In this document: in pieces, positions 1-63,929 of the stretch
Layout: each line of letters begins with the position of its first letter
Position numbering within the stretch: position 1 is the stretch's first letter
Origin: Xanthobacteraceae bacterium
Lineage (GTDB): Bacteria; Pseudomonadota; Alphaproteobacteria; Rhizobiales; Xanthobacteraceae
NCBI GenBank assembly: GCA_019745775.1
Contig: JAIESR010000090.1
Span: 1-63,929, forward strand
Length of the DNA: 63,929 nucleotides
Reading direction: 5' to 3'
The notes under the pieces: model-generated
Told to the model about the DNA's origin: nothing
The model's database searches: none
Seen by the model: the letters and a program-made list of their open reading frames with translations, nothing else
Program-made: the position numbers and the translations under genes

Positions 1-73
1 TCAAGCCTAGCTGGGCCAAAAATGCATCAAAACACTTCGCACCGGCCCAAGATGTGAGTTCTTCAGCAGCCTG

Positions 74-884
74 CTAGGGCTTGAGCGGCTTTCGCACGAT
101 GATTTCCACGGTCTGGAACATCATGACTGGCGTTTCGACCAGGAGCTTTCGCAATGCTGCCGGCACGACGCGCAACCGTGCCAGCGCCGGGTGATCGGCT
201 GACACCGGCGTGACCTCGAAGCCGACCTGATTGAAGCTGCCGCGCACACGGCGGAACCGCCGGTAGAAGGTCTCGTGGTTGCAGAAGGCGTAGTAGGCGT
301 CGGCCTTCTTCTGCGGTGTCGCTGTCGCGAGCCAATCCCACTTCGGGTCGAGGCCGCAGGCGAGGCAGGCGCGGATCAGCCACTTGCGGGCGAGGTTCTT
401 CGGCAGCCAGTGTACGACGGCATGAACAGGTGCGGCTCGATCGGACGGAGTTTCCCGGGGTAGACATGGAAACCGCAGCCGCCGGGCGTGGTGACACGCG
501 CCATCTCCGCCGTCACGGCGTCGATGTCAGCGACGTGCTCGAGCACGTAGTGCGTGAATACGAAATGGAAGGCACCGGCGGGCAGGTCGGTCTTGCAGTC
601 GGGCGTGATCGGTCGGATGACGCGGTCGTGGTCGAAGCCGAGCGTGCGGAACAACTCCTTGCCGCGATCGAACGCCGCCTGTCGGATCTCCGCGCCGTAG
701 GCGTCGTAGCCGGCCCTGCGCAGCCAGGCGACGTAGTCGCCGCGCCCGAGCCCCAGTCGAGCACCTTCATCTCGGATTTTGCGAGACCGAGACGCTGTCG
801 CGTCAGTTCGAGATAGCGCACAACCTCGGCGTTCGGCGTGAAGGTCGCGAATTCCGCCTCGGTCAGCGTGTCATCGTAATTCAT
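74..884 (-). pseudogene. SAM-dependent class I methyltransferase, two frameshifts
   Basis: The reading begins MNYDDTLTEAEF at 884 and ends ...IIVRKPLKP with a TAG at 74-76, but it needs three frames. The first frame reaches the SAM-binding motif (VLDWG) and is lost near 748, where one missing G would restore the usual GCGRGDY motif. The second frame carries the rest of the Rossmann fold (FTHYVLEHVADIDAV, then ARVTTPGG). The frame is lost again near 412; the third frame starts HWLPKNLARKW and runs to the stop. The span is 811 nt, consistent with two single-base losses. Intact, it would be about 270 aa, normal for a Methyltransf_11-like enzyme. The substrate cannot be told. It is either a young pseudogene or two sequencing errors, since the protein sequence is otherwise well preserved. 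Confidence 0.75.
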
Positions 885-1088
885 GTCTGAAACCTTGCGT
901 TGGTCGGGCAGCCTTACATGCGGAGGTATCATAATCGGCCCCGCACGTTTCACAGCGTGCGGTTATTTCGGCTGCCATTCGTGGAAAGCGGTTAATGCGT
1001 CCGCACGCTTTGCCGATGCGGCAACGGCGTGTCGCGCGGCGGTTAACGTTGCTGTGAATCATTCTGACTCAGAAGCTGCCGTTATGTC

Positions 1089-2063
1089 GTGCCGTTACGC
1101 AGACAATGCAAGCGGACGGTGCTCCGTGCTAATTTTTGGACCGTCGCCCATGTGGCGTACTGGAAACGCAGGACGTGTGTTGTGTACGGGGGGTGGGCAG
1201 TTTCGATCCTGGCTGTCGCTTTGATTCTGGCGCCAGCATCGCTCGTGCGCGCTGACGTTGTCGTGCACGGGCGAACCGACAGCTCGTTGTTCGTCGATGT
1301 TTCAGGCACCATCACGAGCCAGGACTCCAAGACGTTTGAGACAGTGATCCAGGAGCTGGGAGGCCGTCGGCTGTATACGCGGCTCGACAGTGTCGGCGGC
1401 GACGTATTCGCAGCGATGCAGATCGGACGCCTGATCAGAAAGCACGACGGTATCACGGTTATTTCAGTGCCAAGCCGGTGCTACAGCGGTTGTGCGTTGC
1501 TCTTCATCGCTGGCGTGATGAGACACAACCTGGGTGAACTGGGATTGCACCGTCCCTACCAGGTAACCGTGCTGAACGACCGGCAGGCTCGTGAACAGCA
1601 GCTACAGCGCATACTGACATTGATCAAACAGTATGTGGCGGAGATGGGCGTCGCCGAAGAGTTCTACGATCAGATGATCAGCACGGAATCGACCAAGACG
1701 CTGATCTACCGAATTGACACCTACGCCCACGTCGTACCTGAAATCGATCCCGGATTCCTGGAGGCTCAGTTCGTCTACGGCGCCCGCCGCTATGGCATGA
1801 CGGCCGGTGAGATGCGTCAAAAGGAGCGAGATGCGGAAGTGTGCTTGACAAGGTCGGTCAAGGAAATCGCCGCTTGCCAGGAGGCCATCAAGTGGGGCGT
1901 GAGCGAGGAGCTCTATCGCGAGCGCATTGCGAAGATCAAGGCTTGCGAGCCCGGGCCCGACGATCGGCGAACGTTGCAGACGTTGCCGCCGGGTCGGCGG
2001 AGAGATCACGCGATCGTGTTGAAGCAGGAAGCCTGCCAGCAAAAGATCATGTGGGGTCGTTAG
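1089..2063 (+). CDS. Secreted ClpP/crotonase-fold protein (COG3904-like)
   Basis: 324 aa from a GTG; a GTG at 1182 is an alternative start that would place a signal peptide (AVSILAVALILAPASLVRA) directly at the N-terminus. The mature part resembles the ClpP/crotonase fold of predicted periplasmic proteins (COG3904). It has a glycine-turn SVGGDVFAAM (residues 101-110) for the oxyanion hole, a likely nucleophile Ser133 in CYSGCALLF and a His154 in LGLHRPY at the spacing expected for a Ser-His pair. The C-terminal third is charged and cysteine-containing and not recognised. Serine hydrolase or peptidase activity outside the cytoplasm is inferred from the motifs; no substrate can be suggested. 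It stands alone, followed convergently by lepA. Confidence 0.75.
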   Translation: MPLRRQCKRTVLRANFWTVAHVAYWKRRTCVVYGGWAVSILAVALILAPASLVRADVVVHGRTDSSLFVDVSGTITSQDSKTFETVIQELGGRRLYTRLDSVGGDVFAAMQIGRLIRKHDGITVISVPSRCYSGCALLFIAGVMRHNLGELGLHRPYQVTVLNDRQAREQQLQRILTLIKQYVAEMGVAEEFYDQMISTESTKTLIYRIDTYAHVVPEIDPGFLEAQFVYGARRYGMTAGEMRQKERDAEVCLTRSVKEIAACQEAIKWGVSEELYRERIAKIKACEPGPDDRRTLQTLPPGRRRDHAIVLKQEACQQKIMWGR

Positions 2064-2107
2064 CGGCTAGTATTGGGACGCCATCGCGTTGGAAGGCGCG
2101 CGTTCGT

Positions 2108-3913
<1,806 letters not shown>

Positions 3914-3959
3914 GGCGGGCAGATAACACCCGCCCGGCGCACCGGCAAGGCTTTAAGGT

Positions 3960-4219
3960 CGGTGTCGAGCGTGGGTGGGGCCGCCATCCACGGTGAGCCT
4001 GGCCGGTCAAGGCGGCGGCGTCAGAGGCCAGAACACGGCAGTGCCGACGAGGTCCCCGCGGGTTCCTGGCCGCGCAATGCACTGCATGGCGCCGACCACG
4101 GTGCGGGCACACAGGACGCCGGTGACATTGACGCGCAGCACCGCCTCCCACTCCACGAGCGAGATCTGATCGAACGCCGGCAAGCGCGCAGGGTTGCTGG
4201 CGCCGTGAGCAAAACTCAT
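3960..4219 (-). pseudogene. Short-chain dehydrogenase (SDR) remnant
   Basis: This gap of over 300 bases between lepA and ndh holds no intact gene, but the minus strand reads as SDR debris. From about 4219 downward comes a central SDR segment (FDQISLVEWEAVLRVNVTG), followed directly by a typical SDR C-terminus in pieces: GDLVGTAVF, then in a second frame ASDAAALTGQA, then in a third frame LTVDGGPT. The NAD-binding glycine motif and the catalytic YxxxK segment are missing. The pattern fits a large internal deletion plus at least two frameshifts. Confidence 0.7.
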
Positions 4220-4250
4220 ATCTACTTGGGTGAATCGCAGATGGCCCGCC

Positions 4251-5516
4251 ATGCCGACTCCCGACAATCTGCCCCGCGTCGTCATCGTAGGCGCAGGATT
4301 CGGCGGCCTCGCCTGTGCGCAGGCGCTCGGCGGCAAGCCGGTCCAGGTCACTCTTGTCGACAGGCGGAACTATCACTTGTTCGTGCCGCTCCTCTACCAA
4401 GTGGCGACTGCGGCGCTCTCGCCGGCCGATATCGCGCGCCCGATCCGCCGCATCGTTGGCCGTTACAAGAACATCGAGGTTGCGCTCGGCACTGTGACCA
4501 GCGTCGATACCGCGGCGCGCCGCGTGCGGCTCTCGAACGGCAGCGAGCTTCCCTATGACAAGCTCGTGGTCGCGACCGGCTCGGAATATTCCTATTTCGG
4601 GCATCCGGAATGGGCGGAGTTCGCGCCCGGGCCGCGCTCGCTCGAAGATGCGCGGCGCATCCGCGCGCAGCTGTTGACCTCGTTCGAGCGTGCCGAGGTT
4701 TCGCCCGACGCGGCCCGGCAGGACGCACTGATGACGACGGTAATCGTCGGCGGCGGGCCGACCGGCGTCGAGATGGCGGGCTCGGTCGCCGAACTCGCGC
4801 GTCATGCGCTGGCGCGCGATTTCCGCAACATCGATCCTCGCCGCGCCAAGATCATCCTGATCGAGGCCGGCCCGCGGATTCTCGCCGGCTTTCCCGAACC
4901 ACTGTCGGACTATGCGAAGCGGGCGCTGGAGAAACTCGGCGTCACCGTCATTACCAATGAGGCGGTCGAGTCGATCGACGCCAAGGGCGTCGTGGTGGCG
5001 GGACGCCGGATCGACGCCGGCACGGTGATCTGGGGCGCCGGCATCAAGGCGTCACCCGCCGCCGCTCTGCTCGGCGCCACGCTCGATCGCGCCGGCCGTG
5101 TGCCGCTCAATCCGGACCTGTCGGTGAAAGGCGTCGCCGACGTCTATGCGCTCGGCGACATGGCCAGTACGCCCGACGAGCACGGCGCGCCGCTGCCGGC
5201 ACTGGCGCAGGTCGCCGCGCAGCAGGGCGCCTATCTCGGCCGCGCGCTCGCCAAGAGTTTCGCGGACGGCAAGCCGCTGCCGCCGTTCAAGTTCCACAAC
5301 CGCGGCAATACCGCCATCGTCGGGCGGAACGCGGCGGTGTTCGATTTCGGCTGGATGCAGCTGAAAGGCTGGTTCGCTTGGGTGATGTGGGCGCTGATCC
5401 ACGTCTACCTGCTGGTCGGGTTCGACAACCGGGCGCGCGTGACGCTGCAATGGCTGTGGGCCTACCTCACCTATCAGCGCGGCGCACGGCTGATCATGCG
5501 GGATTTCGATTCGTAG
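4251..5516 (+). CDS. ndh: Type II NADH dehydrogenase (NDH-2 family)
   Basis: 421 aa from the ATG at 4251; a GTG at 4230 is also in frame. Two dinucleotide-binding folds are visible: GAGFGGLACAQAL near the start for FAD, and VIVGGGPTGVEMAGS in the middle for NADH. YALGDMA near residue 300 is the C-terminal FAD-binding motif. The last ~60 residues hold a hydrophobic/amphipathic stretch (GWFAWVMWALIHVYLLVGF) typical of membrane attachment in NDH-2. It should pass electrons from NADH to quinone at the cytoplasmic face without pumping protons. It is a single gene, convergent with the next Bug protein (20 bp between stops). Confidence 0.93.
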   Translation: MPTPDNLPRVVIVGAGFGGLACAQALGGKPVQVTLVDRRNYHLFVPLLYQVATAALSPADIARPIRRIVGRYKNIEVALGTVTSVDTAARRVRLSNGSELPYDKLVVATGSEYSYFGHPEWAEFAPGPRSLEDARRIRAQLLTSFERAEVSPDAARQDALMTTVIVGGGPTGVEMAGSVAELARHALARDFRNIDPRRAKIILIEAGPRILAGFPEPLSDYAKRALEKLGVTVITNEAVESIDAKGVVVAGRRIDAGTVIWGAGIKASPAAALLGATLDRAGRVPLNPDLSVKGVADVYALGDMASTPDEHGAPLPALAQVAAQQGAYLGRALAKSFADGKPLPPFKFHNRGNTAIVGRNAAVFDFGWMQLKGWFAWVMWALIHVYLLVGFDNRARVTLQWLWAYLTYQRGARLIMRDFDS

Positions 5517-5536
5517 CGTTTGCGAACCCTCGCGCG

Positions 5537-6517
5537 TCACTCGACCTTGAGATTGAGGCTCTTCACCAGCGGGCCCCATTTCTTTTCCTCGGAGTCGATG
5601 GTCCTGGCGTAGTCGTCCGGCGTGCCCGTGAGCACCGCGCCGCCTTCGGCGTCCAGCCGCTTGCGCAAGCCCGCATCGTTGAGCGCCACCTGCAGCTCCT
5701 TGTTCAGCCGTTCGACGATCGGGCGCGGCGTGCCGGCCGGCGCCGCAAGGCCATAGGTGATAATTGCGGAGAAGCCGGGCACGCCCGACTCCGCGATTGT
5801 CGGCACGTCCGGAACGAGCGCCGAGCGCGCCGGGCTCGCGACCGCCAGCGCGCGCAGCGTGCCGGCCTGGATCTGCCCGATCACCGGCAGGATCGAGAGA
5901 AACATCATCGACACGTGCCCGCCCATGAGGTCGGCGATGGCGTTGCCGTTGCCCTTGTAGGGAATGTTGGTGAGCTTGATGTCGGCGCTGCGCGCGAACA
6001 TCTCGGTCGAGATGTGGCCGACGGTGCCGGGTACGAAGCCGTAGTTGATCTTGCCGGGATTCTTCTTGGCGTATTCGATCAGATCGCCGGTCGATTTCAC
6101 CGGCAGCGACGGATGCGCAACCAGAATGCTGGTGAGGGTCCCAATGGAGCCGATCGGCGCGAAATCCTTGCGCGGGTCGTAGCCGGCATTGGGATAGAGC
6201 GTCGGATTGATCGCGAACGTGCCGGTGTAGGAAAGCAGGATGGTGTGGCCGTCGGGCGGGCTCTTGGCGATCGCGCGCGTTGCGACCGTACCGCCGGCGC
6301 CGCCGCGGTTCTCGACCACGACCTGCTGGCCGAGCGTCTTGCTCATCCGCTCCGCCACCAGTCGTGCCAGCGCGTCATTGCCGCCGCCGGCGGGGAAGGG
6401 CACCACCAGCGTCACCGGGCGGGATGGCTGCCAGTCCTGGGCCGAGGCGGTGCCGATCGCGCCGGCGCCCACGGCAGGGATGATGATGGCTGCAATGAGG
6501 CTTGCCAGTCTTGTCAT
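5537..6517 (-). CDS. Bug/TctC-family periplasmic substrate-binding protein
   Basis: 326 aa with an N-terminal signal peptide ending GTASAQDW. The mature protein starts with the Bug signature (PVTLVVPFPAGGGNDALARLVAERM), and the C-terminus carries the usual helices (IVERLNKELQVAL). Family members bind small carboxylates or other organic acids for tripartite tricarboxylate transporters. No TctA or TctB membrane gene is nearby, so it is an orphan receptor and its ligand is unknown. A second Bug-type gene follows on its upstream side in the same orientation, 72 bp away. Confidence 0.9.
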   Translation of the reverse strand: MTRLASLIAAIIIPAVGAGAIGTASAQDWQPSRPVTLVVPFPAGGGNDALARLVAERMSKTLGQQVVVENRGGAGGTVATRAIAKSPPDGHTILLSYTGTFAINPTLYPNAGYDPRKDFAPIGSIGTLTSILVAHPSLPVKSTGDLIEYAKKNPGKINYGFVPGTVGHISTEMFARSADIKLTNIPYKGNGNAIADLMGGHVSMMFLSILPVIGQIQAGTLRALAVASPARSALVPDVPTIAESGVPGFSAIITYGLAAPAGTPRPIVERLNKELQVALNDAGLRKRLDAEGGAVLTGTPDDYARTIDSEEKKWGPLVKSLNLKVE

Positions 6518-6589
6518 CGTGATCCTCCCGTTGCTCGTGGCGCCAATCGCTTGCCTTGGCGCGCACGCGACGTGAACTTAAAGATCAGC

Positions 6590-7603
6590 TCACTCGAGGA
6601 ATTCCCTGGCACGCATCGCGAGGCTCTTCGGCGTGCTCAGGATCTTTTCGACGGTCTTCTGCATCGGCTCTCCGTAGACCGGGTCGACCTCGAAGCCCAT
6701 CTGCGCCGCGTCCTTGAGGAATTCGGGATCTTTCATGGTGGCACGAAACGCTTCACGCAGTGCGGCGAGCCGGTCGGCCGGCACGTCGGGCGTGGTCGCG
6801 AACGGGCGGCCAAGCTGGGTGCCGGAGACGATCAGCTCGATGGTCAGCCGATCGTCCGGCGTCTTCGCCATCTCCTCAACCGACGGCGCGTCGAGATCTC
6901 TCGCCCGCGGGCCGGCCTGCGCGACCACATAGATCTGTCTGTCCTTGAGCCATTGCGGGCGCGTCGCCTTCCAGCTCGACCAGGTGTTGTTGCGCGCCTG
7001 CACTTCGCCGCGCTCCATCGCAAGGTTGATCTGGTTGCCGCCCGGATAGCCGGTCACGATCTTGAATTTCGTGCCGAGGAATGCGTTCATCATCATCGGA
7101 TAGAAGTAGGTGATCGCGCCGCGCCCGGATGCGCCGGCCACCACCTCCTGTTTGCGCAGATCGTCCATGCTCTTGACGCCGGCGGTGTGCCACACCGCCA
7201 TGGTCTCGACCACCGGCGCCATGGTGCCGAGCCACTGCATTTTCCCGGTGTCGAATTTCACGCTCTTGCCGCCGACCGCCTGTGTCGCCGGGAAGTTGTT
7301 GCCCATCATGCCGATGAAGGTGCCGTCGCGCGCCACCGTGTTGTACAGGTGGTTGGCCATGTTGATGCCGCCGGCGCCGGTCATGTTCTGCGGCACGACA
7401 TTCGGATTGCCGGGGATGTGCTTGCCGATGTGACGCGCCACCAGCCGCGCCTGCAGATCGTATTCGCCGCCGACACCGACGCCGATCAGCACGTTGACCG
7501 TCTTGCCCTTGTAGAACTCGGCGACCGACTGGGCTTGTGCCGGTGCGCCGGCAGCGGTCGCAAGCAGCAGGGCGACGCCGACAATTGCGGAACCGCGCGC
7601 CAT
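6590..7603 (-). CDS. Bug/TctC-like periplasmic binding protein
   Basis: 337 aa with signal peptide (VGVALLLATAAGAPAQAQS). The mature part starts EFYKGKTVNVLIGVGVGGEYDLQARLVARHIGKHIPG, the variant seen in a divergent TctC-like subgroup rather than in classical Bug proteins. GASGRGAITYFY and KIVTGYPGGNQINLAMERGEV follow in the order expected of the family. It shares this architecture closely with the protein at 39379-40407 (same KIVTGY and AWERGEV-type segments), so those two are paralogues. Ligand unknown; no transporter membrane genes adjoin. Confidence 0.85.
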   Translation of the reverse strand: MARGSAIVGVALLLATAAGAPAQAQSVAEFYKGKTVNVLIGVGVGGEYDLQARLVARHIGKHIPGNPNVVPQNMTGAGGINMANHLYNTVARDGTFIGMMGNNFPATQAVGGKSVKFDTGKMQWLGTMAPVVETMAVWHTAGVKSMDDLRKQEVVAGASGRGAITYFYPMMMNAFLGTKFKIVTGYPGGNQINLAMERGEVQARNNTWSSWKATRPQWLKDRQIYVVAQAGPRARDLDAPSVEEMAKTPDDRLTIELIVSGTQLGRPFATTPDVPADRLAALREAFRATMKDPEFLKDAAQMGFEVDPVYGEPMQKTVEKILSTPKSLAMRAREFLE

Positions 7604-7665
7604 TTCTTGTTCTCCCTTGATCTCAGGCGGGAGGCATGAAGCGCGGGCGACGGACGGTTGTCAAT

Positions 7666-8457
7666 TCACTCGGCTGCGACACGCTGCGCGCCGAGGAACG
7701 GCTCGAGCGCCACCGGCTGGCCATCGAGCGCGACCAGCATGTGGCCGGGCGGCACCGGCTTCCAGCGCGCGTGTTCGGAATCGAGCGGTTCTGAAACGAC
7801 GACGACATTGCCGCCGGCCTCGCGATAGTAGAGCGAGTTGGCGTTGTCGTTCGCGGCATAGCGGAACGCGTAGAGGTCGCGGCCGTTGGCGATCGCGGAG
7901 GTGAAGCGCAGCGCCTCCTGGTGGCCGTTCAGGCTGACCATCTTGGTCAGTTCGGTGAGCACCTTGCCGGTCGCAGTCACGACATCCTTGTCGCCGCCGG
8001 CGCCGAGGATCGCGAGGAACACCGCCTCGGAATCGGTCGTGCCGACGCGCGATCCGTAGAACTCGTCGGGGATCAGCGACTCGACCTGGCGGCGCATGCG
8101 CGTCCAGTTGCCGATCAATCCGTTGTGCATGAACAGCCAGCGGCCGCACGCGAACGGATGGCAGTTCGGACGGGTAACCGGTGTGCCGGTCGAGGCGCGC
8201 ACATGCGCGAAGTAGAGATGCGAATGAATGTGCCGGCAGAGATAGCGCAGGTTCTCATCCGACCACGCCGGGCGAACTTCCCGATAAAGGCCGGGTTCCG
8301 GATGCTCGCCGTACCAGCCGAGGCCGAAGCCGTCGCCGTTGGTGGAGGCGGTCGATTCCAGCGCCCTGACGCTCTGAACCACGAGCGAGTGAGCGGGCGC
8401 GGTGACATATTGTTCGAGCGGGATGGTCTCTCCGCGATAGGCGATCCATCGGCACAT
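7666..8457 (-). CDS. Class II glutamine amidotransferase (YafJ-like)
   Basis: 263 aa when started at the ATG at 8457, which places Cys immediately after the initiator Met (MCRWIAYRGETI). That is required because the N-terminal Cys is the Ntn-hydrolase nucleophile. The open frame extends further upstream, but those residues would block the active site. Family motifs present include NGDGFGLGWYG, HVRASTGTPVTRPNCHPF and WLFMHNGLIGN, which form the glutaminase pocket. Proteins of this COG0121 type lack a fused synthase domain, so the acceptor is unknown. Confidence 0.9.
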   Translation of the reverse strand: MCRWIAYRGETIPLEQYVTAPAHSLVVQSVRALESTASTNGDGFGLGWYGEHPEPGLYREVRPAWSDENLRYLCRHIHSHLYFAHVRASTGTPVTRPNCHPFACGRWLFMHNGLIGNWTRMRRQVESLIPDEFYGSRVGTTDSEAVFLAILGAGGDKDVVTATGKVLTELTKMVSLNGHQEALRFTSAIANGRDLYAFRYAANDNANSLYYREAGGNVVVVSEPLDSEHARWKPVPPGHMLVALDGQPVALEPFLGAQRVAAE

Positions 8458-8627
8458 AGCGCATCCTGTACCCCGATCCCCGAACAAGGATTTAACATTC
8501 CTGGCACCGAGGGCAAGGACTGAAGATAAAGGGCTTCTATGACGTAGTGGATAGCCCCGGCGGGCCTCGTACGATAGGTTGCCGCGGTTCGAGGGACCGG
8601 CCGATTTGGCGGGCGGAGGGACTTTCC

Positions 8628-10167
8628 GTGGCGTCCGCATTGCTGTCCTGGAGCCCACCGGCGAGAATCACGGCCGCTATTAACCGCTGGTTCGACGCGG
8701 TTCCCGGGCAGGCGCTCTGCATCTTTCTCGGGCTGTTCGTCGCGATCTGGACGAGCTTCCAGGTCGTTTCATACGCCTCGATCGGTCTGCATTTCGATCT
8801 CCTGGAAGTGTTCGCCTGGAGCCAAAATCTGGCGCCGGGCTACAAGCATCCGCCGCTCGCCGGTTTTATCGCGGCGGCCTGGTTTGCGATTTTTCCGATT
8901 GCAGACTGGTCGTTTCATCTGCTCGCAATGGTCAACGCGGCAGTCGCATTCTTCGCGGTCGACCTCATTGCGCGGCGATATGTCGAGGGCGATAAGCGGC
9001 TTCTGGTCCTGCTGCTGCTGTTGCTCACGCCTTTGTACCAGTTCCACGGCCAACGGTTCTCGACCAACCAGGCCCTGCTCTCGACTTGGCCGATCGCGAC
9101 CTATTGCTTCCTGCGCTCGTTCGAAACCCGCTCGCTGGCGTGGTCCGCGGCCGCGGGCGCGACAGCGGCGCTTGCCATGCTCGGAAAGTACTATTCGATT
9201 TTGCTGGTGGCGGCGTTTGTCATTGCCGCGCTCATGCATCCGCGACGCTTCGACTATCTGCGCTCGCCGGCGCCGTGGGTCGCCGCCGTGGTCGGGCTCA
9301 TCGTGCTGGCGCCACATCTGCATTGGTTCTTCACGACAGGCGGACAGACGCTGGCATACGCCCAGCGGGTGCACGGCAGTTCATCGACGGCGGGTCTGCT
9401 TTGGCGGGCCGTGTCCTCCACCGTGAGCGCGGCTGGCTACGTCGGTGTCCTGCTGCTCGCCTATGTCCTGATCGTCCGGCCCGACCGTCGCGCGTTGCGC
9501 GCAACGCTATGGCCGGATAATCCCGAGGGGCGCATGCTGGTGGTGCTATTTGGAGCGCCGCTGTTGCTGCCGATCGTCGTGCTGCCGCTTATCGGGATCA
9601 AGCTCTCGGCACTGTGGACGATGCCGGCATGGTTTCTGCTGCCGATTATTCTTTTGTCGCCGTCCTCGGCGGTGGTGAAGCGCATCGATGCGGTTCGTTT
9701 GGCGTTCGTTGTGCTCTGCATAAGTCTCGTCGTGCTGGGCGGCTTCGCCGGCCGTCGCCTGGGTGCGCTTCATCGTCGATGAGACCAGGCCCGGACGCGC
9801 GCACTATGCGGCGGTCAGCGAGGAACTCACGCGCGCATGGCGGCTGACCATGAAACAGCCGCTCAAAGTCGTCGGCAGCAACACGTTTTTCGCCAATGCG
9901 GCGAGTTTCTACAGCTCCGACCACCCGCGCTCGTGGGCATTCGGCGATCCACTCATATCGCCCTGGGTCGCCGGTGACGGGCCTCCACGGGAGGGCGGTT
10001 GGGCGGCGGTCTGCCTGGCGGGCGATCAGGGCTGTCTCGCGTTCGTGGATCGCGTGGCGAAGGCGGAAGCGGTTGTCCGTCAGGAGTACGAGCACGCCGC
10101 GACGTTTCTCGGCCGGCGCGGGCCGCCGGTCCGTTTCATCTTCGTGCTGGTGCCGCCTCGTTCCTAG
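8628..10167 (+). pseudogene. GT39/ArnT-like membrane glycosyltransferase, frameshifted
   Basis: Start GTG at 8628, preceded by GGGCGGAGGG at 8611-8620. The first frame, to about 9760, encodes many transmembrane helices with hallmarks of dolichyl-phosphate-mannose-type (PMT_2) transferases: a first-loop acidic/aromatic segment (YASIGLHFDLLEVFAWSQ) and GYKHPPLAG. It ends prematurely at 9781. The soluble C-terminal part continues in another frame, from about 9750 (AVAWVRFIVDETRPGRAH) to the stop at 10167. Removing one G around 9749 joins them as GGFAAVAWVRFIVDE. So this is a single-base insertion in an otherwise well-kept gene (about 512 aa), or a sequencing error. The intact enzyme would transfer a lipid-linked sugar at the periplasmic face. 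Confidence 0.8.
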
Positions 10168-10281
10168 CTAGCAAACTGCGAGGTCACTTGGCCCGAAACA
10201 ATGCGGCATCCGCCTCGGGACGGATGCCGGGCACTGCGACGATTTGATCCGCCGTTCCGCGCTCTCGTGAGGTGGGTGGCC

Positions 10282-12114
10282 TCAACGCGCCGGCGGCAAC
10301 GGCGGATAGAGCGGCGCGCCCTCGAACAGGTTGTGCGGCTTCATGTCGAAGCCGGTCCACATCGTCGATGCCGTGCCCCAGAACGTCCGGGATGGCGTGG
10401 CGAAGGTGCCGTCCTCGTCGCGGAAGGTGTGCAGCAAGGTCGACATCAGCCACACCGTCGTCTCGGTGTTCTGGATCGACTCGTTGTTGATGTAGGGCTC
10501 GCGGCACGGAAGGTCCTTGGCCAGCTCCGACTTGCCGGCGAGCGCAACGTAGACCTCGATGTTCTCGAGGCAGCGCACATCGTCTTCGGGGAAGGTTCGC
10601 GTCGCCGCCGGATCCTTGTAGCGCGTGACCCAGAAATCCTTGCGCAGGAACGGCTCGCGGTGTCGTGGTAAGCCGCGATACGACGGCATGATCATGTAGC
10701 CCGACGCGTTGTTGAGACGGTTTCTCAGCGTCGTCGACTGCACGTGCAGTCCCGTGAACTCCATCGGGTTGAAGACGGCTGATCCTTCCACGCCGTTGTT
10801 GAACGGCTCCATCCGATCTTCCCAGACTTCCCTGATTGTCGGCCATTCGTTGGTCAGCGGACCCCTGACCCGCTTGTCACTGATGTGCCGCATCACGTTA
10901 ACGTTGGTCGCGCCGCCACGCTGCTGGTTGGTGATGCGCAGATTGATCCGCCACAGCACATTGTGGGTGTGCGCGATCCGTTCCGAGCCGGGAAAGTTCG
11001 TTCCGGTCGCGCCGGCGCGGAAATCGATCGAGCCGTCGTCATGGAACGCGTAGCTCAGCACATAGCGGTAGTTCCAGGCGTCGACGACCGCCCACAGCGT
11101 GAGCTTGTGACCGCGGTAGATGTTGTGACCGCGGAAATTGGTCTTGCCGCCGCTCACCACGACCCGCGGCGCGATCCACAGCAAGCCTTTCTCCGAGATC
11201 TCGCGCACGATGCGCCGGCCCGACGTGTTGGGGCGGTCGATGAGCTGCCCGCATCGTCCCGCGATCGAATCGATCAGCGGCTCGAGCTGAAGCTGAAGCA
11301 CGATCAGGTCCGAGAAGCGATGTGCGTTGTTCTGGTAGGGGACGAAGATTTCCGCCGGACCGGCTTCGTCGAGCACCTTGACCCACGGCTTGTCCGGTCC
11401 CGGCAGATACCACGCCTCGCTGACGAAATAGCCTTTGCGTCCGCCGTAGTTTGTCGCCACGAACCACGCGGTTTGCCGCGGGCCCGACGGCGGGAATTGC
11501 TGATAGCTGACGACATCGCCCGCGCGCCGGGTGTAGGCCGGCAGCTGATTGGCGGCAGGCATCGGCGAATGCGGCTCGCATCCGTCGGTGGAGGCGGTGG
11601 GGGCTGGTCCAGGTTGCGGCTGGCCGGGTTGTCCGGGGCCGCCGAGGCCGGGCTTGGGTGGTCCGCCGATTTGCGGCGGCTGAGCGGGTCCCGGTCCGCC
11701 CGGCCCGCCAAGCCCTGGTTTGGGCGGGCCGCCGGCTTGCGGCGGCTGACCAGGTCCGGGTCCACCCGGGCCGGGTTTCGGAGGACCTCCCGCCTGTGGT
11801 TGCGTCGGCTGCCCAGGTCCGGGCCCACCGAGGCCGGGCTTCGGCGGGCCGCCGGCTTGCGGCGGCTGGCCCGGAGCGCCCGGGCCGGGACCTGTCGTCG
11901 CCGGATCCGGCATGGTCGGCGTCGGCGGACGCTGCATGTTCTGCATCGGCACGAACTGCGGGCCGGTGCGCATGTTCAGTGGCGGAGGCGACGGCTGTGC
12001 GCTGCCGTGCGCGCCATGGTCCATGGGTGCAAGCTGTGCGAGCGCAATCGACGATGCAACGCAACCCACAAACACCAATGCCGCCCGAAGGCGGCATTGC
12101 GACGTCAAACTCAT
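10282..12114 (-). CDS. Copper amine oxidase-like catalytic subunit with Pro/Gly repeat linker
   Basis: 610 aa. Signal peptide (ALVFVGCVASSIALAQ), then a Pro/Gly-rich stretch (about 70-172) with four copies of GGPPKPGxGGPG, then about 430 residues that follow the copper amine oxidase catalytic (D4) domain. Matching landmarks in order: AEIFVPY (255-260); WNYRYVLSYAFHDDGSIDF, with Tyr349 at the topaquinone precursor position; HTH at 382-384 for two Cu ligands; RKDFWVTRY; and His562 in LLHTFRDED for the third ligand. The topaquinone consensus is altered: Asp replaces the Ser/Thr three residues before Asn, and Arg350 replaces the Asp/Glu after Tyr. The gene upstream encodes a D2-D3-like protein, so the enzyme appears split. 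Oxidative deamination of amines in the periplasm is inferred and depends on whether topaquinone still forms. Confidence 0.8.
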   Translation of the reverse strand: MSLTSQCRLRAALVFVGCVASSIALAQLAPMDHGAHGSAQPSPPPLNMRTGPQFVPMQNMQRPPTPTMPDPATTGPGPGAPGQPPQAGGPPKPGLGGPGPGQPTQPQAGGPPKPGPGGPGPGQPPQAGGPPKPGLGGPGGPGPAQPPQIGGPPKPGLGGPGQPGQPQPGPAPTASTDGCEPHSPMPAANQLPAYTRRAGDVVSYQQFPPSGPRQTAWFVATNYGGRKGYFVSEAWYLPGPDKPWVKVLDEAGPAEIFVPYQNNAHRFSDLIVLQLQLEPLIDSIAGRCGQLIDRPNTSGRRIVREISEKGLLWIAPRVVVSGGKTNFRGHNIYRGHKLTLWAVVDAWNYRYVLSYAFHDDGSIDFRAGATGTNFPGSERIAHTHNVLWRINLRITNQQRGGATNVNVMRHISDKRVRGPLTNEWPTIREVWEDRMEPFNNGVEGSAVFNPMEFTGLHVQSTTLRNRLNNASGYMIMPSYRGLPRHREPFLRKDFWVTRYKDPAATRTFPEDDVRCLENIEVYVALAGKSELAKDLPCREPYINNESIQNTETTVWLMSTLLHTFRDEDGTFATPSRTFWGTASTMWTGFDMKPHNLFEGAPLYPPLPPAR

Positions 12115-12140
12115 GAAAACCCCCTGAGAGCCCGCATCGG

Positions 12141-12734
12141 CTATTGCTGCTGCACGCTGACCGTCGCGTCCGACAGGTTGACGGATACTTGCACGCCGGT
12201 CACGAAGCCTTGCGGCGTGTTGATGACCGCGCGCACAATGCGCCTGCCGTAGAGCGGATCGGATGGATCGGTGATCACGGTCGGGATCAGGCCGATATCG
12301 ACGGCGCCCTGGAACGGCGCAATCAATTCCTGAATGCGTGCGTCACTCATCAGCAGCGAGCGCGCGTAGTCGGCTTCGACGGTGCCCACCGGCGTGCCGG
12401 TGTCGGTCGATGTCCGCTCGCTGACGATCGCGTTGGTGTCGAGATCGACCATGCGGTTGGTCGTGATGTTGCCTTCGTACTGGTAGGTGGTCACGACCGC
12501 GAGACGGGAACCGTTGTCGGTCCGGACCGCCTCGACCCGCGACACCACCACACGATTGGGCGTGCCGCGCGCACTGACTGCATCGGGATGCAGCGCCGCC
12601 GGCGCCTCGATGGCGCCCGCACCGGCGATCCGCGCTGCCAGCTGCTCTTCAACGGGGGTCAGCGATTGCGCGCTCGCGGCGGCCGCAAAGCCGCTGCATG
12701 CCAGCGCCAAAACCAAAGCCTTTACGGAAGTCAT
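12141..12734 (-). CDS. Secreted copper amine oxidase N-domain (D2-D3)-like protein
   Basis: 197 aa from the ATG at 12734, with a GAGGAGG Shine-Dalgarno just upstream. A signal peptide ends AAAASAQS. The mature sequence starts LTPVEEQLAARIAG and continues with NRMVDLDTNAIVS, EADYARSLLMSDARIQELIAP and GRRIVRAVINTPQGFVTGVQVSVNLSDATVSV. This order (strand pair, EE(F/Y)..A..L...D.R..ELI helix, then a GRRI..A strand block) matches the small N-terminal D2 and D3 domains of copper amine oxidases, which normally precede the catalytic domain in one chain. The gene lies 26 bp before the catalytic-domain gene on the same strand, so co-expression and assembly in the periplasm are likely. The match is read by eye and needs a profile search. 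Confidence 0.65.
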   Translation of the reverse strand: MTSVKALVLALACSGFAAAASAQSLTPVEEQLAARIAGAGAIEAPAALHPDAVSARGTPNRVVVSRVEAVRTDNGSRLAVVTTYQYEGNITTNRMVDLDTNAIVSERTSTDTGTPVGTVEADYARSLLMSDARIQELIAPFQGAVDIGLIPTVITDPSDPLYGRRIVRAVINTPQGFVTGVQVSVNLSDATVSVQQQ

Positions 12735-12814
12735 GTCGCCCCTCCTCGGGATAGGATTACCTGATCCCGTGTAAGTCGCTGCACAACTAGCAGAAACTGT
12801 GTCATTGGGGTTAC

Positions 12815-12842
12815 AAGTTCGTAATAGGTCAAACACGAACTT
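12815..12842. promoter_or_regulatory. Inverted repeat upstream of the split amine oxidase unit
   Basis: AAGTTCGT (12815-12822) and ACGAACTT (12835-12842) form a perfect 8-bp inverted repeat with a 12-base spacer. It lies 81-108 bases before the start at 12734, in an A/T-richer gap (12735-13029) that otherwise shows no gene. Position and symmetry fit a dimeric regulator site near a promoter. A second, shorter palindrome (CGGGAT/ATCCCG, 12747-12769) overlaps the leader. No known regulator motif is recognised. Confidence 0.4.
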
Positions 12843-13029
12843 AGCCATCTGCACTTGCTTTGGGCAAGTCTAATCCCTGCATATTGCAGTCGAATTCCGA
12901 CCTTTAGTTATCGGCCACGATGCGCGGCAACCACCGGCATTACGAATATTTAATCGCAGATAGCGACTGCGCCGGGCACGGCGATGCCCGGCGCATATGC
13001 AAACCAAACCCGGCGTTGGCCGGCAAAGG

Positions 13030-14466
13030 TTAATAGCGATACGTATCCGCCTTGAACGGGCCTTCCTTATTCACGCCGATGTAGGAGGCCTGGTCGTCGC
13101 GCAGCTCGGTCAGTTTCACGCCGATCTTGGCGAGGTGCAGCCGCGCGACCTTCTCGTCGAGCGACTTCGGCAGCACGTAGACTTCCTTCTTGTACTTGCC
13201 GTCCTTGTTGTTCGCGAACAGCTCGATCTGCGCCAGCGTCTGGTTGGTGAACGAGGCCGACATCACGAAGCTCGGGTGACCCATCGCGTTGCCGAGGTTC
13301 ACGAGACGGCCCTCCGACAGCAGGATGATGCGGTGGCCGTCCGGGAATTCGATCTCGTCGACCTGCGGCTTGATGTTGTTCCACCTCAGGTTCCGCAACG
13401 AGGAAATCTGGATCTCGTTGTCGAAGTGGCCGATGTTGCAGACGATCGCGCGGTCCTTCATCTTGCGCATGTGCTCGATCGTGATGATGTCCTTGTTGCC
13501 GGTCGCGGTGACGAAGATGTCGGCCATTGGCGCCGCGTCTTCCATCGTGACGACCTGATAGCCTTCCATCGCAGCCTGTAGCGCGCAGATCGGATCGATC
13601 TCCGACACCATCACGCGGCAGCCGGCCTGGCGCAGCGAAGCGGCCGAGCCCTTGCCGACGTCGCCGAAACCCGCGACCATCGCGACCTTACCCGACATCA
13701 TCACGTCGGTGCCGCGGCGGATGCCGTCGACCAGCGACTCGCGGCAGCCGTAAAGGTTGTCGAACTTCGACTTGGTGACGGAGTCATTGACGTTGATGGC
13801 GGGCCACAGCAGCGTGCCGGCCTTCTGCATGTCGTAGAGACGATGCACGCCCGTGGTGGTCTCTTCCGAGACGCCCTTGATGTTCTTGGCGAGCTCGGCG
13901 AAGTAGCCCTTCGGCTTCTCCTTCAGGACGCGCTTGAGCAGCGCGAACAGCACTTCCTCCTCTTCGGAGCTCGCCTTGTCCAGGAAGGCGGTGTCGCCCT
14001 TCTCGGCGCGCACGCCGAGATGCACGAACAGCGTGGCGTCGCCGCCGTCGTCGAGGATCATGTTCGGCGTGCCGCCGCCGTGCCACTCGAACAGCTTGGC
14101 GGTGTAGTCCCAGTAGTCCTTGAGCGTCTCGCCCTTCACGGCGAACACCGGAACGCCGGCCGCGGCGATCGCGGCGGCCGCATGGTCCTGCGTCGAATAA
14201 ATGTTGCACGAAACCCAGCGTACGTCGGCGCCGAGCGCCACCAGCGTTTCGATCAGCACCGCGGTCTGGATCGTCATGTGCAGCGAGCCGGCGATGCGGG
14301 CGCCCTTGAGCGGCTGCTTCGGGCCATATTCCTCGCGGGTCGCCATCAGGCCGGGCATTTCGGTCTCGGCGAGCGAGATTTCCTTGCGGCCGAATTCGGC
14401 GAGGCCGATGTCTTTGACGATGTACTCGGCAGCAGCTTTGCTTTTTGCTTGGGCGGACGCGGTCAT
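13030..14466 (-). CDS. ahcY: S-adenosylhomocysteine hydrolase
   Basis: 478 aa from the ATG at 14466, which has AAGGA six bases before it; a TTG at 14472 is in frame but less likely. It hydrolyses SAH to adenosine and homocysteine, relieving product inhibition of methyltransferases. The sequence shows the substrate-binding region ([13 protein letters not shown]), the central NAD-binding glycine motif ([15 protein letters not shown]), GHFDNEIQI and the C-terminal KTDxYRY-type tail (KADTYRY) that completes the NAD pocket of the neighbouring subunit. Full length with the usual insert of bacterial long-form enzymes. The palindrome at 14550-14565 lies about 85 bases upstream of the start. Confidence 0.98.
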
Positions 14467-14549
14467 GAACAATCCTTGGCTGGACAGTGGAAGGGGGGCC
14501 GAACTTGGGCGTGCCTATAGCAGGCCGTGCCCGCTCAGACAATAAAGAT

Positions 14550-14565
14550 ATAAAGATTTCTTTAT
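14550..14565. promoter_or_regulatory. Palindromic operator between ahcY and udgX
   Basis: ATAAAGA-TT-TCTTTAT is a perfect 7-bp inverted repeat. A further direct copy of ATAAAGAT abuts it (14542-14549). The site lies in the divergent promoter gap, 84-99 bases before ahcY and 46-61 before the udgX ATG. ArsR-family SAH-responsive regulators (SahR) are known to control ahcY and methionine-cycle genes in Proteobacteria and bind A/T-rich palindromes. That this is such a site is inference. Confidence 0.55.
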
Positions 14566-14610
14566 GTCGTCGTTTGGATCGCAGAGGCTCGGGCGGCGTT
14601 GACACGGGTC

Positions 14611-15273
14611 ATGGCCAAAGCTGCCAAGAAATCAGCGAAAGTCGCTTCCGAAGACGAGGTGGGCGAGAGCCCAATCCGGTCGCTTTCGCAGCTCGCGAAG
14701 GCGGAGGCTGCGTGCACGCGGTGCCCGCTCTACAAGCACGCGACCCAGGCGGTGCCAGGCGAGGGCCGCACCGACGCGCGGTTGATGATGGTCGGCGAGC
14801 AGCCCGGCGATAGGGAGGACCTTGTCGGCAAGCCGTTCATCGGTCCAGCGGGCGCGGTGCTCGACCGTGCATTGGCCGACGCCGAGATCGACCGCAAGAC
14901 CGTCTTTGTCACCAATGCGGTGAAACATTTCAAGTTCGAGCAGCGCGGCAAGCGGCGGCTGCACAAGCAACCCAACGCCTACGAGATCGAACGCTGCAAA
15001 TGGTGGCTTCATCACGAACGCACGATCATTCGCCCCGCGGCGATCGTTGCGCTTGGCGCCAGCGCGGCGCGCAGCCTGTTTGGTCGTCCGGTAACGATCG
15101 GGAAAATGCGCGGGGAGAAGCAGGCACTCGCGGACGGCACGCTCGCTTTGGTCACGATCCATCCGTCGTACCTGCTGCGGATCCAGGAGGACGACGACAA
15201 GGCGCGCGAATATCGGCAGTTCGTTGCCGACCTTCGACTTGCCGCGCGATGGTTGGTGGGGCGATCCGCGTGA
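14611..15273 (+). CDS. udgX: UdgX-type uracil-DNA glycosylase
   Basis: 220 aa from the ATG at 14611 (a TTG at 14599 is also in frame). The protein belongs to the Fe-S uracil-DNA glycosylase superfamily: CTRCPLY (Cys35, Cys38) and Cys129 fit the cluster ligands. Two marks separate UdgX from family 4 enzymes: motif GEQPGDRED (62-70) and the inserted loop KRRLHKQP (114-121), whose histidine (His118) corresponds to the residue shown in the mycobacterial enzyme to bond covalently to the excised uracil site. HPSYLLR is the C-terminal DNA-binding motif. It therefore probably recognises uracil in DNA and forms a stable adduct rather than releasing. It lies divergent to ahcY and convergent with the HPr gene, interrupting the usual ptsH-ahcY neighbourhood. 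Confidence 0.88.
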   Translation: MAKAAKKSAKVASEDEVGESPIRSLSQLAKAEAACTRCPLYKHATQAVPGEGRTDARLMMVGEQPGDREDLVGKPFIGPAGAVLDRALADAEIDRKTVFVTNAVKHFKFEQRGKRRLHKQPNAYEIERCKWWLHHERTIIRPAAIVALGASAARSLFGRPVTIGKMRGEKQALADGTLALVTIHPSYLLRIQEDDDKAREYRQFVADLRLAARWLVGRSA

Positions 15274-15279
15274 TCGGAC

Positions 15280-15564
15280 CTACTCGTCTTCTGCGAAACG
15301 TCCGGTCACGAGCTTCGTCAGCGCTTCGACAACCTCATCGGCCTGAGGCCCGGTTGCTTCGATGGTGATCTGCGTGCCGGGGCCGGCGGCGAGCATCATC
15401 AGCCCCATGATCGAATTGCCGCCGACGGTCTCGGTACCGCGCGTCACCTTCACCACCGCGTCGTACTGATCGACCATCTGCGCGAACTTCGCGGATGCGC
15501 GCGCGTGCAGCCCCTTCTTGTTGCAGATTTCGAGAACGCGGGTGACGGATGCCGGCTCCTTCAT
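15280..15564 (-). CDS. ptsH: HPr phosphocarrier protein
   Basis: 94 aa. GLHARAS carries the active-site histidine that accepts phosphate in phosphoryl relay; GGNSIMGLMML holds the serine phosphorylated by HprK. Its start overlaps the stop of the EIIA gene (TCAT on the plus strand, 15561-15564), so the two are translationally coupled. With no sugar permease nearby it most likely belongs to the regulatory, incomplete PTS of alphaproteobacteria, feeding phosphate to EIIA. Confidence 0.95.
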   Translation of the reverse strand: MKEPASVTRVLEICNKKGLHARASAKFAQMVDQYDAVVKVTRGTETVGGNSIMGLMMLAAGPGTQITIEATGPQADEVVEALTKLVTGRFAEDE

Positions 15565-15962
15565 TTGCCGGCGAGCACGCGGCTGGCAATGGTGACGTAT
15601 TTGCGCCCGGCGTCCTGCGCCGCCGCGACCGCGTCCGGCAGCGGATATTCGTCACGGACCTTGGCGAGCTTGACCAGCATCGGAAGGTTTATGCCGGCGA
15701 GCACTTCGACCTTCGGGCGGCTCATCACCGAGATCGCAAGATTCGACGGCGTGCCGCCGAACATGTCGGTGAGGATGGCGACACCTTCGCCGGTATCGAC
15801 GCGCTTGACCGCCTCGATGATGTCCTTGCGGCGCTGTTCGACGTCATCATCGGGTCCGATGGTGACCGCCTCGATCTGCGTCTGCGGGCCGACGACATGT
15901 TCCAGGGCCGAGCGAAACTCGACGGCGAGCCGCCCATGCGTAACCAGAACGAGACCGATCAT
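15561..15962 (-). CDS. PTS EIIA, mannose family (regulatory)
   Basis: 133 aa from the ATG at 15962, giving MIGLVLVTHGRLAVEF, where the histidine of VTHG is the phosphorylation site. ILTDMFGGTPSNLAI is the conserved EIIA-Man core loop. A longer open frame upstream adds residues not typical of the family. EIIB, EIIC and EIID partners are absent, so this EIIA acts as a regulator, as known for Hyphomicrobiales PTS clusters. It is co-transcribed with HPr downstream and hprK upstream. Confidence 0.93.
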   Translation of the reverse strand: MIGLVLVTHGRLAVEFRSALEHVVGPQTQIEAVTIGPDDDVEQRRKDIIEAVKRVDTGEGVAILTDMFGGTPSNLAISVMSRPKVEVLAGINLPMLVKLAKVRDEYPLPDAVAAAQDAGRKYVTIASRVLAGK

Positions 15963-16087
15963 GAAGCGCTCCTCGCGGGCGCGAAGGGTGCACCGCACGA
16001 AAGGGCCACCATCTTGACCATCCAAGACCCTTTCGCAAGGGCTCGGCTATCCATTTTTGGGCGGTGTTGCATCGCGGAATCGGGCGT

Positions 16088-16525
16088 CTATGTAGCGTCG
16101 GAATTGAGCGTTGCAAGCACAATCGTGAGGGCGTCGGCGCCGGCTGCGACCGGGAGCCGCGGAAGGAGGATGCCGCTGATCTCGGCAATCCGCGCGGACG
16201 GCGCGGGTATTCGCTCGCCATCAACTGCCGCGAGATCGATCACCAGAGCGGCAACGGCGACCGGCTCGAAGGCGACGCGCCGGACGCCGATGCCGCGTAC
16301 TTCGATCAGGCCGGCGAGCGCTGCCGCTGGGCGCACCAGCAGGCGTCCGTGGCTGGCTGCTAGCTCGACGCGGTCGTCGGCGACCAGTCGCGCAAATCGA
16401 AGGCGGCCGATGGCGGCGGTATCGACCAAATCCCAGGCTAGGCGTGATTTTCCGCTGCCGGCCGGGCCGCGGATCAGCGCGGCGTGGCGACCGATCAGCA
16501 CCGCCGAGGCGTGCTCCGTTGCCGT
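16088..16525 (-). CDS. hprK: HPr kinase/phosphorylase, short form
   Basis: About 145 aa, the size of the truncated alphaproteobacterial HprK that lacks the N-terminal domain. Walker A is clear (IRGPAGSGKSRLAWDL), followed by VADDRVEL and GLIEVRGIGV, the family signature. The start is unusual. A strong AAGGAGG at 16531-16537 is followed, five bases on, by an in-frame ACG (16525), giving TATEHASAVLIGRHAALIRG; homologues carry the HASAVLIG-like part, so translation should begin here. The first conventional codon is a GTG at 16501, 29 bases from the Shine-Dalgarno, which would cut off that segment. The enzyme phosphorylates and dephosphorylates the HPr serine. Confidence 0.85.
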   Translation of the reverse strand, partial: TATEHASAVLIGRHAALIRGPAGSGKSRLAWDLVDTAAIGRLRFARLVADDRVELAASHGRLLVRPAAALAGLIEVRGIGVRRVAFEPVAVAALVIDLAAVDGERIPAPSARIAEISGILLPRLPVAAGADALTIVLATLNSDAT

Positions 16526-16530
16526 CGCCG

Positions 16531-16537
16531 CCTCCTT
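16531..16537 (-). promoter_or_regulatory. Shine-Dalgarno of hprK, overlapping the chvG stop
   Basis: AAGGAGG on the minus strand; its first A's belong to the chvG stop codon TAA (16537-16539). No ATG, GTG or TTG lies at a normal distance in the hprK frame; the nearest candidate is ACG five bases downstream. This decides the start discussion for hprK. Confidence 0.6.
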
Positions 16538-18327
16538 TAGCTCGCCGGCAGGCGCACGACGAAGCGCGCGCCGAGCACGGTGGGCGGTTTATGCGGCGTC
16601 GAGACGCTCATGCGGTTCTCCGCCCACAGGCGTCCGGCATGCGCTTCGACGATCTGCTTTGAGATCGAGAGGCCGAGGCCCGAATTCTGGCCGAAGCCTT
16701 GTTCGGGCCGGTCGGTGTAGAATCGCTCGAAGATCTTTTCCAGAACGTCGGCGCCGATGCCCGGGCCGTCGTCATCGACGATGATCTCGATTTCGTTCTT
16801 CAAGCGGCGGCAGGTGACGCGCACGGTGGCGCCCTCCGGCGAGAACGAGCGTGCGTTGTCGATCAGGTTGTTGATTACCTGGCCGAGCCGCGAGTCGTGG
16901 CCTGGCACGATGAACGACTGCGCGTTGCCGCCTTCGAAATTGAGCGTGACCTTGACGCCGTCGTCGCGCGGCACTTCGTTGGCGACGCTCACGACGGCGG
17001 TGAGCAGCTTGATCAGATCGACCGGGCTCGCTTCCTGGCGCTGCATCTCGGCTTCGAGACGGCTGGCGTCGGAAATGTCGGAGATCAGCCGGTCGAGCCG
17101 CTTGACGTCGTGCTGGATGACGGCCAGCAGGCGGTTGCGGCTGTCCTCGGTCCTGGCGAGTGGCAGCGTCTCGACCGCGGAGCGCAGCGAGGTGAGGGGG
17201 TTCTTCAATTCGTGCGCGACGTCGGCGGCGAAGCTCTCGATCGCCTCGATGCGGCTGTAAAGCGCGTTGGTCATGTCGCGCAGCGTGCCGGACAGGTGCC
17301 CGATCTCGTCGCGGCGATGCGTGAAGTCGGGAATCTCGACGCGGTTCTTGATGCGGCGGCGCACGACCTCCGCGGACTCCGCGAGGCGGCGCATCGGGCC
17401 GGCGATGGTGCCGGCGAGCAGGAACGACAGCACGATCATCACGCCGGCCGCGAACAGGAACACCCGCAGCACCGCGAACCGCTCGGCGGTGACCATGTCG
17501 TCGATCTCGGCGCCCTGGGTCGAGAGCATCAGCGCCCCGCGCACCGCACGGAAGCGCGTCACCGGCACCGCCACCGAGACGATGACTTCGGCGCGATCGT
17601 TGATGCGCACCATGCTCGACTTCAGTCCGGTCAGCGCGATCGCGACTTCTTCGTAGGATCTGCCGTTGGCCTGCCCGAGCTCGCGGTAGGTCGGCAGATC
17701 GCCGCGCGTGAGCCAGCGCCGCAGCGCCATCAGCCGCCGCTCGATGTAGTTCGGCTGCGACGATTCCGGCGGCGGCAGGTCGAACCGCAGCACGTCGTAG
17801 AGCGCCAGGCTGTCGAGGATGAACGTGCCGTCGCGCTCATAGATGCGCGCGCGCGTATTGGTCGGCGACACCAGGCGTTGCAGCACCGGCGCGACGCGCA
17901 CCGGATTGATCGGGAAATCGAGCCCGGGATTGCCGGCGTCCGAAGGATCGTAGGTTTCGCCCAGTTGCAGCTCAAGCAGCCGCTGCGGATCCAGCGTGGC
18001 GCCGTCGGGATCGATTGTTCCCGACGCAGCGACCGCATTGGCGATGATCTCGCCCTGGATCATCAGGCTCTGGATACGGGCGTCGATCAGGCCGGCGCGG
18101 AACTGCGACAGGTACAGGATGCCGATCACCATCACGACCAGACCGGCGACGTTAAGGAAGATGATCCGCCGCGTCAGGCTCGACATGCTCAGATGCGTGA
18201 AGAACTGCCACGCGGTGCGCGCGAAGCCGCTGCGGGGGAGTTTGTCCTCGCGCGGCAAATCGTCGTCAGGCGTTTGCGCCTCGACCTGTGTCTTGAACGT
18301 TTCGGGCGTTCTGTTGAGCACGATCAA
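16537..18327 (-). CDS. chvG: Sensor histidine kinase ChvG (ExoS-type)
   Basis: Up to 596 aa; starts are TTG at 18327 or GTG at 18321. The order is a short cytoplasmic tail, a transmembrane segment (IIFLNVAGLVVMVIGILYL), a large periplasmic stimulus-sensing domain, a second transmembrane segment (FLFAAGVMIVLSFLLAGTI), HAMP, a HisKA domain with His372 in DVAHELKNPL, then an ATPase domain with NLIDNARSFS, DDGPGIG and NSGLGLSISKQI. ChvG senses acid or envelope conditions and phosphorylates ChvI in rhizobia and agrobacteria. chvI lies 110 bp upstream and hprK directly downstream. Confidence 0.95.
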   Translation of the reverse strand: MIVLNRTPETFKTQVEAQTPDDDLPREDKLPRSGFARTAWQFFTHLSMSSLTRRIIFLNVAGLVVMVIGILYLSQFRAGLIDARIQSLMIQGEIIANAVAASGTIDPDGATLDPQRLLELQLGETYDPSDAGNPGLDFPINPVRVAPVLQRLVSPTNTRARIYERDGTFILDSLALYDVLRFDLPPPESSQPNYIERRLMALRRWLTRGDLPTYRELGQANGRSYEEVAIALTGLKSSMVRINDRAEVIVSVAVPVTRFRAVRGALMLSTQGAEIDDMVTAERFAVLRVFLFAAGVMIVLSFLLAGTIAGPMRRLAESAEVVRRRIKNRVEIPDFTHRRDEIGHLSGTLRDMTNALYSRIEAIESFAADVAHELKNPLTSLRSAVETLPLARTEDSRNRLLAVIQHDVKRLDRLISDISDASRLEAEMQRQEASPVDLIKLLTAVVSVANEVPRDDGVKVTLNFEGGNAQSFIVPGHDSRLGQVINNLIDNARSFSPEGATVRVTCRRLKNEIEIIVDDDGPGIGADVLEKIFERFYTDRPEQGFGQNSGLGLSISKQIVEAHAGRLWAENRMSVSTPHKPPTVLGARFVVRLPAS

Positions 18328-18437
18328 TCTGCCAGGTAGCCTTGACCAGCAGCATCACGTGATTGGCTGGTCCCGCCGGACCGCAAAAAATCGGCGGTGC
18401 CGCACTATAGCGCGGCCCGCCTGTGGGCGACTACGCC

Positions 18438-19136
18438 TCACATTTCCTTGAAACGGTAGCCGACGCCGTAGAGTGTTTCGATCATGTCGAAGTCGTTGTC
18501 GGCCACCTTGAACTTCTTGCGCAGCCGCTTGATGTGGCTGTCGATGGTGCGGTCGTCGACATAGACCTGATCGTCGTAGGCGGCGTCCATCAGCGCGTTG
18601 CGGCTCTTCACCACGCCAGGCCGTGTCGCCAGCGCCTGCAGGATCAGGAACTCGGTGACCGTCAGCGTCACCGGGTCGTTCTTCCAGGTGCAGGTGTGGC
18701 GCTCCGGGTCCATGCGCAGGTGGCCGCGTTCGAGGGCGCGCGCATCGACTTCCTTCGGCGCGACGCCGTCTTTCGGCGTGGTCCGCCGCAGCACCGCCTT
18801 CACGCGCTCGACCAGCAAGCGCTGCGAGAACGGCTTGCGGATGAAGTCGTCGGCGCCCATCTTGAGGCCGAACAGCTCGTCGATCTCCTCATCCTTGGAG
18901 GTGAGGAAGATGACCGGCATGTCGGACTTCTGGCGGAGACGGCGCAGCGTCTCCATGCCGTCCATGCGCGGCATCTTGATATCGAGGATGGCGAGGTCGG
19001 GCGGCGACGTCTTGAAGCCGTCCAACGCCGACGCACCGTCCGTATAGGTCATGATGCGGTAGCCCTCGGCTTCAAGCGCGATGGACACCGACGTCAGGAT
19101 GTTGCGGTCGTCGTCGACAAGAGCGATTGTAGGCAT
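18438..19136 (-). CDS. chvI: Response regulator ChvI (OmpR family)
   Basis: 232 aa from the ATG at 19136; an in-frame extension upstream has no family match. The receiver domain has the acidic pocket DDD (8-10), phosphoacceptor Asp52 in [12 protein letters not shown] and the switch Thr-Ser-Lys (FLTSKDEE). The C-terminal winged helix includes [16 protein letters not shown] and [18 protein letters not shown], the OmpR recognition region. Partner of ChvG downstream. In rhizobia this pair controls exopolysaccharide, acid response and carbon genes. Confidence 0.96.
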
Positions 19137-19352
19137 GAGCCCCTGTTCTGTAGTGGTCGCCCCCAAGCGAATTGAGGCAGCCCGCAAAGCTGGGCCGAAA
19201 TGTGACTAATTCTCGGCAAAGCCGTGATTCGTCGATGCTTTCAAGGCTTTCTGAATCATACTTGGTACGACGGTGCAAGGCAAAACGGCCCCCGTCACGT
19301 CATGTTGCGACGTCTGACCGCGCGAAAAGTTCCGTTGGGAGGCTGAGGACGA

Positions 19353-20075
19353 ATGAAACCGACCCCCGATTTCGACCCGAAAACGGCGGCCAAGAAGCTC
19401 CTGCGGGAGGGCCGCAGCGGCGCGCTGGCGACGCTGATGCCGGGAACCGGCGACCCCTACTGTTCTTTGGTTAACGTCGCGACCGCCGCCGACGGGGCAC
19501 CGCTGCTGCTGATCTCCCGCCTCGCCGTGCACACCAAGAACGTGCTGGCCGACCCGCGGGTCTCCCTGATGATCGACGAACGCAAGGCCGGCGATCCTCT
19601 CCAGGGCGCCCGCGTCATGCTGATGGGGACGGCGGCGCCGACCGACGACGGTGATGTGCGGCGACGTTACCTCGAACGCCAGCCGGAGGCCGAGATGTTT
19701 GTCGGCTTCGCGGACTTCGCCTTCTACCGCCTCTCGCTCACCAGCGCGCATCTGGTCGCGGGCTTCGGACGCATCGTCGACCTCAAGCCGGCGGATATCC
19801 TGACGCTGGTCGACGATGCTGCCGAGCTCACCGCGGCCGAGCCCGATATCCTGGCGCATATGAATACCGATCACGCCGACACCTGTCGGCTCTATGCGAC
19901 CAAATTGCTCGGCGCCGACGACGGCGCCTGGCGTTGCGTCGGTTGCGACCCGGAAGGGCTCGAGCTGCAACTCGATCGCACGGCGCTGCGGCTACCGTTT
20001 CCGCAGCGCATCCGTTCGCCGGGTGTGCTGCGGCAAGTACTCAAGCAGCTTGCCGACCAGGCGCGCGCCGCCTGA
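19353..20075 (+). CDS. HugZ-like PNPOx-fold protein with DUF2470
   Basis: 240 aa. The N-terminal two thirds form a split-barrel flavin/heme-binding domain (GALATLMPGTGDPYCSLVNVATAADG, then HTKNVLADPRVSLMI). The C-terminal ~80 residues (AAEPDILAHMNTDHADTCRLYA) are the DUF2470 module. This arrangement is found in HugZ-type heme-degrading proteins and in uncharacterised pyridoxamine-phosphate-oxidase relatives. A heme- or flavin-linked role is possible; no heme uptake genes adjoin. It has GGGAGGCTGAGG before the ATG and is divergent from chvI. Confidence 0.85.
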   Translation: MKPTPDFDPKTAAKKLLREGRSGALATLMPGTGDPYCSLVNVATAADGAPLLLISRLAVHTKNVLADPRVSLMIDERKAGDPLQGARVMLMGTAAPTDDGDVRRRYLERQPEAEMFVGFADFAFYRLSLTSAHLVAGFGRIVDLKPADILTLVDDAAELTAAEPDILAHMNTDHADTCRLYATKLLGADDGAWRCVGCDPEGLELQLDRTALRLPFPQRIRSPGVLRQVLKQLADQARAA

Positions 20076-20201
20076 CAGAACGGCCGCGGCAACTTTGCTC
20101 GGCACCGTTCTGGCGCGAGCGCGCGTGTGTATTGTGTGTGCAGCGCAACAATCTTGGAATGCCATTCCGTCTTGGCAGGCGGCGATATCCGCACTATAGG
20201 T

Positions 20202-20218
20202 CGCCCGCCTCGCGGGCG
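20202..20218. other. GC-rich hairpin in the pckA leader region
   Basis: CGCCCGC-CTC-GCGGGCG (20202-20218) is a 7-bp perfect stem with a three-base loop, about 90 bases before pckA. It could terminate the HugZ-like gene, although no T-run follows, or it could belong to the pckA leader. The rest of the 233-base gap shows no gene. Confidence 0.35.
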
Positions 20219-20308
20219 GGCGCTATACTGGGGCTGGCCAAACCGTAGCAGCGGCGCGGGTGGGAATTCCGGCGACGGCCGGAATCCGGTGTATCTGGAG
20301 GTTTGTTC

Positions 20309-21928
20309 GTGCAGGAAACTGGTCTGAGGAACGGCGCATACGGCGCTGACAAATTCGGCTTCAAAAATTTGGCCGCGGTCCACTGGAATCTCGACGCGCC
20401 CATTCTCTACGAGCATGCGGTTGCGGCGCGCGAAGGCTACATCGTCCAAGGCGGGCCGTTCTGCGCCGAGACCGGACATCACACCGGCCGCTCGCCCAAG
20501 GACAAGCACACCGTCGTCGATGCGACCACCGAGAACGTCGTCTGGTGGGACGGCAACCGCAAGCAGAGCCAAGAGCATTTCGAGAACCTGCTGAAAGACT
20601 TCCAGGCCCACGTGGGTGGCAAGAAGCTGTTCGCGCAGGACCTCTACGGCGGCGCCGATCCGAAATACCGCATCAAGGTGCGCGTCTTCACCGAATACGC
20701 GTGGCACTCGCTGTTCATCCGTCAGCTCCTGATCCGTCCGGACCGTTCCGAGCTTGCCGCGTTCATCCCTGAAATGACGATCGTCGATCTGCCGTCGTTC
20801 AAGCCGGACGCCAAGCGTCACGGTGGCCGGGAAGGCTCCGACACGATGGTGGCGATCGATTTCACCCGTAAGATCGTGCTGATCTGCGGCTCGTCCTACG
20901 CCGGCGAGATGAAGAAGTCGGTGTTCACCGCGCTCAATTTCTATCTGCCGGCGCAGGGCGTGATGCCGATGCACTGCTCGGCGAATGTCGGCAAGGACGG
21001 CGACGTCGCGCTGTTCTTCGGTTTGTCCGGCACCGGCAAGACCACGCTGTCCGCCGATCCCAACCGCGTCCTCATCGGCGACGACGAGCATGGCTGGGGC
21101 CCGGACGGCGTGTTCAATTTCGAGGGCGGCTGCTACGCGAAGTGCATCAAGCTGTCGGAGGAAGCCGAGCCGGAGATCTACGCCGCGACCAACCGTTTCG
21201 GTGCGGTGCTGGAAAACGTCGTGTTCGACCCGGAGACGCGGGTCTGCGACTGGGACGACGATAGCAAGACCGAGAACACCCGCTCGGCCTATCCGATCGA
21301 GTTCATGCCGCTCGCGTCGAAGACCGGCCGCGCCGGTCAGCCGAAGAACATCATCTTCCTCGCCGCCGATGCCTACGGCGTGATGCCGCCAATCGCCAAG
21401 TTGACGCCGGCGCAGGCGATGTACCACTTCCTCTCGGGCTACACCGCGAAGGTCGCCGGCACCGAGAAGGGCCTGGTCGGCGTCGAGCCGGAATTTTCGA
21501 CCTGCTTCGCGGCGCCGTTCCTGCCGCGTCCGCCGCAGGAATACGGCAATCTGCTTCGTGAATTGATCGCCAAGTACAAGGTCGACTGCTGGCTGGTGAA
21601 CTCCGGCTGGACCGGCGGCGTGTACGGCGTCGGCCGGCGCATGCCGATCAAGGTGACGCGCGCGCTGGTCACCGGCGCGCTGGACGGCTCGCTCAAGAAC
21701 GCGAGCTATCGCACCGATCCGTATTTCGGCTTCTCGGTGCCGACCTCGGTGCCCGGTGTCGAGCCGCATTTGCTCTATCCGATGAAAACCTGGAAGGACA
21801 AAGCCGCGTTCGACGATACCGCGCGCAAGCTCGTCGGCATGTTCCAGAAGAACTTCGTTAAGTACGAGAAGCACGTCGATGCCGAGGTGCTCGCGGCGGC
21901 GCCCGAGGTTCGGCTCGCGGCCGAGTGA
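20309..21928 (+). CDS. pckA: Phosphoenolpyruvate carboxykinase (ATP)
   Basis: 539 aa from the GTG at 20309, six bases after CTGGAGG; a TTG at 20303 directly abuts the Shine-Dalgarno and is unlikely. It converts oxaloacetate to PEP, the entry to gluconeogenesis. The kinase-1a P-loop is [16 protein letters not shown], followed by the metal-binding IGDDEHGW, and the substrate region is [22 protein letters not shown]. Length and motifs are those of the ATP-dependent bacterial enzyme. In rhizobia pckA neighbours chvI and is under ChvG-ChvI control, which this layout supports. Confidence 0.98.
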
Positions 21929-21952
21929 CCTCCGGCGAGCGTCCAGATTGCG

Positions 21953-21982
21953 AAAGGGCGGCCCTACGCGCGGCCGCCCTTT
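21953..21982 (+). terminator. Rho-independent terminator of pckA
   Basis: AAAGGGCGGCC (21953-21963) pairs perfectly with GGCCGCCCTTT (21972-21982) around an 8-base loop, followed by CTTGTT. It lies 25 bases after the pckA stop and ahead of the convergent LTXXQ-protein gene. Its A-rich left flank could let it serve both directions. Confidence 0.8.
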
Positions 21983-22008
21983 CTTGTTGGCGTTTCGCCG
22001 CACGTGCC

Positions 22009-23931
22009 TCAGCGGCTCGCCTGCCGGCGGACGCCGAGCTGGTTGAAGCGCGCCTTCTGCTCGTCGCTGAGCGAGCCGTAGAAGTCGACCAGCGCCGGCT
22101 GCACCACGTCGAGCGCCTGCAGCATGGCGTTGAGGCGGCCTTCCATCGCGGCGAGCCGTCCGGGCGGCGTCAGCGTCTCCTCGGTCGGGCAGCTAGCTGC
22201 GAGCATTTCGGCGCTCTTGGCGGTGGCGGCGTCCAGGTTCTCCAACGCCTGGCGCTGCTCAGGGGAGAGCCGCAGCGCCTTCTCGATCGCCCCGACCGGC
22301 GTATTGCTGGTCTTGGTGATTGTCTGGCTACAGACCTGGGACAGGTCGCCTTTGCGCGCCGTGGCCTGCGCCGCGCCGGGGTTCGGCTCGATCGCGTCGA
22401 AGCGCGCTCTCTGCTCATCGCTGAGTGATGCGTAGAAGCGTTCGAGGGCCGGGCGGACGATCTGCACCGCCTCGCGCATCGCCTCGAGCCGCTGACGCAT
22501 CGCCGCCATGCGTCCGGCCGGCGTGCTCGGCAGATCGTCGGGGCAGGCCGAGCGCAGGACGTCGATGGCGCGGGAGGCCGCTCCGGCAAGCTCGTTGAGC
22601 GCGGCCCGCTGCTCGTCGTTGGGGTTGACGACCTGGACGATCCGCTCGATCGGCCAGTCGGTCAGCCCGGATGTCTCGCCGGTGCATATCTGCGCCGCGC
22701 CGGCGGCCGGGGGCCGCGCTGCCGTGCGCGGACCGCCGCTGCCGCTGCGAGCGCCGGTCGTGCGCGGGGGGCCATTGCCGCTGCTCGCGTAACCGCCACC
22801 CGCGTACCATTGATCGTAGGCGGGTCCGCCGACCGCGTAATAGCCGAAGAAGCCTTCGTAGACGTCGTCATAGGCGTACGGCCAGAACGCGTCATAGGCA
22901 TGCGGCCAGAAGGTGTAATCGACGAAGTCGGCATAGGCGTAAGGCCAGAACACCGGACCGAGCCAGCCGATGACGTGGATGTGGCGATGGCGCCAGCGCC
23001 GCCGGTCGTGCCGATCGCGCGCGCCGTCCCGGAAGCGGTCGGCGTAGCGGCCGCCGAACGTGGCCTGCGCCAGCGCGCGCTCCGACTGATTGCGAGCCTT
23101 GCGATCGGCGAAGGCGCGATTGCGCAACACCAGATCACGATCGCCCTTGCCGCGGCGCACCAGAGCGTCGCGGACGCGCTCGCGGCGGTCGCGAGCCTCC
23201 TGGCGCTCCTCGCGACGTTCCTGACGCGCGTCCTTGCGCTCCTCGCGACGATTGTCTCGTACCTTGTCGATCGCCTCCTTGCGCTCGATCGCGCGTTGCT
23301 TGCGATCTTCCACCGCACGCTGCTTGCGCTCGATCCTTTCCTGGCGGCGCTCGGCTGCCCGCTCGCGCGCATTCTCGCGCCCGATCAGCTTGGACTTGCC
23401 GCCGGACTGCTGGCGAAGCTCGCGGCGCTCGGCCGCCCGGCTGCCGGCCTTGCCGCGTTCGCCCGCGATTCCCTGCCGCGGGACGACGCCCCTGCGCAGG
23501 TCGCCCTTCGGCCTGCCGTCACGCGGTCCTGCCAGGCGTGGCGAAACGCGCTGGCTCGGTGCTACCTGCCGGGGCGACATCTGCCTTGGCGACATCTGCT
23601 GCCGCGGGCCGGCCTGGAATTGGCGCGGCGCCGTCTGGAGTTGCCGCGGCGTCGCCTGGAATTGCCGCGGCGCCTGACGCTGCACGGGCGCAACCTGGCG
23701 CATCTGCGGCGCCGGACGCATCATCGGCGCGGACGGCCGCGCCATTGGCGGCGGTGCCGAGCGCATCGCCGGTGGGGGCGCACTGCGTTGCACCGGTGCG
23801 GGGGCTCCGCCTCCGCCACCACCACCTCCTCCTCCTCTACCTTTGCCCTGACCTTGCGCGTCAACGCCATGGGTCAGCGCAATCGCAATCGCAATCGAAG
23901 TCGCCGCGACGCGAAAGCCAGCTTGGAACAT
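22009..23931 (-). CDS. Mosaic secreted protein with two LTXXQ/Spy-like domains
   Basis: 640 aa from the ATG at 23931, preceded by GTGGAG. In order: signal peptide (RVAATSIAIAIALTHGVDAQ); a run of ten glycines; a Pro/Gln/Arg/Met-rich stretch with repeats such as QMSPRQ; about 170 residues dominated by Arg, Glu, Lys and Gln (ERRQERIERKQRAVEDRKQRA), probably helical; an aromatic patch with repeated FWPYAY/FWPHAY; then two related helical domains ending LSDEQRARFDAI and LSDEQKARFNQL, each with a conserved Cys (RSACP, AASCP). The last two match the LTXXQ family (Spy/CpxP-like periplasmic chaperones). The N-terminal two thirds are low-complexity and strongly basic. A role in envelope protein or polymer binding is inference. 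Confidence 0.8.
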   Translation of the reverse strand: MFQAGFRVAATSIAIAIALTHGVDAQGQGKGRGGGGGGGGGGAPAPVQRSAPPPAMRSAPPPMARPSAPMMRPAPQMRQVAPVQRQAPRQFQATPRQLQTAPRQFQAGPRQQMSPRQMSPRQVAPSQRVSPRLAGPRDGRPKGDLRRGVVPRQGIAGERGKAGSRAAERRELRQQSGGKSKLIGRENARERAAERRQERIERKQRAVEDRKQRAIERKEAIDKVRDNRREERKDARQERREERQEARDRRERVRDALVRRGKGDRDLVLRNRAFADRKARNQSERALAQATFGGRYADRFRDGARDRHDRRRWRHRHIHVIGWLGPVFWPYAYADFVDYTFWPHAYDAFWPYAYDDVYEGFFGYYAVGGPAYDQWYAGGGYASSGNGPPRTTGARSGSGGPRTAARPPAAGAAQICTGETSGLTDWPIERIVQVVNPNDEQRAALNELAGAASRAIDVLRSACPDDLPSTPAGRMAAMRQRLEAMREAVQIVRPALERFYASLSDEQRARFDAIEPNPGAAQATARKGDLSQVCSQTITKTSNTPVGAIEKALRLSPEQRQALENLDAATAKSAEMLAASCPTEETLTPPGRLAAMEGRLNAMLQALDVVQPALVDFYGSLSDEQKARFNQLGVRRQASR

Positions 23932-24155
23932 TGCGAACTCCACTTCGGTCCTGTTAAATCGCCCCTTGTCATCGTTGTTCAACGCGGAAGCGTGCTGAAT
24001 CGTTCGACCACTGGTGCGGCGAACGCATCGCTCGCGACCGAAATATGCACTGTCGCGCATCCTGTCGGCGGTTGCGGGATGGCTCGCGACGCAATAGCGC
24101 AGGCCATCAAGAAATTGCCGGATACTTCAACGTTCGTTCATCTTGGTCAGTTGCA

Positions 24156-25241
24156 ATGCAGGTGCTTGTCGTCGGTGCGGGTGTCGTCGGGCTGGGAATC
24201 GCGCGTGCGGTCGCGCGCGCCGGACACGAGGTGATCGTCGCGGAAGCGGAGTCCGGCATCGGCACCGTCACATCGTCGCGTCATAGCGAAGTGATCCATG
24301 CGGGCCTCTACTATCCGACCGACTCGTTGCGCGCCCGTCACTGCCCGCGCAGTCGGCGCATGCTCTATGCGTACTGCGCTACCCGCGGCGTCCCCCACCG
24401 CAAGACTGGCAAGCTCGTGGTGGCGACGAACGACGTCGAATTGAACAAGCTCGGCGAGATCTACAAGCAAGCGCAGATCAACGGTTGCGAGAACCTCGCG
24501 CTGATCGATGTGGCGGCGGTAAAGAAGCTCGAGCCGGAGGTATTTTGCGTCGGCGCGATGAACTCGCCGGAGACCGGCATCATCGACAGTCATCGCTACA
24601 TGCTGGCGCTGCACGGGGAGATCGAGGATCACGGCGGCGCTGTCGCGCTCAACACCCGCATTGAGCGGCTGGTGAAGACACCGGCCGGATGGGAAGTGCA
24701 CTTCGGCGCCGGCGAGACCATCGTTGTCGACGCCGTCATCAACGCCGCCGGGCTCGGCGCGCAGAAACTCGCCCGCGCCACCGAAGGCTATCCGCAGGAG
24801 CGGGTGCCCAAGCTCGCGCTCGCGAAGGGCAATTACTTCGCCTATACAGGGCGGCCGGTGTTCAAGCGGCTGATTTACCCGACACCGGTGCCGGGCGGTC
24901 TTGGCACCCATGTCGTGCTCGATCTGGCCGGCCGCATGCGCTTCGGTCCCGACGTCGAATGGATCGAGCGCGAGAATTACGACGTCGATCCGCGCCGCGG
25001 GGACGTTTTCTATGCGAGCATCCGCAAGTATTGGCCGGGGCTGCCCGACAACTCGCTGGTCCCGGACTATGCCGGCATCCGTCCGAAGATCAGCGGCCCG
25101 GGCGAGCCGGCGCGCGACTTCATCATCGACACGCCGAAGGACCACGGCGTGGCGCGGCTGGTGATGCTGTTCGGGATCGAGTCGCCGGGCCTGACGGCGT
25201 CGCTGTCGATCGGGGAAGAGGTGGCGGGCGCGCTGGACTAG
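24156..25241 (+). CDS. FAD-dependent oxidoreductase, L-2-hydroxyglutarate dehydrogenase-like
   Basis: 361 aa from the ATG at 24156, where the N-terminal FAD fold begins at once (MQVLVVGAGVVGLGIARAVARAGHEV). The SSRHSEVIHAGLYYP segment is the signature of the LhgO/YgaF branch of the DAO superfamily, and DAVINAAGLGAQ and GIRPKISGPGEPARDF follow. Members oxidise 2-hydroxyglutarate or related 2-hydroxy acids and pass electrons to a quinone or other acceptor. It is a single gene divergent from the LTXXQ-protein gene, with 224 bases between starts and no other feature seen there. Confidence 0.88.
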   Translation: MQVLVVGAGVVGLGIARAVARAGHEVIVAEAESGIGTVTSSRHSEVIHAGLYYPTDSLRARHCPRSRRMLYAYCATRGVPHRKTGKLVVATNDVELNKLGEIYKQAQINGCENLALIDVAAVKKLEPEVFCVGAMNSPETGIIDSHRYMLALHGEIEDHGGAVALNTRIERLVKTPAGWEVHFGAGETIVVDAVINAAGLGAQKLARATEGYPQERVPKLALAKGNYFAYTGRPVFKRLIYPTPVPGGLGTHVVLDLAGRMRFGPDVEWIERENYDVDPRRGDVFYASIRKYWPGLPDNSLVPDYAGIRPKISGPGEPARDFIIDTPKDHGVARLVMLFGIESPGLTASLSIGEEVAGALD

Positions 25242-25271
25242 GCTCGCCGCGGCGGGCGTTCTTACGTCATT

Positions 25272-25290
25272 CTTACAGGGCTGCTGTAAG
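25272..25290 (+). terminator. Weak hairpin terminator after the FAD oxidoreductase
   Basis: CTTACAG (25272-25278) and CTGTAAG (25284-25290) pair around GGCTG and are followed by GTTTTG. It lies 31 bases after the stop. The remaining gap to 25477 is clearly A/T-rich, with a small GACCC/GGGTC hairpin (25375-25388) and no gene. Confidence 0.4.
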
Positions 25291-25477
25291 GTTTTGACCC
25301 GTAATTTTCTATTTATTTTCAATGATTTGACTCTCTAAACCGGCAAACTTACAGCTCTTACCACTATTTCACCGGACCCCTGAGGGTCGACCTCACGGCC
25401 GGCGCTTTTTGAATATAATCATAGAAATATAGTCCGGTCAAGACCCCATCGCTTTGCCCTGCATGTAAAAGTCCACT

Positions 25478-26263
25478 CTACGGCGCAGACCTGACCCCGC
25501 GGAGGCCGGCCCGTTCTATTGCGCGAGCAACGTCCCCGTTGCGCTTTACTTCACGGACAAACTGATTGACGGCGTCCAGAGCGTCAGCCCTTTCCTTTGG
25601 GACGGCTATCGACATATGGACGACATTAAAGCGCCCTTCGAGCACCGAAGCGCCCGAAAGGTCGGTGGCAATACGATGCGCGAGATGCGCGTTCTCTCCG
25701 TATACGTCCGCGCGCCCCGTCACCAGGGCTTCTCGTGCGGGTCCGAGGCCGCCCGGCACGCGTACGATCTCGGCGTACTTCAGGGTACGGGTCAGGAAAG
25801 CGTCCGGCGCTGAACCTTGGGCGACGGCGACCTTGATCCCGGCACGATCTACGTCCTCGGCCTTTTTCAACGGTGAACCGGGCCGGGCAACGTAGCTGTT
25901 GTCGACCTCCATGAAGACTTCACTGAATGCGAGGTGCTCCGCGCGAGAGGGGTCGCGAGCCGCCAAGCCGATGTCCCATTCGCCCTTGCCGAGACTCTGG
26001 TTATAGCGCGCGGGGTTTTCGTAAGGGATGAGTCGGACAGTTACTCCGAACCTTGCACCCAGGGCTCGGGCAAGCTCTACGGAGACCCCACCGAGTTCAC
26101 CGTTTGTCAGTCTCGTGACAAGGACGGGATTGGACGCAATGAGAGCGGCGCGCAGCTCACCCGACGGTGCGAGACGTCGCGCGGCACCGGTGTCTCCCTG
26201 TGCGAAAGCAAGACACGTGCACGCGATGGACGCGAGGATCAGGGCGACGCAATGTCGGCGCAT
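25478..26263 (-). CDS. Family 3 (amino-acid type) extracellular solute-binding protein
   Basis: 261 aa with signal peptide (RRHCVALILASIACTCLAFAQ). Mature features of SBP_bac_3: LAPSGELRAALIASNPV, GGVSVELARALGARFGV, the ligand-pocket region YNQSLGKGEWDIGLAARDP and GIKVAVAQGSAPDAFLTRTL. Such proteins feed polar amino-acid ABC transporters or act as sensors for them. No permease or ATPase gene is adjacent. It is divergent from a CadC-like regulator (141 bp between starts), so the pair may form a sensing unit; that is inference. The coding sequence is less GC-biased than the core genes. Confidence 0.88.
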   Translation of the reverse strand: MRRHCVALILASIACTCLAFAQGDTGAARRLAPSGELRAALIASNPVLVTRLTNGELGGVSVELARALGARFGVTVRLIPYENPARYNQSLGKGEWDIGLAARDPSRAEHLAFSEVFMEVDNSYVARPGSPLKKAEDVDRAGIKVAVAQGSAPDAFLTRTLKYAEIVRVPGGLGPAREALVTGRADVYGENAHLAHRIATDLSGASVLEGRFNVVHMSIAVPKERADALDAVNQFVREVKRNGDVARAIERAGLRGVRSAP

Positions 26264-26404
26264 GATTTTCCCTCTCTCTGCTTACGCGCTTACGACAGTC
26301 GGTCCGCGTGCACCGCTGGCATCGTTCAGAGCGCGCTTGGCACTGGCACTGGAAACCGAACCCGATTATCCTTGCCAAGTCGTCACTTCGCCGGACGGCC
26401 TCGA

Positions 26405-28213
26405 ATGAACACCTTTTCTGACCCTCGGGTCCTGAAAGACGGCGGAAAAACCGCTGAAATTGCGTTGAACTCTGGCCAGCGGGCCGCGGCAGTGGCTCAT
26501 CCGGCCATGCCGGGCCCAGGCAGGCTTGGATTTGACCGGTACGTCCTTGATCTGGAGCGTGGTTGTCTCTTGGCTGGCGACGAAGAAGTTTCGCTCCGGC
26601 CCAAGACCTTCGAAGTCTTGCGGTATCTTGTAGGCAATGCGGGCCGCCTTGTTTCCAAGGGCGAATTGATTCACGCAATTTGGCCTACGGTAACGGTCAC
26701 TGACGATTCGCTTTTTCAATGCATTGCTGAACTTCGTCGGGCCTTGCAAGATAATGACCAACGGCTCATCAGAACCGTGCAGCGGCGCGGCTATCGATTC
26801 GAAGGCGCGGTCCAGTACTCAGAAGTCGCCGCGCCTGGGCACACTGATGGTGTATCCGTTGATGGGAAGGCTGGGTGGACTGCATTTCAGTACGGCCGTG
26901 GCGACCATCGCACTATCCTAGTTGCTGCGGCTTGTGTCCTGGCAATCATATTCGCGGGGTTTTTCGCAGGTCGTCGGCTTCCAGATGACCGCTTCGCGCC
27001 AACGACGTCTGTCTCTCTTGTTGTGCTGCCATTTAGGAGTGTTGGCGGCGATCTCGATCAAGGACATTTCGCCGTTGGTATAGCTATGGACCTGACGACG
27101 GATTTATCGCGGATTCCCGGTACGACGGTAATTGCGCCCGCGACTGCGCAGACGTTCAAGGGCAATCAGCTCGACCCGAGGCAGGTGGCACGTGAGTTGA
27201 ATGTGCGGTATCTGCTCGACGGCAGTGTACAGCGAACCGACAATGAAGTTCGGATCAATGTACAGTTAAAGGATGCTGCTACCGGGGCCCATCTCTGGGC
27301 AGAGCGCTTCACGCGAGGGCGTGACCAACTTGCCGGCTGGCAGGACGAAGTGGTCGGCCGAATTGCCAGCGCCCTGAATCTTCGGTTGCCCAGGCTCGAG
27401 AATGAAAGGGCATTGCGTGAGCGGCGCGGCAACGCGGACGCATACGATCTCGCTACACGTGGTTGGGCGCTGATCTATACCGCAAAAAAGGCGGAACATT
27501 ACGAGACGGCGCTGGCTCTGTTCCGTGAGGCCTTGGCACGTGACCCGAGCGCAATGAGTGCAATGGCTGGTGTCGCGTGGTCCTCGGGAATTTCATTGCT
27601 GAACGGCTGGAGCGCCTCACCTGCGGAAGACACAAGGATCGCCAAAGCGGCCATCGCCGAACTGCTGGCGGTGGATCCCCATCACGTCGTTGCTCATCAT
27701 TCGCGCGGGTTCCTGCTACGCCTTCAGCAACGCACCTCGGCCGCTCACGACACCTTTCAGACGGTGGTGTCGATCAACCCGAACTTTGCGCCAGGACACG
27801 CCCAGCTTGGCTTGACGGCTATAGAACTCGGGCGGCCCGACGAAGCGATCCCCTCAATCGAACGGGCGATCAGGCTGAGCCCCCGCGATCCCAATCTTGA
27901 GCATTGGTTCGGCTTTATCGGTATGGCCGAGTTCCATCGAGGCAACTTGACAGCCGCGGTTTCACGGATGGCGCGCGCGATCAATGGCGAGACGAGTACT
28001 CCCACCGCCCTTCAGCACGCATACTACGTCAGCGCACTTGCGCTCGCTGGGCGCGCAGCGGAGGCAGAGGCGGCATTGACTGAGTTTCTCCGACAGAAGC
28101 CGGGAGCGAGCATTCCGAATTTGCGGAAAGCAGCGCGTTCGAAGGACCCGAACTTCTCTGCGCAACAAGAGCGGCTTTATGAAGGTCTTCGGGCGGCTGG
28201 CCTGCCCGAATAG
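26405..28213 (+). CDS. CadC-like membrane regulator with winged helix and TPRs
   Basis: 602 aa from the ATG at 26405; the frame is open further upstream but overlaps the divergent gene. Residues about 35-140 form an OmpR-type winged helix (LDLERGCLLAGDEEVSLRPKTFEVLRYLV, DDSLFQCIAELRRAL, RTVQRRGYRFEG). One transmembrane helix follows (ILVAAACVLAIIFAGFFAG). Next comes a TolB-like domain typical of these regulators (VSLVVLPFRSVGGD, RYLLDGSVQRTDNEVRINVQLKDA), and finally TPR repeats from about residue 370 (ALFREALARDPSAMSA, INPNFAPGHAQLGLTAIELG). It has no phosphoacceptor, so it is a one-component membrane regulator. The target is likely local. Codon use is more A/T-tolerant than in neighbouring genes. 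Confidence 0.88.
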   Translation: MNTFSDPRVLKDGGKTAEIALNSGQRAAAVAHPAMPGPGRLGFDRYVLDLERGCLLAGDEEVSLRPKTFEVLRYLVGNAGRLVSKGELIHAIWPTVTVTDDSLFQCIAELRRALQDNDQRLIRTVQRRGYRFEGAVQYSEVAAPGHTDGVSVDGKAGWTAFQYGRGDHRTILVAAACVLAIIFAGFFAGRRLPDDRFAPTTSVSLVVLPFRSVGGDLDQGHFAVGIAMDLTTDLSRIPGTTVIAPATAQTFKGNQLDPRQVARELNVRYLLDGSVQRTDNEVRINVQLKDAATGAHLWAERFTRGRDQLAGWQDEVVGRIASALNLRLPRLENERALRERRGNADAYDLATRGWALIYTAKKAEHYETALALFREALARDPSAMSAMAGVAWSSGISLLNGWSASPAEDTRIAKAAIAELLAVDPHHVVAHHSRGFLLRLQQRTSAAHDTFQTVVSINPNFAPGHAQLGLTAIELGRPDEAIPSIERAIRLSPRDPNLEHWFGFIGMAEFHRGNLTAAVSRMARAINGETSTPTALQHAYYVSALALAGRAAEAEAALTEFLRQKPGASIPNLRKAARSKDPNFSAQQERLYEGLRAAGLPE

Positions 28214-28382
28214 AGGGAATCTTTTGTGGTGATCGAGGACAGACGGTCAATCAGCCTTTGAAGGGGCGCGGGAGTTAAGCCGAATACTTCTGCATGGGGT
28301 CAGCACAAAAGCGGAAGGCGAGCAGGTCTCGCCGCGTTCGCGCAGATGGCCCACAGCGCGCGTTGCTGGTTACCCGCCCCGG

Positions 28383-29171
28383 CTATCGATCGAGCTGAAC
28401 CTGGCGGCCGCGGTCGTCGCGGGTGGCCGCGCCGCGGCGCACGGCTTCCGGCGGTACCGGCGTCGCGTTGTTCGGTGCGATGCGCGTCTCCGCCAGCCGC
28501 TGCCGCCACTCCGGCGACAGGCCGGGATAGGACGCGATCGGCGTGAATTCGGCGCCGCCTCGGCCGCCGCCGCGATAGGCGACGAAGCCTTCATTGGTGG
28601 CGACGATGTCGTCTTGCCGCAGCGACGTGTCTTCGGCCGGGTTCAGCGCGACCAGTCCGTAGGGGTCGCGGCCGTTGCAGGTGCAGTTCTGCACGACGCG
28701 CTCGCGATAGGCGAAGGCGGTGCGCAGCGATGCGTAGCGGGTGCCGTCACTGGCGACCGCGTGATCGATGCCGGTGCCGGAGAACGTGCGGGTCTCGGCG
28801 GCCGGGCAGAACGCGTTGCAGAGCTGCGCCGGGTTGGCGCCGCCGCTGCGCTGGATCGGGAAATAGCGGCCGTCGCATAGCCGCACGCAGAACGTCCCGG
28901 CGATGCCGGATGGCGCGCCGCCGCCGCGCTCGCGCTCGAACCCCGGATAGGACGGGTCGGCGTAGGCACTGGCGTTGGGCGGCGGGCCGGGGCGGCGCTG
29001 GTCGCGGAACAGGAAGTCGAACAGGCCCTGGGCGGAGGCGGGCGGGGACGGCAGGACCACCGCCGTCACCGTCATCGCGGCGATCACAAGCCCGGTCAGG
29101 TGTGCACAGAAGGCCTTTCGGGGTCGGACAATCAAGAATGCCTCCATCGCACGCCACAATTTGCCGCCCAT
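28383..29171 (-). CDS. DUF2865 secreted protein
   Basis: 262 aa; starts at 29171 or at the internal ATG at 29147 (MEAFLIVRPRK). A hydrophobic signal segment (GLVIAAMTVTAVVLPSPPASAQ) precedes GLFDFLFRDQRRPG. The core carries the DUF2865 pattern with paired cysteines: TFCVRLCDGRYFPI, LCNAFCPAAETRTFSGTGIDHAV, and QNCTCNGRDPYG. This family is nearly confined to Hyphomicrobiales and has no known function. Six cysteines suggest disulfides in the periplasm. The upstream 212-base gap to the divergent ridA-like gene shows no further gene. Confidence 0.85.
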   Translation of the reverse strand: MGGKLWRAMEAFLIVRPRKAFCAHLTGLVIAAMTVTAVVLPSPPASAQGLFDFLFRDQRRPGPPPNASAYADPSYPGFERERGGGAPSGIAGTFCVRLCDGRYFPIQRSGGANPAQLCNAFCPAAETRTFSGTGIDHAVASDGTRYASLRTAFAYRERVVQNCTCNGRDPYGLVALNPAEDTSLRQDDIVATNEGFVAYRGGGRGGAEFTPIASYPGLSPEWRQRLAETRIAPNNATPVPPEAVRRGAATRDDRGRQVQLDR

Positions 29172-29383
29172 GCGTGCGTTAATCGTCTAACGCCGGACGG
29201 AACAAAGAGTTTCAGCCTTGCCGGGCCGCAGCAGACGGCCTTCGGTTCAGACGTTCAGCCAAACAATCCCGCCCGGACCCAATCGACAACCGGCACTCTA
29301 GGCGGCAAAGGTAAATGGCCGCTAACCATCCCGCCGGGAGCCGGTGGGAAACGCGCATACCGAACAACAGGGGAGGTTCAACG

Positions 29384-29881
29384 GTGGCCAACATCCGCTT
29401 CATCAATCCCGAGGCGCTGACGAAACCGCCGACCTACACGCAGGTGGTCGAGGTGACCGGCCCCGGCCGCACGGTCTATATCGCCGGCCAGCTCGCGACC
29501 GGCCGCGACGGCAACCTGGTGAGCCGCGATTTCCGCGCCCAGGCCGTGCAGGTGTTCGAGAACCTGAAGGCGGCGCTGGCGGCGGTCGGCGCGAGCTTCA
29601 AGGACGTGGTCAAGATCAACAGCTACCTCGCCGACATCGCGCACCTGCCGGTGCTGCGTGACGTCCGCGCCGGCTATCTCAACGCCGCCGCGCTGCCGGC
29701 CTCGACGACGCTCGGCAATTCGAGCTTCGCGCGCGAGGGCGCGCTGCTCGAGGTCGAGGTGGTCGCGTCGCTGCCGGCAAAGGCCGCAAGAGCCGGCACG
29801 AGGGCGGGCGCGAAGGCCAAAAGCGCGAAGCGCGTCTCCCGCTCGAGCAAGACATCCGCTAAACGAGGAAAACGAAAGTAA
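29384..29881 (+). CDS. RidA-family protein with basic C-terminal tail
   Basis: 165 aa from the GTG at 29384, seven bases after GGGAGG. The first ~130 residues are a RidA/YjgF domain (VEVTGPGRTVYIAGQLATGRDGNLVS, SFKDVVKINSYLADIAHLPVLRDVRAGY, LPASTTLGNSSFAREGALLEVEVVA). The Arg residue that binds carboxylates in reactive-imine deaminases would lie in the LRDVR segment. The last ~35 residues are almost all Ala, Lys, Arg and Ser and are not part of the fold. Its last 23 bases overlap the end of the convergent permease gene. Confidence 0.88.
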   Translation: MANIRFINPEALTKPPTYTQVVEVTGPGRTVYIAGQLATGRDGNLVSRDFRAQAVQVFENLKAALAAVGASFKDVVKINSYLADIAHLPVLRDVRAGYLNAAALPASTTLGNSSFAREGALLEVEVVASLPAKAARAGTRAGAKAKSAKRVSRSSKTSAKRGKRK

Positions 29882-31271
29882 TCAGCAGCAATCCCGGCAG
29901 CAGGATCAGCGACGCCCACAGCATATAGCCGACGAAGCTCGGCATCTTGACGCCGCGCTCTTCCGCGAGGGCGTAGATCATCAGGTTGGGCGCGTTTCCG
30001 ATATAGGTCAGCGCGCCCATGTAGACCGCGCCCATCGAGATCGCGGCGAGTGTCGGCGCGAGCTTGGTCATCAGCATCTGCGAGTCGCCGCCGGCCAGCT
30101 CGAAGAACACCAGGTAAGTCGGCGCGTTGTCGAGGAAGGCGGACAGCATGCCGGTCAGCCAGAAATAGGCCACCTCATTCGGCACGACGCTGTCGTCGAT
30201 CAACTGCGGCAGCCAGCCGAAGGCGCCGGCCTTGCCGGCCTGCAGCATCGCCAGCACCGGGATGATGCAGGTGAAAATGCCGGCGAACAGGATCGCGACC
30301 TCGCGGATCGGCTCCCAGGTGAAGCCGTTGCTCTCCCGGTGCTCGTTCGGCGTGAGGACCAGCGAGAGGATGGCGATCGCGATCAGCGTGCCGTCGCGGA
30401 TCAATTCCTGGAGCTCGACCTTGGTGCCGAGGACGTCGAAGACGATGCCAGATTTCCACTGCGATGCGATCAGGATGGTGCCGATCACGGCAGCGAGCAG
30501 CAGGAAATTGATATTGCCGTGGACGCTCAATCTGCCGGGCGGCAGCGGCGGCTCGCCGATCAGCGCCACCCGCCGGTCCTTCCGCTGGAACCAGATATCG
30601 ACGATGACGAACATCATGAGCACGATGCCGGCGAGCAAGGCGGTCGGCAGCCACAGGTTCTGCACCGGCCAGAAGAAGTCCACGCCGCGCAGGAAGCCGA
30701 CAAACAGCGGCGGGTCGCCGATCGGGCTCAGCGACCCCCCGACATTGGCGACCAGGATGATGAAGAAGACGACGACGTGGGCGTTGTGCTGCCGGTTGGC
30801 GTTGGCGCGCAGCAGCGGCCGGATCAGAATCATGGCCGCGCCCGTGGTGCCGACAATCGACGCGATCAGCGTGCCGAAGGCGATGATCGCGGTGTTCACC
30901 AGCGGCGTGCCGCGCAGCTCGCCGGTCACCAGGATACCACCGGCGACGACATACAGCGTGAATAGGAGCACGATGAAGCTGAGGTATTCCGCGAACAGGG
31001 CGTGCACGAAGGCGGCGGCCGCGGTCGGCACGTCATAGAGCGCGGCGATCGGCACGATCGCAAGCGCGCCCCAGACGAAAGCGAGCTTGCCGTAGTGGCG
31101 GTGCCAGAGCTGCGGAAACAACAGCGGCCCGGCAGCGATGGTGAGAAGGATGCCGATGAACGGCAGCGCCCATGGCCAGCGCAGTGCCGTGCCGTCGAGC
31201 GCCGCGGCGTGGGCGGCGGTCGGCACGATCGAAGCGACCAAAACGAGCAGGAGAGCGCGGAACTGTTGCAT
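29859..31271 (-). CDS. ArsB/NhaD-superfamily permease, sodium/proton antiporter-like
   Basis: 470 aa with an N-terminal signal-like segment and about 11-12 transmembrane helices. The ion-transporter core includes AIIAFGTLIASIVGTTGAAMILIRPLL and NVGGSLSPIGDPPLFVGFLRG; the latter GDPP motif is shared by NhaD-type Na+/H+ antiporters and ArsB/CitMHS relatives. Late helices carry AFLDNAPTYLVFFELAGGD. Proton-coupled sodium or anion movement in the inner membrane is likely. A hairpin (31329-31367) separates it from polA upstream. Confidence 0.85.
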   Translation of the reverse strand: MQQFRALLLVLVASIVPTAAHAAALDGTALRWPWALPFIGILLTIAAGPLLFPQLWHRHYGKLAFVWGALAIVPIAALYDVPTAAAAFVHALFAEYLSFIVLLFTLYVVAGGILVTGELRGTPLVNTAIIAFGTLIASIVGTTGAAMILIRPLLRANANRQHNAHVVVFFIILVANVGGSLSPIGDPPLFVGFLRGVDFFWPVQNLWLPTALLAGIVLMMFVIVDIWFQRKDRRVALIGEPPLPPGRLSVHGNINFLLLAAVIGTILIASQWKSGIVFDVLGTKVELQELIRDGTLIAIAILSLVLTPNEHRESNGFTWEPIREVAILFAGIFTCIIPVLAMLQAGKAGAFGWLPQLIDDSVVPNEVAYFWLTGMLSAFLDNAPTYLVFFELAGGDSQMLMTKLAPTLAAISMGAVYMGALTYIGNAPNLMIYALAEERGVKMPSFVGYMLWASLILLPGLLLITFVFLV

Positions 31272-31328
31272 GACGACGGACTCATAGCAGACGCTGCAGC
31301 AATTGACCTGCGATGGAGCCGCGCAGTA

Positions 31329-31367
31329 GGTCTGCTCCCTCGCCCCAATGGGGAGAGGGAGCAGACC
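31329..31367. repeat. Long palindrome between polA and the permease gene
   Basis: GGTCTGCTCCCTC (31329-31341) and GAGGGAGCAGACC (31355-31367) are perfect 13-base complements; the inner CCCC/GGGG extends the pairing around a GCCCCAATGGGGA core. The left arm recurs exactly inside hrpB at 37493-37505, so this is one copy of a dispersed element, which here may also terminate transcription. Confidence 0.75.
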
Positions 31368-31409
31368 TAATTCGTCGCTCGGGCGTGCACAAACCGAAAT
31401 GTCTCGAAC

Positions 31410-34409
31410 TCAATGCGCCTCGTCCCAGTTGTCGGCGGCGCGCGCGTCGACGGCGAGCGGCACCGACAGCGTCACCGCCGGATGCGGCGCGTCCTCCATC
31501 ACCGCCTTCACCACCGGCAGGGTCTTGTCGACCTCGTCCTCCGGCACCTCGAAGACGAGCTCGTCGTGCACCTGCAAGAGCATCCGCGCATTGAGCTTCT
31601 TCTTGGCGAGCGCGGCGTCCATGCGGGTCATGGCGCGGCGGATGATGTCGGCGGCGGAGCCTTGCAGGCGCGCATTGATCGCGGCGCGCTCGTTGAACGA
31701 GCGGATCGAGGCGTTGGAGTGCTTGATCTCCGGGTAGTGGCACTTGCGGCCGAACAGCGTGGTCACATAGCCGTGCTGCTTGGCGAACGCCTTGGTCTCT
31801 TCCATGTAGTCGCGGATGCCGGGGAAGCGCTCGAAGTATTTCTTGATGTAGGCGCCGGCTTCCTCGCGCTCGATGCCGAGCTGATTGGCGAGGCCGAACG
31901 CCGAGATGCCGTAGATGATGCCGAAATTGATCGCCTTGGCGCGGCGGCGGATTTCGCCGGGCATGCCCTTGACCGGCACGCCGAACATCTCCGATGCGGT
32001 CATGGCGTGAATGTCGAGGCCGTCGCGGAACGCCTTGCGCAGCAATTCGACATTGCCGATCTCGGCGAGCAGCCGCAGCTCGATCTGCGAATAGTCGGCG
32101 GAGGCGAGCTTGTGGCCGGGCGCGGCGATGAAGGCGCGGCGGATCTTGCGGCCCTCTTCGGTTCGGATCGGAATGTTCTGAAGGTTCGGCTCCGATGACG
32201 AGAGCCGGCCGGTCGGCGTCGCCGCCATCGCGTAGTTGGTGTGCACGCGCCTGGTGGTGGGGTTGATGTAGCCCGGCAGCGCGTCGGTATAGGTCGACTT
32301 CAGCTTGGTGATCTGCCGCCACTCGAGAATCTTCTGCGGCAGCGCGTGGCCGAGCTCGGCCAGCTCGTCGAGCACGCGCGCGCCGGTCGCCCACTGACCG
32401 GTCTTGGTCTTGGTGCCGCCGGGCAGCCCCATCTTGCCGAACAGGATGTCGCCGAGCTGCTTCGGCGAGCCCGGATTGAACGACGGATCGCCGGCGAGCT
32501 CGCGCACCTCGGCTTCGAGGCCGGCGGCGCGCTGCGCGAATTCGCCCGAGAGCCGCGACAGCACCTGCCGGTCGACCGCGATGCCGCGCCGCTCCATCCG
32601 CGCCAGCACCGGCAGCAGCGGACGTTCCAGCGTCTCGTAGACGCTGGTCATGTGCTCGGCGACCATGCGCGGACGCAGCACCTGCGTCAGCCGCAGCGCC
32701 AGGTCGGCGTCCTCCGCGACATAGGGCGCGGCCTTGTCGAACGCGACGCAGTCGAATTCGACCTTGGCTTTGCCGGTGCCGATGACGTCATTGTATTCGA
32801 TTGCGGTATGGTTGAAGTAGCGCGGCGCGAGCGCCTCGATGGCGTGGCCGTAGCGGCCGGCGTCGAGCACATAGGACATCAGCATGGTGTCTTCGTGCGA
32901 GCGCATCTCGATGCCGCGCACGGCGAACAGCTGCAATTCGAACTTCAGGTTCTGCCCGATCTTGAGGACGCCGGGGTCCTCGAGCAGCGGCTTGAGCAGC
33001 TTGAGCGCATCGTCCTCGCTCAGTTGATCGGGCGCGCGCTCGCCGCCGAACAGCCCGCCGTCGCCATTGCCGGCCTTGCGATGCGCCAGCGGCACGTAAC
33101 ACGCTTCGTTCGGCGCGATCGCCAGCGCGATGCCGCAGATCGCCGCCTGCATCGGGTCTTCGCCCACGGTCTCGGCGTTGATCGCGACCGAGCCGATCTC
33201 GCGGGCGCGCGCGACAAAGGCTTCGAGCCGGTCGCGCTTGCCGACGATCTCATAGCGCGCGCGATCGAACTTCGCCTTGCGCGCGGCCTCGGTGCGTTCG
33301 GCCGCCAGCGCCTGCGGCGTGATCACGATATTGCCGGCGGCGCCGGTCGGCATTTTCTTCGGCGTCATGCCGCCGCCCGACAGCGGCAGGCCCGGCGCGA
33401 CGGTTGCGCTCGCCGCGACCGTCGCCGGCTTCGCGGCTGCCGCGTCGCGATCGCGTGGCGACCGGGTCGACGGCTGCGCCGCCTCGATCTCGGCGGCCTC
33501 GACGCCGGAGAATTCGGCGACGCGGCGGGTCAACGTGTTGAACTCCATGCCCTTGAGAAATGCGACCAGCAGCTTGTAGTCGGGCTCGTGCACCGCGAGC
33601 TCGGCGAGCGGCACGTCGAGCTTCACGTGGTCGTCGAGCGTCACCAGCCGCTTCGAGAGCCGGGCCTTGTCGGCATTGTCGATCAGCGATTGCCGGCGCT
33701 TCTCCTGCTTGATCTCGCCGGCGCGCGCGAGCAGCGTTTCGAGGTCGCCGTATTCGCCGATCAGCTGCGCCGCAGTCTTCACGCCGATGCCGGGTACGCC
33801 CGGCACGTTGTCGGTCGAGTCGCCGATCAGCGACTGCACCTCGATCACCTTGGAAGGCGGCACGCCGAACTTCTCGATCACCTCGGGGATGCCGATCTTC
33901 TTGTCCTTCATCGTGTCGTACATGATCACGCAGTCGTTCACGAGCTGCATGAGGTCCTTGTCGGACGATACGATGGTGGCGTTGGCGCCGAGCTCGCAGG
34001 CCTCGCGCACATAGGTTGCGATCAGGTCGTCGGCCTCGAAGCCGGCCTGCTCCAGGCAGGGGATGTCGAAGGCGCGCACCGCCTCGCGGATCAGGCCGAA
34101 CTGCGGGATCAGGTCGTCGGGCGGGGCGGAGCGGTTGGCCTTGTATTCGGGATAGAATTCGGTGCGGAAGGTCTGCTCGGACTTGTCGAACACCACCGCG
34201 AGGTGGGTCGGCCGTTCGCCTTCCTTCATGTCGCGCAGGAGCTTCCACAGCATGTTGCAAAAGCCGAGCACGGCGTTGACCTGCAACCCGTCCGACTTGC
34301 GGTTGAGCGGCGGCAGCGCGTGATAGGCGCGGAAGATGTAGCCGGAACCGTCGACCAGAAAGACGTGGTCGCCCTTTTTGGGCATTTGTGCTTGCGGGGC
34401 TTTGGACAT
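31410..34409 (-). CDS. polA: DNA polymerase I, altered proofreading site
   Basis: 999 aa. The N-terminal 5' nuclease domain is intact (FLVDGSGYIFRAYHAL, GFEADDLIATYVREA, LIGDSTDNVPGVPGIGVKTAAQLI). The polymerase domain is complete (ADYSQIELRLLAEI, RRRAKAINFGIIYGISAFGLA, LLQVHDELVFEVP). Between them the 3'-5' exonuclease fold is present but its metal ligands differ from the norm. The Exo I position reads VAINAETVGED (Asn411 where Asp is usual, Glu413 kept), Exo II reads NLKFELQLF (Glu491 in place of Asp), and Exo III is kept in YVAEDADLAL (567-569). Proofreading may be weak or lost. A low-complexity stretch (about 305-360) links the nuclease and exonuclease domains. Confidence 0.97.
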   Translation of the reverse strand: MSKAPQAQMPKKGDHVFLVDGSGYIFRAYHALPPLNRKSDGLQVNAVLGFCNMLWKLLRDMKEGERPTHLAVVFDKSEQTFRTEFYPEYKANRSAPPDDLIPQFGLIREAVRAFDIPCLEQAGFEADDLIATYVREACELGANATIVSSDKDLMQLVNDCVIMYDTMKDKKIGIPEVIEKFGVPPSKVIEVQSLIGDSTDNVPGVPGIGVKTAAQLIGEYGDLETLLARAGEIKQEKRRQSLIDNADKARLSKRLVTLDDHVKLDVPLAELAVHEPDYKLLVAFLKGMEFNTLTRRVAEFSGVEAAEIEAAQPSTRSPRDRDAAAAKPATVAASATVAPGLPLSGGGMTPKKMPTGAAGNIVITPQALAAERTEAARKAKFDRARYEIVGKRDRLEAFVARAREIGSVAINAETVGEDPMQAAICGIALAIAPNEACYVPLAHRKAGNGDGGLFGGERAPDQLSEDDALKLLKPLLEDPGVLKIGQNLKFELQLFAVRGIEMRSHEDTMLMSYVLDAGRYGHAIEALAPRYFNHTAIEYNDVIGTGKAKVEFDCVAFDKAAPYVAEDADLALRLTQVLRPRMVAEHMTSVYETLERPLLPVLARMERRGIAVDRQVLSRLSGEFAQRAAGLEAEVRELAGDPSFNPGSPKQLGDILFGKMGLPGGTKTKTGQWATGARVLDELAELGHALPQKILEWRQITKLKSTYTDALPGYINPTTRRVHTNYAMAATPTGRLSSSEPNLQNIPIRTEEGRKIRRAFIAAPGHKLASADYSQIELRLLAEIGNVELLRKAFRDGLDIHAMTASEMFGVPVKGMPGEIRRRAKAINFGIIYGISAFGLANQLGIEREEAGAYIKKYFERFPGIRDYMEETKAFAKQHGYVTTLFGRKCHYPEIKHSNASIRSFNERAAINARLQGSAADIIRRAMTRMDAALAKKKLNARMLLQVHDELVFEVPEDEVDKTLPVVKAVMEDAPHPAVTLSVPLAVDARAADNWDEAH

Positions 34410-34559
34410 GGCCGGAATGTGGGCTGTCCGCCGGGGGATGGCAACGTTTTCCGGCCCTCGTTACACAGCGAATTCGTGCGCATTGGCGCCATGATCCTGG
34501 CTATAGACTTGTCCGTCGCGTAGCGGCGCAGCGCGGGTGCGCAACGTGGAGCGAGAGCC

Positions 34560-34823
34560 ATGAAAGCGATGGTGTTGATGATCGCGGCCGTGCTGTTGAC
34601 GGCCCCGTCGGGCGCCGCAGACATGCCGGTCAAGGGCAAGTTGAGCCCGGCGGCCTCGGACAACATCCACGCCTATGGTGACCGGAATGCGTCGTGTCAG
34701 GTGTGGACCGACGGGTGCCGTCGCTGCGAGCGCGGCAGCGATGCGCCGCGCTGCTCCAACATCGGCATCGCGTGCCAGCCCGGCCCGGTCAGGTGCGATG
34801 GGGCATCGAAGCCCGCCCCGTAA
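34560..34823 (+). CDS. Small secreted cysteine-rich protein, function unknown
   Basis: 87 aa. Signal peptide (MVLMIAAVLLTAPSGAADM), then about 65 residues with six cysteines in a compact pattern (SCQVWTDGCRRCERG, CSNIGIACQPGPVRC). GTGGAGCGAGAG precedes the ATG. It is not recognised as a named family. The cysteine density points to a disulfide-held or metal-binding periplasmic peptide. It stands between polA, divergent, and the acyltransferase, convergent. Confidence 0.7.
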   Translation: MKAMVLMIAAVLLTAPSGAADMPVKGKLSPAASDNIHAYGDRNASCQVWTDGCRRCERGSDAPRCSNIGIACQPGPVRCDGASKPAP

Positions 34824-34840
34824 TCGCGGCGGGACACGCC

Positions 34841-35926
34841 TCAGTGCGCGGGCTGCAGCTTCAGCGGCTTCTTCGGCGCGATCCAGAATAACTCCGGCCG
34901 CTCGAACAGGAACTTGAGCGGCGTGCGACGCACCGTCCAGTACAGCAACAGCGCGCCGACGATGCCGCACAGCGTCACGATCGCCGAGATGGTGCCGATG
35001 TCGCTGATCCAGCCGTATTTGAGCAGGACCGTGCGGCTCGCCGCCATGCCGAGGAAGAACGCCAGATAGATGACGATCGACTTCTCGCCGCAATAGCGCA
35101 GCGGCTCGAACAGGCGAATTTGTGCGAGCAGCGCGGACACCGCGACCACCGCGGCGGCGCCGGCGAGGCCGAGCGCGAGCGAGACGAACGGAAGCTGCGC
35201 GAAGCCGTTGAACACCAGGATGCCGTTGACCAGGCCCCAGACCACGAGACCGGCGAGCGCCGTCTCCGGCTGCGCCTGCACCTGCGACGCCAGCGTGAAG
35301 AAGCGCTGCGCCAGGATATAGCCGGTATAGAAGTAGACGAAGCGGCTCGCGAACTCGTCGACGACGGTCCAGCCGGTGTGGATCGGCGCGATCTCGAGTG
35401 CCGCCGCCACCAGCCAGATCGCGAGCACGGGAATGCCCCAGCCGCGCGCGAGCTTGGTGATGACGAAGAAGACCGGCAGCAGATAGATGAACCAGAGCGT
35501 GCCGAACGGCTCCCAGAAGGTCTCGAGATAGAGCCAGGCGACGCCGGCGACGCCGTGGCCCTGCGCCAGGCCGGGCGCCTTCACCGCAAACTGGATCGCG
35601 GTCCACAGCAGATAGAAATAGAAGAAGTGCACGACCTTGCGGTCGAGATAGGTGCGCCAGTCGCGGTCGATGACCTGCGCCAGGAACAAGCCCGAGATCA
35701 GGAAGAAGTCCGGCATCCGGAACGGCTGCGCGAAGGCGACGACGTGGTGCATCCAGCCTTCGCTGCCGGCGGCCGCGCCGACGCCGAGGGTCGAATGCAT
35801 CATCACCACGAAGACGATGCAAAAGCCCTTGGCATAGTCGACCCATTCGATCCGCTGGCGCGCGGATGCGTCATTGCTGTACATCGGATGTGCCGAATCG
35901 GTTCCCATTTGTTTCAGATACAACAT
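34841..35926 (-). CDS. Acyltransferase 3 family membrane protein
   Basis: Up to 361 aa; ATGs at 35926, 35908 and 35884 are all possible, and none has a strong Shine-Dalgarno. About ten transmembrane helices. The family start is clear (RIEWVDYAKGFCIVFVVMMHSTLGV, with the catalytic-type His in MMHS), followed by FRMPDFFLISGLFLAQ and WRTYLDRKVVHFFYFYLLW. Such proteins move acetyl or other acyl groups onto exported sugars such as polysaccharide, LPS or glycans. Substrate unknown. The gene is divergent from hrpB with about 70 bp between starts. Confidence 0.88.
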   Translation of the reverse strand: MLYLKQMGTDSAHPMYSNDASARQRIEWVDYAKGFCIVFVVMMHSTLGVGAAAGSEGWMHHVVAFAQPFRMPDFFLISGLFLAQVIDRDWRTYLDRKVVHFFYFYLLWTAIQFAVKAPGLAQGHGVAGVAWLYLETFWEPFGTLWFIYLLPVFFVITKLARGWGIPVLAIWLVAAALEIAPIHTGWTVVDEFASRFVYFYTGYILAQRFFTLASQVQAQPETALAGLVVWGLVNGILVFNGFAQLPFVSLALGLAGAAAVVAVSALLAQIRLFEPLRYCGEKSIVIYLAFFLGMAASRTVLLKYGWISDIGTISAIVTLCGIVGALLLYWTVRRTPLKFLFERPELFWIAPKKPLKLQPAH

Positions 35927-35996
35927 CAGGTGTTTCGCTGTTCTTTACCCATTCAAATACAGTGCCAGGGGCAGGCTTAGGACGCGATTAACGCTA

Positions 35997-38654
35997 ATGG
36001 ACCCGGCACTTCCCATCGACGATGCGTTGCCGGCGCTCACGCTCGCAGTGCGCGGCGCCAACGCCGCGGTGCTGGTCGCGCCGCCGGGCGCCGGCAAGAC
36101 CACGCGGGTGCCGCTCGCGCTGGCGCAGGAGCCGTGGGCCGCACATAAGAAGATCATCGTGCTCGAGCCGCGCCGGCTCGCCGCCCGCGCCGCCGCCGCG
36201 CGCATGGCGGCGACGCTCGGCGAGGACGTGGGCGAAACCGTCGGCTATCGCGTGCGCTTCGGCTCCAAGGTGTCGAAGAAGACCCGGATCGAGCTCGTCA
36301 CCGAAGGCGTGTTCACGCGCATGGTGCTCGACGATCCCGCGCTCGATGGTGTCGCGGCGCTGCTGTTCGACGAATTCCACGAGCGCTCGCTCGACGCCGA
36401 TCTCGGCCTTGCCCTGGCGCGCGATGTGCAGCGTGGGTTGCGCGATGATCTGAAAATCCTGGTGATGTCCGCGACCATCGACGGTGCGCGGGTGGCGAAG
36501 CTGCTCGGCAATGCGCCGGTGATCGAGAGCGAGGGCCGCATCTTCCCCGTCGACACGCACTATCTCGGTCGTGATGCGACCGCGCCGATCGAGCGGCAGG
36601 TCGCGGATGCGGCTGCGCGGGCGCTGCGCGCCGAGCCCGGCTCGGTGCTGGCGTTCCTGCCGGGCGCCGCCGAGATCCGCCGCGCCGAGACGCTGTTGAA
36701 AGAGCGCATCGACGATCCGTCGGTCGACGTGGTCGCGCTGTTCGGCGCGCTCGAAGCCGACGTGCAGGACCGTGCCATCGCGCCGTCGCGCAAGGGCCGG
36801 CGCAAGGTGGTGCTGGCGACGTCGATCGCGGAGACCTCGCTCACCATCGAAGGCGTGCGCATCGTGATCGATTGCGGGCTGTCGCGGGTGCCGCGCTACG
36901 AGCCCGATGTCGGGCTCACGCGGCTCGAGACCGTGCGGGTGTCGCGCGCCTCCGCCGATCAGCGCCGCGGCCGTGCCGGCCGCACCGAGCCCGGCGTCTG
37001 CTACCGGCTGTGGGACGAGCCGCAGACCGCGTCGCTCGCCGCGTCGGGCACGCCGGAAATCCTCGCCGCCGATCTCTCGAGCCTGGTGCTCGACCTCGCG
37101 CATTGGGGCGTGAGCGATCCGACCAAGCTCGACTTCCTCGACCCGCCGCCGCAGGCCGCCTGGTCGGAGGCGCGCGCGCTGCTCACGGAGCTCGGCGCGA
37201 TCGACCGCGATGGCCGCATCACCGACGAGGGCAGGGCGCTGCGGCAACTGCCGCTGCCGCCGCGCATCGCCCGCATGGTGGTCGATGCCGCCGCGCATGG
37301 CGAGGCGGACGTCGCCGCCGATATCGCGGCGGTGCTGACCGAGCGCGGGCTCGGCGGCAACGACGTCGACCTCGGGCATCGCCTCGACAATCTGCGGCGC
37401 GATCGCTCCCGCCGCGCGCAGGACGCGCGCGCCATGGCGAAGCGCTGGGCGCAGATTGCGGCGAAGGAATCGCAAACGTTGCCGCGCGACGGGTCTGCTC
37501 CCTCCCCCCATAGCCCGTCGAAGACGGGCGTGAACGCCCTTTCGTCGGGGGAGGGGTGGGGAGGGGGGTCGGAGTTTTGGGCACGGCGCGACCGCAGTCG
37601 CACCACCCCCACCCCCGACCCCTCCCCACAAGGGGGAGGGGGGCGGAGAGAGCCGTCGTGGGGCGATAAGAATCTGGCGGGTGATCTGTCGCCCGGCCTC
37701 CTGCTGGCGCTCGCTTATCCCGATCGCATCGCGCGGAGCCGCGGCGCCGGCGGGTCGTTCCTGCTCGCCAACGGGCGCGGCGCCCATGTCGACCAGGCAT
37801 CGGCACTGTCGCGCGAAAATTTCCTCGCGGTCGGCGAGATCGCCGGCACCGCCGCGCAGGGCCGGGTGCTCCTGGCCGCCGCGATCACGCTCGCCGAGAT
37901 CGAAACGCATTTCGCCGACCGCATCGAGGCGCGCGACGCGGTCGCTTTCGATGCGAGTACCGGCACGGTCCGCGCGCGGGCGCTGCGCCGGCTCGGCGCG
38001 GTCACGCTCGGCGAGCAGAGCCGCAAGGTCGAGCCCGACGACGACACCGCGCGCATGCTGGCGGAAGGGATCGCCAGGCTCGGCCTCGACCGGCTGCCGT
38101 GGAGCAAGCCGCTCGAGCAGTGGCGCGACCGCGTGATGTTCCTGCGCCGGGCGGAAGGTGACGAATGGCCCGATCTTTCCGATGCCGCATTGGCGGCGAA
38201 CGCCGGCGCGTGGCTCGCGCCCGCGTTCGCCGGCAAGACCGCGATCGCTGCGCTCGGCGCGGATGAATTCGCCGACGCCGTCTACGGCCTGCTGCCGTGG
38301 AACATGCGCCGCCGGCTCGATGCCGAGGCGCCGACGCACTTCGCCGCGCCGTCCGGCTCGTCGGTGCCGATCGACTACGGGGCGGAGGAGGGGCCGAAGC
38401 TCGCGATCCGCGTGCAGGAACTGTTCGGCCTCGACAAGCATCCGACGATTGCCGGCGGGCGGGTGCCGCTGGTGGTCGAACTGCTCTCGCCCGCGCACCG
38501 GCCGGTACAGGTGACGCGCGACCTGCCGGGGTTCTGGCGCGGCAGCTACGCCGCGGTGAAGACCGAGATGAAGGGCCGCTATCCGCGCCACCCCTGGCCG
38601 GACAATCCCTTGCAGGCCCCGGCGACGCGGCGCGCCAAGCCTCGCGGCACCTGA
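35997..38654 (+). CDS. hrpB: ATP-dependent RNA helicase HrpB with in-frame repeat insertion
   Basis: 885 aa from the ATG at 35997. DEAH-type helicase: P-loop APPGAGKTTRVPLAL, DEFH in LLFDEFHERSLDADLG, SAT in VMSATID, then ADQRRGRAGRTEPGVCYRLW (motif VI), a helicase-associated domain and the HrpB C-terminal domain. It remodels RNA or RNPs, but its cellular role is unclear in alphaproteobacteria. Residues about 492-560 (37470-37680) do not fit the family. The text there is Ser/Pro/Gly-rich and is encoded by palindromic repeat DNA, splitting AQIAAKE from NLAGDLSPG. The frame is kept, so the helicase is probably still made. Confidence 0.94.
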   Translation: MDPALPIDDALPALTLAVRGANAAVLVAPPGAGKTTRVPLALAQEPWAAHKKIIVLEPRRLAARAAAARMAATLGEDVGETVGYRVRFGSKVSKKTRIELVTEGVFTRMVLDDPALDGVAALLFDEFHERSLDADLGLALARDVQRGLRDDLKILVMSATIDGARVAKLLGNAPVIESEGRIFPVDTHYLGRDATAPIERQVADAAARALRAEPGSVLAFLPGAAEIRRAETLLKERIDDPSVDVVALFGALEADVQDRAIAPSRKGRRKVVLATSIAETSLTIEGVRIVIDCGLSRVPRYEPDVGLTRLETVRVSRASADQRRGRAGRTEPGVCYRLWDEPQTASLAASGTPEILAADLSSLVLDLAHWGVSDPTKLDFLDPPPQAAWSEARALLTELGAIDRDGRITDEGRALRQLPLPPRIARMVVDAAAHGEADVAADIAAVLTERGLGGNDVDLGHRLDNLRRDRSRRAQDARAMAKRWAQIAAKESQTLPRDGSAPSPHSPSKTGVNALSSGEGWGGGSEFWARRDRSRTTPTPDPSPQGGGGRREPSWGDKNLAGDLSPGLLLALAYPDRIARSRGAGGSFLLANGRGAHVDQASALSRENFLAVGEIAGTAAQGRVLLAAAITLAEIETHFADRIEARDAVAFDASTGTVRARALRRLGAVTLGEQSRKVEPDDDTARMLAEGIARLGLDRLPWSKPLEQWRDRVMFLRRAEGDEWPDLSDAALAANAGAWLAPAFAGKTAIAALGADEFADAVYGLLPWNMRRRLDAEAPTHFAAPSGSSVPIDYGAEEGPKLAIRVQELFGLDKHPTIAGGRVPLVVELLSPAHRPVQVTRDLPGFWRGSYAAVKTEMKGRYPRHPWPDNPLQAPATRRAKPRGT
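37493..37645. repeat. Dispersed palindromic repeat inserted within hrpB
   Basis: Starts with GGTCTGCTCCCTC, identical to the left arm of the palindrome at 31329. Next come the small hairpins CCCGTC-GAA-GACGGG and GGGCG-TGAA-CGCCC, then C/G-run arms (CCCTCCCCCC with GGGGGAGGGG) and a second hairpin, CCCCTCCCC-ACAA-GGGGGAGGGG. The core CATAGCCCGT.GAAGACG recurs near 60423. About 150 bp, read through in frame by hrpB. Confidence 0.8.
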
Positions 38655-38762
38655 TCTCCCGGACTTTCCGGCGTCCGATTCACGGAGCGTTCACCAGCAC
38701 AGCCAAATCGTTGGCAGATCCGCACCAGCGTTCAGGCGGCATTTGCCGGTGGTCCGTTATCT

Positions 38763-39269
38763 GTGACCCCTATGTTTCGCTTCCTCATCGTGGCTCTTGT
38801 GTTCCTCGCCGCCGGCGTGATGGCGGTGCGCCATCTCGAAAACAGCGGCGGGACCGTCGCCATGAACGCGACGCCTGCGCCGGCGTCGTCGGCGGCGTCC
38901 GCCCGCAACGTCGTGCTGACCAAGGGCCGCGGCGGCCACTTCGAGGTCGAAGCGCGCGTCGACGGCCGGCGGCTGGAGTTCCTGGTCGACACCGGTGCGT
39001 CGCACATCGCATTGCGCGAGAGCGCCGCGGCGCGTCTCGGCATCTACCCGCGGCCGAGCGACTACACCGTTCGCGTATCGACCGCCAACGGCGTCACCAA
39101 GGCCGCGCTGGTGCAGTTGCGCACGGTCGAGGTCGGCGACATCGTCGTCCGCGACGTGGCGGCGATCGTGCATTCCGACGAGGGCCTGAGCGTCAACCTG
39201 CTCGGCATGTCGTTCCTCTCGCGCGTGCGCTGGACGCACGAACGCGGCAAGCTCGTGCTCGAGCAATAG
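38763..39269 (+). CDS. Retropepsin-like aspartic protease (TIGR02281 family)
   Basis: 168 aa from GTG (ATG at 38772 is the alternative). One N-terminal membrane anchor (MFRFLIVALVFLAAGVMAV), a short linker rich in Ala and Ser, then the aspartyl-protease half-fold: GHFEVEARVDGRRLEFLVDTGASHIAL with catalytic Asp in DTGAS, and SVNLLGMSFLSR near the end. Members act as dimers, like retroviral proteases, and are common in Hyphomicrobiales. It probably cleaves a periplasmic or membrane protein; the target is unknown. Confidence 0.87.
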   Translation: MTPMFRFLIVALVFLAAGVMAVRHLENSGGTVAMNATPAPASSAASARNVVLTKGRGGHFEVEARVDGRRLEFLVDTGASHIALRESAAARLGIYPRPSDYTVRVSTANGVTKAALVQLRTVEVGDIVVRDVAAIVHSDEGLSVNLLGMSFLSRVRWTHERGKLVLEQ

Positions 39270-39378
39270 CTCTTCAATCTCTCTCAATGGACTTGCGCGC
39301 CGGATGCGCCACCGGCAAGCTTGTGCCCGCGACAGCGCCTTCCCTGAAAAACGGCGCGCGCTCCGGGGAGAGACGGCG

Positions 39379-40407
39379 ATGCTGCGTTGGGCGCTGATCG
39401 CGTTCGCTGCGATGCTGCTGCCTTCGGCTGCGCGCACCGATCCCGCCAGCGACGATTTCTATGCCGGGAAGACGGTGCGGATCATCATCGGCACCACCAC
39501 CGCCGGCGAATACGGCAGCTACGCCCAGCTGATGGCCCACCACATCGGCCGCTTCATCCCCGGCAAGCCGACGCTGATCGTGCAGACCATGCTGGGCGGC
39601 GGCGGGCTGGTGGCGCTCAATCACCTCGCCAAGGTCGCGCCGCAGGACGGCACGGTGCTGTCGCTGCCGCATGCCAACATCGTGCAGGACGGCCTCCTGA
39701 ACCCGCGCGCGCAGTTCGATCCCGGGCAATTCCAGTGGATCGGACGTCTTGCGAGCGTGGTTCAAGTGGGCGTGGCGTCGCGCCAGTCGAACGCGCGCAC
39801 GATCGAAGACGCCCGGCAGCGCGAGCTGATCGCCGGCGCCTCCGGCGTGACCAACGCGACCGGCCTCAATCCGCGCATCCTCAATGCGCTCGCCGGAACG
39901 AAGTTCAAGATCGTCACCGGCTACAAAGGCACGAACGACGCCCGCCTCGCCTGGGAGCGCGGTGAAGTCGACGTGGTGACCACGAGCTGGGACGGCATCC
40001 TCGAACGTTACGGCGACCAGTACCGCGCCGGGCTCATTCACCCGCTCTACGTCTACGGCATGACGCGGCCGCCGGAGCTCGCCGGCATCCCGTCGATCAC
40101 CGAGTTCGGCCGCAACGACGCCGAGAAGGCGTTCCTGCAGATCTACACGATCGGAGCGGAGATCGGCCGCGCCTTCGCGTTTCCGCCGGGCGTTCCCGCG
40201 CATCGCGTGGCGCTGTGGCGCGGCGCGTTTGCGGCGATGCTCGACGATCCCGAATTCAAGCGCACGGTCGCAAGGAGCAACACCCGCGTGACGGCGCTCG
40301 ATGGCGCCACGCTACAGGCAGGCGTGGCCAAGGTGGTGGGCTTTCCGAAAGACACGATCGTCCAGGCTGGGACGTTCTACGATCGGCTGCTCGCCGAAGT
40401 GCGATGA
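39379..40407 (+). CDS. Bug/TctC-like periplasmic binding protein
   Basis: 342 aa from the ATG at 39379, preceded by GGGGAGAG. Signal peptide (ALIAFAAMLLPSAARTDP). The mature part matches the paralogue at 6590-7603: DFYAGKTVRIIIGTTTAGEYGSYAQLMAHHIGRFIPGKPTL (read in parts), LIAGASGVTNATGL, KIVTGYKGTNDARLAWERGEVDVV. Ligand unknown and no tripartite transporter membrane genes nearby. The 209-base gap after it (40408-40616) shows no convincing gene. Confidence 0.87.
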   Translation: MLRWALIAFAAMLLPSAARTDPASDDFYAGKTVRIIIGTTTAGEYGSYAQLMAHHIGRFIPGKPTLIVQTMLGGGGLVALNHLAKVAPQDGTVLSLPHANIVQDGLLNPRAQFDPGQFQWIGRLASVVQVGVASRQSNARTIEDARQRELIAGASGVTNATGLNPRILNALAGTKFKIVTGYKGTNDARLAWERGEVDVVTTSWDGILERYGDQYRAGLIHPLYVYGMTRPPELAGIPSITEFGRNDAEKAFLQIYTIGAEIGRAFAFPPGVPAHRVALWRGAFAAMLDDPEFKRTVARSNTRVTALDGATLQAGVAKVVGFPKDTIVQAGTFYDRLLAEVR

Positions 40408-40616
40408 CGACGCGCTACGCCGTGCCGGGAGCCCGACCTTGCAGCGCTTTGCCGTGCTGCATGAGCGCCTCGAAGACCGGCATGATAGTGCGCCGACCGC
40501 AATGCAGCCCGGCATAGACGCCGGCAAGGCGTTCGCAACCAACTGTTGCCTTCGACACTTTCCTATTGGGGTCGCCTGGGTTATGTCCTTCACGCCGGTG
40601 AGATTGTCGAGGCCTC

Positions 40617-42116
40617 ATGTTTCCCAAGCCGAAGTCCGCGCTGACCCCCAATACTTACGCCTACGAGTCCGAGCCGCTGGTGAAGCCCACCGGCTTCCGC
40701 GAATATGACGCGCGCTGGCTGCTCGGCAGCGAGATCAACCTGATGGGCGTGCAGGCGCTCGGCATCGGCCTCGGCACGCTGATCCGGGAACTCGGCGTGC
40801 GGCCGGAGATCGTCACCGGCCACGATTTCCGCGGCTATTCCTCCTCGGTGAAGAATTCGCTGGTGTCGGGCCTGCTCGCTGCCGGCTGCAAGGTGCACGA
40901 CATCGGCCTCGCCATGACGCCGATGGCCTATTTCGCGCAGTTCGACCTCGACGTGCCGTGCGTGGCGATGGTGACGGCTTCGCACAACGACAACGGCTGG
41001 ACCGGCGTGAAGATGGGCGCCAACCGCCCGCTCACCTTCGGCCCCGACGAGATGACGCGGCTCAAGGAGATCGTGCTCGGCGCCAAGCTCGACATGCGCG
41101 GCGGCGGCTCGTTCGAGTTCCACGAGAACTTCCCCGCGCGCTACATCGCCGACCTGACCGATCGGCCGAAGCTCAAGCGCAAGCTCAAGGTCGTGTGCGC
41201 CTGCGGCAACGGCACCGCCGGCGCATTCGCGCCGCGCGTGCTCGAAGCGGTGGGCTGCGAGGTGATCCCGCTCGACTGCGAGCTCGACCATACCTTTCCG
41301 CGCTACAATCCGAACACCGAAGACATGAAGATGCTGCACGCCATGGCCGACGCCGTGCGCGCGCACAAGGCGGACGTGGCGCTCGGCTTCGACGGCGACG
41401 GCGACCGTTGCGGCGTCGTCGACAACGACGGCGAGGAGATCTTCGCCGACAAGGTCGGCGTGATGCTGGCGCGCGATATCTCGGCGCAGCAGAACGGCGC
41501 GACCTTCGTCGCCGACGTGAAGTCGACCGGGCTGTTCATGACCGATCCGGTGCTGATCAAGCAGGGCGCCAAGACCGACTACTGGAAGACCGGCCATTCC
41601 TACATGAAGCGCCGGGTCAACGAGATCGGCGCGGTGGCAGGCTTCGAGAAGTCGGGGCATTTCTTCTTCAACAAGCCGCTCGGCCGCGGCTATGACGACG
41701 GGCTGATCTTTGCGCTGGCGGTCTGCGACATGCTCGACCGCAATCCCGGGAAGAGCATGGCCGACCTCAAGAACGCGCTGCCGAAGACCTGGTCGTCGCC
41801 GACCATGTCGCCGCACTGCGCCGACGAGATAAAATACGGCATCGTCGACAGGGTCGTCGCGCATTTCGAGGGCGCCCAGAAGAAGGGCGACAAGGTCGCG
41901 GGCCAGGGCATCCGCGACCTCGTCACCGTCAACGGCGTGCGCGTCACCGTCGAGGACGGCACCTGGGGCCTGGTGCGTGCCTCATCGAACAAGCCCGAGC
42001 TGGTCGTGGTGGTCGAAAGCCCCGTGTCCGAGACCCGGATGCGCGACATGTTCAAGGCGGTCGACGCCGTGCTGCGCACGCACCCGGACGTCGGCGCGTA
42101 CAATCAGACGATCTAA
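40617..42116 (+). CDS. Phosphomannomutase/phosphoglucomutase
   Basis: 499 aa alpha-D-phosphohexomutase. All four family sites are visible: the catalytic serine in MVTASHNDNGWTG, the metal loop GFDGDGDRCGVVD, the sugar-recognition loop GFEKSGHFFF and the phosphate-binding loop GLVRASSNKPEL. It interconverts hexose 1- and 6-phosphates, giving mannose-1-P or glucose-1-P for LPS, exopolysaccharide or glycan synthesis. The dual-specificity AlgC-type role cannot be fixed from sequence alone. Two hairpins follow the stop. Confidence 0.93.
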   Translation: MFPKPKSALTPNTYAYESEPLVKPTGFREYDARWLLGSEINLMGVQALGIGLGTLIRELGVRPEIVTGHDFRGYSSSVKNSLVSGLLAAGCKVHDIGLAMTPMAYFAQFDLDVPCVAMVTASHNDNGWTGVKMGANRPLTFGPDEMTRLKEIVLGAKLDMRGGGSFEFHENFPARYIADLTDRPKLKRKLKVVCACGNGTAGAFAPRVLEAVGCEVIPLDCELDHTFPRYNPNTEDMKMLHAMADAVRAHKADVALGFDGDGDRCGVVDNDGEEIFADKVGVMLARDISAQQNGATFVADVKSTGLFMTDPVLIKQGAKTDYWKTGHSYMKRRVNEIGAVAGFEKSGHFFFNKPLGRGYDDGLIFALAVCDMLDRNPGKSMADLKNALPKTWSSPTMSPHCADEIKYGIVDRVVAHFEGAQKKGDKVAGQGIRDLVTVNGVRVTVEDGTWGLVRASSNKPELVVVVESPVSETRMRDMFKAVDAVLRTHPDVGAYNQTI

Positions 42117-42151
42117 AGCGGTTCCCACCTGAAACGGGTCTTTCCCCGCTC

Positions 42152-42211
42152 ATTCCCGCGCAAGCGGGAATCCAGTCTTGAGCTGACCTGGGTCCCCGCT
42201 TTCGCGGGGAC
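42152..42211. repeat. Two adjacent hairpins after the phosphohexomutase gene
   Basis: ATTCCCGC-GCAA-GCGGGAAT (42152-42171) and GTCCCCGC-TTTC-GCGGGGAC (42192-42211) are perfect 8-bp stems 20 bases apart. Paired elements of this look are frequent as dispersed intergenic repeats in Bradyrhizobium-like genomes. They may stop convergent transcripts from the mutase and the DUF4139 gene. Confidence 0.65.
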
Positions 42212-42235
42212 GAGCGGACCGAGGGGCCTGCCGCC

Positions 42236-43915
42236 TCACGAGCCCGGCGCGTAGGTGACGTTCCTGCCAGCCGGCCAGGTGACGCGATAGCCGAAGTCGA
42301 CGGCCTTCTCCTCGTCGGGCGCCAGCGTCATGTCCCATGCCAGCACGCCGCGCTTGTCGTCGACATTGCGCCGCGTCGGCTGGGTGCGGCCGGTGAGATC
42401 GATCTTGATCGCTTCGTTCTGCGACACCGGGATCTGGTCGAGCACACGCACCTGGATCGGCCGCTGGTGCAGGTTCTTCACGGTGATGCGGTAGTTGCGC
42501 ACGTCGGTCTTCGAGGTCGCGACCCATCCGCTCTCGCCGCGCGTCTGCTCGGCGATCGCATGGCGCACGCGGACCATGTCGTCGACGCCGAAGCCGAGCT
42601 CGTGCTCCTCGCCGGGCGCGAGCAGCGGCAGTCGGCCATTGCCGACGAAGATCGAATCGCGGAACAGCGACACCGCTCCGGGCAGCACGGGCGTACCGGT
42701 CGCCATGGTCAACTTGGCATAGAGATAGGCCTTCGCCTCGGCCTTCGGCACCGTCCGCACCGACAGGGTGGGATCGATCGCGATGTCGTCGATCTGCACG
42801 CGCTTCATCTCGTTGGTGGACGGCACGGCGACCCGGCCGGCGATGGCATAGACCGCCTGGAAGGGCTGCGCCTCGATCGTGGCTGGTCGCTCCTCGGCGG
42901 CATAGTGGCCTGCCTGCAAGTGGGTCCTGGTGGTGGGAGCCGGGGCGGTGGCCGGCTGGGATGCGCCCTCCTGGCCTCCCTGGCCGCCTCGCGGTTCTGC
43001 CGCGCGTGGTCGTGCGACCTCGGGTGCGTAGTCGACGGTCATGGGGCGGATGTCGGGAGCGGCGCTGCCCGCGTTTGGCCGTGCCGTCGACAGGCTGAGT
43101 GCAACGTCGTCCCAGTTCTCGCCGGTGCGCTGCTGGATTGAGGCGCGGCGGACGAGCTGCAGCCTGGGCGCCTGGTCGCGGGTGCCGGTCGCGAGCCGCG
43201 CGTCGTAGAACGGCGTCCACGATGCGGTGCTCACCTGATAGCGGATGACGAGATCGGCATCGAGCGCGCCGGCCGCGTTGGCGAACACCTTGACCTCGGT
43301 GCGCTGCTCCGCGGCGGGCGCCAAGGTCGAAAGCTTGTGCGTGAGGTCGGCGATCTGGCGGTCGGTCTCGCGCATCCTGATCTGCGCCTCGAGTATCGTC
43401 TTCTGCGCCTCGGCGACGCGGTGGCCGATCAGCGTGAAAAGCTGCGACCAGTCGGGCTGCGACGCCGTGGCATGCGGCGAAGGCGTCTGGGTCGGCAGCA
43501 GCGCGAGGTTGCCGACCAGCGCCTTCTGCGCCTGCGCGGCCTCGACGGCGGCCTCCAGCACGGCGCGCTCATCCCTCAACCGGTCGATGGCATCTTCGAT
43601 CCGCTTGCGCTCGGTGGCCGCGATCGCCTCGTCGGTGCGCGGCACCGAGACGCGCCGCGTGTCGACCGAGCCGATCTGCAACGCGCCCGTCGCCCGGCCT
43701 TCGACGCGGATCGAGCCCGGCACGGCCTGCGCGGGCAGATCGGTGAACAGGATCACATGCTCGCCGCCTTCCATCGTCAGGCGGCCGACGCGCGTCACCT
43801 CGGCGCCTGCGGGATAGACCGTGACCGCCTCGATGCGCGACGTCGCTTTGATCTCGGCGGAGAACACGCTGGCGGTGGACAAGAGCAACAGCGAAAACGC
43901 CATCAATGAACGCAT
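42236..43915 (-). CDS. DUF4139 (MuiA-like) secreted protein
   Basis: 559 aa from the ATG at 43915, with GGGAGG five bases before it. Signal peptide (LMAFSLLLLSTASVFSAE). The N-terminal DUF4140 part (AVTVYPAGAEVTRVGRLTMEGG) is followed by a long helical coiled-coil stretch (RKRIEDAIDRLRDERAVLEAAVEAAQAQKA) and then DUF4139 beta domains (VRYQVSTASWTPFYDARLAT, QRTGENWDDVALSLSTARPN). A Gly/Gln/Ala-rich linker splits the latter. Family members occur in periplasms of diverse bacteria, named for a mucoidy inhibitor; no mechanism is known. Confidence 0.88.
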   Translation of the reverse strand: MRSLMAFSLLLLSTASVFSAEIKATSRIEAVTVYPAGAEVTRVGRLTMEGGEHVILFTDLPAQAVPGSIRVEGRATGALQIGSVDTRRVSVPRTDEAIAATERKRIEDAIDRLRDERAVLEAAVEAAQAQKALVGNLALLPTQTPSPHATASQPDWSQLFTLIGHRVAEAQKTILEAQIRMRETDRQIADLTHKLSTLAPAAEQRTEVKVFANAAGALDADLVIRYQVSTASWTPFYDARLATGTRDQAPRLQLVRRASIQQRTGENWDDVALSLSTARPNAGSAAPDIRPMTVDYAPEVARPRAAEPRGGQGGQEGASQPATAPAPTTRTHLQAGHYAAEERPATIEAQPFQAVYAIAGRVAVPSTNEMKRVQIDDIAIDPTLSVRTVPKAEAKAYLYAKLTMATGTPVLPGAVSLFRDSIFVGNGRLPLLAPGEEHELGFGVDDMVRVRHAIAEQTRGESGWVATSKTDVRNYRITVKNLHQRPIQVRVLDQIPVSQNEAIKIDLTGRTQPTRRNVDDKRGVLAWDMTLAPDEEKAVDFGYRVTWPAGRNVTYAPGS

Positions 43916-44059
43916 GAGAACCTCCCAGTGCAACGTTCGTCGCCGCCGGGGGAGCGTAAGTGCGTTCATGTCGCGAGTTTGTTCGGAGTGGCCCGCCTTT
44001 GCGGCGCCATCACGGCTTCACATGCGCACGGATATGCAAGTCGGCGAGTACCAGACGAT

Positions 44060-44251
44060 CTAGTCCGCCTTCCGGCCGAGATACCAGATCGCCAGGGCGA
44101 CTCCGGTGAGCGCGGCGGAAGCCAACATCCGGAACTCCATCGGTGCGCCGAAATATTTTGCGATTCGGCCGGCGAGTGCGCCGATCAGCAGGCTCGTGAC
44201 CAGCCAGCCGATCACATTGAGGATGCCGTTGGGTGTCGCCGCGCGGATCAT
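44060..44251 (-). CDS. Small two-helix membrane protein
   Basis: 63 aa, with GGAGG eleven bases before the ATG. Two hydrophobic segments (ILNVIGWLVTSLLIGALAG and MLASAALTGVALAIWYLG) flank a short charged loop, and the tail is basic (GRKAD). It resembles in outline the GlsB/YeaQ-type small stress proteins but lacks a firm match. Function unknown. Confidence 0.6.
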   Translation of the reverse strand: MIRAATPNGILNVIGWLVTSLLIGALAGRIAKYFGAPMEFRMLASAALTGVALAIWYLGRKAD

Positions 44252-44387
44252 GGTCGTTGCCTCCGTCCCAGAGGAGGCGGTCGGTTGCGCCGCCTCAACT
44301 CTCGTGAGGAGGATAGGCGCAGCGCGCCCGTCGCGATGTGATGGCGGTCACAAGGCGGACGTTTTCAGCCGGTGGCATTGGTCGGTG

Positions 44388-44864
44388 CTAAGGCCTTGCC
44401 ATGCGATCACCGAGGCTCCAACGCAGATAGACGCGCTGGAAACCATGCTCTTCTGCACGATGAGTCTCGACAAACCCGATGTGTGCATACATCGCGAGGT
44501 TTTCCGTCATCGCGACATTCGTATAGAGCCGCACGGCCGGAAGTTGCAGGCGTTTAGCCTCCGTCGCGGCGTATTCGATCAGATGTCGGCCGATGCCTTG
44601 ACCCTGGTGCTCGGGACCAACCGCAATGTTGTCGATGAAATATGCATCCGCTTTGGGCCAGCCGACCATGTAGCCTTTGATGTCGGCGCGGTCTTCGGCC
44701 ACGACGACGAGGCCCGCCCCAATCAGCGCTGCGAAATCGGCCAGCATGGGCTCCGGCTCGCATCCGATGCGCGGCATGTATTTGACGTACGCGGCGCGGG
44801 CGATCGTGCGGATGCGATCCGCGTCATCCGGCGTCGCACTCCGAATGGCAGCCGGATTGTCCAT
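44388..44864 (-). CDS. GNAT family N-acetyltransferase
   Basis: 158 aa from the ATG at 44864; the frame is open further into pheA, but the GNAT fold begins here (IRSATPDDADRIRTIARAAY). Acetyl-CoA binding is seen in IDNIAVGPEHQGQGIGRHLIEYAATEAKRL, and strand 6 in AVRLYTNVAMTENLAMYAHIGFVETHR. It lies 29 bp downstream of pheA, so it is probably the last gene of the kdsB-pheA row. Acceptor unknown. Confidence 0.9.
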   Translation of the reverse strand: MDNPAAIRSATPDDADRIRTIARAAYVKYMPRIGCEPEPMLADFAALIGAGLVVVAEDRADIKGYMVGWPKADAYFIDNIAVGPEHQGQGIGRHLIEYAATEAKRLQLPAVRLYTNVAMTENLAMYAHIGFVETHRAEEHGFQRVYLRWSLGDRMARP

Positions 44865-44893
44865 AGCCTGATCTTGTTGCAGCGCGCGCGGCT

Positions 44894-45754
44894 TCAGTCC
44901 GCGGCTTCTTCGAACGTCGCGCGGAACGGATGCGCCGGATAGACGCCGAGGATCTTCATTTCCTTCGAATAGAAGGAGAGCTCCTCGAACGCGAGCACGA
45001 GGTTCTTGTCCTCGGGATGGCCTTCGACGTCGGCATAGAACTGGGTTGCGAAGAAATTGCCTTCGACCATGTAGCTTTCGAGCTTGGTCATGTTGACGCC
45101 ATTGGTGGCGAAGCCGCCGAGCGTCTTGTAGAGCGCCGCCGGCACGTTGCGCACCCGGAACAGGAACGTCGTGATCATCGGCCCGGTGCCGTTCTTCGCC
45201 CACTGCGCTTCGCGTGCCAGCACGATGAAGCGCGTGGTGTTGTGCGATTCGTCCTCGATGTCCTCGGCGAGGATCGAGAGCCCGTAGATTTCGGCGGCCA
45301 GGCGCGTGGCGATGGCGGCGCGCGACTTGTCGCCGACCTCCGCGATCTCGCGCGCCGATCCCGCGGTGTCGGCGGCGACGATCGGCCTGATGCCAAGCTG
45401 CCGGATCACCTTGCGGCATTGCCCGAGGGCATGCACGTGGCTCTCGACCGTCTTGATGTCGGCGCGCCTCGCGCCTTTGACCGCGAGCAGCTGGTGGCGC
45501 ACCGGCATGAAATGCTCGGCGATGATGTGCAGCTTCGAGTCCGGCATCAAATGGTGGATGTCGGCGACGCGTCCCGCGACCGAGTTCTCGATCGGGATCA
45601 TGCCGAGATCGGCGTCGCCCGATGCGATCGCCGCGAAGGCGTCCTCGAAGGTCGCGCAGGGCAGCGCCTCCGCCTTCGGGTAGACTTCGCGGATCGCGAG
45701 GTGCGAATTCGCCCCCGGCTCGCCCTGGAATGCGACTTTCTTCGGATTGGCCAT
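44894..45754 (-). CDS. pheA: Prephenate dehydratase
   Basis: 286 aa. It converts prephenate to phenylpyruvate in phenylalanine synthesis. The catalytic region includes VAFQGEPGANSHLAI, LGMIPIENSVAGRVADIHHLM, ESHVHALGQCRKVIR and the substrate Thr motif HNTTRFIVLAR. The C-terminal ACT domain (MITTFLFRVRNVPAALYKTLGGFATNGVNMTKLESYMV) should bind Phe for feedback control. There is no chorismate-mutase domain, as usual in alphaproteobacteria. It is 31 bp after the kdsB stop on the same strand. Confidence 0.95.
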   Translation of the reverse strand: MANPKKVAFQGEPGANSHLAIREVYPKAEALPCATFEDAFAAIASGDADLGMIPIENSVAGRVADIHHLMPDSKLHIIAEHFMPVRHQLLAVKGARRADIKTVESHVHALGQCRKVIRQLGIRPIVAADTAGSAREIAEVGDKSRAAIATRLAAEIYGLSILAEDIEDESHNTTRFIVLAREAQWAKNGTGPMITTFLFRVRNVPAALYKTLGGFATNGVNMTKLESYMVEGNFFATQFYADVEGHPEDKNLVLAFEELSFYSKEMKILGVYPAHPFRATFEEAAD

Positions 45755-45785
45755 GGCGTTCCGGTACTCGCCCCCCGGAACTTCG

Positions 45786-46529
45786 TCAACGGCTCCGCGC
45801 GATCAGCGCGCGCGCCCGCTCGAGGTCTTCCTCGGTATCGACGCCCAGCGGCACGCCGTTAACGATGGCGACGTCGATCCGCATGCCGGCTTCGAGGGCG
45901 CGCAGCTGCTCGAGCTTTTCGCGTATTTCGAGCGGCGAGGGCGGCAGCGCCACGAACCGCTTGAGCGCGGCGCGGCGATACGCATAGAGCCCGATGTGGT
46001 GGTAGAGCGGCCCATCCCCCGCCGGCGCGGTCGCGCGGGTGAAGTAGAGCGCCCGCAGCCGCCTGGCCGACACCGGCGAGCCGACCACCTTCACGACGTT
46101 CGGGTTGGTGCGCTCGTCGGGCCGCACGATCTCCGCCGCCAGCGTGGCGATGTCGACCGCCGGATCGGCGAGCGGGGTGAGCGCGGCGCGGATGTCGCCG
46201 GGGTCGATGGTCGGCAGGTCGCCCTGGACGTTGAGCACGATGCCGCAGCCGCCCTCCGGGTCGGCGCTGGTGAGCGCCTCGTCGATGCGGTCGGAGCCCG
46301 ACACGTGATCGGCGCGAGTCATCACGGCGCGCCCGCCGGCCTTTTCGACGCAGGCGAAGATCGCCTCGGAATCGGTCGCCACCACAACCGGCCCGGTCTC
46401 GGCAGCCTCTGCCCGCCGCAGAACGTGCACGATCATCGGGGTGCCGCCGATATCGGCCAGCGGCTTGCCCGGCAGCCGGGTCGAGGCCATCCGGGCGGGA
46501 ATGATGGTGATGACGTCCGTGCCGGCCAT
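45786..46529 (-). CDS. kdsB: 3-deoxy-manno-octulosonate cytidylyltransferase
   Basis: 247 aa from the ATG at 46529, the normal KdsB length; a TTG at 46556 is less likely. It activates Kdo as CMP-Kdo for the LPS inner core. The nucleotide-binding N-terminus ([24 protein letters not shown]) and the catalytic segment ([15 protein letters not shown]) are clear, with [12 protein letters not shown] and [16 protein letters not shown] towards the end. Heads the kdsB-pheA-GNAT row and is divergent from cycM. Confidence 0.95.
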
Positions 46530-46696
46530 GGGCTCGAATTCGGCCTTTGGGATCAAGCCGTCGTGCGGCCGAAAACCGCAAAAAGCGACGTGTACCGGCC
46601 GGTTATACGGGTTGCCAGAGCCCAGGCAACCGGGTTATCCATCCGCCGCCGCACGCTCGCTGCGACATCCCTTGCCGCGTTTGGAGCCTCGACGCG

Positions 46697-47251
46697 ATGG
46701 ACTCTTTTGAACTGAACAAGATCATGGGCGCGATCCTGGGTACCTGCCTGGGCCTGTTGTCGCTCAACATCGCGGCCAATGCGATCTTCCACCCGGCGGT
46801 GCCTGCAAAGCCCGGTTACGCCATCGCGGTGCCCGAGAAACCGGCAGGTGGCGACCCGAAGGGTGCGCCGGCGCAGCAGGAACCGCCGATCGAACAACTG
46901 CTGGCGAGTGCCGACCTGGCGCGCGGCGAGACCTCCCACAACAAGTGTGTGTCCTGCCACACCTTCGACAAGGGCGGCCGGAACCTGGTCGGCCCTAATC
47001 TCTACGGCGTCATCGGCCGCGAGAAGGGCTCCGAGGCTGGTTTCAACTATTCGGCCGCATTCAAGAAGATGAAGGGCCCCTGGACCGTCCAGGAACTGAG
47101 CGACTTCATCAAGAATCCGAAGCTCATGGTTCCCGGCACCAGCATGACCTACGCCGGCATTCCGCGGGCGAGCGAGCGCGCCGACCTGATCCTGTTCCTC
47201 AACAGCAAGTCCGACAAGCCGCAGAACCTCAAGGCCGCACAGGCCAAATAG
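46697..47251 (+). CDS. cycM: Membrane-anchored c-type cytochrome, CycM-like
   Basis: 184 aa from the ATG at 46697. An uncleaved N-terminal anchor (MGAILGTCLGLLSLNIAANAIF), a Pro/Ala-rich linker, then a class I cytochrome c domain: heme site CVSCH (84-88), GPNLYGVIGR, and axial Met150 in VPGTSMTYAGI. CycM in Bradyrhizobium carries electrons from the bc1 complex to aa3 oxidase at the periplasmic face. It is divergent from kdsB, with about 165 bases between the starts. Confidence 0.93.
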   Translation: MDSFELNKIMGAILGTCLGLLSLNIAANAIFHPAVPAKPGYAIAVPEKPAGGDPKGAPAQQEPPIEQLLASADLARGETSHNKCVSCHTFDKGGRNLVGPNLYGVIGREKGSEAGFNYSAAFKKMKGPWTVQELSDFIKNPKLMVPGTSMTYAGIPRASERADLILFLNSKSDKPQNLKAAQAK

Positions 47252-47422
47252 CTAACGGTTTTGTAAGGTAACAGGCGCCTCCGCCCCGGATGGCGGCCGC
47301 CTTCCTGGCCACATATTTGTGATGCTGCAATAGACCGGCGTCGCCCTTCCTTGAGTGGGCGCGGCATCGGATTTCGGACATAATCCGTGCAAACGGTGTC
47401 CTGGCCGTCGTTTGGAGCATCC

Positions 47423-49342
47423 ATGAAGCTGTCCCGCCGATCCGTTCTCCGTGGTAGCGCCGTCGCGCTGGCCGCGCCCGCGCTCGACACGCTTGGTTCG
47501 AGGACACTTGGTTCGAAGACGCTTGGACTGGCACCGCTGGCGACGCCGGCGGCCGCGCAGGAAGAGACGCCGTGGCGCCACGCCCTGTCGCTGTTCGGTG
47601 AGGTGAAATATCCGGCAGGCTTCAAGCATTTCGACTACGTCAATCCGCAGGCGCCGAAGGCCGGCCTCGTCCGCATGATCGCGGTCGGCACGTTCGATAA
47701 TTTCAACATGGCCGTGTCCGGCGTGCGCGGTTCGTTGGCGGCGGGATTGAACCTCCTCTACAGCACGCTGATGGCGGACGCGCTCGACGAGGTGTCCACC
47801 GAGTACGGCTACCTGGCCGAAGCGGTGAGGCATCCGCCGGACTTCTCGAGCGTGACCTATCGGCTGCGTGCCGATGCACGCTGGCACGACGGCAAGCCGG
47901 TCACCGTCGAGGACGTGATCTTCTCGCTCGATTCCTTCAAGAAGCATCATCCGCAATACTCCGCCTACTATCGTCACGTGACGAAGGCCGAGAAGACCGG
48001 CGAGCGCGATGTCACCTTCACCTTCGACGGGCCGGGCAACCGCGAACTGCCGCTGATCGTCGGGCAGCTTTACGTCCTGCCCAAGCACTGGTGGGAAGGC
48101 ACCGACGCCAACGGCAACAAGCGCGATATCGGCCAGACGCGGCTGGAACCGCCGCTCGGCAGCGGCCCCTACCGCGTGAAGAGCTTCGCGGCCGGCCGCA
48201 CCGTGGCCTACGAACGCGTGAAGGACTTTTGGGGCAAGGATCTCAACATCAATATCGGCCGCGATAACTTCGACGAAATCCGTTACGAGTATTTCCGCGA
48301 CACGACCGTCGCGCTGGAAGCATTCAAGGGCGACAACATCGACTGGCGCACCGAGAACTCCGCGCTCAACTGGGCGACGCGCTACGATTTCCCGGCGCGC
48401 ACCGAAAAGCGCGTGATCCTGGAAGAGTTCCCGGTCCGCAGCCAGGGCGTGATGCAGGCGTTCGTATTCAACACGCGCCGCGCAAAATTCGCCGACCCAC
48501 GCGTGCGCCGCGCGTTCAACTACGCCTTCGATTTCGAAGAGATGAACAAGCAGCTGTTCTTCGGGCAGTACTCGCGGGTCGGCAGCTATTTCGAGGGCAC
48601 CGAGCTCGCCTCGCGTGGCCTGCCGGAAGGCGAGGAGCTCGCGATCCTGGAGACCGTGCGCGGCAAGGTGCCGGATACGGTCTTTACGACCCCCTACACG
48701 AATCCGACCGGCGGCAGTCCCGAAAAGGTGCGCGAAAATCTTCGCGAAGGCGTGCGCCTTCTGAAAGATGCCGGCTGGGAGATCCGCGATCGCCGCCTGG
48801 TGTCGGTCAAGACCAAGGAGCCGATGACGATCGAGTTCCTGACCGAGAGTCCGACCTTCGAGCGCATCATCCTGTTTTACAAGCCGGCGCTGGAACGCCT
48901 CGGCGTTACCGTGAGCGCCCGTACCGTCGATGATGCGCAATATGAGAACCGCCTGCGCTCGTGGGACTACGACGCCGTCATCGGCTCGTGGGGGCAGTCG
49001 CTGTCGCCCGGCAACGAGCAACTCGGCTTCTGGGGTTCGGCAGCGGCCGACCAGCCGGGCTCGCGCAATCTGATCGGCATCAAGGATCCGGCCATCGATG
49101 CGCTGATCCAGCGCGTGATCTTCGCCAAGAACCGTGACGAGCTCGTCGCCGCCACCAAGGCGCTCGACCGTGTGTTGCTGCACCATCACTTCGTGGTGCC
49201 GCAGTGGACCTACAACAAGCAGCGTACCGCGCGCTGGGATCGCTTCGGCCATCCCGAGAACATGCCGCGCTACGGCGCAGCAGCGTTCCCGACCGTCTGG
49301 TGGTGGGACGCGCAGAGGGCGGCGAAGACGGGGTCGCGCTAG
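47423..49342 (+). CDS. Extracellular peptide-binding protein (YejA-like), copy 1
   Basis: 639 aa. A twin-arginine-type signal (KLSRRSVLRGSAVALAAPA) is followed by a small tandem repeat in the leader (GSRTLGSKTLG; direct DNA repeat around 47490-47530). The mature protein has the family 5 pattern: HFDYVNPQAPKAGLVRM, RADARWHDGKPVTVEDVIFSLDSFK, LGSGPYRVKSF, DPRVRRAFNYAFDFEEMNKQLF. YejA-type proteins bind oligopeptides or related compounds for the YejBEF transporter. Its stop shares a G with the GTG of the next gene (TAGTG), so the two are coupled. Confidence 0.9.
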   Translation: MKLSRRSVLRGSAVALAAPALDTLGSRTLGSKTLGLAPLATPAAAQEETPWRHALSLFGEVKYPAGFKHFDYVNPQAPKAGLVRMIAVGTFDNFNMAVSGVRGSLAAGLNLLYSTLMADALDEVSTEYGYLAEAVRHPPDFSSVTYRLRADARWHDGKPVTVEDVIFSLDSFKKHHPQYSAYYRHVTKAEKTGERDVTFTFDGPGNRELPLIVGQLYVLPKHWWEGTDANGNKRDIGQTRLEPPLGSGPYRVKSFAAGRTVAYERVKDFWGKDLNINIGRDNFDEIRYEYFRDTTVALEAFKGDNIDWRTENSALNWATRYDFPARTEKRVILEEFPVRSQGVMQAFVFNTRRAKFADPRVRRAFNYAFDFEEMNKQLFFGQYSRVGSYFEGTELASRGLPEGEELAILETVRGKVPDTVFTTPYTNPTGGSPEKVRENLREGVRLLKDAGWEIRDRRLVSVKTKEPMTIEFLTESPTFERIILFYKPALERLGVTVSARTVDDAQYENRLRSWDYDAVIGSWGQSLSPGNEQLGFWGSAAADQPGSRNLIGIKDPAIDALIQRVIFAKNRDELVAATKALDRVLLHHHFVVPQWTYNKQRTARWDRFGHPENMPRYGAAAFPTVWWWDAQRAAKTGSR

Positions 49343-51219
49343 TGACGGGCGGCGGTCTCACGCGGCGCAATACGCTCGCGCTCGGCGCCAGCGCGGTGGC
49401 GACTCTCGTCGTTCCGGCGACGATTACGTCCGAGGCGCTGGCGCAGGATGGCGAACGCCATGGCATGTCCGGCTTCGGTGACCTGAAGTATCCGGCCGAC
49501 TTCAAGCAATTCGAATACGTCAATCCGGACGCGCCCAAGGGCGGGTTGTTCTCGCAGATCGGCTCGACCCGGCAGTACAACCAGAACTTCCTCACCTTCA
49601 ATTCGCTCAACAGCTACATCTTCCGGGGCGATGCCGCGCTCGGCATGCAGCTCACTTTCGCCACCCTGATGAAGACCGCCGGCGACGAGCCCGACTCGAT
49701 GTACGGGCTGGCGGCGCGGGCGGTGCGGATTTCGAGCGACGGCCTGACCTACCGTTTCCTGATGCGGCCTGAGGCGAAGTTCCACGACGGCAGCCGGATG
49801 ACGGCGCACGACGTCGCCTTCTCCCTCAACATCCTCAAGGAGAAGGGGCATCCGATCATCGTCCAGCTGACGCGCGACATGACCGGTGCCGAGGCCGTCG
49901 ACGACGCGACCGTCGTCGTCAGGTTTGCGGCGGGCCGTGGCCGCGACGTGCCGCTGTTCGTGGCGACATTGCCGATCTTCTCGCGTGCCTATTATACCAA
50001 TCGAAACTTCGACGAAACGACGCTCGACGTCCCGCTCGGCTCCGGCGCCTACAAGGTCGGCAAGTTCGAACCTAACCGCTTCATTGAATACGATCGCGTC
50101 AAGGATTGGTGGGGCGCTAACCTCCCGGTGTCGGTCGGGCACGACAATTTCGACACCGTGCGCTACGAATTCTACCGGGACCGCGACATCGCGTTCGTAG
50201 GCTTCACCGGCCGCAACTATCTGTTCCGCGAGGAGTTCACCTCGCGCTTCTGGGCGACGCGCTACAATTTCCCGGCGATCAAGGACGGCCGCGTCAAGCA
50301 GGACGTTCTGCCCGACGACACGCCCTCCGGCGCGCAAGGGTGGTTCTTCAACACCCGCCGCGAGAAATTCAAGGACCGGCTGCTGCGCGAAGCTTTGATC
50401 CTGGCGTTCGATTTCGAATGGACCAACAAGTCGATCATGTATGAATCGTACGCTCGCACCCATTCGGTGTTCCAGAATTCCAACATGATGGCGGTCGGCA
50501 AGCCGGGCGCCGACGAGCTCGCGCTGCTCGAGCCGTTCCGCGGCAAGGTGCCGGACGAGGTGTTCGGTGAGCCGTTCGTGCCGCCGGTGACCGACGGTTC
50601 CGGCCAGGACCGCAACCTGCTGCGGCAGGCCAGCACCACGCTTCAGAAGGCCGGCTTCCCGATCAAGGACGGCCGGCGCCTGCTGCCCAACGGCGAGCGC
50701 ATCGCGGTCGAATTCCTGATCGACGAACCGACGTTCCAGCCGCATCACCTGCCCTACATCAAGAATCTCGGCACGCTCGGCATCGACGCCACCCTGCGTA
50801 TCGTCGATCCGGCGCAGTATCGCCGGCGCGTGGACGAGTTCGACTTCGACATCACGGTGCAGCGTTTCAGTTTCTCGACCCTGCCCGGCGACTCGTTGCG
50901 GACCTACTTCACGTCGCAGGCGGCCAAGGTTCCGGGTTCGCAAAACCTCGCCGGCATATCCGATCCGGTGATCGATGCTTTGGTCGACAAAATCATCGCC
51001 GCCGACAGCCGGCCGGCGCTGGTGACCGCCTGCAAGGCGCTCGACCGCGTGATCCGCGCCGGCCGCTATTGGGTTCCCCATTGGTACAAGGCCTCGCACT
51101 GGATCGCCTATTGGGACGTATTCGGGCGGCCGCCGACCAAGCCGCGGTTCGCGCGCGGCATCCCGGAAACCTGGTGGTTCGACCGCGACCGGGCGGCCAA
51201 GAACCAGCGAGCAGGATGA
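49342..51219 (+). CDS. Extracellular peptide-binding protein (YejA-like), copy 2
   Basis: 625 aa from the GTG at 49342. A Tat-type leader (LTRRNTLALGASAVATLVV) precedes the mature part (DLKYPADFKQFEYVNPDAPKGGLFSQIGSTRQYNQNF read in parts), with MRPEAKFHDGSRMTAHDVAFSLNILK and LGSGAYKVGKFEPNRF. The same overall plan as copy 1 but clearly diverged, so it is a paralogue rather than a recent duplicate. Two receptors for one permease widen the ligand range. It is followed by yejB after 152 bases without a gene. Confidence 0.9.
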   Translation: MTGGGLTRRNTLALGASAVATLVVPATITSEALAQDGERHGMSGFGDLKYPADFKQFEYVNPDAPKGGLFSQIGSTRQYNQNFLTFNSLNSYIFRGDAALGMQLTFATLMKTAGDEPDSMYGLAARAVRISSDGLTYRFLMRPEAKFHDGSRMTAHDVAFSLNILKEKGHPIIVQLTRDMTGAEAVDDATVVVRFAAGRGRDVPLFVATLPIFSRAYYTNRNFDETTLDVPLGSGAYKVGKFEPNRFIEYDRVKDWWGANLPVSVGHDNFDTVRYEFYRDRDIAFVGFTGRNYLFREEFTSRFWATRYNFPAIKDGRVKQDVLPDDTPSGAQGWFFNTRREKFKDRLLREALILAFDFEWTNKSIMYESYARTHSVFQNSNMMAVGKPGADELALLEPFRGKVPDEVFGEPFVPPVTDGSGQDRNLLRQASTTLQKAGFPIKDGRRLLPNGERIAVEFLIDEPTFQPHHLPYIKNLGTLGIDATLRIVDPAQYRRRVDEFDFDITVQRFSFSTLPGDSLRTYFTSQAAKVPGSQNLAGISDPVIDALVDKIIAADSRPALVTACKALDRVIRAGRYWVPHWYKASHWIAYWDVFGRPPTKPRFARGIPETWWFDRDRAAKNQRAG

Positions 51220-51371
51220 AACAATCGTAATGAACGGCGGCCGCAGCGATATTTCGCTTTGGCCGTGGCTCCATCGCAAGCTATCTGAGACGGTATCGTG
51301 TCGCTTGCCGGCGGGATCGTGCTAACCTCGCCGCGGTTGCGACTGAAGCAGGACACCACAGGACCGGTCGA

Positions 51372-52487
51372 ATGGCGGCCTACATCATCCGGCGTCTCTT
51401 GCTCATCATTCCGACTCTCTTCGGGATGATGCTGGTGACGTTCGTGATCGTCCAGTTCGCGCCGGGCGGACCGGTCGAGCGCGTGCTGGCGGTTCTCTCC
51501 GGCGCCGATACCGGCGCGGGCTCGCGCGTTCCCGGCGGCGGGCAGGGCGGCGATTTCGGCGCGCGTGGGACTCAGGTCGGTCCGCAATCCGACGGCGGTT
51601 CTCCGAAATATCGTGGCGCGCAGGGCCTCGATCCGAAATTCATCGAAAGCCTGGAGCGGCAATTCGGGTTCGACAAGCCGGCGCACGAGCGTTTCTTCCT
51701 GATGGTGTGGAACTATCTGCGTTTCGATTTCGGCCGCAGCTATTTCCGCGACATCAACGTCATCGACCTGATCAAGGAGAAGCTGCCGGTCTCGATCTCG
51801 CTCGGCATCTGGCTCACATTGCTGAGCTACCTGATCTCGATCCCGCTCGGAATCCGCAAGGCCGTGAACGACGGTAGCGCCTTCGACGTCTGGACCTCCG
51901 GCGTGATCATCGTCGCCTATGCGCTGCCGGGATTCCTCGTCGCGGTCCTGCTGGTCGTGCTGTTCGCCGGTGGATCGTTTTTCGCCTGGTTCCCGCTGCG
52001 CGGGCTGACATCCGAGAATTTCGCTTTGTTGCCGTGGTACCGGCAGATCCTCGACTATCTCTGGCACATGGTGCTGCCGATCATCTCGCTCGGGCTCGCC
52101 GCCTTCGCGACCATGACCTTGCTGACCAAGAACTCGTTTCTGGACGAAATCCGCAAGCAATATGTGCTCACCGCGCGCGCCAAGGGCTGCAGCGAGCGCC
52201 AGGTGCTCTACGGCCATGTATTCCGCAACGCGATGCTGATCGTCATCTCGGGCTTTCCGGGTGCCTTCGTGCATGCCTTCTTCGCCGGCTCGCTGCTGAT
52301 CGAGGTGATCTTTTCGCTCGATGGAATCGGCTTGCTCGGCTTCGAGAGCATCATCAACCGCGACTATCCGGTCGTGTTCGCGACGCTCTACATCTTCGGC
52401 CTGATCGGTTTGATCGTCACGCTGATCTCGGATCTGACCTACACCTGGGTCGATCCGCGCATCGACTTCGAGAGCCGGGAGGTCTAG
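51372..52487 (+). CDS. yejB: ABC transporter permease YejB
   Basis: 371 aa inner-membrane permease with six predicted helices. The N-terminal helix ([33 protein letters not shown]) is typical of the DppB/OppB class; the EAA loop is [25 protein letters not shown]. Between the first helix and the rest is a Gly-rich segment ([20 protein letters not shown]), a looser loop than in most relatives. Its stop abuts the yejE start. Confidence 0.93.
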
Positions 52488-53672
52488 GTGGACGATCGCA
52501 CGGCCATCCAGGTCCAGCCGCCGCGCACCGCGCCACCGGAGCCGCCGCCGGTCGATGCGCCGCTGCCGAAGCGCAGCTGGCTGTCGCCGATCAATCAACG
52601 GCGCTGGCAGAACTTCAAGGCCAACCGGCGCGGCTTCGTCTCGCTGTGGGTTTTCCTGGTCCTGTTCGTGCTGTCGCTCGGCGCCGAATTCATCGCCAAC
52701 GACAAGCCTTTCGTCATTCGGATGGAAGGGCGCACCTACTTCCCGGTGTTCGTGACCTATCCGGAGACGGCGTTCGGCGGCGAGTTCGAAACCGCCGCCG
52801 ACTATCGCGATCCGTTTCTGCGCAAGCTCATCGAGGAAAAGGGCGGCACCATGATCTGGCCGCCGATCCGCTATTCCTACAACACGCACAATCTCGATCT
52901 GCCGACACCGGCGCCGTCGCCGCCGACCTGGATGCTGACGGAGGCGCAGTGCAAGGAAGTGGCGCAGAAGAAGGGCGTCAGCGGCTGCCGTGGCCTCGAA
53001 TACAATTGGCTTGGCACCGACGATCAGGGCTTCGACGTCGTCGCGCGGCTCATCTATGGATTCCGGATATCGGTGCTGTTCGGACTGACCTTGTCGTTGA
53101 TCTCGTCGGTGATCGGGGTCATGGCCGGCGCCGTGCAAGGCTATTTCGGCGGTTGGACCGACCTCCTGTTCCAGCGCTTCATCGAAATCTGGACATCGGT
53201 GCCGCAACTCTACCTGCTGTTGATCGTCTCTTCGATGTTCGTGCCCGGATTCTTCGTGCTGATCGGCATTCTGCTGTTGTTCTCCTGGGTCGCGCTGGTC
53301 GGGCTGGTGCGCGCCGAATTCCTGCGCGGCCGCAATTTCGAATACGTGCAGGCCGCCCGCGCGCTCGGCGTCTCGAACAGCAAGATCATGTTTCGCCACC
53401 TGCTGCCGAACGCGATGGTGGCGACGCTGACGTTCCTGCCGTTCATCCTCTCGTCGTCGGTGATGACGCTGACGGCGCTCGACTTCCTGAGCCTCGGATT
53501 GCCGCCCGGTTCGCCCTCGCTCGGCGAGATGCTCAAGCAGGGCAAGGCCAACATCCAGGCGCCGTGGCTCGGCCTCACCGCGTTTGCCACGGTGGCGTTG
53601 ATGCTGTCGCTCTTGATCTTCATCGGCGAGGCGGTCCGCGACGCCTTCGATCCGCGCAAGACCTTCCGGTAA
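52488..53672 (+). CDS. yejE: ABC transporter permease YejE
   Basis: 394 aa from the GTG at 52488, immediately after the yejB TAG. A long N-terminal tail with Pro-rich start, an early helix (GFVSLWVFLVLFVLSLGAEFIAN), a YejE-specific periplasmic insert (MIWPPIRYSYNTHNLDLPTPAPSPPTWM) and then the permease domain with EAA loop EYVQAARALGVSNSKIMFRHLLPNAM. Forms the transport channel with YejB. It is normally followed by yejF, but here a toxin-antitoxin pair intervenes. Confidence 0.93.
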   Translation: MDDRTAIQVQPPRTAPPEPPPVDAPLPKRSWLSPINQRRWQNFKANRRGFVSLWVFLVLFVLSLGAEFIANDKPFVIRMEGRTYFPVFVTYPETAFGGEFETAADYRDPFLRKLIEEKGGTMIWPPIRYSYNTHNLDLPTPAPSPPTWMLTEAQCKEVAQKKGVSGCRGLEYNWLGTDDQGFDVVARLIYGFRISVLFGLTLSLISSVIGVMAGAVQGYFGGWTDLLFQRFIEIWTSVPQLYLLLIVSSMFVPGFFVLIGILLLFSWVALVGLVRAEFLRGRNFEYVQAARALGVSNSKIMFRHLLPNAMVATLTFLPFILSSSVMTLTALDFLSLGLPPGSPSLGEMLKQGKANIQAPWLGLTAFATVALMLSLLIFIGEAVRDAFDPRKTFR

Positions 53673-53678
53673 AAGACC

Positions 53679-53684
53679 GATATA
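53679..53684 (+). promoter_or_regulatory. Candidate -10 box before the toxin-antitoxin pair
   Basis: A perfect TATAAT lies 7 bases after the yejE stop and 24 bases before the antitoxin ATG. No good -35 is seen at 17 bases upstream, so it is a weak or activated promoter candidate. It would give the pair its own transcription inside the operon. Confidence 0.35.
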
Positions 53685-53707
53685 ATGTACCGCGTTAGGA
53701 CTGAGCC

Positions 53708-53932
53708 ATGAATGAGATCATTCGCAAGAACTACCCTGCTTCGCAACTTCCTGAGGATTTGCGGGTTGGCATCGATCCATCGAGCCGTGTGACCGTTACC
53801 GTGGTCGAAGACACGCCGTCGCATAAGCCGATGACATTAGAAGAGATATTTGCGTCCCGTCGGCCTCCATTTCGTTCGGCAGAAGAGATCGTAACAAGCA
53901 TCAGGCAGCTTAGAGATGAGTGGGATCACTGA
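53708..53932 (+). CDS. Putative antitoxin of the PIN-domain pair
   Basis: 74 aa. No DNA-binding domain is recognised with certainty. The second half (PMTLEEIFASRRPPFRSAEEIVTSIRQLRDEWDH) is an amphipathic helical region ending in the acidic/aromatic pattern common at antitoxin C-termini that wrap the toxin. It overlaps the toxin start by 17 bases, the usual coupling of type II modules. The bases are visibly richer in A and T than those of the yej genes on both sides. Confidence 0.65.
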   Translation: MNEIIRKNYPASQLPEDLRVGIDPSSRVTVTVVEDTPSHKPMTLEEIFASRRPPFRSAEEIVTSIRQLRDEWDH

Positions 53933-54404
53933 AAATCAGCCTCCTGCCATCTTCTATCTGGACTCGATGACTTTCATTTTTGCGATTGAAGGTGTGCCTG
54001 CCGTTTCGGAACCGGCCAGAGCCCTACTCAGTGCGCTTCAAAAGAACCCCGGCGTCGGAATTACCAGCGAACTGACTCTTGCCGAAGTGTTGGCGGGATC
54101 GGAGCATGGCCTGGAAGCGGACATAAAGCGCGCTTACCTTGATTTGATGGTATGGAGTAAGTTTCTTGATCTTATTCCGATCAACAGAACTATTCTCTAC
54201 GACAGCGCAAAATTACGCCATGTCCATAAGCGGACCCATGACAAGAAGCTGCGTTTACCCGATGCCATTCATTTGGCGACCGCGATACAGGCCAGATGCC
54301 GTTATTTCGTGTCGCACGATGAGGGGATCAAGCCGCCGGCGGATATGAAAAAGGTCGCATTTGATCGCAGCGCCATCGATGAAGCACTGAAGGTGCTAGC
54401 GTGA
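53916..54404 (+). CDS. PIN-domain (VapC-like) toxin ribonuclease
   Basis: 162 aa. The four acidic residues of the PIN active site are present: Asp16 (FYLDSMTF), Glu57 (LAEVLAGSE), Asp116 (RLPDAIHLATAI) and Asp135 (FVSHDEGI). VapC-type toxins cut tRNA or other RNA to stop translation. Overlapped upstream by the antitoxin gene; its stop is nine bases from the yejF ATG, so any transcript through yejE will also carry it. A/T-rich for this genome, in keeping with acquisition. Confidence 0.85.
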   Translation: MSGITENQPPAIFYLDSMTFIFAIEGVPAVSEPARALLSALQKNPGVGITSELTLAEVLAGSEHGLEADIKRAYLDLMVWSKFLDLIPINRTILYDSAKLRHVHKRTHDKKLRLPDAIHLATAIQARCRYFVSHDEGIKPPADMKKVAFDRSAIDEALKVLA

Positions 54405-54409
54405 GACCC

Positions 54410-56035
54410 ATGGACCCGCTGCTCGACGTCAAGGACCTCTCGGTCGCCTTCCATCAGGCCGGTCGCACGACGCTCGCGGTCGATCGTATTTCGTTCAGCG
54501 TGAAGAAGGGCGAAACCGTCGCGCTGGTCGGCGAGTCCGGCTCCGGCAAGTCGGTGACGGCGCTGTCGGTGATGAAGCTCCTGCCGTATCCGGCGGCGAG
54601 CCATCCGTCCGGCCGTATCCAGTTCGAAGGGCAGGACCTGCTCGAGCTGCGCGAGCAGGACATCCGCCACATCCGCGGCAACCGGATCTCGATCATCTTC
54701 CAGGAGCCCATGACGTCGCTCAATCCGCTGCACACGATCGAGAAGCAGATCGGCGAGGCCTTGCTGCTGCACCAGGGACTTGCCGGCGCGCCGGCGCGCT
54801 CGCGCACGCTCGAGCTCCTGACCCAGGTCGGCATTCCCGATCCAGAAGCACGGCTCAAGAGCTATCCGCATCAGCTGTCCGGCGGCCAGCGCCAGCGCGT
54901 GATGATCGCGATGGCGCTCGCCAACGAGCCGGACCTGCTGATCGCCGACGAGCCCACCACCGCGCTCGACGTCACCGTGCAGGCGCAGATCCTCAAGCTG
55001 CTCAAGGACCTGCAACAGCGGCTCGGCATGGCCATGCTGTTCATCACCCACGACCTCGGCATCGTGCGGCGGCTCGCCGATACCGTCTGCGTGATGAAGG
55101 ATGGCAAGATCGTCGAGCAAGGCCCGGTCGAGGACGTGTTCACGGGCCCGCAGCATCCCTACACCAAGGCGCTGCTGGCCGCCGAGCCGAAGCCCGATCC
55201 GGCGCCGCTGCGGCCGGAAGAGCCGATGGTGGTCGAGGCCAGGGACCTCAAGGTCTGGTTCCCGATCAAGCGCGGCGTGCTGCGCAAGGTCGTCGGCCAC
55301 ATCAAGGCGGTCGACGGCGTCGACGTCGCGGTGCGCAAGGGCGAGACGCTCGGCATCGTCGGCGAATCCGGTTCCGGCAAGACCACGCTTGGGCTCGCGA
55401 TCATGCGGCTGATCTCGTCGCAGGGGCCGATCATCTTCCTCGGCAAGACCATCGCCGGCCTCAAGTTCAAGGAGATGCTGCCGATCCGGCACAGCATGCA
55501 GATCGTGTTCCAGGATCCCTATGGTTCGCTCAGCCCGCGCATGTCGGTGTCCGACATCGTCGAGGAAGGCCTGTGGGTGCATCATCCGAAAATGAGCGAG
55601 GACGAGCGCCAGAAGCGCGTCGTCCGCGCGCTGCGCGACGTCGGCCTCGATCCGGAGACGCGGTTCCGCTATCCGCACGAGTTTTCCGGCGGCCAGCGCC
55701 AGCGCATCGCGATCGCGCGCGCGGTCGTGCTGGAGCCGACCTTCATCGTGCTCGACGAGCCGACCAGCGCGCTCGACATGCTGATCCAGGCGCAGATGGT
55801 CGACCTGCTGCGCGACCTGCAGAAGCGGCTCAATCTCACCTATCTCTTCATCTCCCACGACCTGCGCGTGGTCGCGGCGCTGGCGAGCCGGCTGATGGTA
55901 ATGCGAAACGGCAAGGTGGTCGAGGAAGGTCCCGCCCGCGAGCTGTTCGCGAACCCGAAGTCCGACTACACCCGAGCGCTGTTCGCCGCCGCCTTCAATA
56001 TCGAAGCCGCACCCACCGGCGTCGTTGCGCAATAG
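54410..56035 (+). CDS. yejF: ABC transporter ATP-binding protein YejF (double ATPase)
   Basis: 541 aa from the ATG at 54410 (a GTG at 54401 overlaps the toxin stop). Two complete ABC domains in tandem: first P-loop [13 protein letters not shown] and signature [15 protein letters not shown] with [11 protein letters not shown]; second P-loop [13 protein letters not shown] and signature [15 protein letters not shown] with [11 protein letters not shown]. The linker carries the oligopeptide/dipeptide C-terminal motif. It powers YejBE import. Confidence 0.95.
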
Positions 56036-56073
56036 AGATTGTCGCCGCGCGCGCGACCCTCTAGACCATCCGC

Positions 56074-57021
56074 ATGTCCGCCATCCTGCTCGCCATCATC
56101 GGCTGGGACCCCAAAGGCTGGGACCAGATCTTCCGCGCGCTCGCCCCGCAGCGCGATATCCGGCTGTGGCCGGAGAACGCCGGCAATCCGGAGAGCGTTT
56201 CCTATGCCTGCGTCTGGAAGCCGCCGCACGGTATGCTCGCCGAATACAGGAACCTCAAAGCCGTGTTCTCGCTCGGCGCCGGCGTCGACGACCTCCTCGC
56301 CGACATTGAGCTGCCGAACGTGCCGGTCGTCCGCGTCGTCGATCCCGACATGACCATGCGCATGACCGAATACGTCGTGCTGCATGTGCTGACCTATCAT
56401 CGCCACCAGCGGCTCTACGACACCCAGCAGCGCGTGCGCATGTGGCACGACCACGAGCAGGCGCCGGCGAGCGACGTTTCCGTCGGCATCATGGGCCTCG
56501 GCGAGCTCGGCCACGCCGCCGCGGTGGCGCTGCAACGGCTCGGCTTCCGCGTGCACGGCTGGAGCCGCACCCAGAAGATCATCCCCGGCGTCGAGACCTT
56601 CTACGGCCAGATCGGACTCGAGCCGTTCCTGCGCCGTACCGAGATCCTCGTCTGCCTCCTGCCGTCGACGCCGGCGACGCGCGGCATCCTCAATCTCGAC
56701 ACCTTCCGCCGACTCAAGTTCAACGGCGCGATGCACGGCGCCTATCTGATCAACGCCTCGCGCGGCGACATGCAGGTCGATGCCGACATCCTGGTTGCGC
56801 TCGAAGACGGCACGCTCGCCGGCGCGACGCTCGACGTGTTCCCGGTCGAGCCGCTGCCGATCACCAGCCCGCTGTGGACGCACAACAAGGTGACGATCAC
56901 GCCGCACAACGCCGCGCAGTCGTCGCCGCGCGCGATCGTGTCGAACATCCTGCGTCAGATCGACCGCTTGGAAGTCGGCATGCCGCTCGAACATATCGTC
57001 GATCGGCGCCGCGGCTATTGA
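56074..57021 (+). CDS. 2-hydroxyacid dehydrogenase, glyoxylate/hydroxypyruvate reductase A-like
   Basis: 315 aa. Rossmann motif GIMGLGELGHAAAVALQRLGF, substrate region FSLGAGVDDLLA, catalytic Arg in INASRGDMQVDADIL, and the ending (TITPHNAAQSSP) with the catalytic His. These fit the GhrA branch, which reduces glyoxylate or hydroxypyruvate with NAD(P)H. It follows yejF after 38 bases on the same strand and could be co-transcribed. Its last 7 bases overlap the convergent NlpC/P60 gene. Confidence 0.9.
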   Translation: MSAILLAIIGWDPKGWDQIFRALAPQRDIRLWPENAGNPESVSYACVWKPPHGMLAEYRNLKAVFSLGAGVDDLLADIELPNVPVVRVVDPDMTMRMTEYVVLHVLTYHRHQRLYDTQQRVRMWHDHEQAPASDVSVGIMGLGELGHAAAVALQRLGFRVHGWSRTQKIIPGVETFYGQIGLEPFLRRTEILVCLLPSTPATRGILNLDTFRRLKFNGAMHGAYLINASRGDMQVDADILVALEDGTLAGATLDVFPVEPLPITSPLWTHNKVTITPHNAAQSSPRAIVSNILRQIDRLEVGMPLEHIVDRRRGY

Positions 57022-57908
57022 TCGCCGCGCGGCACTCCCTGCAACCGCCGCACGCTCGATAGCGCGATGCGGTCTGCGCGGTTGCGCGCGACGGCATCCG
57101 CGATCGGCTCGATCGCGACCGCCATGTGATGACCGTTGGCGTGAATGAGCGTCGAACGATCGCGCACGATCGCGACATGGCCTTCCCAGAAAATCAGGTC
57201 GCCGCGTTGCAGATTTGAAAGGTCATCCGCCGGTTCGATCCGCGGCAGAAACGACGCCTCCTGCATGTCACTGTCGCGCCAGCATGGCACGCCGCAGGCG
57301 TTCAGCGAGAGCTGCACCAGCGCCGAGCAATCGAGGCCGGCGCTGGTCTTGCCCCCCCAGAGATAGGGCACGCCGAGGAAGCGTTCCGCGACGCTGACGA
57401 AGTCGCGCTCCTGCGCGTTCACGTCGACGAGATGCCTGAGCGGCACGAATTCGCTGGCAGCAGTCACGGCAAACTGCGAGTCGATGCGCGCGATCGCGAG
57501 CCGGCAGCCGAACGACAGGCCTTCGAGGGGGGTGGTCTTCAGGGAGGGGGCGGGGAACATCAGCGTGCGCGGGGCAGCGACGCGATGGGTGGCGGGCGCG
57601 CCCACCGGGCCGAGCGCATCGGTCGGCAGCCAGCCGACATAACTGTCGGATTTGAGCTGCCCCCACGACCAGCCTTCCTCGGTCGTCTCGTAGACGGTGA
57701 CGATCTCGCCGCGCAGCGCTTCGGTGTCGAGCAGCGCGTCCGGCCGCGGCTCGTGCCGCACCGGCGCCGACGGCACCACCACCTGGCGCGGCGTGCCCTC
57801 GACATGGCGTCTGGCCTGCGCCCGGCCTTCGAGATGCTTGGCGGCGATATCGCTGCGTGCCGGCGTGACGCGCGGGTCGTCCTGGTGCGCCCTGATGGGG
57901 TCAGCCAT
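57015..57908 (-). CDS. NlpC/P60 cysteine peptidase with SH3 domains
   Basis: 297 aa from the ATG at 57908; the frame is open further upstream, inside the aminopeptidase gene. N-terminal half: bacterial SH3-like domains (GEIVTVYETTEEGWSWGQLKSDSYVGWLPTDAL). C-terminal half: NlpC/P60 domain with catalytic Cys in GGKTSAGLDCSALVQLSLNACG, His in FWEGHVAIVRD and a third residue in LIHANGHH. No signal peptide is seen. It probably cuts gamma-D-glutamyl-diaminopimelate bonds of murein fragments in recycling. The first eight bases overlap the end of the leucyl aminopeptidase gene. Confidence 0.9.
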   Translation of the reverse strand: MADPIRAHQDDPRVTPARSDIAAKHLEGRAQARRHVEGTPRQVVVPSAPVRHEPRPDALLDTEALRGEIVTVYETTEEGWSWGQLKSDSYVGWLPTDALGPVGAPATHRVAAPRTLMFPAPSLKTTPLEGLSFGCRLAIARIDSQFAVTAASEFVPLRHLVDVNAQERDFVSVAERFLGVPYLWGGKTSAGLDCSALVQLSLNACGVPCWRDSDMQEASFLPRIEPADDLSNLQRGDLIFWEGHVAIVRDRSTLIHANGHHMAVAIEPIADAVARNRADRIALSSVRRLQGVPRGDQ

Positions 57909-59289
57909 AGCGGTCGACCAGCAGCGCGTAGAGCGCGCGCGCCGCTTGGCACTCCGCGCCCTCCGGGCGTCCCGGCCGCGTCGACTGGTTCCAGGCGTAG
58001 ATATCGCAATGCAGCCAGGCCTTCGCCTCGGTGGTGAAGCGGCGCAGGAACAGCGCGGCGGTGATCGAGCCGGCAAAGCCGCCCTGCGACACGTTGTTGG
58101 TGTCGGCGACTTTCGATTCCAGCATCTGATCGTAGGGGCGCCAGAGCGGCAACCGCCATAGCGGATCGTTCTCGGTCTTGGCACAATCGGAGAGCTTGGC
58201 CGCCAGCGCCTCGTCGTCGGTGTAGAACGGCACCACCTCGGTGCCGAGGGCGACGCGCGCCGCGCCAGTGAGGGTCGCCATGTCGGCGATCAGCTCCGGC
58301 TTCTCCTCCTCGGCGAGCGCCATGGCGTCGGCGAGGATCAGCCGGCCTTCGGCGTCGGTGTTGCCGATCTCGACGGTGATGCCCTTGCGCGACCGATAGA
58401 TGTCACGCGGACGAAACGCCGCGCCCGCGATCGAATTCTCGACCGCCGGGATGAGCACGCGCAGCCGCAGCTTGATGCCGCGCGACATCAGCATGTGCGC
58501 GAGCGCCAGCATGGTGGCGGCGCCGCCCATGTCCTTCTTCATGTTGAGCATGCCGGCGTCCGACTTGATGTCGAGCCCGCCGGTGTCGAAGCAGACGCCC
58601 TTGCCGATCAGCGTCACCTTGGGATGCGCGGCGTCGCCCCAGGTGATGTCGATCAGGCGGGGAGGGCGGTCGGCGGCCGCGGCGCGGCCGACCGCGTGGA
58701 TCAGCGGGAAATTCTCGGTGAGGAGATCGTCCCCCGCGATCACGTTGACGCGCGCCTGGTGCTGGGTCGCGAGCGCACGAGCTGCGTATTCGAGCTCGGC
58801 CGGCCCCATGTCGTTCGCCGGCGTATTGATCAGGTCGCGCGCGAGGAACACCGCCTCGGCGGTGCGCGAGAGGTCGTCGCCGTCGACGCCGTCCGGCAGC
58901 TCGAGCTGGACGTCCCTGCCGTCGCCCTTGCGGTAGCGGGTGAAGCGGTAGCTTCCGAGCGCGATCGCGAGTGCGCCAAGCCGCGGGTCATGCGGCGGGT
59001 TGGCGAAGCGGTAGACGCCGGGCGGGAGCAGCGTCGCCAGCGCGCCCGGCCGGAACGTGTCCTTGAGCGGATCGTCGGCGGCTTCGAGGCCGAACAGGAC
59101 GCCGGCCAGTGCGCCGTCGTCGCCGGACAGCAGCAGGCTGCGGCCCGCCTTGGGCTCGAAGCCGGCGGCCTCGGCGAAGGCGCGGGAGCGCCCATCGAGC
59201 CTCGCGCGGTGCTCGGCCCAATTCGCCGCGGTCACGAAGGTGATGGGAACGGCGGACGCGGCGCCGCGGGCCACAAAAGCTTGATGCAT
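57901..59289 (-). CDS. M17 family leucyl aminopeptidase
   Basis: 462 aa from the ATG at 59289 (a frame extension to 59340 lacks support). M17 signature NTDAEGRLILADAMAL holds metal and catalytic ligands; the first metal site is GKGVCFDTGGLDIKSDAGMLNMKKDMGG (read in parts). Forms a hexamer that removes N-terminal residues from peptides in the cytoplasm. It belongs to the PepB-like bacterial branch rather than PepA, judging by length. Translated together with the NlpC/P60 peptidase that follows (ATGGCTGA overlap). Confidence 0.93.
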   Translation of the reverse strand: MHQAFVARGAASAVPITFVTAANWAEHRARLDGRSRAFAEAAGFEPKAGRSLLLSGDDGALAGVLFGLEAADDPLKDTFRPGALATLLPPGVYRFANPPHDPRLGALAIALGSYRFTRYRKGDGRDVQLELPDGVDGDDLSRTAEAVFLARDLINTPANDMGPAELEYAARALATQHQARVNVIAGDDLLTENFPLIHAVGRAAAADRPPRLIDITWGDAAHPKVTLIGKGVCFDTGGLDIKSDAGMLNMKKDMGGAATMLALAHMLMSRGIKLRLRVLIPAVENSIAGAAFRPRDIYRSRKGITVEIGNTDAEGRLILADAMALAEEEKPELIADMATLTGAARVALGTEVVPFYTDDEALAAKLSDCAKTENDPLWRLPLWRPYDQMLESKVADTNNVSQGGFAGSITAALFLRRFTTEAKAWLHCDIYAWNQSTRPGRPEGAECQAARALYALLVDRYG

Positions 59290-59422
59290 CGGACAAATCC
59301 CCTGAACCGAACGAAGCGAGACGGGCCCTCCAGCTATCACGCCATCGCGCGGTTAACCACTCATTAGGGTTAACGCTTTATTGCTGTCGGATCGCATCTG
59401 CGGCTCCAACCGCGTGAAGGCC

Positions 59423-60262
59423 ATGACAGCGTCTCCGTCCATCAATATTGCGGCCCCCCCGGCCCGTCGGCTCGCATTGCTTGTGACCGCGATTGTCGTC
59501 GCGGCCGGCGCCGCCGGCTGCGGCACGCTGCAACAGGCCGGCCTCACAACGGGTGCCACCGCGGCGGCGCCGTCCTCGTCCCAGGCCGCGCCCGCCGACC
59601 CGCGCCAGGCCATGCAGGTCTGGGGCGAACGCTACCGCGCCAACCCGCGCGATGTGACGGCGGCAATCAATTACGCGCAGGCGCTGCGCGCCATCGGCCA
59701 GCGCGCGCAGGCGGTGGCGGTGCTCGAGCAGACCTCGATGCACAATACCGGCAGCATGGAGCTCGCCGGCGCCTATGGCCGCGCGCTCGCCGATGTCGGC
59801 AAGCACGAGCAGGCACTGGCGGTGCTCAACCGCGCCCACACGCCCGACCGTCCGGACTGGCGCCTCCTCAATGTCACCGGCGTGGTGCTCGATCAGCTCG
59901 GCCGCCACGACGAGGCGCAGACCCACTACGCCAGCGCGCTGCGGCTGATGCCGGAGGAGCCGACGATCCTGTCGAATCTCGGACTGTCGTACGTGCTCGC
60001 GAAAAATCTCCCCGAAGCCGAGGCGACGCTCAAGCGCGCGGCCGCCGGCAAGAGCACCGATCCGCGCGTGCGCGGCAACCTCGCGCTGGTGGTCGGCCTG
60101 CAGGGGCGCTTCGCGGAAGCCGAAGCGATCGCGCGCGCCGACCTGCCGCCCGACCAGGCTGCCGCCAACGTCGCTTATCTGCGTGAGATGATCGCGCGGC
60201 AGAGCGCGCAAGGGCGCGGCCAGCAGCCCAAGCGCGGCGGCGTCGGCGGTCCGGCGACCTGA
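59423..60262 (+). CDS. tadD: Tad pilus assembly lipoprotein TadD
   Basis: 279 aa from the ATG at 59423. A long signal peptide ends in a lipobox (VVAAGAAGCGTLQ) with Cys33 as lipid anchor. The rest is TPR repeats (AAINYAQALRAIGQRAQAVAVLEQT, RPDWRLLNVTGVVLDQLGRHDEAQTHYASALRLMPEEP, TILSNLGLSYVLAKNLPEAEATLKRAA). TadD is a pilotin-type partner of Tad/Flp pilus biogenesis. It lies opposite to tadC-tadB-cpaF; the 272-base gap between them carries inverted repeats. Confidence 0.88.
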   Translation: MTASPSINIAAPPARRLALLVTAIVVAAGAAGCGTLQQAGLTTGATAAAPSSSQAAPADPRQAMQVWGERYRANPRDVTAAINYAQALRAIGQRAQAVAVLEQTSMHNTGSMELAGAYGRALADVGKHEQALAVLNRAHTPDRPDWRLLNVTGVVLDQLGRHDEAQTHYASALRLMPEEPTILSNLGLSYVLAKNLPEAEATLKRAAAGKSTDPRVRGNLALVVGLQGRFAEAEAIARADLPPDQAAANVAYLREMIARQSAQGRGQQPKRGGVGGPAT

Positions 60263-60309
60263 CCGCTTACCTGACTCAGACGCGTCCAATCTCTCACTGT
60301 CATCCTGAG

Positions 60310-60475
60310 GCGCGAGCCATCAGCGCGTTTACGCGCGTCTTTGACGCGCTATGGCTCGCCTCGAAGGATGCACGGCCCCGGACTCGTGGCCCGGCATCGG
60401 ACCGTCGTCCTTCGAAGGCCGCCATAGCCCGTTGAAGACGCGCGTGAACGCACTTGTGGATTTTTTGGCCAAAGC
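60310..60475. repeat. Inverted pair of dispersed repeats between tadD and tadC
   Basis: The plus strand around 60422 reads GCCATAGCCCGTTGAAGACG then GCGTGAACGC; the same element in reverse complement occurs near 60322-60355 (GCGCGTTTACGCGCG...GCTATGGC). The core (CATAGC.CGT..AAGACG.GCGT.AACGC) is the one found inside hrpB at 37513-37543. Flanks read CATCCTGAGGCGCGAGCC and CGAAGGATGCACGG, themselves partly complementary. Confidence 0.75.
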
Positions 60476-60534
60476 GCGTAGCGAGCAGGCCGTAGGCCGT
60501 CATCGGCGCGAGACGTTCTCCGAGCGCGGCCCGC

Positions 60535-61512
60535 TTACCTGAACGTCTCCGATACCCGGATGCCGGCCGGTCCCAGGATGACGATGAACAGCACCGGCAG
60601 GAAGAACAGGATCATCGGCACCGTCAGCTTCGGCGGCAGGCCGGCGGCTTTCTTCTCGGCCTCGTTCATGCGCATGTCGCGGTTCTCCTGCGCCATCACG
60701 CGCAGCGTCTGGCCGAGCGGCGTGCCGTAGCGCTCGGCCTGCTGGAGCGCCATGCAAACCGACTTAACGCCATCGATATTGGTGCGCCGGGCGAGGTTCT
60801 CGTAGGCCTGCTTGCGTTCCTGCAGGAACGACAGCTCCGCGGTGGTGAGGGTGAGCTCTTCGGCCAGCGCGATGGATTGCGAGCCGATTTCAGCAGCAAC
60901 CTTCTTGAAAGCGGTTTCGATCGACATGCCGGATTCGACACAGATCAGCAAGAGGTCGAGCGCGTCCGGAAACGCGCGCTTGATCGAGGTCTGGCGTTTG
61001 GTGATCTTGTTCTTGAGGAAGATCGCCGGCGCTTTCATGCCGAAATAGGCCGCCGCGATGCACATGATGACCTTGACCGACGTGGGCTGGTTGAGCTTGA
61101 GCACGACGAAGATATAGAACACTACGAACGCCAGCACGACGAGCGGCGTCACGAGCCGGAAAAACAGGAACGTCACGTACGGAGCTTGGCCGCGGTAACC
61201 CGCCTGCACGAGCAGCGCGCGCGCTTCCTCCTGGCCGACCCATTTGTTCAAATTGAACCGGTCGACGATGCGCTGCATGTACTGCTTGGGCGAGCGCCGC
61301 AGCGTCACCTTTTCGCCGCGCGCCAGCCGCTCGCGTTCGCGCTGGCGCATCTTCTCCCGCTCCAGCGCTACCGACTTCATGCGGCTGGCCAGCGAGTCGC
61401 CCGCCAACAGCGGCATCGCGAAGGTGAGCACGGTCGCGATCGCTGCCACGGCGGCGAAAACCATCGCCAGCACGCGGGTGTTCGTGAGGTTATCGGAGAT
61501 CAGGTCGATCAT
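60535..61512 (-). CDS. tadC: Tad pilus inner-membrane protein TadC (T2SF fold)
   Basis: 325 aa with an N-terminal membrane helix (VLAMVFAAVAAIATVLTFAM), a cytoplasmic region and a type II secretion F domain near the end (AFPDALDLLLICVESGMSIETAFKKVA, ERYGTPLGQTLRVMAQENRDMRMNEAEKKAAGLPPKL) with final helices (VPMILFFLPVLFIVIL). It forms the pilus platform together with TadB. tadB precedes it by 19 bp on the same strand. Confidence 0.93.
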   Translation of the reverse strand: MIDLISDNLTNTRVLAMVFAAVAAIATVLTFAMPLLAGDSLASRMKSVALEREKMRQRERERLARGEKVTLRRSPKQYMQRIVDRFNLNKWVGQEEARALLVQAGYRGQAPYVTFLFFRLVTPLVVLAFVVFYIFVVLKLNQPTSVKVIMCIAAAYFGMKAPAIFLKNKITKRQTSIKRAFPDALDLLLICVESGMSIETAFKKVAAEIGSQSIALAEELTLTTAELSFLQERKQAYENLARRTNIDGVKSVCMALQQAERYGTPLGQTLRVMAQENRDMRMNEAEKKAAGLPPKLTVPMILFFLPVLFIVILGPAGIRVSETFR

Positions 61513-61531
61513 CGGTTCCCCACTGTTCGCA

Positions 61532-62500
61532 CTAGAAGTCGAAGTTGATCATTTTTCGCATGACCATGACGCCCATGAACATCCATACGGCGCTGCCGGC
61601 AAGCAGCATGCGGCCCGTTGGATGAGTCCATAGCAGCTCGATGTATTGCGGGCTGGTGATATAGACGAGGAACATCACCGCGATCGGCAGGCAGGCGATG
61701 ATGGAAGCCGAGGCCTTGGCCTCCATCGACATGGCCTGGATCTTCGCCTTCATCTTCTTGCGGTCGCGCAAAACGCGCGAGAGGTTGCCAAGCGCTTCCG
61801 ACAGGTTGCCGCCGGCCCTTGATTGGATGGCGATCACGATACCGAAGAAGTTGGCCTCGGGAAGCGGGACGCGCTCGAACAGTTTGCTACAGGCATCGCC
61901 GATCGGTATGCCGATCGCCTGCGTCTCCATGATCGCGCGGAATTCACTGCGCACCGGTTCCGGCGCCTCGATCGAGATGATCCGCATGCTGTCGAGCAGC
62001 GGCAGGCCGGCCTTCACGCCGCGCACGATGGTGTCCACGGCGTCCGGGAACGCCTCCAGGAACTTGTTCTCGCGGCGCTTCTTGAGAAATTTCAAGAGCC
62101 ACGCCGGCATGCCGAAGCCGGCGGCGAACGCCATGGCGAGCGCAGCCCAGATGCCGGCGTCGATCAGCATGAAGAGCAGCAGCGCGCCGAGGCCGAGCGC
62201 GACACTGATCAGATAGTACTGCTTGTTCGACCAGTTCAGGCCGGCTTGCTGGATCTTCAGATGCAGCGGCACGGACTTCTTCTGGCGCGCCTCGAGCTCC
62301 TTGAGCGTGCCCTCGACCTGTTCGCGGCGGGACTTTTGCGGGTTGCGCGCCGAGCGTGCCGGCGCGACCGTGCCGGTCTTGGTGAGCGTCTCCTTGCGGC
62401 GCTCGGCCTGCTTTTCGCCGGACAACATGGGATAGATGAACACCCATGCGATGCCGCCGATCGCGACCGCGACCAGGAAGAATACGGCGATTGCGTTCAT
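61532..62500 (-). CDS. tadB: Tad pilus inner-membrane protein TadB (T2SF fold)
   Basis: 322 aa from the ATG at 62500. N-terminal helix (AVFFLVAVAIGGIAWVFIYPM), a charged linker, two helices (LISVALGLGALLLFMLIDAGIW region), then the F domain (FPDAVDTIVRGVKAGLPLLDSMRIIS, RAGGNLSEALGNLSRVLRDRKKMKAKIQAMSMEAKASA read in parts). The platform partner of TadC. The cpaF stop is 13 bp upstream, so cpaF-tadB-tadC are one operon. Confidence 0.93.
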   Translation of the reverse strand: MNAIAVFFLVAVAIGGIAWVFIYPMLSGEKQAERRKETLTKTGTVAPARSARNPQKSRREQVEGTLKELEARQKKSVPLHLKIQQAGLNWSNKQYYLISVALGLGALLLFMLIDAGIWAALAMAFAAGFGMPAWLLKFLKKRRENKFLEAFPDAVDTIVRGVKAGLPLLDSMRIISIEAPEPVRSEFRAIMETQAIGIPIGDACSKLFERVPLPEANFFGIVIAIQSRAGGNLSEALGNLSRVLRDRKKMKAKIQAMSMEAKASASIIACLPIAVMFLVYITSPQYIELLWTHPTGRMLLAGSAVWMFMGVMVMRKMINFDF

Positions 62501-62513
62501 GTCCGCCGCCCCC

Positions 62514-63929
62514 TCAGCTCCGCGTCGTCGTTTCCACGGCCTCGGCGGCGTCGAGCGCTGCCGCGAGCCGCTGCTCCTCGCCGTAGTAGCGCGCGCGATC
62601 CCAGAACTTGGGCCGGCCGATACCGGTCGAGCGATGCCGGCCGATAAGATTGCCGTGCGCGTCCTCACCCTCGATCTCGTAGACGAACAGGTCCTGGGTG
62701 ATGATGACGTCGCCTTCCATGCCCACCACTTCGGTGATGTGGGTGATCTTGCGCGAGCCGTCGCGCAGGCGCGCGGCCTGCACGATGACGTCGACCGAGC
62801 CGGTGATCATCTCGCGGATGGTGCGCGAGGGCAGCGAATAGCCGCCCATGGTGATCATGGATTCGACGCGGGACATGGCTTCGCGCGGCGAGTTGGCGTG
62901 TAGCGTTCCCATCGAGCCATCGTGGCCGGTGTTCATCGCCTGCAGCAGGTCGAACGCCTCGGGTCCGCGGACTTCGCCGACGATGATGCGTTCCGGGCGC
63001 ATACGCAGACAGTTGCGGACCAGGTCGCGCATGGTGATCTGGCCTTCGCCTTCGAGGTTGGGCGGGCGCGTTTCCAGGCGGACCGTGTGCGGCTGCTGGA
63101 GCTGCAGTTCGGCCGCGTCCTCGCAGGTGATGACGCGCTCGTCGTGCTCGATGAACTGCGTGAGGCAGTTGAGCAGCGTGGTCTTGCCGGAGCCGGTACC
63201 GCCGGACACCAGCGTGTTCACCCGACAGCGGCCGATGACCTTGAGGATATCGGCGCCTTCCGGCGTGATCGAGTTGAACTTGACGAGCTGGTCGAGCGTC
63301 AGCTTGTCCTTCTTGAATTTGCGGATGGTGAGCGCTGGCCCGTCGATGGCGAGCGGCGGCACGATGACGTTGACGCGGGAGCCGTCGGGCAGGCGCGCGT
63401 CGCAGATCGGCGAGGATTCGTCGACGCGGCGGCCGATCTGGCTGACGATGCGCTGGCAGATGTTCAGAAGCTGCTGGTTGTCGCGGAAGCGGATACCGGT
63501 CTTCTGAATCTTGCCCTTGACTTCGATATAGGTGGTGCCGGAGCCGTTCACCATGATGTCGGCGATGTCGTCTCGCGCCAGCAGCGGTTCAAGCGGCCCG
63601 TAGCCGAGCACGTCGTTGCAGATGTCGTCGAGCAGTTCCTCCTGCTCGGAGATCGACATCACGACGTTCTTGATCGCGATGATCTCGTTGACGATGTCGC
63701 GGATTTCCTCGCGCGCGGAATCGGCGTCGAGCTTGGCGAGCTGCGACAGGTCGATCGCCTCGATCAGCGCGCCGAAGATCGAGCTCTTGGTCTCGTAATA
63801 GTGGTCGCTGTGGCGGGAATCGACGGCGGTGGCCACCACCGGCGCCTCGTGCGGCATGGCATTGCGCTTGCCGGGCGTCGGGGCCCCGACGACCGCGGCC
63901 CCGAGGCCGGCCGAGGGCATCGGCGCGCG
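62514..63929 (-). CDS. cpaF: Tad pilus ATPase CpaF/TadA, cut by the window end
   Basis: At least 471 codons are visible; the frame stays open to the window edge, so the true start may lie outside (an ATG at 63920 is internal or initial). Secretion ATPase features: Walker A LVSGGTGSGKTTLLNCL, Asp box ITCEDAAELQLQ, Walker B MRPERIIVGEVRGPEAF, His box MGTLHANSPREAMSRVESM. It drives pilin assembly for Flp pili and adhesion. Heads the visible operon cpaF-tadB-tadC; cpaE-like and other tad genes probably continue beyond the window. Confidence 0.95.
   Translation of the reverse strand, partial: RAPMPSAGLGAAVVGAPTPGKRNAMPHEAPVVATAVDSRHSDHYYETKSSIFGALIEAIDLSQLAKLDADSAREEIRDIVNEIIAIKNVVMSISEQEELLDDICNDVLGYGPLEPLLARDDIADIMVNGSGTTYIEVKGKIQKTGIRFRDNQQLLNICQRIVSQIGRRVDESSPICDARLPDGSRVNVIVPPLAIDGPALTIRKFKKDKLTLDQLVKFNSITPEGADILKVIGRCRVNTLVSGGTGSGKTTLLNCLTQFIEHDERVITCEDAAELQLQQPHTVRLETRPPNLEGEGQITMRDLVRNCLRMRPERIIVGEVRGPEAFDLLQAMNTGHDGSMGTLHANSPREAMSRVESMITMGGYSLPSRTIREMITGSVDVIVQAARLRDGSRKITHITEVVGMEGDVIITQDLFVYEIEGEDAHGNLIGRHRSTGIGRPKFWDRARYYGEEQRLAAALDAAEAVETTTRS

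Follow-up and report, generated by a model that had tools for sequence, protein, structure and literature searches.

All structurally characterised copper amine oxidases (CAOs) are, as far as the available text of PMC3382800 goes, homodimers in which each monomer carries its domains along one sequence. Two of these domains, D2 and D3, are described in the same text as similar alpha/beta domains, each about 100 residues long. Among the titles and abstract openings listed in searches of the open-licence literature, there is no bacterial CAO that is two-subunit, split, heterodimeric or domain-lacking.

Here, we analysed two adjacent genes in a stretch of 63,929 nucleotides from a Xanthobacteraceae bacterium, the whole of which is called the window. 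The two genes probably specify one exported copper amine oxidase made from two chains, the assembly and activity of which we infer from sequence comparison and structural models.

The gene pair and its surroundings

The list of open reading frames and their translations give two ORFs on the minus strand, the small one upstream of the large one with a spacing of 26 nt. A preliminary description had placed two adjacent same-strand genes here, and both ORFs and the motifs it quoted are found in the translations. All features located below lie on the minus strand. The small gene (12141..12734, with its ATG at 12734 and its stop at 12141) encodes a 197-aa protein, a D2-D3 homologue by profile and fold, and the large gene (10282..12114) encodes a 610-aa protein with a CAO catalytic domain; export is predicted for both.

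The N-termini of both proteins resemble Sec-type signal sequences when read by eye, in keeping with the signal peptide that had been assigned to each gene. They span 12669..12734 in the small protein (ASA/Q) and 12037..12114 in the large one (ALA/Q). Purine-rich ribosome-binding sites stand ahead of both genes, AGGGGG before the large one and, before the small one, the Shine-Dalgarno-like GAGGAGGGG recognised by sequence inspection at 12739..12747. The position of the latter favours the ATG at 12734 as the start of the small gene over an upstream GTG at 12854.

The pair is flanked by ahcY and, in the window, by a PMT_2 glycosyltransferase gene on the opposite strand. A terminator-like hairpin of 11 pairs, a consensus match only, lies behind the large gene at 10204..10229 and a second one lies behind ahcY at 13023-13010, where the whole window has five such sites against 2.8 expected. 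No sigma-70-like promoter was found. Because of the hairpins behind the pair and behind ahcY, the pair may be a separate two-gene unit between ahcY and the glycosyltransferase gene.

One could suspect a single CAO gene split by a frameshift or an assembly error, since a CAO is usually a single chain in the available text of PMC3382800. Such an artefact has a negligible probability. The large chain comes with a start, a ribosome-binding site and a signal sequence of its own, and the suspicion is refuted by the recurrence of the arrangement in three genomes.

The catalytic chain and its cofactor site

The 610-aa protein matches the Pfam family PF01179 with E 1.4e-14 and 54.2 bits, the curated cut-off being 27 bits. 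The large proteins of two further genomes with such a pair, G007 and G769, score 68.3 and 55.7 bits, and all three are above the cut-off. In each of these two and in the genome of the window (G000), the pair is the sole PF01179 match. A PDB sequence search with the large protein reached just E 0.047 at best, with the E. coli CAO.

A profile of the three large chains was aligned by hhalign with the D4 of 45 ordinary CAOs, those of 53 loci whose frame was picked by a motif filter. The alignment covers 344 columns with P 99.8% and E 5e-28 and outlines a D4-like catalytic domain at about residues 180-605 (10300..11577). The loops of the split-type domain are shorter than those of ordinary CAOs in the profile alignment, and AF2 modelled the catalytic domain with a pLDDT of 37.

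The residue set of a CAO is found in the alignment, with HxH and a C-terminal His, an Asn-Tyr cofactor site, a catalytic Asp and a conserved Tyr. Tyr349 in NYRY (11068..11070), aligned with NYDY/NYEY, is the candidate topaquinone precursor. The candidate copper ligands are the two His of His382-Thr-His384 (10963..10971), aligned with HxH, and as the third His562 in LLHTFRDED (10429..10431), aligned with the His before PRxED. Asp269 (11308..11310) is the candidate catalytic base and comes opposite the FD of FDxGEY, beside a gapped stretch.

Tyr260 (11335..11337) in a VPY motif, aligned to the VPY of ordinary CAOs, would be the equivalent of the Tyr that hydrogen-bonds the cofactor. The placing of the Tyr in VPY, and in part the assignment of the residues to motifs, follow the AGAO numbering. 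Tyr260, Asp269, Asn348, Tyr349, His382, His384 and His562 are unchanged in 3/3 members, despite an identity of 33% to the distant member. The hydrogen bond of the conserved Tyr to the cofactor and the roles of the catalytic residues are given in the available text of PMC3382800. Its PF01179 match and these aligned residues identify the large chain as a divergent form of the copper amine oxidase catalytic domain, as had been proposed for the second protein.

A Pro/Gly-rich N-terminal extension of 151 aa (58% P+G by sequence composition; 11581..12033), partly made of a 66-nt tandem repeat (11639-11773), precedes D4. The preliminary description had made it a linker joining the two subunits. We rejected this role, as the stretch belongs to the catalytic chain itself, ahead of its D4, and is variable, being shorter in G007 and absent in G769. 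It extends the catalytic chain at its N-terminus and is apparently a lineage-specific spacer.

The textbook cofactor consensus T-x-x-N-Y-D/E is not kept by the three split members, which have neither a Thr three places before the Asn nor an Asp or Glu after the Tyr. The letters are DAWNYR in the window, GSGNYN in G007 and DGGNYR in G769, so that Arg follows the cofactor Tyr in the window and G769 and Asn follows it in G007 (NYRY/NYNY). Across the CAO family, the consensus is looser than its textbook form. The count covers 94 loci that were read out of 98 other CAO loci. The Thr is present in 77/94, with 11 Val and 6 Glu at that place, and Asp or Glu follows the cofactor Tyr in 88/94, with 5 Val and 1 Ile, while Arg or Asn does so in none of the 94.

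The natural Arg or Asn sits where a Glu-to-Gln change makes the cofactor formation of HPAO-1 tenfold slower, according to the available text of PMC3382800. The loss of Asp or Glu after the Tyr does not alone mean lost function, because six ordinary full-length CAOs share it.

The small chain as a counterpart of D2-D3

Searched as a single sequence, the 197-aa protein matches nothing in Pfam at E<=10 and, in NCBIfam, weakly matches the primary-amine oxidase model (E 0.085, model positions 60-128). Two of the three small proteins match this model (best E 1.4e-4), which is the only NCBIfam model listed for them. Pfam N2 and N3 match 0/3 small proteins searched singly, and N3 matches one ordinary CAO, taken as a control, at 4.6e-19. 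The PDB sequence search with the small protein returned no CAO and three non-CAO matches of E 0.17-0.8. The G769 small protein has sub-threshold matches to DUF2380 (E 0.0057) and to PepSY (PF03413, E 0.087), the latter with 13.6 bits against a cut-off of 24 and found in neither of the other two.

The profile of the three small chains is colinear with D2-D3 of the 45 ordinary CAOs (hhalign P 94.1%, E 1.2e-7, score 53.1), and it aligns with D2-D3 of 21 CAO sequences at P 94.6% and E 6.9e-8. When its columns were shuffled 200 times, the best score was 22.7 against the real 53.1, with 0/200 near it. Further controls gave 11.8 for the reversed profile and 15.8 against D4. Taken singly, the small proteins reach P 62, 43 and 78% by hhalign.

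The AF2 model of the small chain (pLDDT 76, pTM 0.68) has a helix and four strands, twice. The D2-like repeat, of a helix and 4 strands, takes up about residues 24-110 (12405..12665), with H27-37, E62-71, E77-85, E90-97 and E102-109 in the model. The D3-like repeat, of helices and 4 strands, takes up about residues 118-196 (12147..12383), with H118-130, H132-141, E146-152, E166-173, E181-186 and E191-196. In a Foldseek search of the PDB, the best 50 of 1173 matches (E<=10) are all CAOs, with E from 1.6e-6, prob 1.00, query TM 0.44-0.55 and identity 11-18%. The split between the two chains falls at the D3-D4 connection.

The similarity of the small chain to CAO D2-D3 is well beyond chance in profile and model and points to homology. 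The reading made by eye, with a D2-D3-like segment on one secreted chain and the catalytic domain on the next, is borne out by the three-member profile, the AF2 fold, the residue mapping and the recurrence of the pair. It had also been stated that the lack of a significant D2/D3 profile hit would refute this relation. Such a lack holds for the single sequence against Pfam but is overturned by the three-member profile and the fold, in which both D2 and D3 are present.

The full catalytic residue set on the large chain could also make it a minimal D4-only oxidase by itself, the small chain being a separate exported factor, such as a chaperone or an inhibitor, derived from an old D2-D3. The sub-threshold PepSY match of the G769 small protein would suit such a propeptide-like or inhibitor-like role. 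This reading is unlikely, as the small chain retains D2 and then D3 in order and its gene is immediately upstream of the large gene in 3/3 intact cases and was lost jointly with it in a further genome, G002. Moreover, the other PF01179 frames in a survey of the order are of at least 593 aa, leaving room for D2-D3, with the exceptions of 346 and 50 aa.

We favour the two-chain oxidase because the catalytic set and the D2-D3 order are kept, the break lies between domains, the two genes share their location and one loss took both. For this enzyme we infer export, docking, a dimer, cofactor formation and activity along the following lines. D2 and D3 would come from the small chain and the D4 catalytic domain from the large one, and the two chains are probably exported unfolded by the Sec pathway. 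D4 would bind copper via His382, His384 and His562, and Tyr349 would be oxidised to topaquinone.

The small chain would dock noncovalently at the usual D2-D3 site and complete the fold, probably including the mouth of the substrate channel. The expected particle would be D4(2) + D2D3(2), since CAOs dimerise through D4. Acting in the periplasm or at the surface, it would turn a primary amine by oxidation into an aldehyde, ammonia and H2O2.

Recurrence, descent and known oxidases

The pair, for which a search in related genomes had been suggested, is found in two of them, both metagenome-assembled. G007, of the same genus, has genes of 218 and 515 aa, 29 nt apart and beside ahcY as in the window, with identities to the window of about 48% in the small protein, 52% in the catalytic one and 82% in ahcY. 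G769, of another family in the same class, has a 181-aa gene and then a 416-aa catalytic gene with an 11-nt overlap. Its small protein is an apparent lipoprotein by eye. Three intact pairs were found in all, with the same order and strand and with the small gene directly upstream of 3/3 catalytic genes.

G002, of the same genus, holds a deletion relic between ahcY and an amidotransferase gene, in which a remnant of the small gene is joined to the end of the large gene in another frame. In the five remaining genomes of the genus (69-93% complete, in 670-990 contigs), there is no PF01179 match and no small-profile match better than E 0.05. A Methylocystis parvus plasmid, in two records, has a split-type C-terminal fragment, closest to G007 (37%), with an IS110 transposase about 1.3 kb away. 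No small-gene match was found near this fragment or among the plasmids searched. Catalytic homologues that work without such a neighbour had been named as evidence against the pairing. All three intact members have the small gene, while the plasmid fragment is without it.

PF01179 occurs in 67/297 genomes of the order and 26/385 of the class. Weak, divergent full-length matches in these lists are confined to the window and G769. The others score like ordinary CAOs, with E 3.1e-93 or better, save partial ones. Short frames are those of G060 (50 aa) and G526 (213 aa), both partial, and of G092 (346 aa, E 4e-98).

With the whole large protein as the query, an initial search gave no match. A further search, of 297 genomes of the order, gave 1/297, a lower bound as at most four candidates were scored per genome. 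The search of genome_contigs gave 16 loci, of which two are split (G007 and G769) and 14 have an ordinary N-terminus. In 13/14 of the latter an HPLD-type N-terminus precedes the match, and L078, the fourteenth, has one as well. At L075 a stop lies just inside the match, and at L081 the frame of the match reaches the end of the locus.

No split type beyond those of the window and G769 was found in 398 genomes of the phylum, 116 relatives of G769 and 139 genomes of another family, with at most 4, 16 and 13 candidates per genome scored in the rows listed, respectively. The other matches there lie in frames of 558-922 aa or, where a contig breaks off, 213 aa. They score at most 77 bits versus 572-717 for members. 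The small profile has weak matches elsewhere, at E 0.001-0.4. They were rejected as split pairs and taken as chance for the eight loci L113-L120, within whose DNA there is no CAO match; two further weak ones lie outside these loci.

In a midpoint-rooted tree of 82 catalytic domains, the three split members form one group with support 100/100, set off from the rest by 2.68 + 2.44 changes per column, although the placement of rows with very long branches is unsure. The tree comprises the three and 79 of 97 loci, the remainder being duplicates or failing a motif filter that accepted only D, E or N as the residue following the Tyr, so it is without the Val/Ile type. Fission of a fused ancestor is a simpler assumption than an old separate state, because the other lineages examined are fused.

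Between the window and G007, divergence is similar in both genes, with 48.7% identity in the small protein and 51.1% in the catalytic one, versus 81.6% in ahcY. Conservation at codon positions 1/2/3 is 0.61/0.68/0.45 in the small gene and 0.63/0.68/0.50 in the catalytic gene. By this pattern, the pair is evolving fast yet appears constrained.

Another reading makes the pair the non-enzymatic remnant of a CAO lineage that no longer forms its cofactor and degenerates through fission and drift. The NYRY/NYNY site with a letter absent from the 94 other loci, the very long branches with 48-52% identity within the genus against 82% for ahcY, the G002 relic and the Methylocystis parvus fragment would all agree with it. 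We regard such decay as improbable. Three genomes keep both frames open, the set of Tyr260, Asp269, Asn348, Tyr349 and the three His is invariant in 3/3 at 33% overall identity, and codon positions 1 and 2 outconserve position 3 in both genes. Moreover, the six ordinary full-length CAOs are likewise without Asp or Glu after the Tyr.

More speculatively, and with little probability in our view, the pair may represent, rather than a recent fission, a separate deep CAO lineage whose D2-D3 and D4 were distinct subunits for a long time or from the start, and the quinone may form or be held differently with Arg or Asn. The cofactor part of this idea is the weaker because ordinary CAOs vary at the cofactor consensus too. 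If true, it would bring a heteromeric topaquinone enzyme and insight into the assembly of the single-chain family.

A natural two-chain CAO would let D2-D3 be omitted, exchanged or titrated without protein engineering. Since D2-D3 are separated in it, their roles in cofactor formation and substrate choice would become testable. The pair also marks an annotation gap, as Pfam misses the small subunit.

Among described systems, the human VAP-1 splice variant (primary amine oxidase) is a shortened CAO chain, and the available text of PMC3548902 on it mentions heterodimers. There, by the same text, one human gene is spliced, whereas here there are two genes. PepSY-type proteins have a small exported domain in common with the pair, with the one weak sub-threshold match in G769. 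In contrast to them, the small chain is built of two successive units that run colinear with D2-D3 of CAOs, and CAOs make up all of the best 50 of its 1173 Foldseek matches.

With the ordinary CAOs of the domain order PF02727-PF02728-PF01179, such as Arthrobacter globiformis AGAO, E. coli CAO and Hansenula HPAO-1, the pair shares the D4 profile, the copper ligands, the Asn-Tyr, the catalytic Asp and the VPY Tyr. The counterpart of their D2-D3 is encoded here directly upstream of the D4 gene. The pair differs from them in its two separate chains, both predicted to be exported, with D2-D3 and D4 on two ORFs in 3/3. It differs further in Arg or Asn after the cofactor Tyr, in shorter loops, in the absence of Pfam N2/N3 matches and in forming a deep group of its own in the tree.

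Remnants of the gene pair

In G002, a third species of the genus, the small gene and the catalytic gene are left as a deletion relic (L011 5635–5866), in which a piece of the former is fused onto the end of the latter and the frames differ. The Methylocystis parvus plasmid pMpar-2 encodes a 132-aa 'hypothetical protein' (L121 4016–4414) that constitutes the C-terminal portion of a split-type amine oxidase; about 1.3 kb upstream of this fragment there is an IS110 transposase. Intact copies of the split-type oxidase may be present in methanotrophs.

Gene neighbourhood

The amidotransferase gene directly follows the pair in G007 of the same genus, whereas in the window a PMT_2 glycosyltransferase gene (8547–9782, plus strand) stands between them. 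Three exported-looking proteins, listed at 325–416 aa, are encoded in tandem adjoining the amidotransferase gene in both G007 (L010 372–3513, minus strand) and G002 (L011 6936–10448, plus strand). The window copy (6590–7603) has no Pfam match at E ≤ 0.001, and we take these tandem proteins to resemble the TctC/Bug-type binding proteins.

N-termini and the cofactor motif

The mature catalytic chain of the window starts with LAPMDHGAHGS (large-protein residues 28–38, about 12001–12033), which contains His and Met; the G007 counterpart is DTHLHS. The stretch could bind copper. In the distant member G769, the small protein (L038 5351–5893) begins with a lipobox-like sequence (LMAGC) and matches the DUF2380 lipoproteins below the threshold, so DUF2380 is perhaps worth comparing with the copper amine oxidase D3.

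The consensus Thr of the cofactor motif is absent in 17 of the 94 copper amine oxidase loci. Val or Ile replaces the textbook Asp/Glu in six loci of the class that encode ordinary full-length amine oxidases (L028 and L106–L110), where the motif reads TIGNYVY or TIGNYIY.
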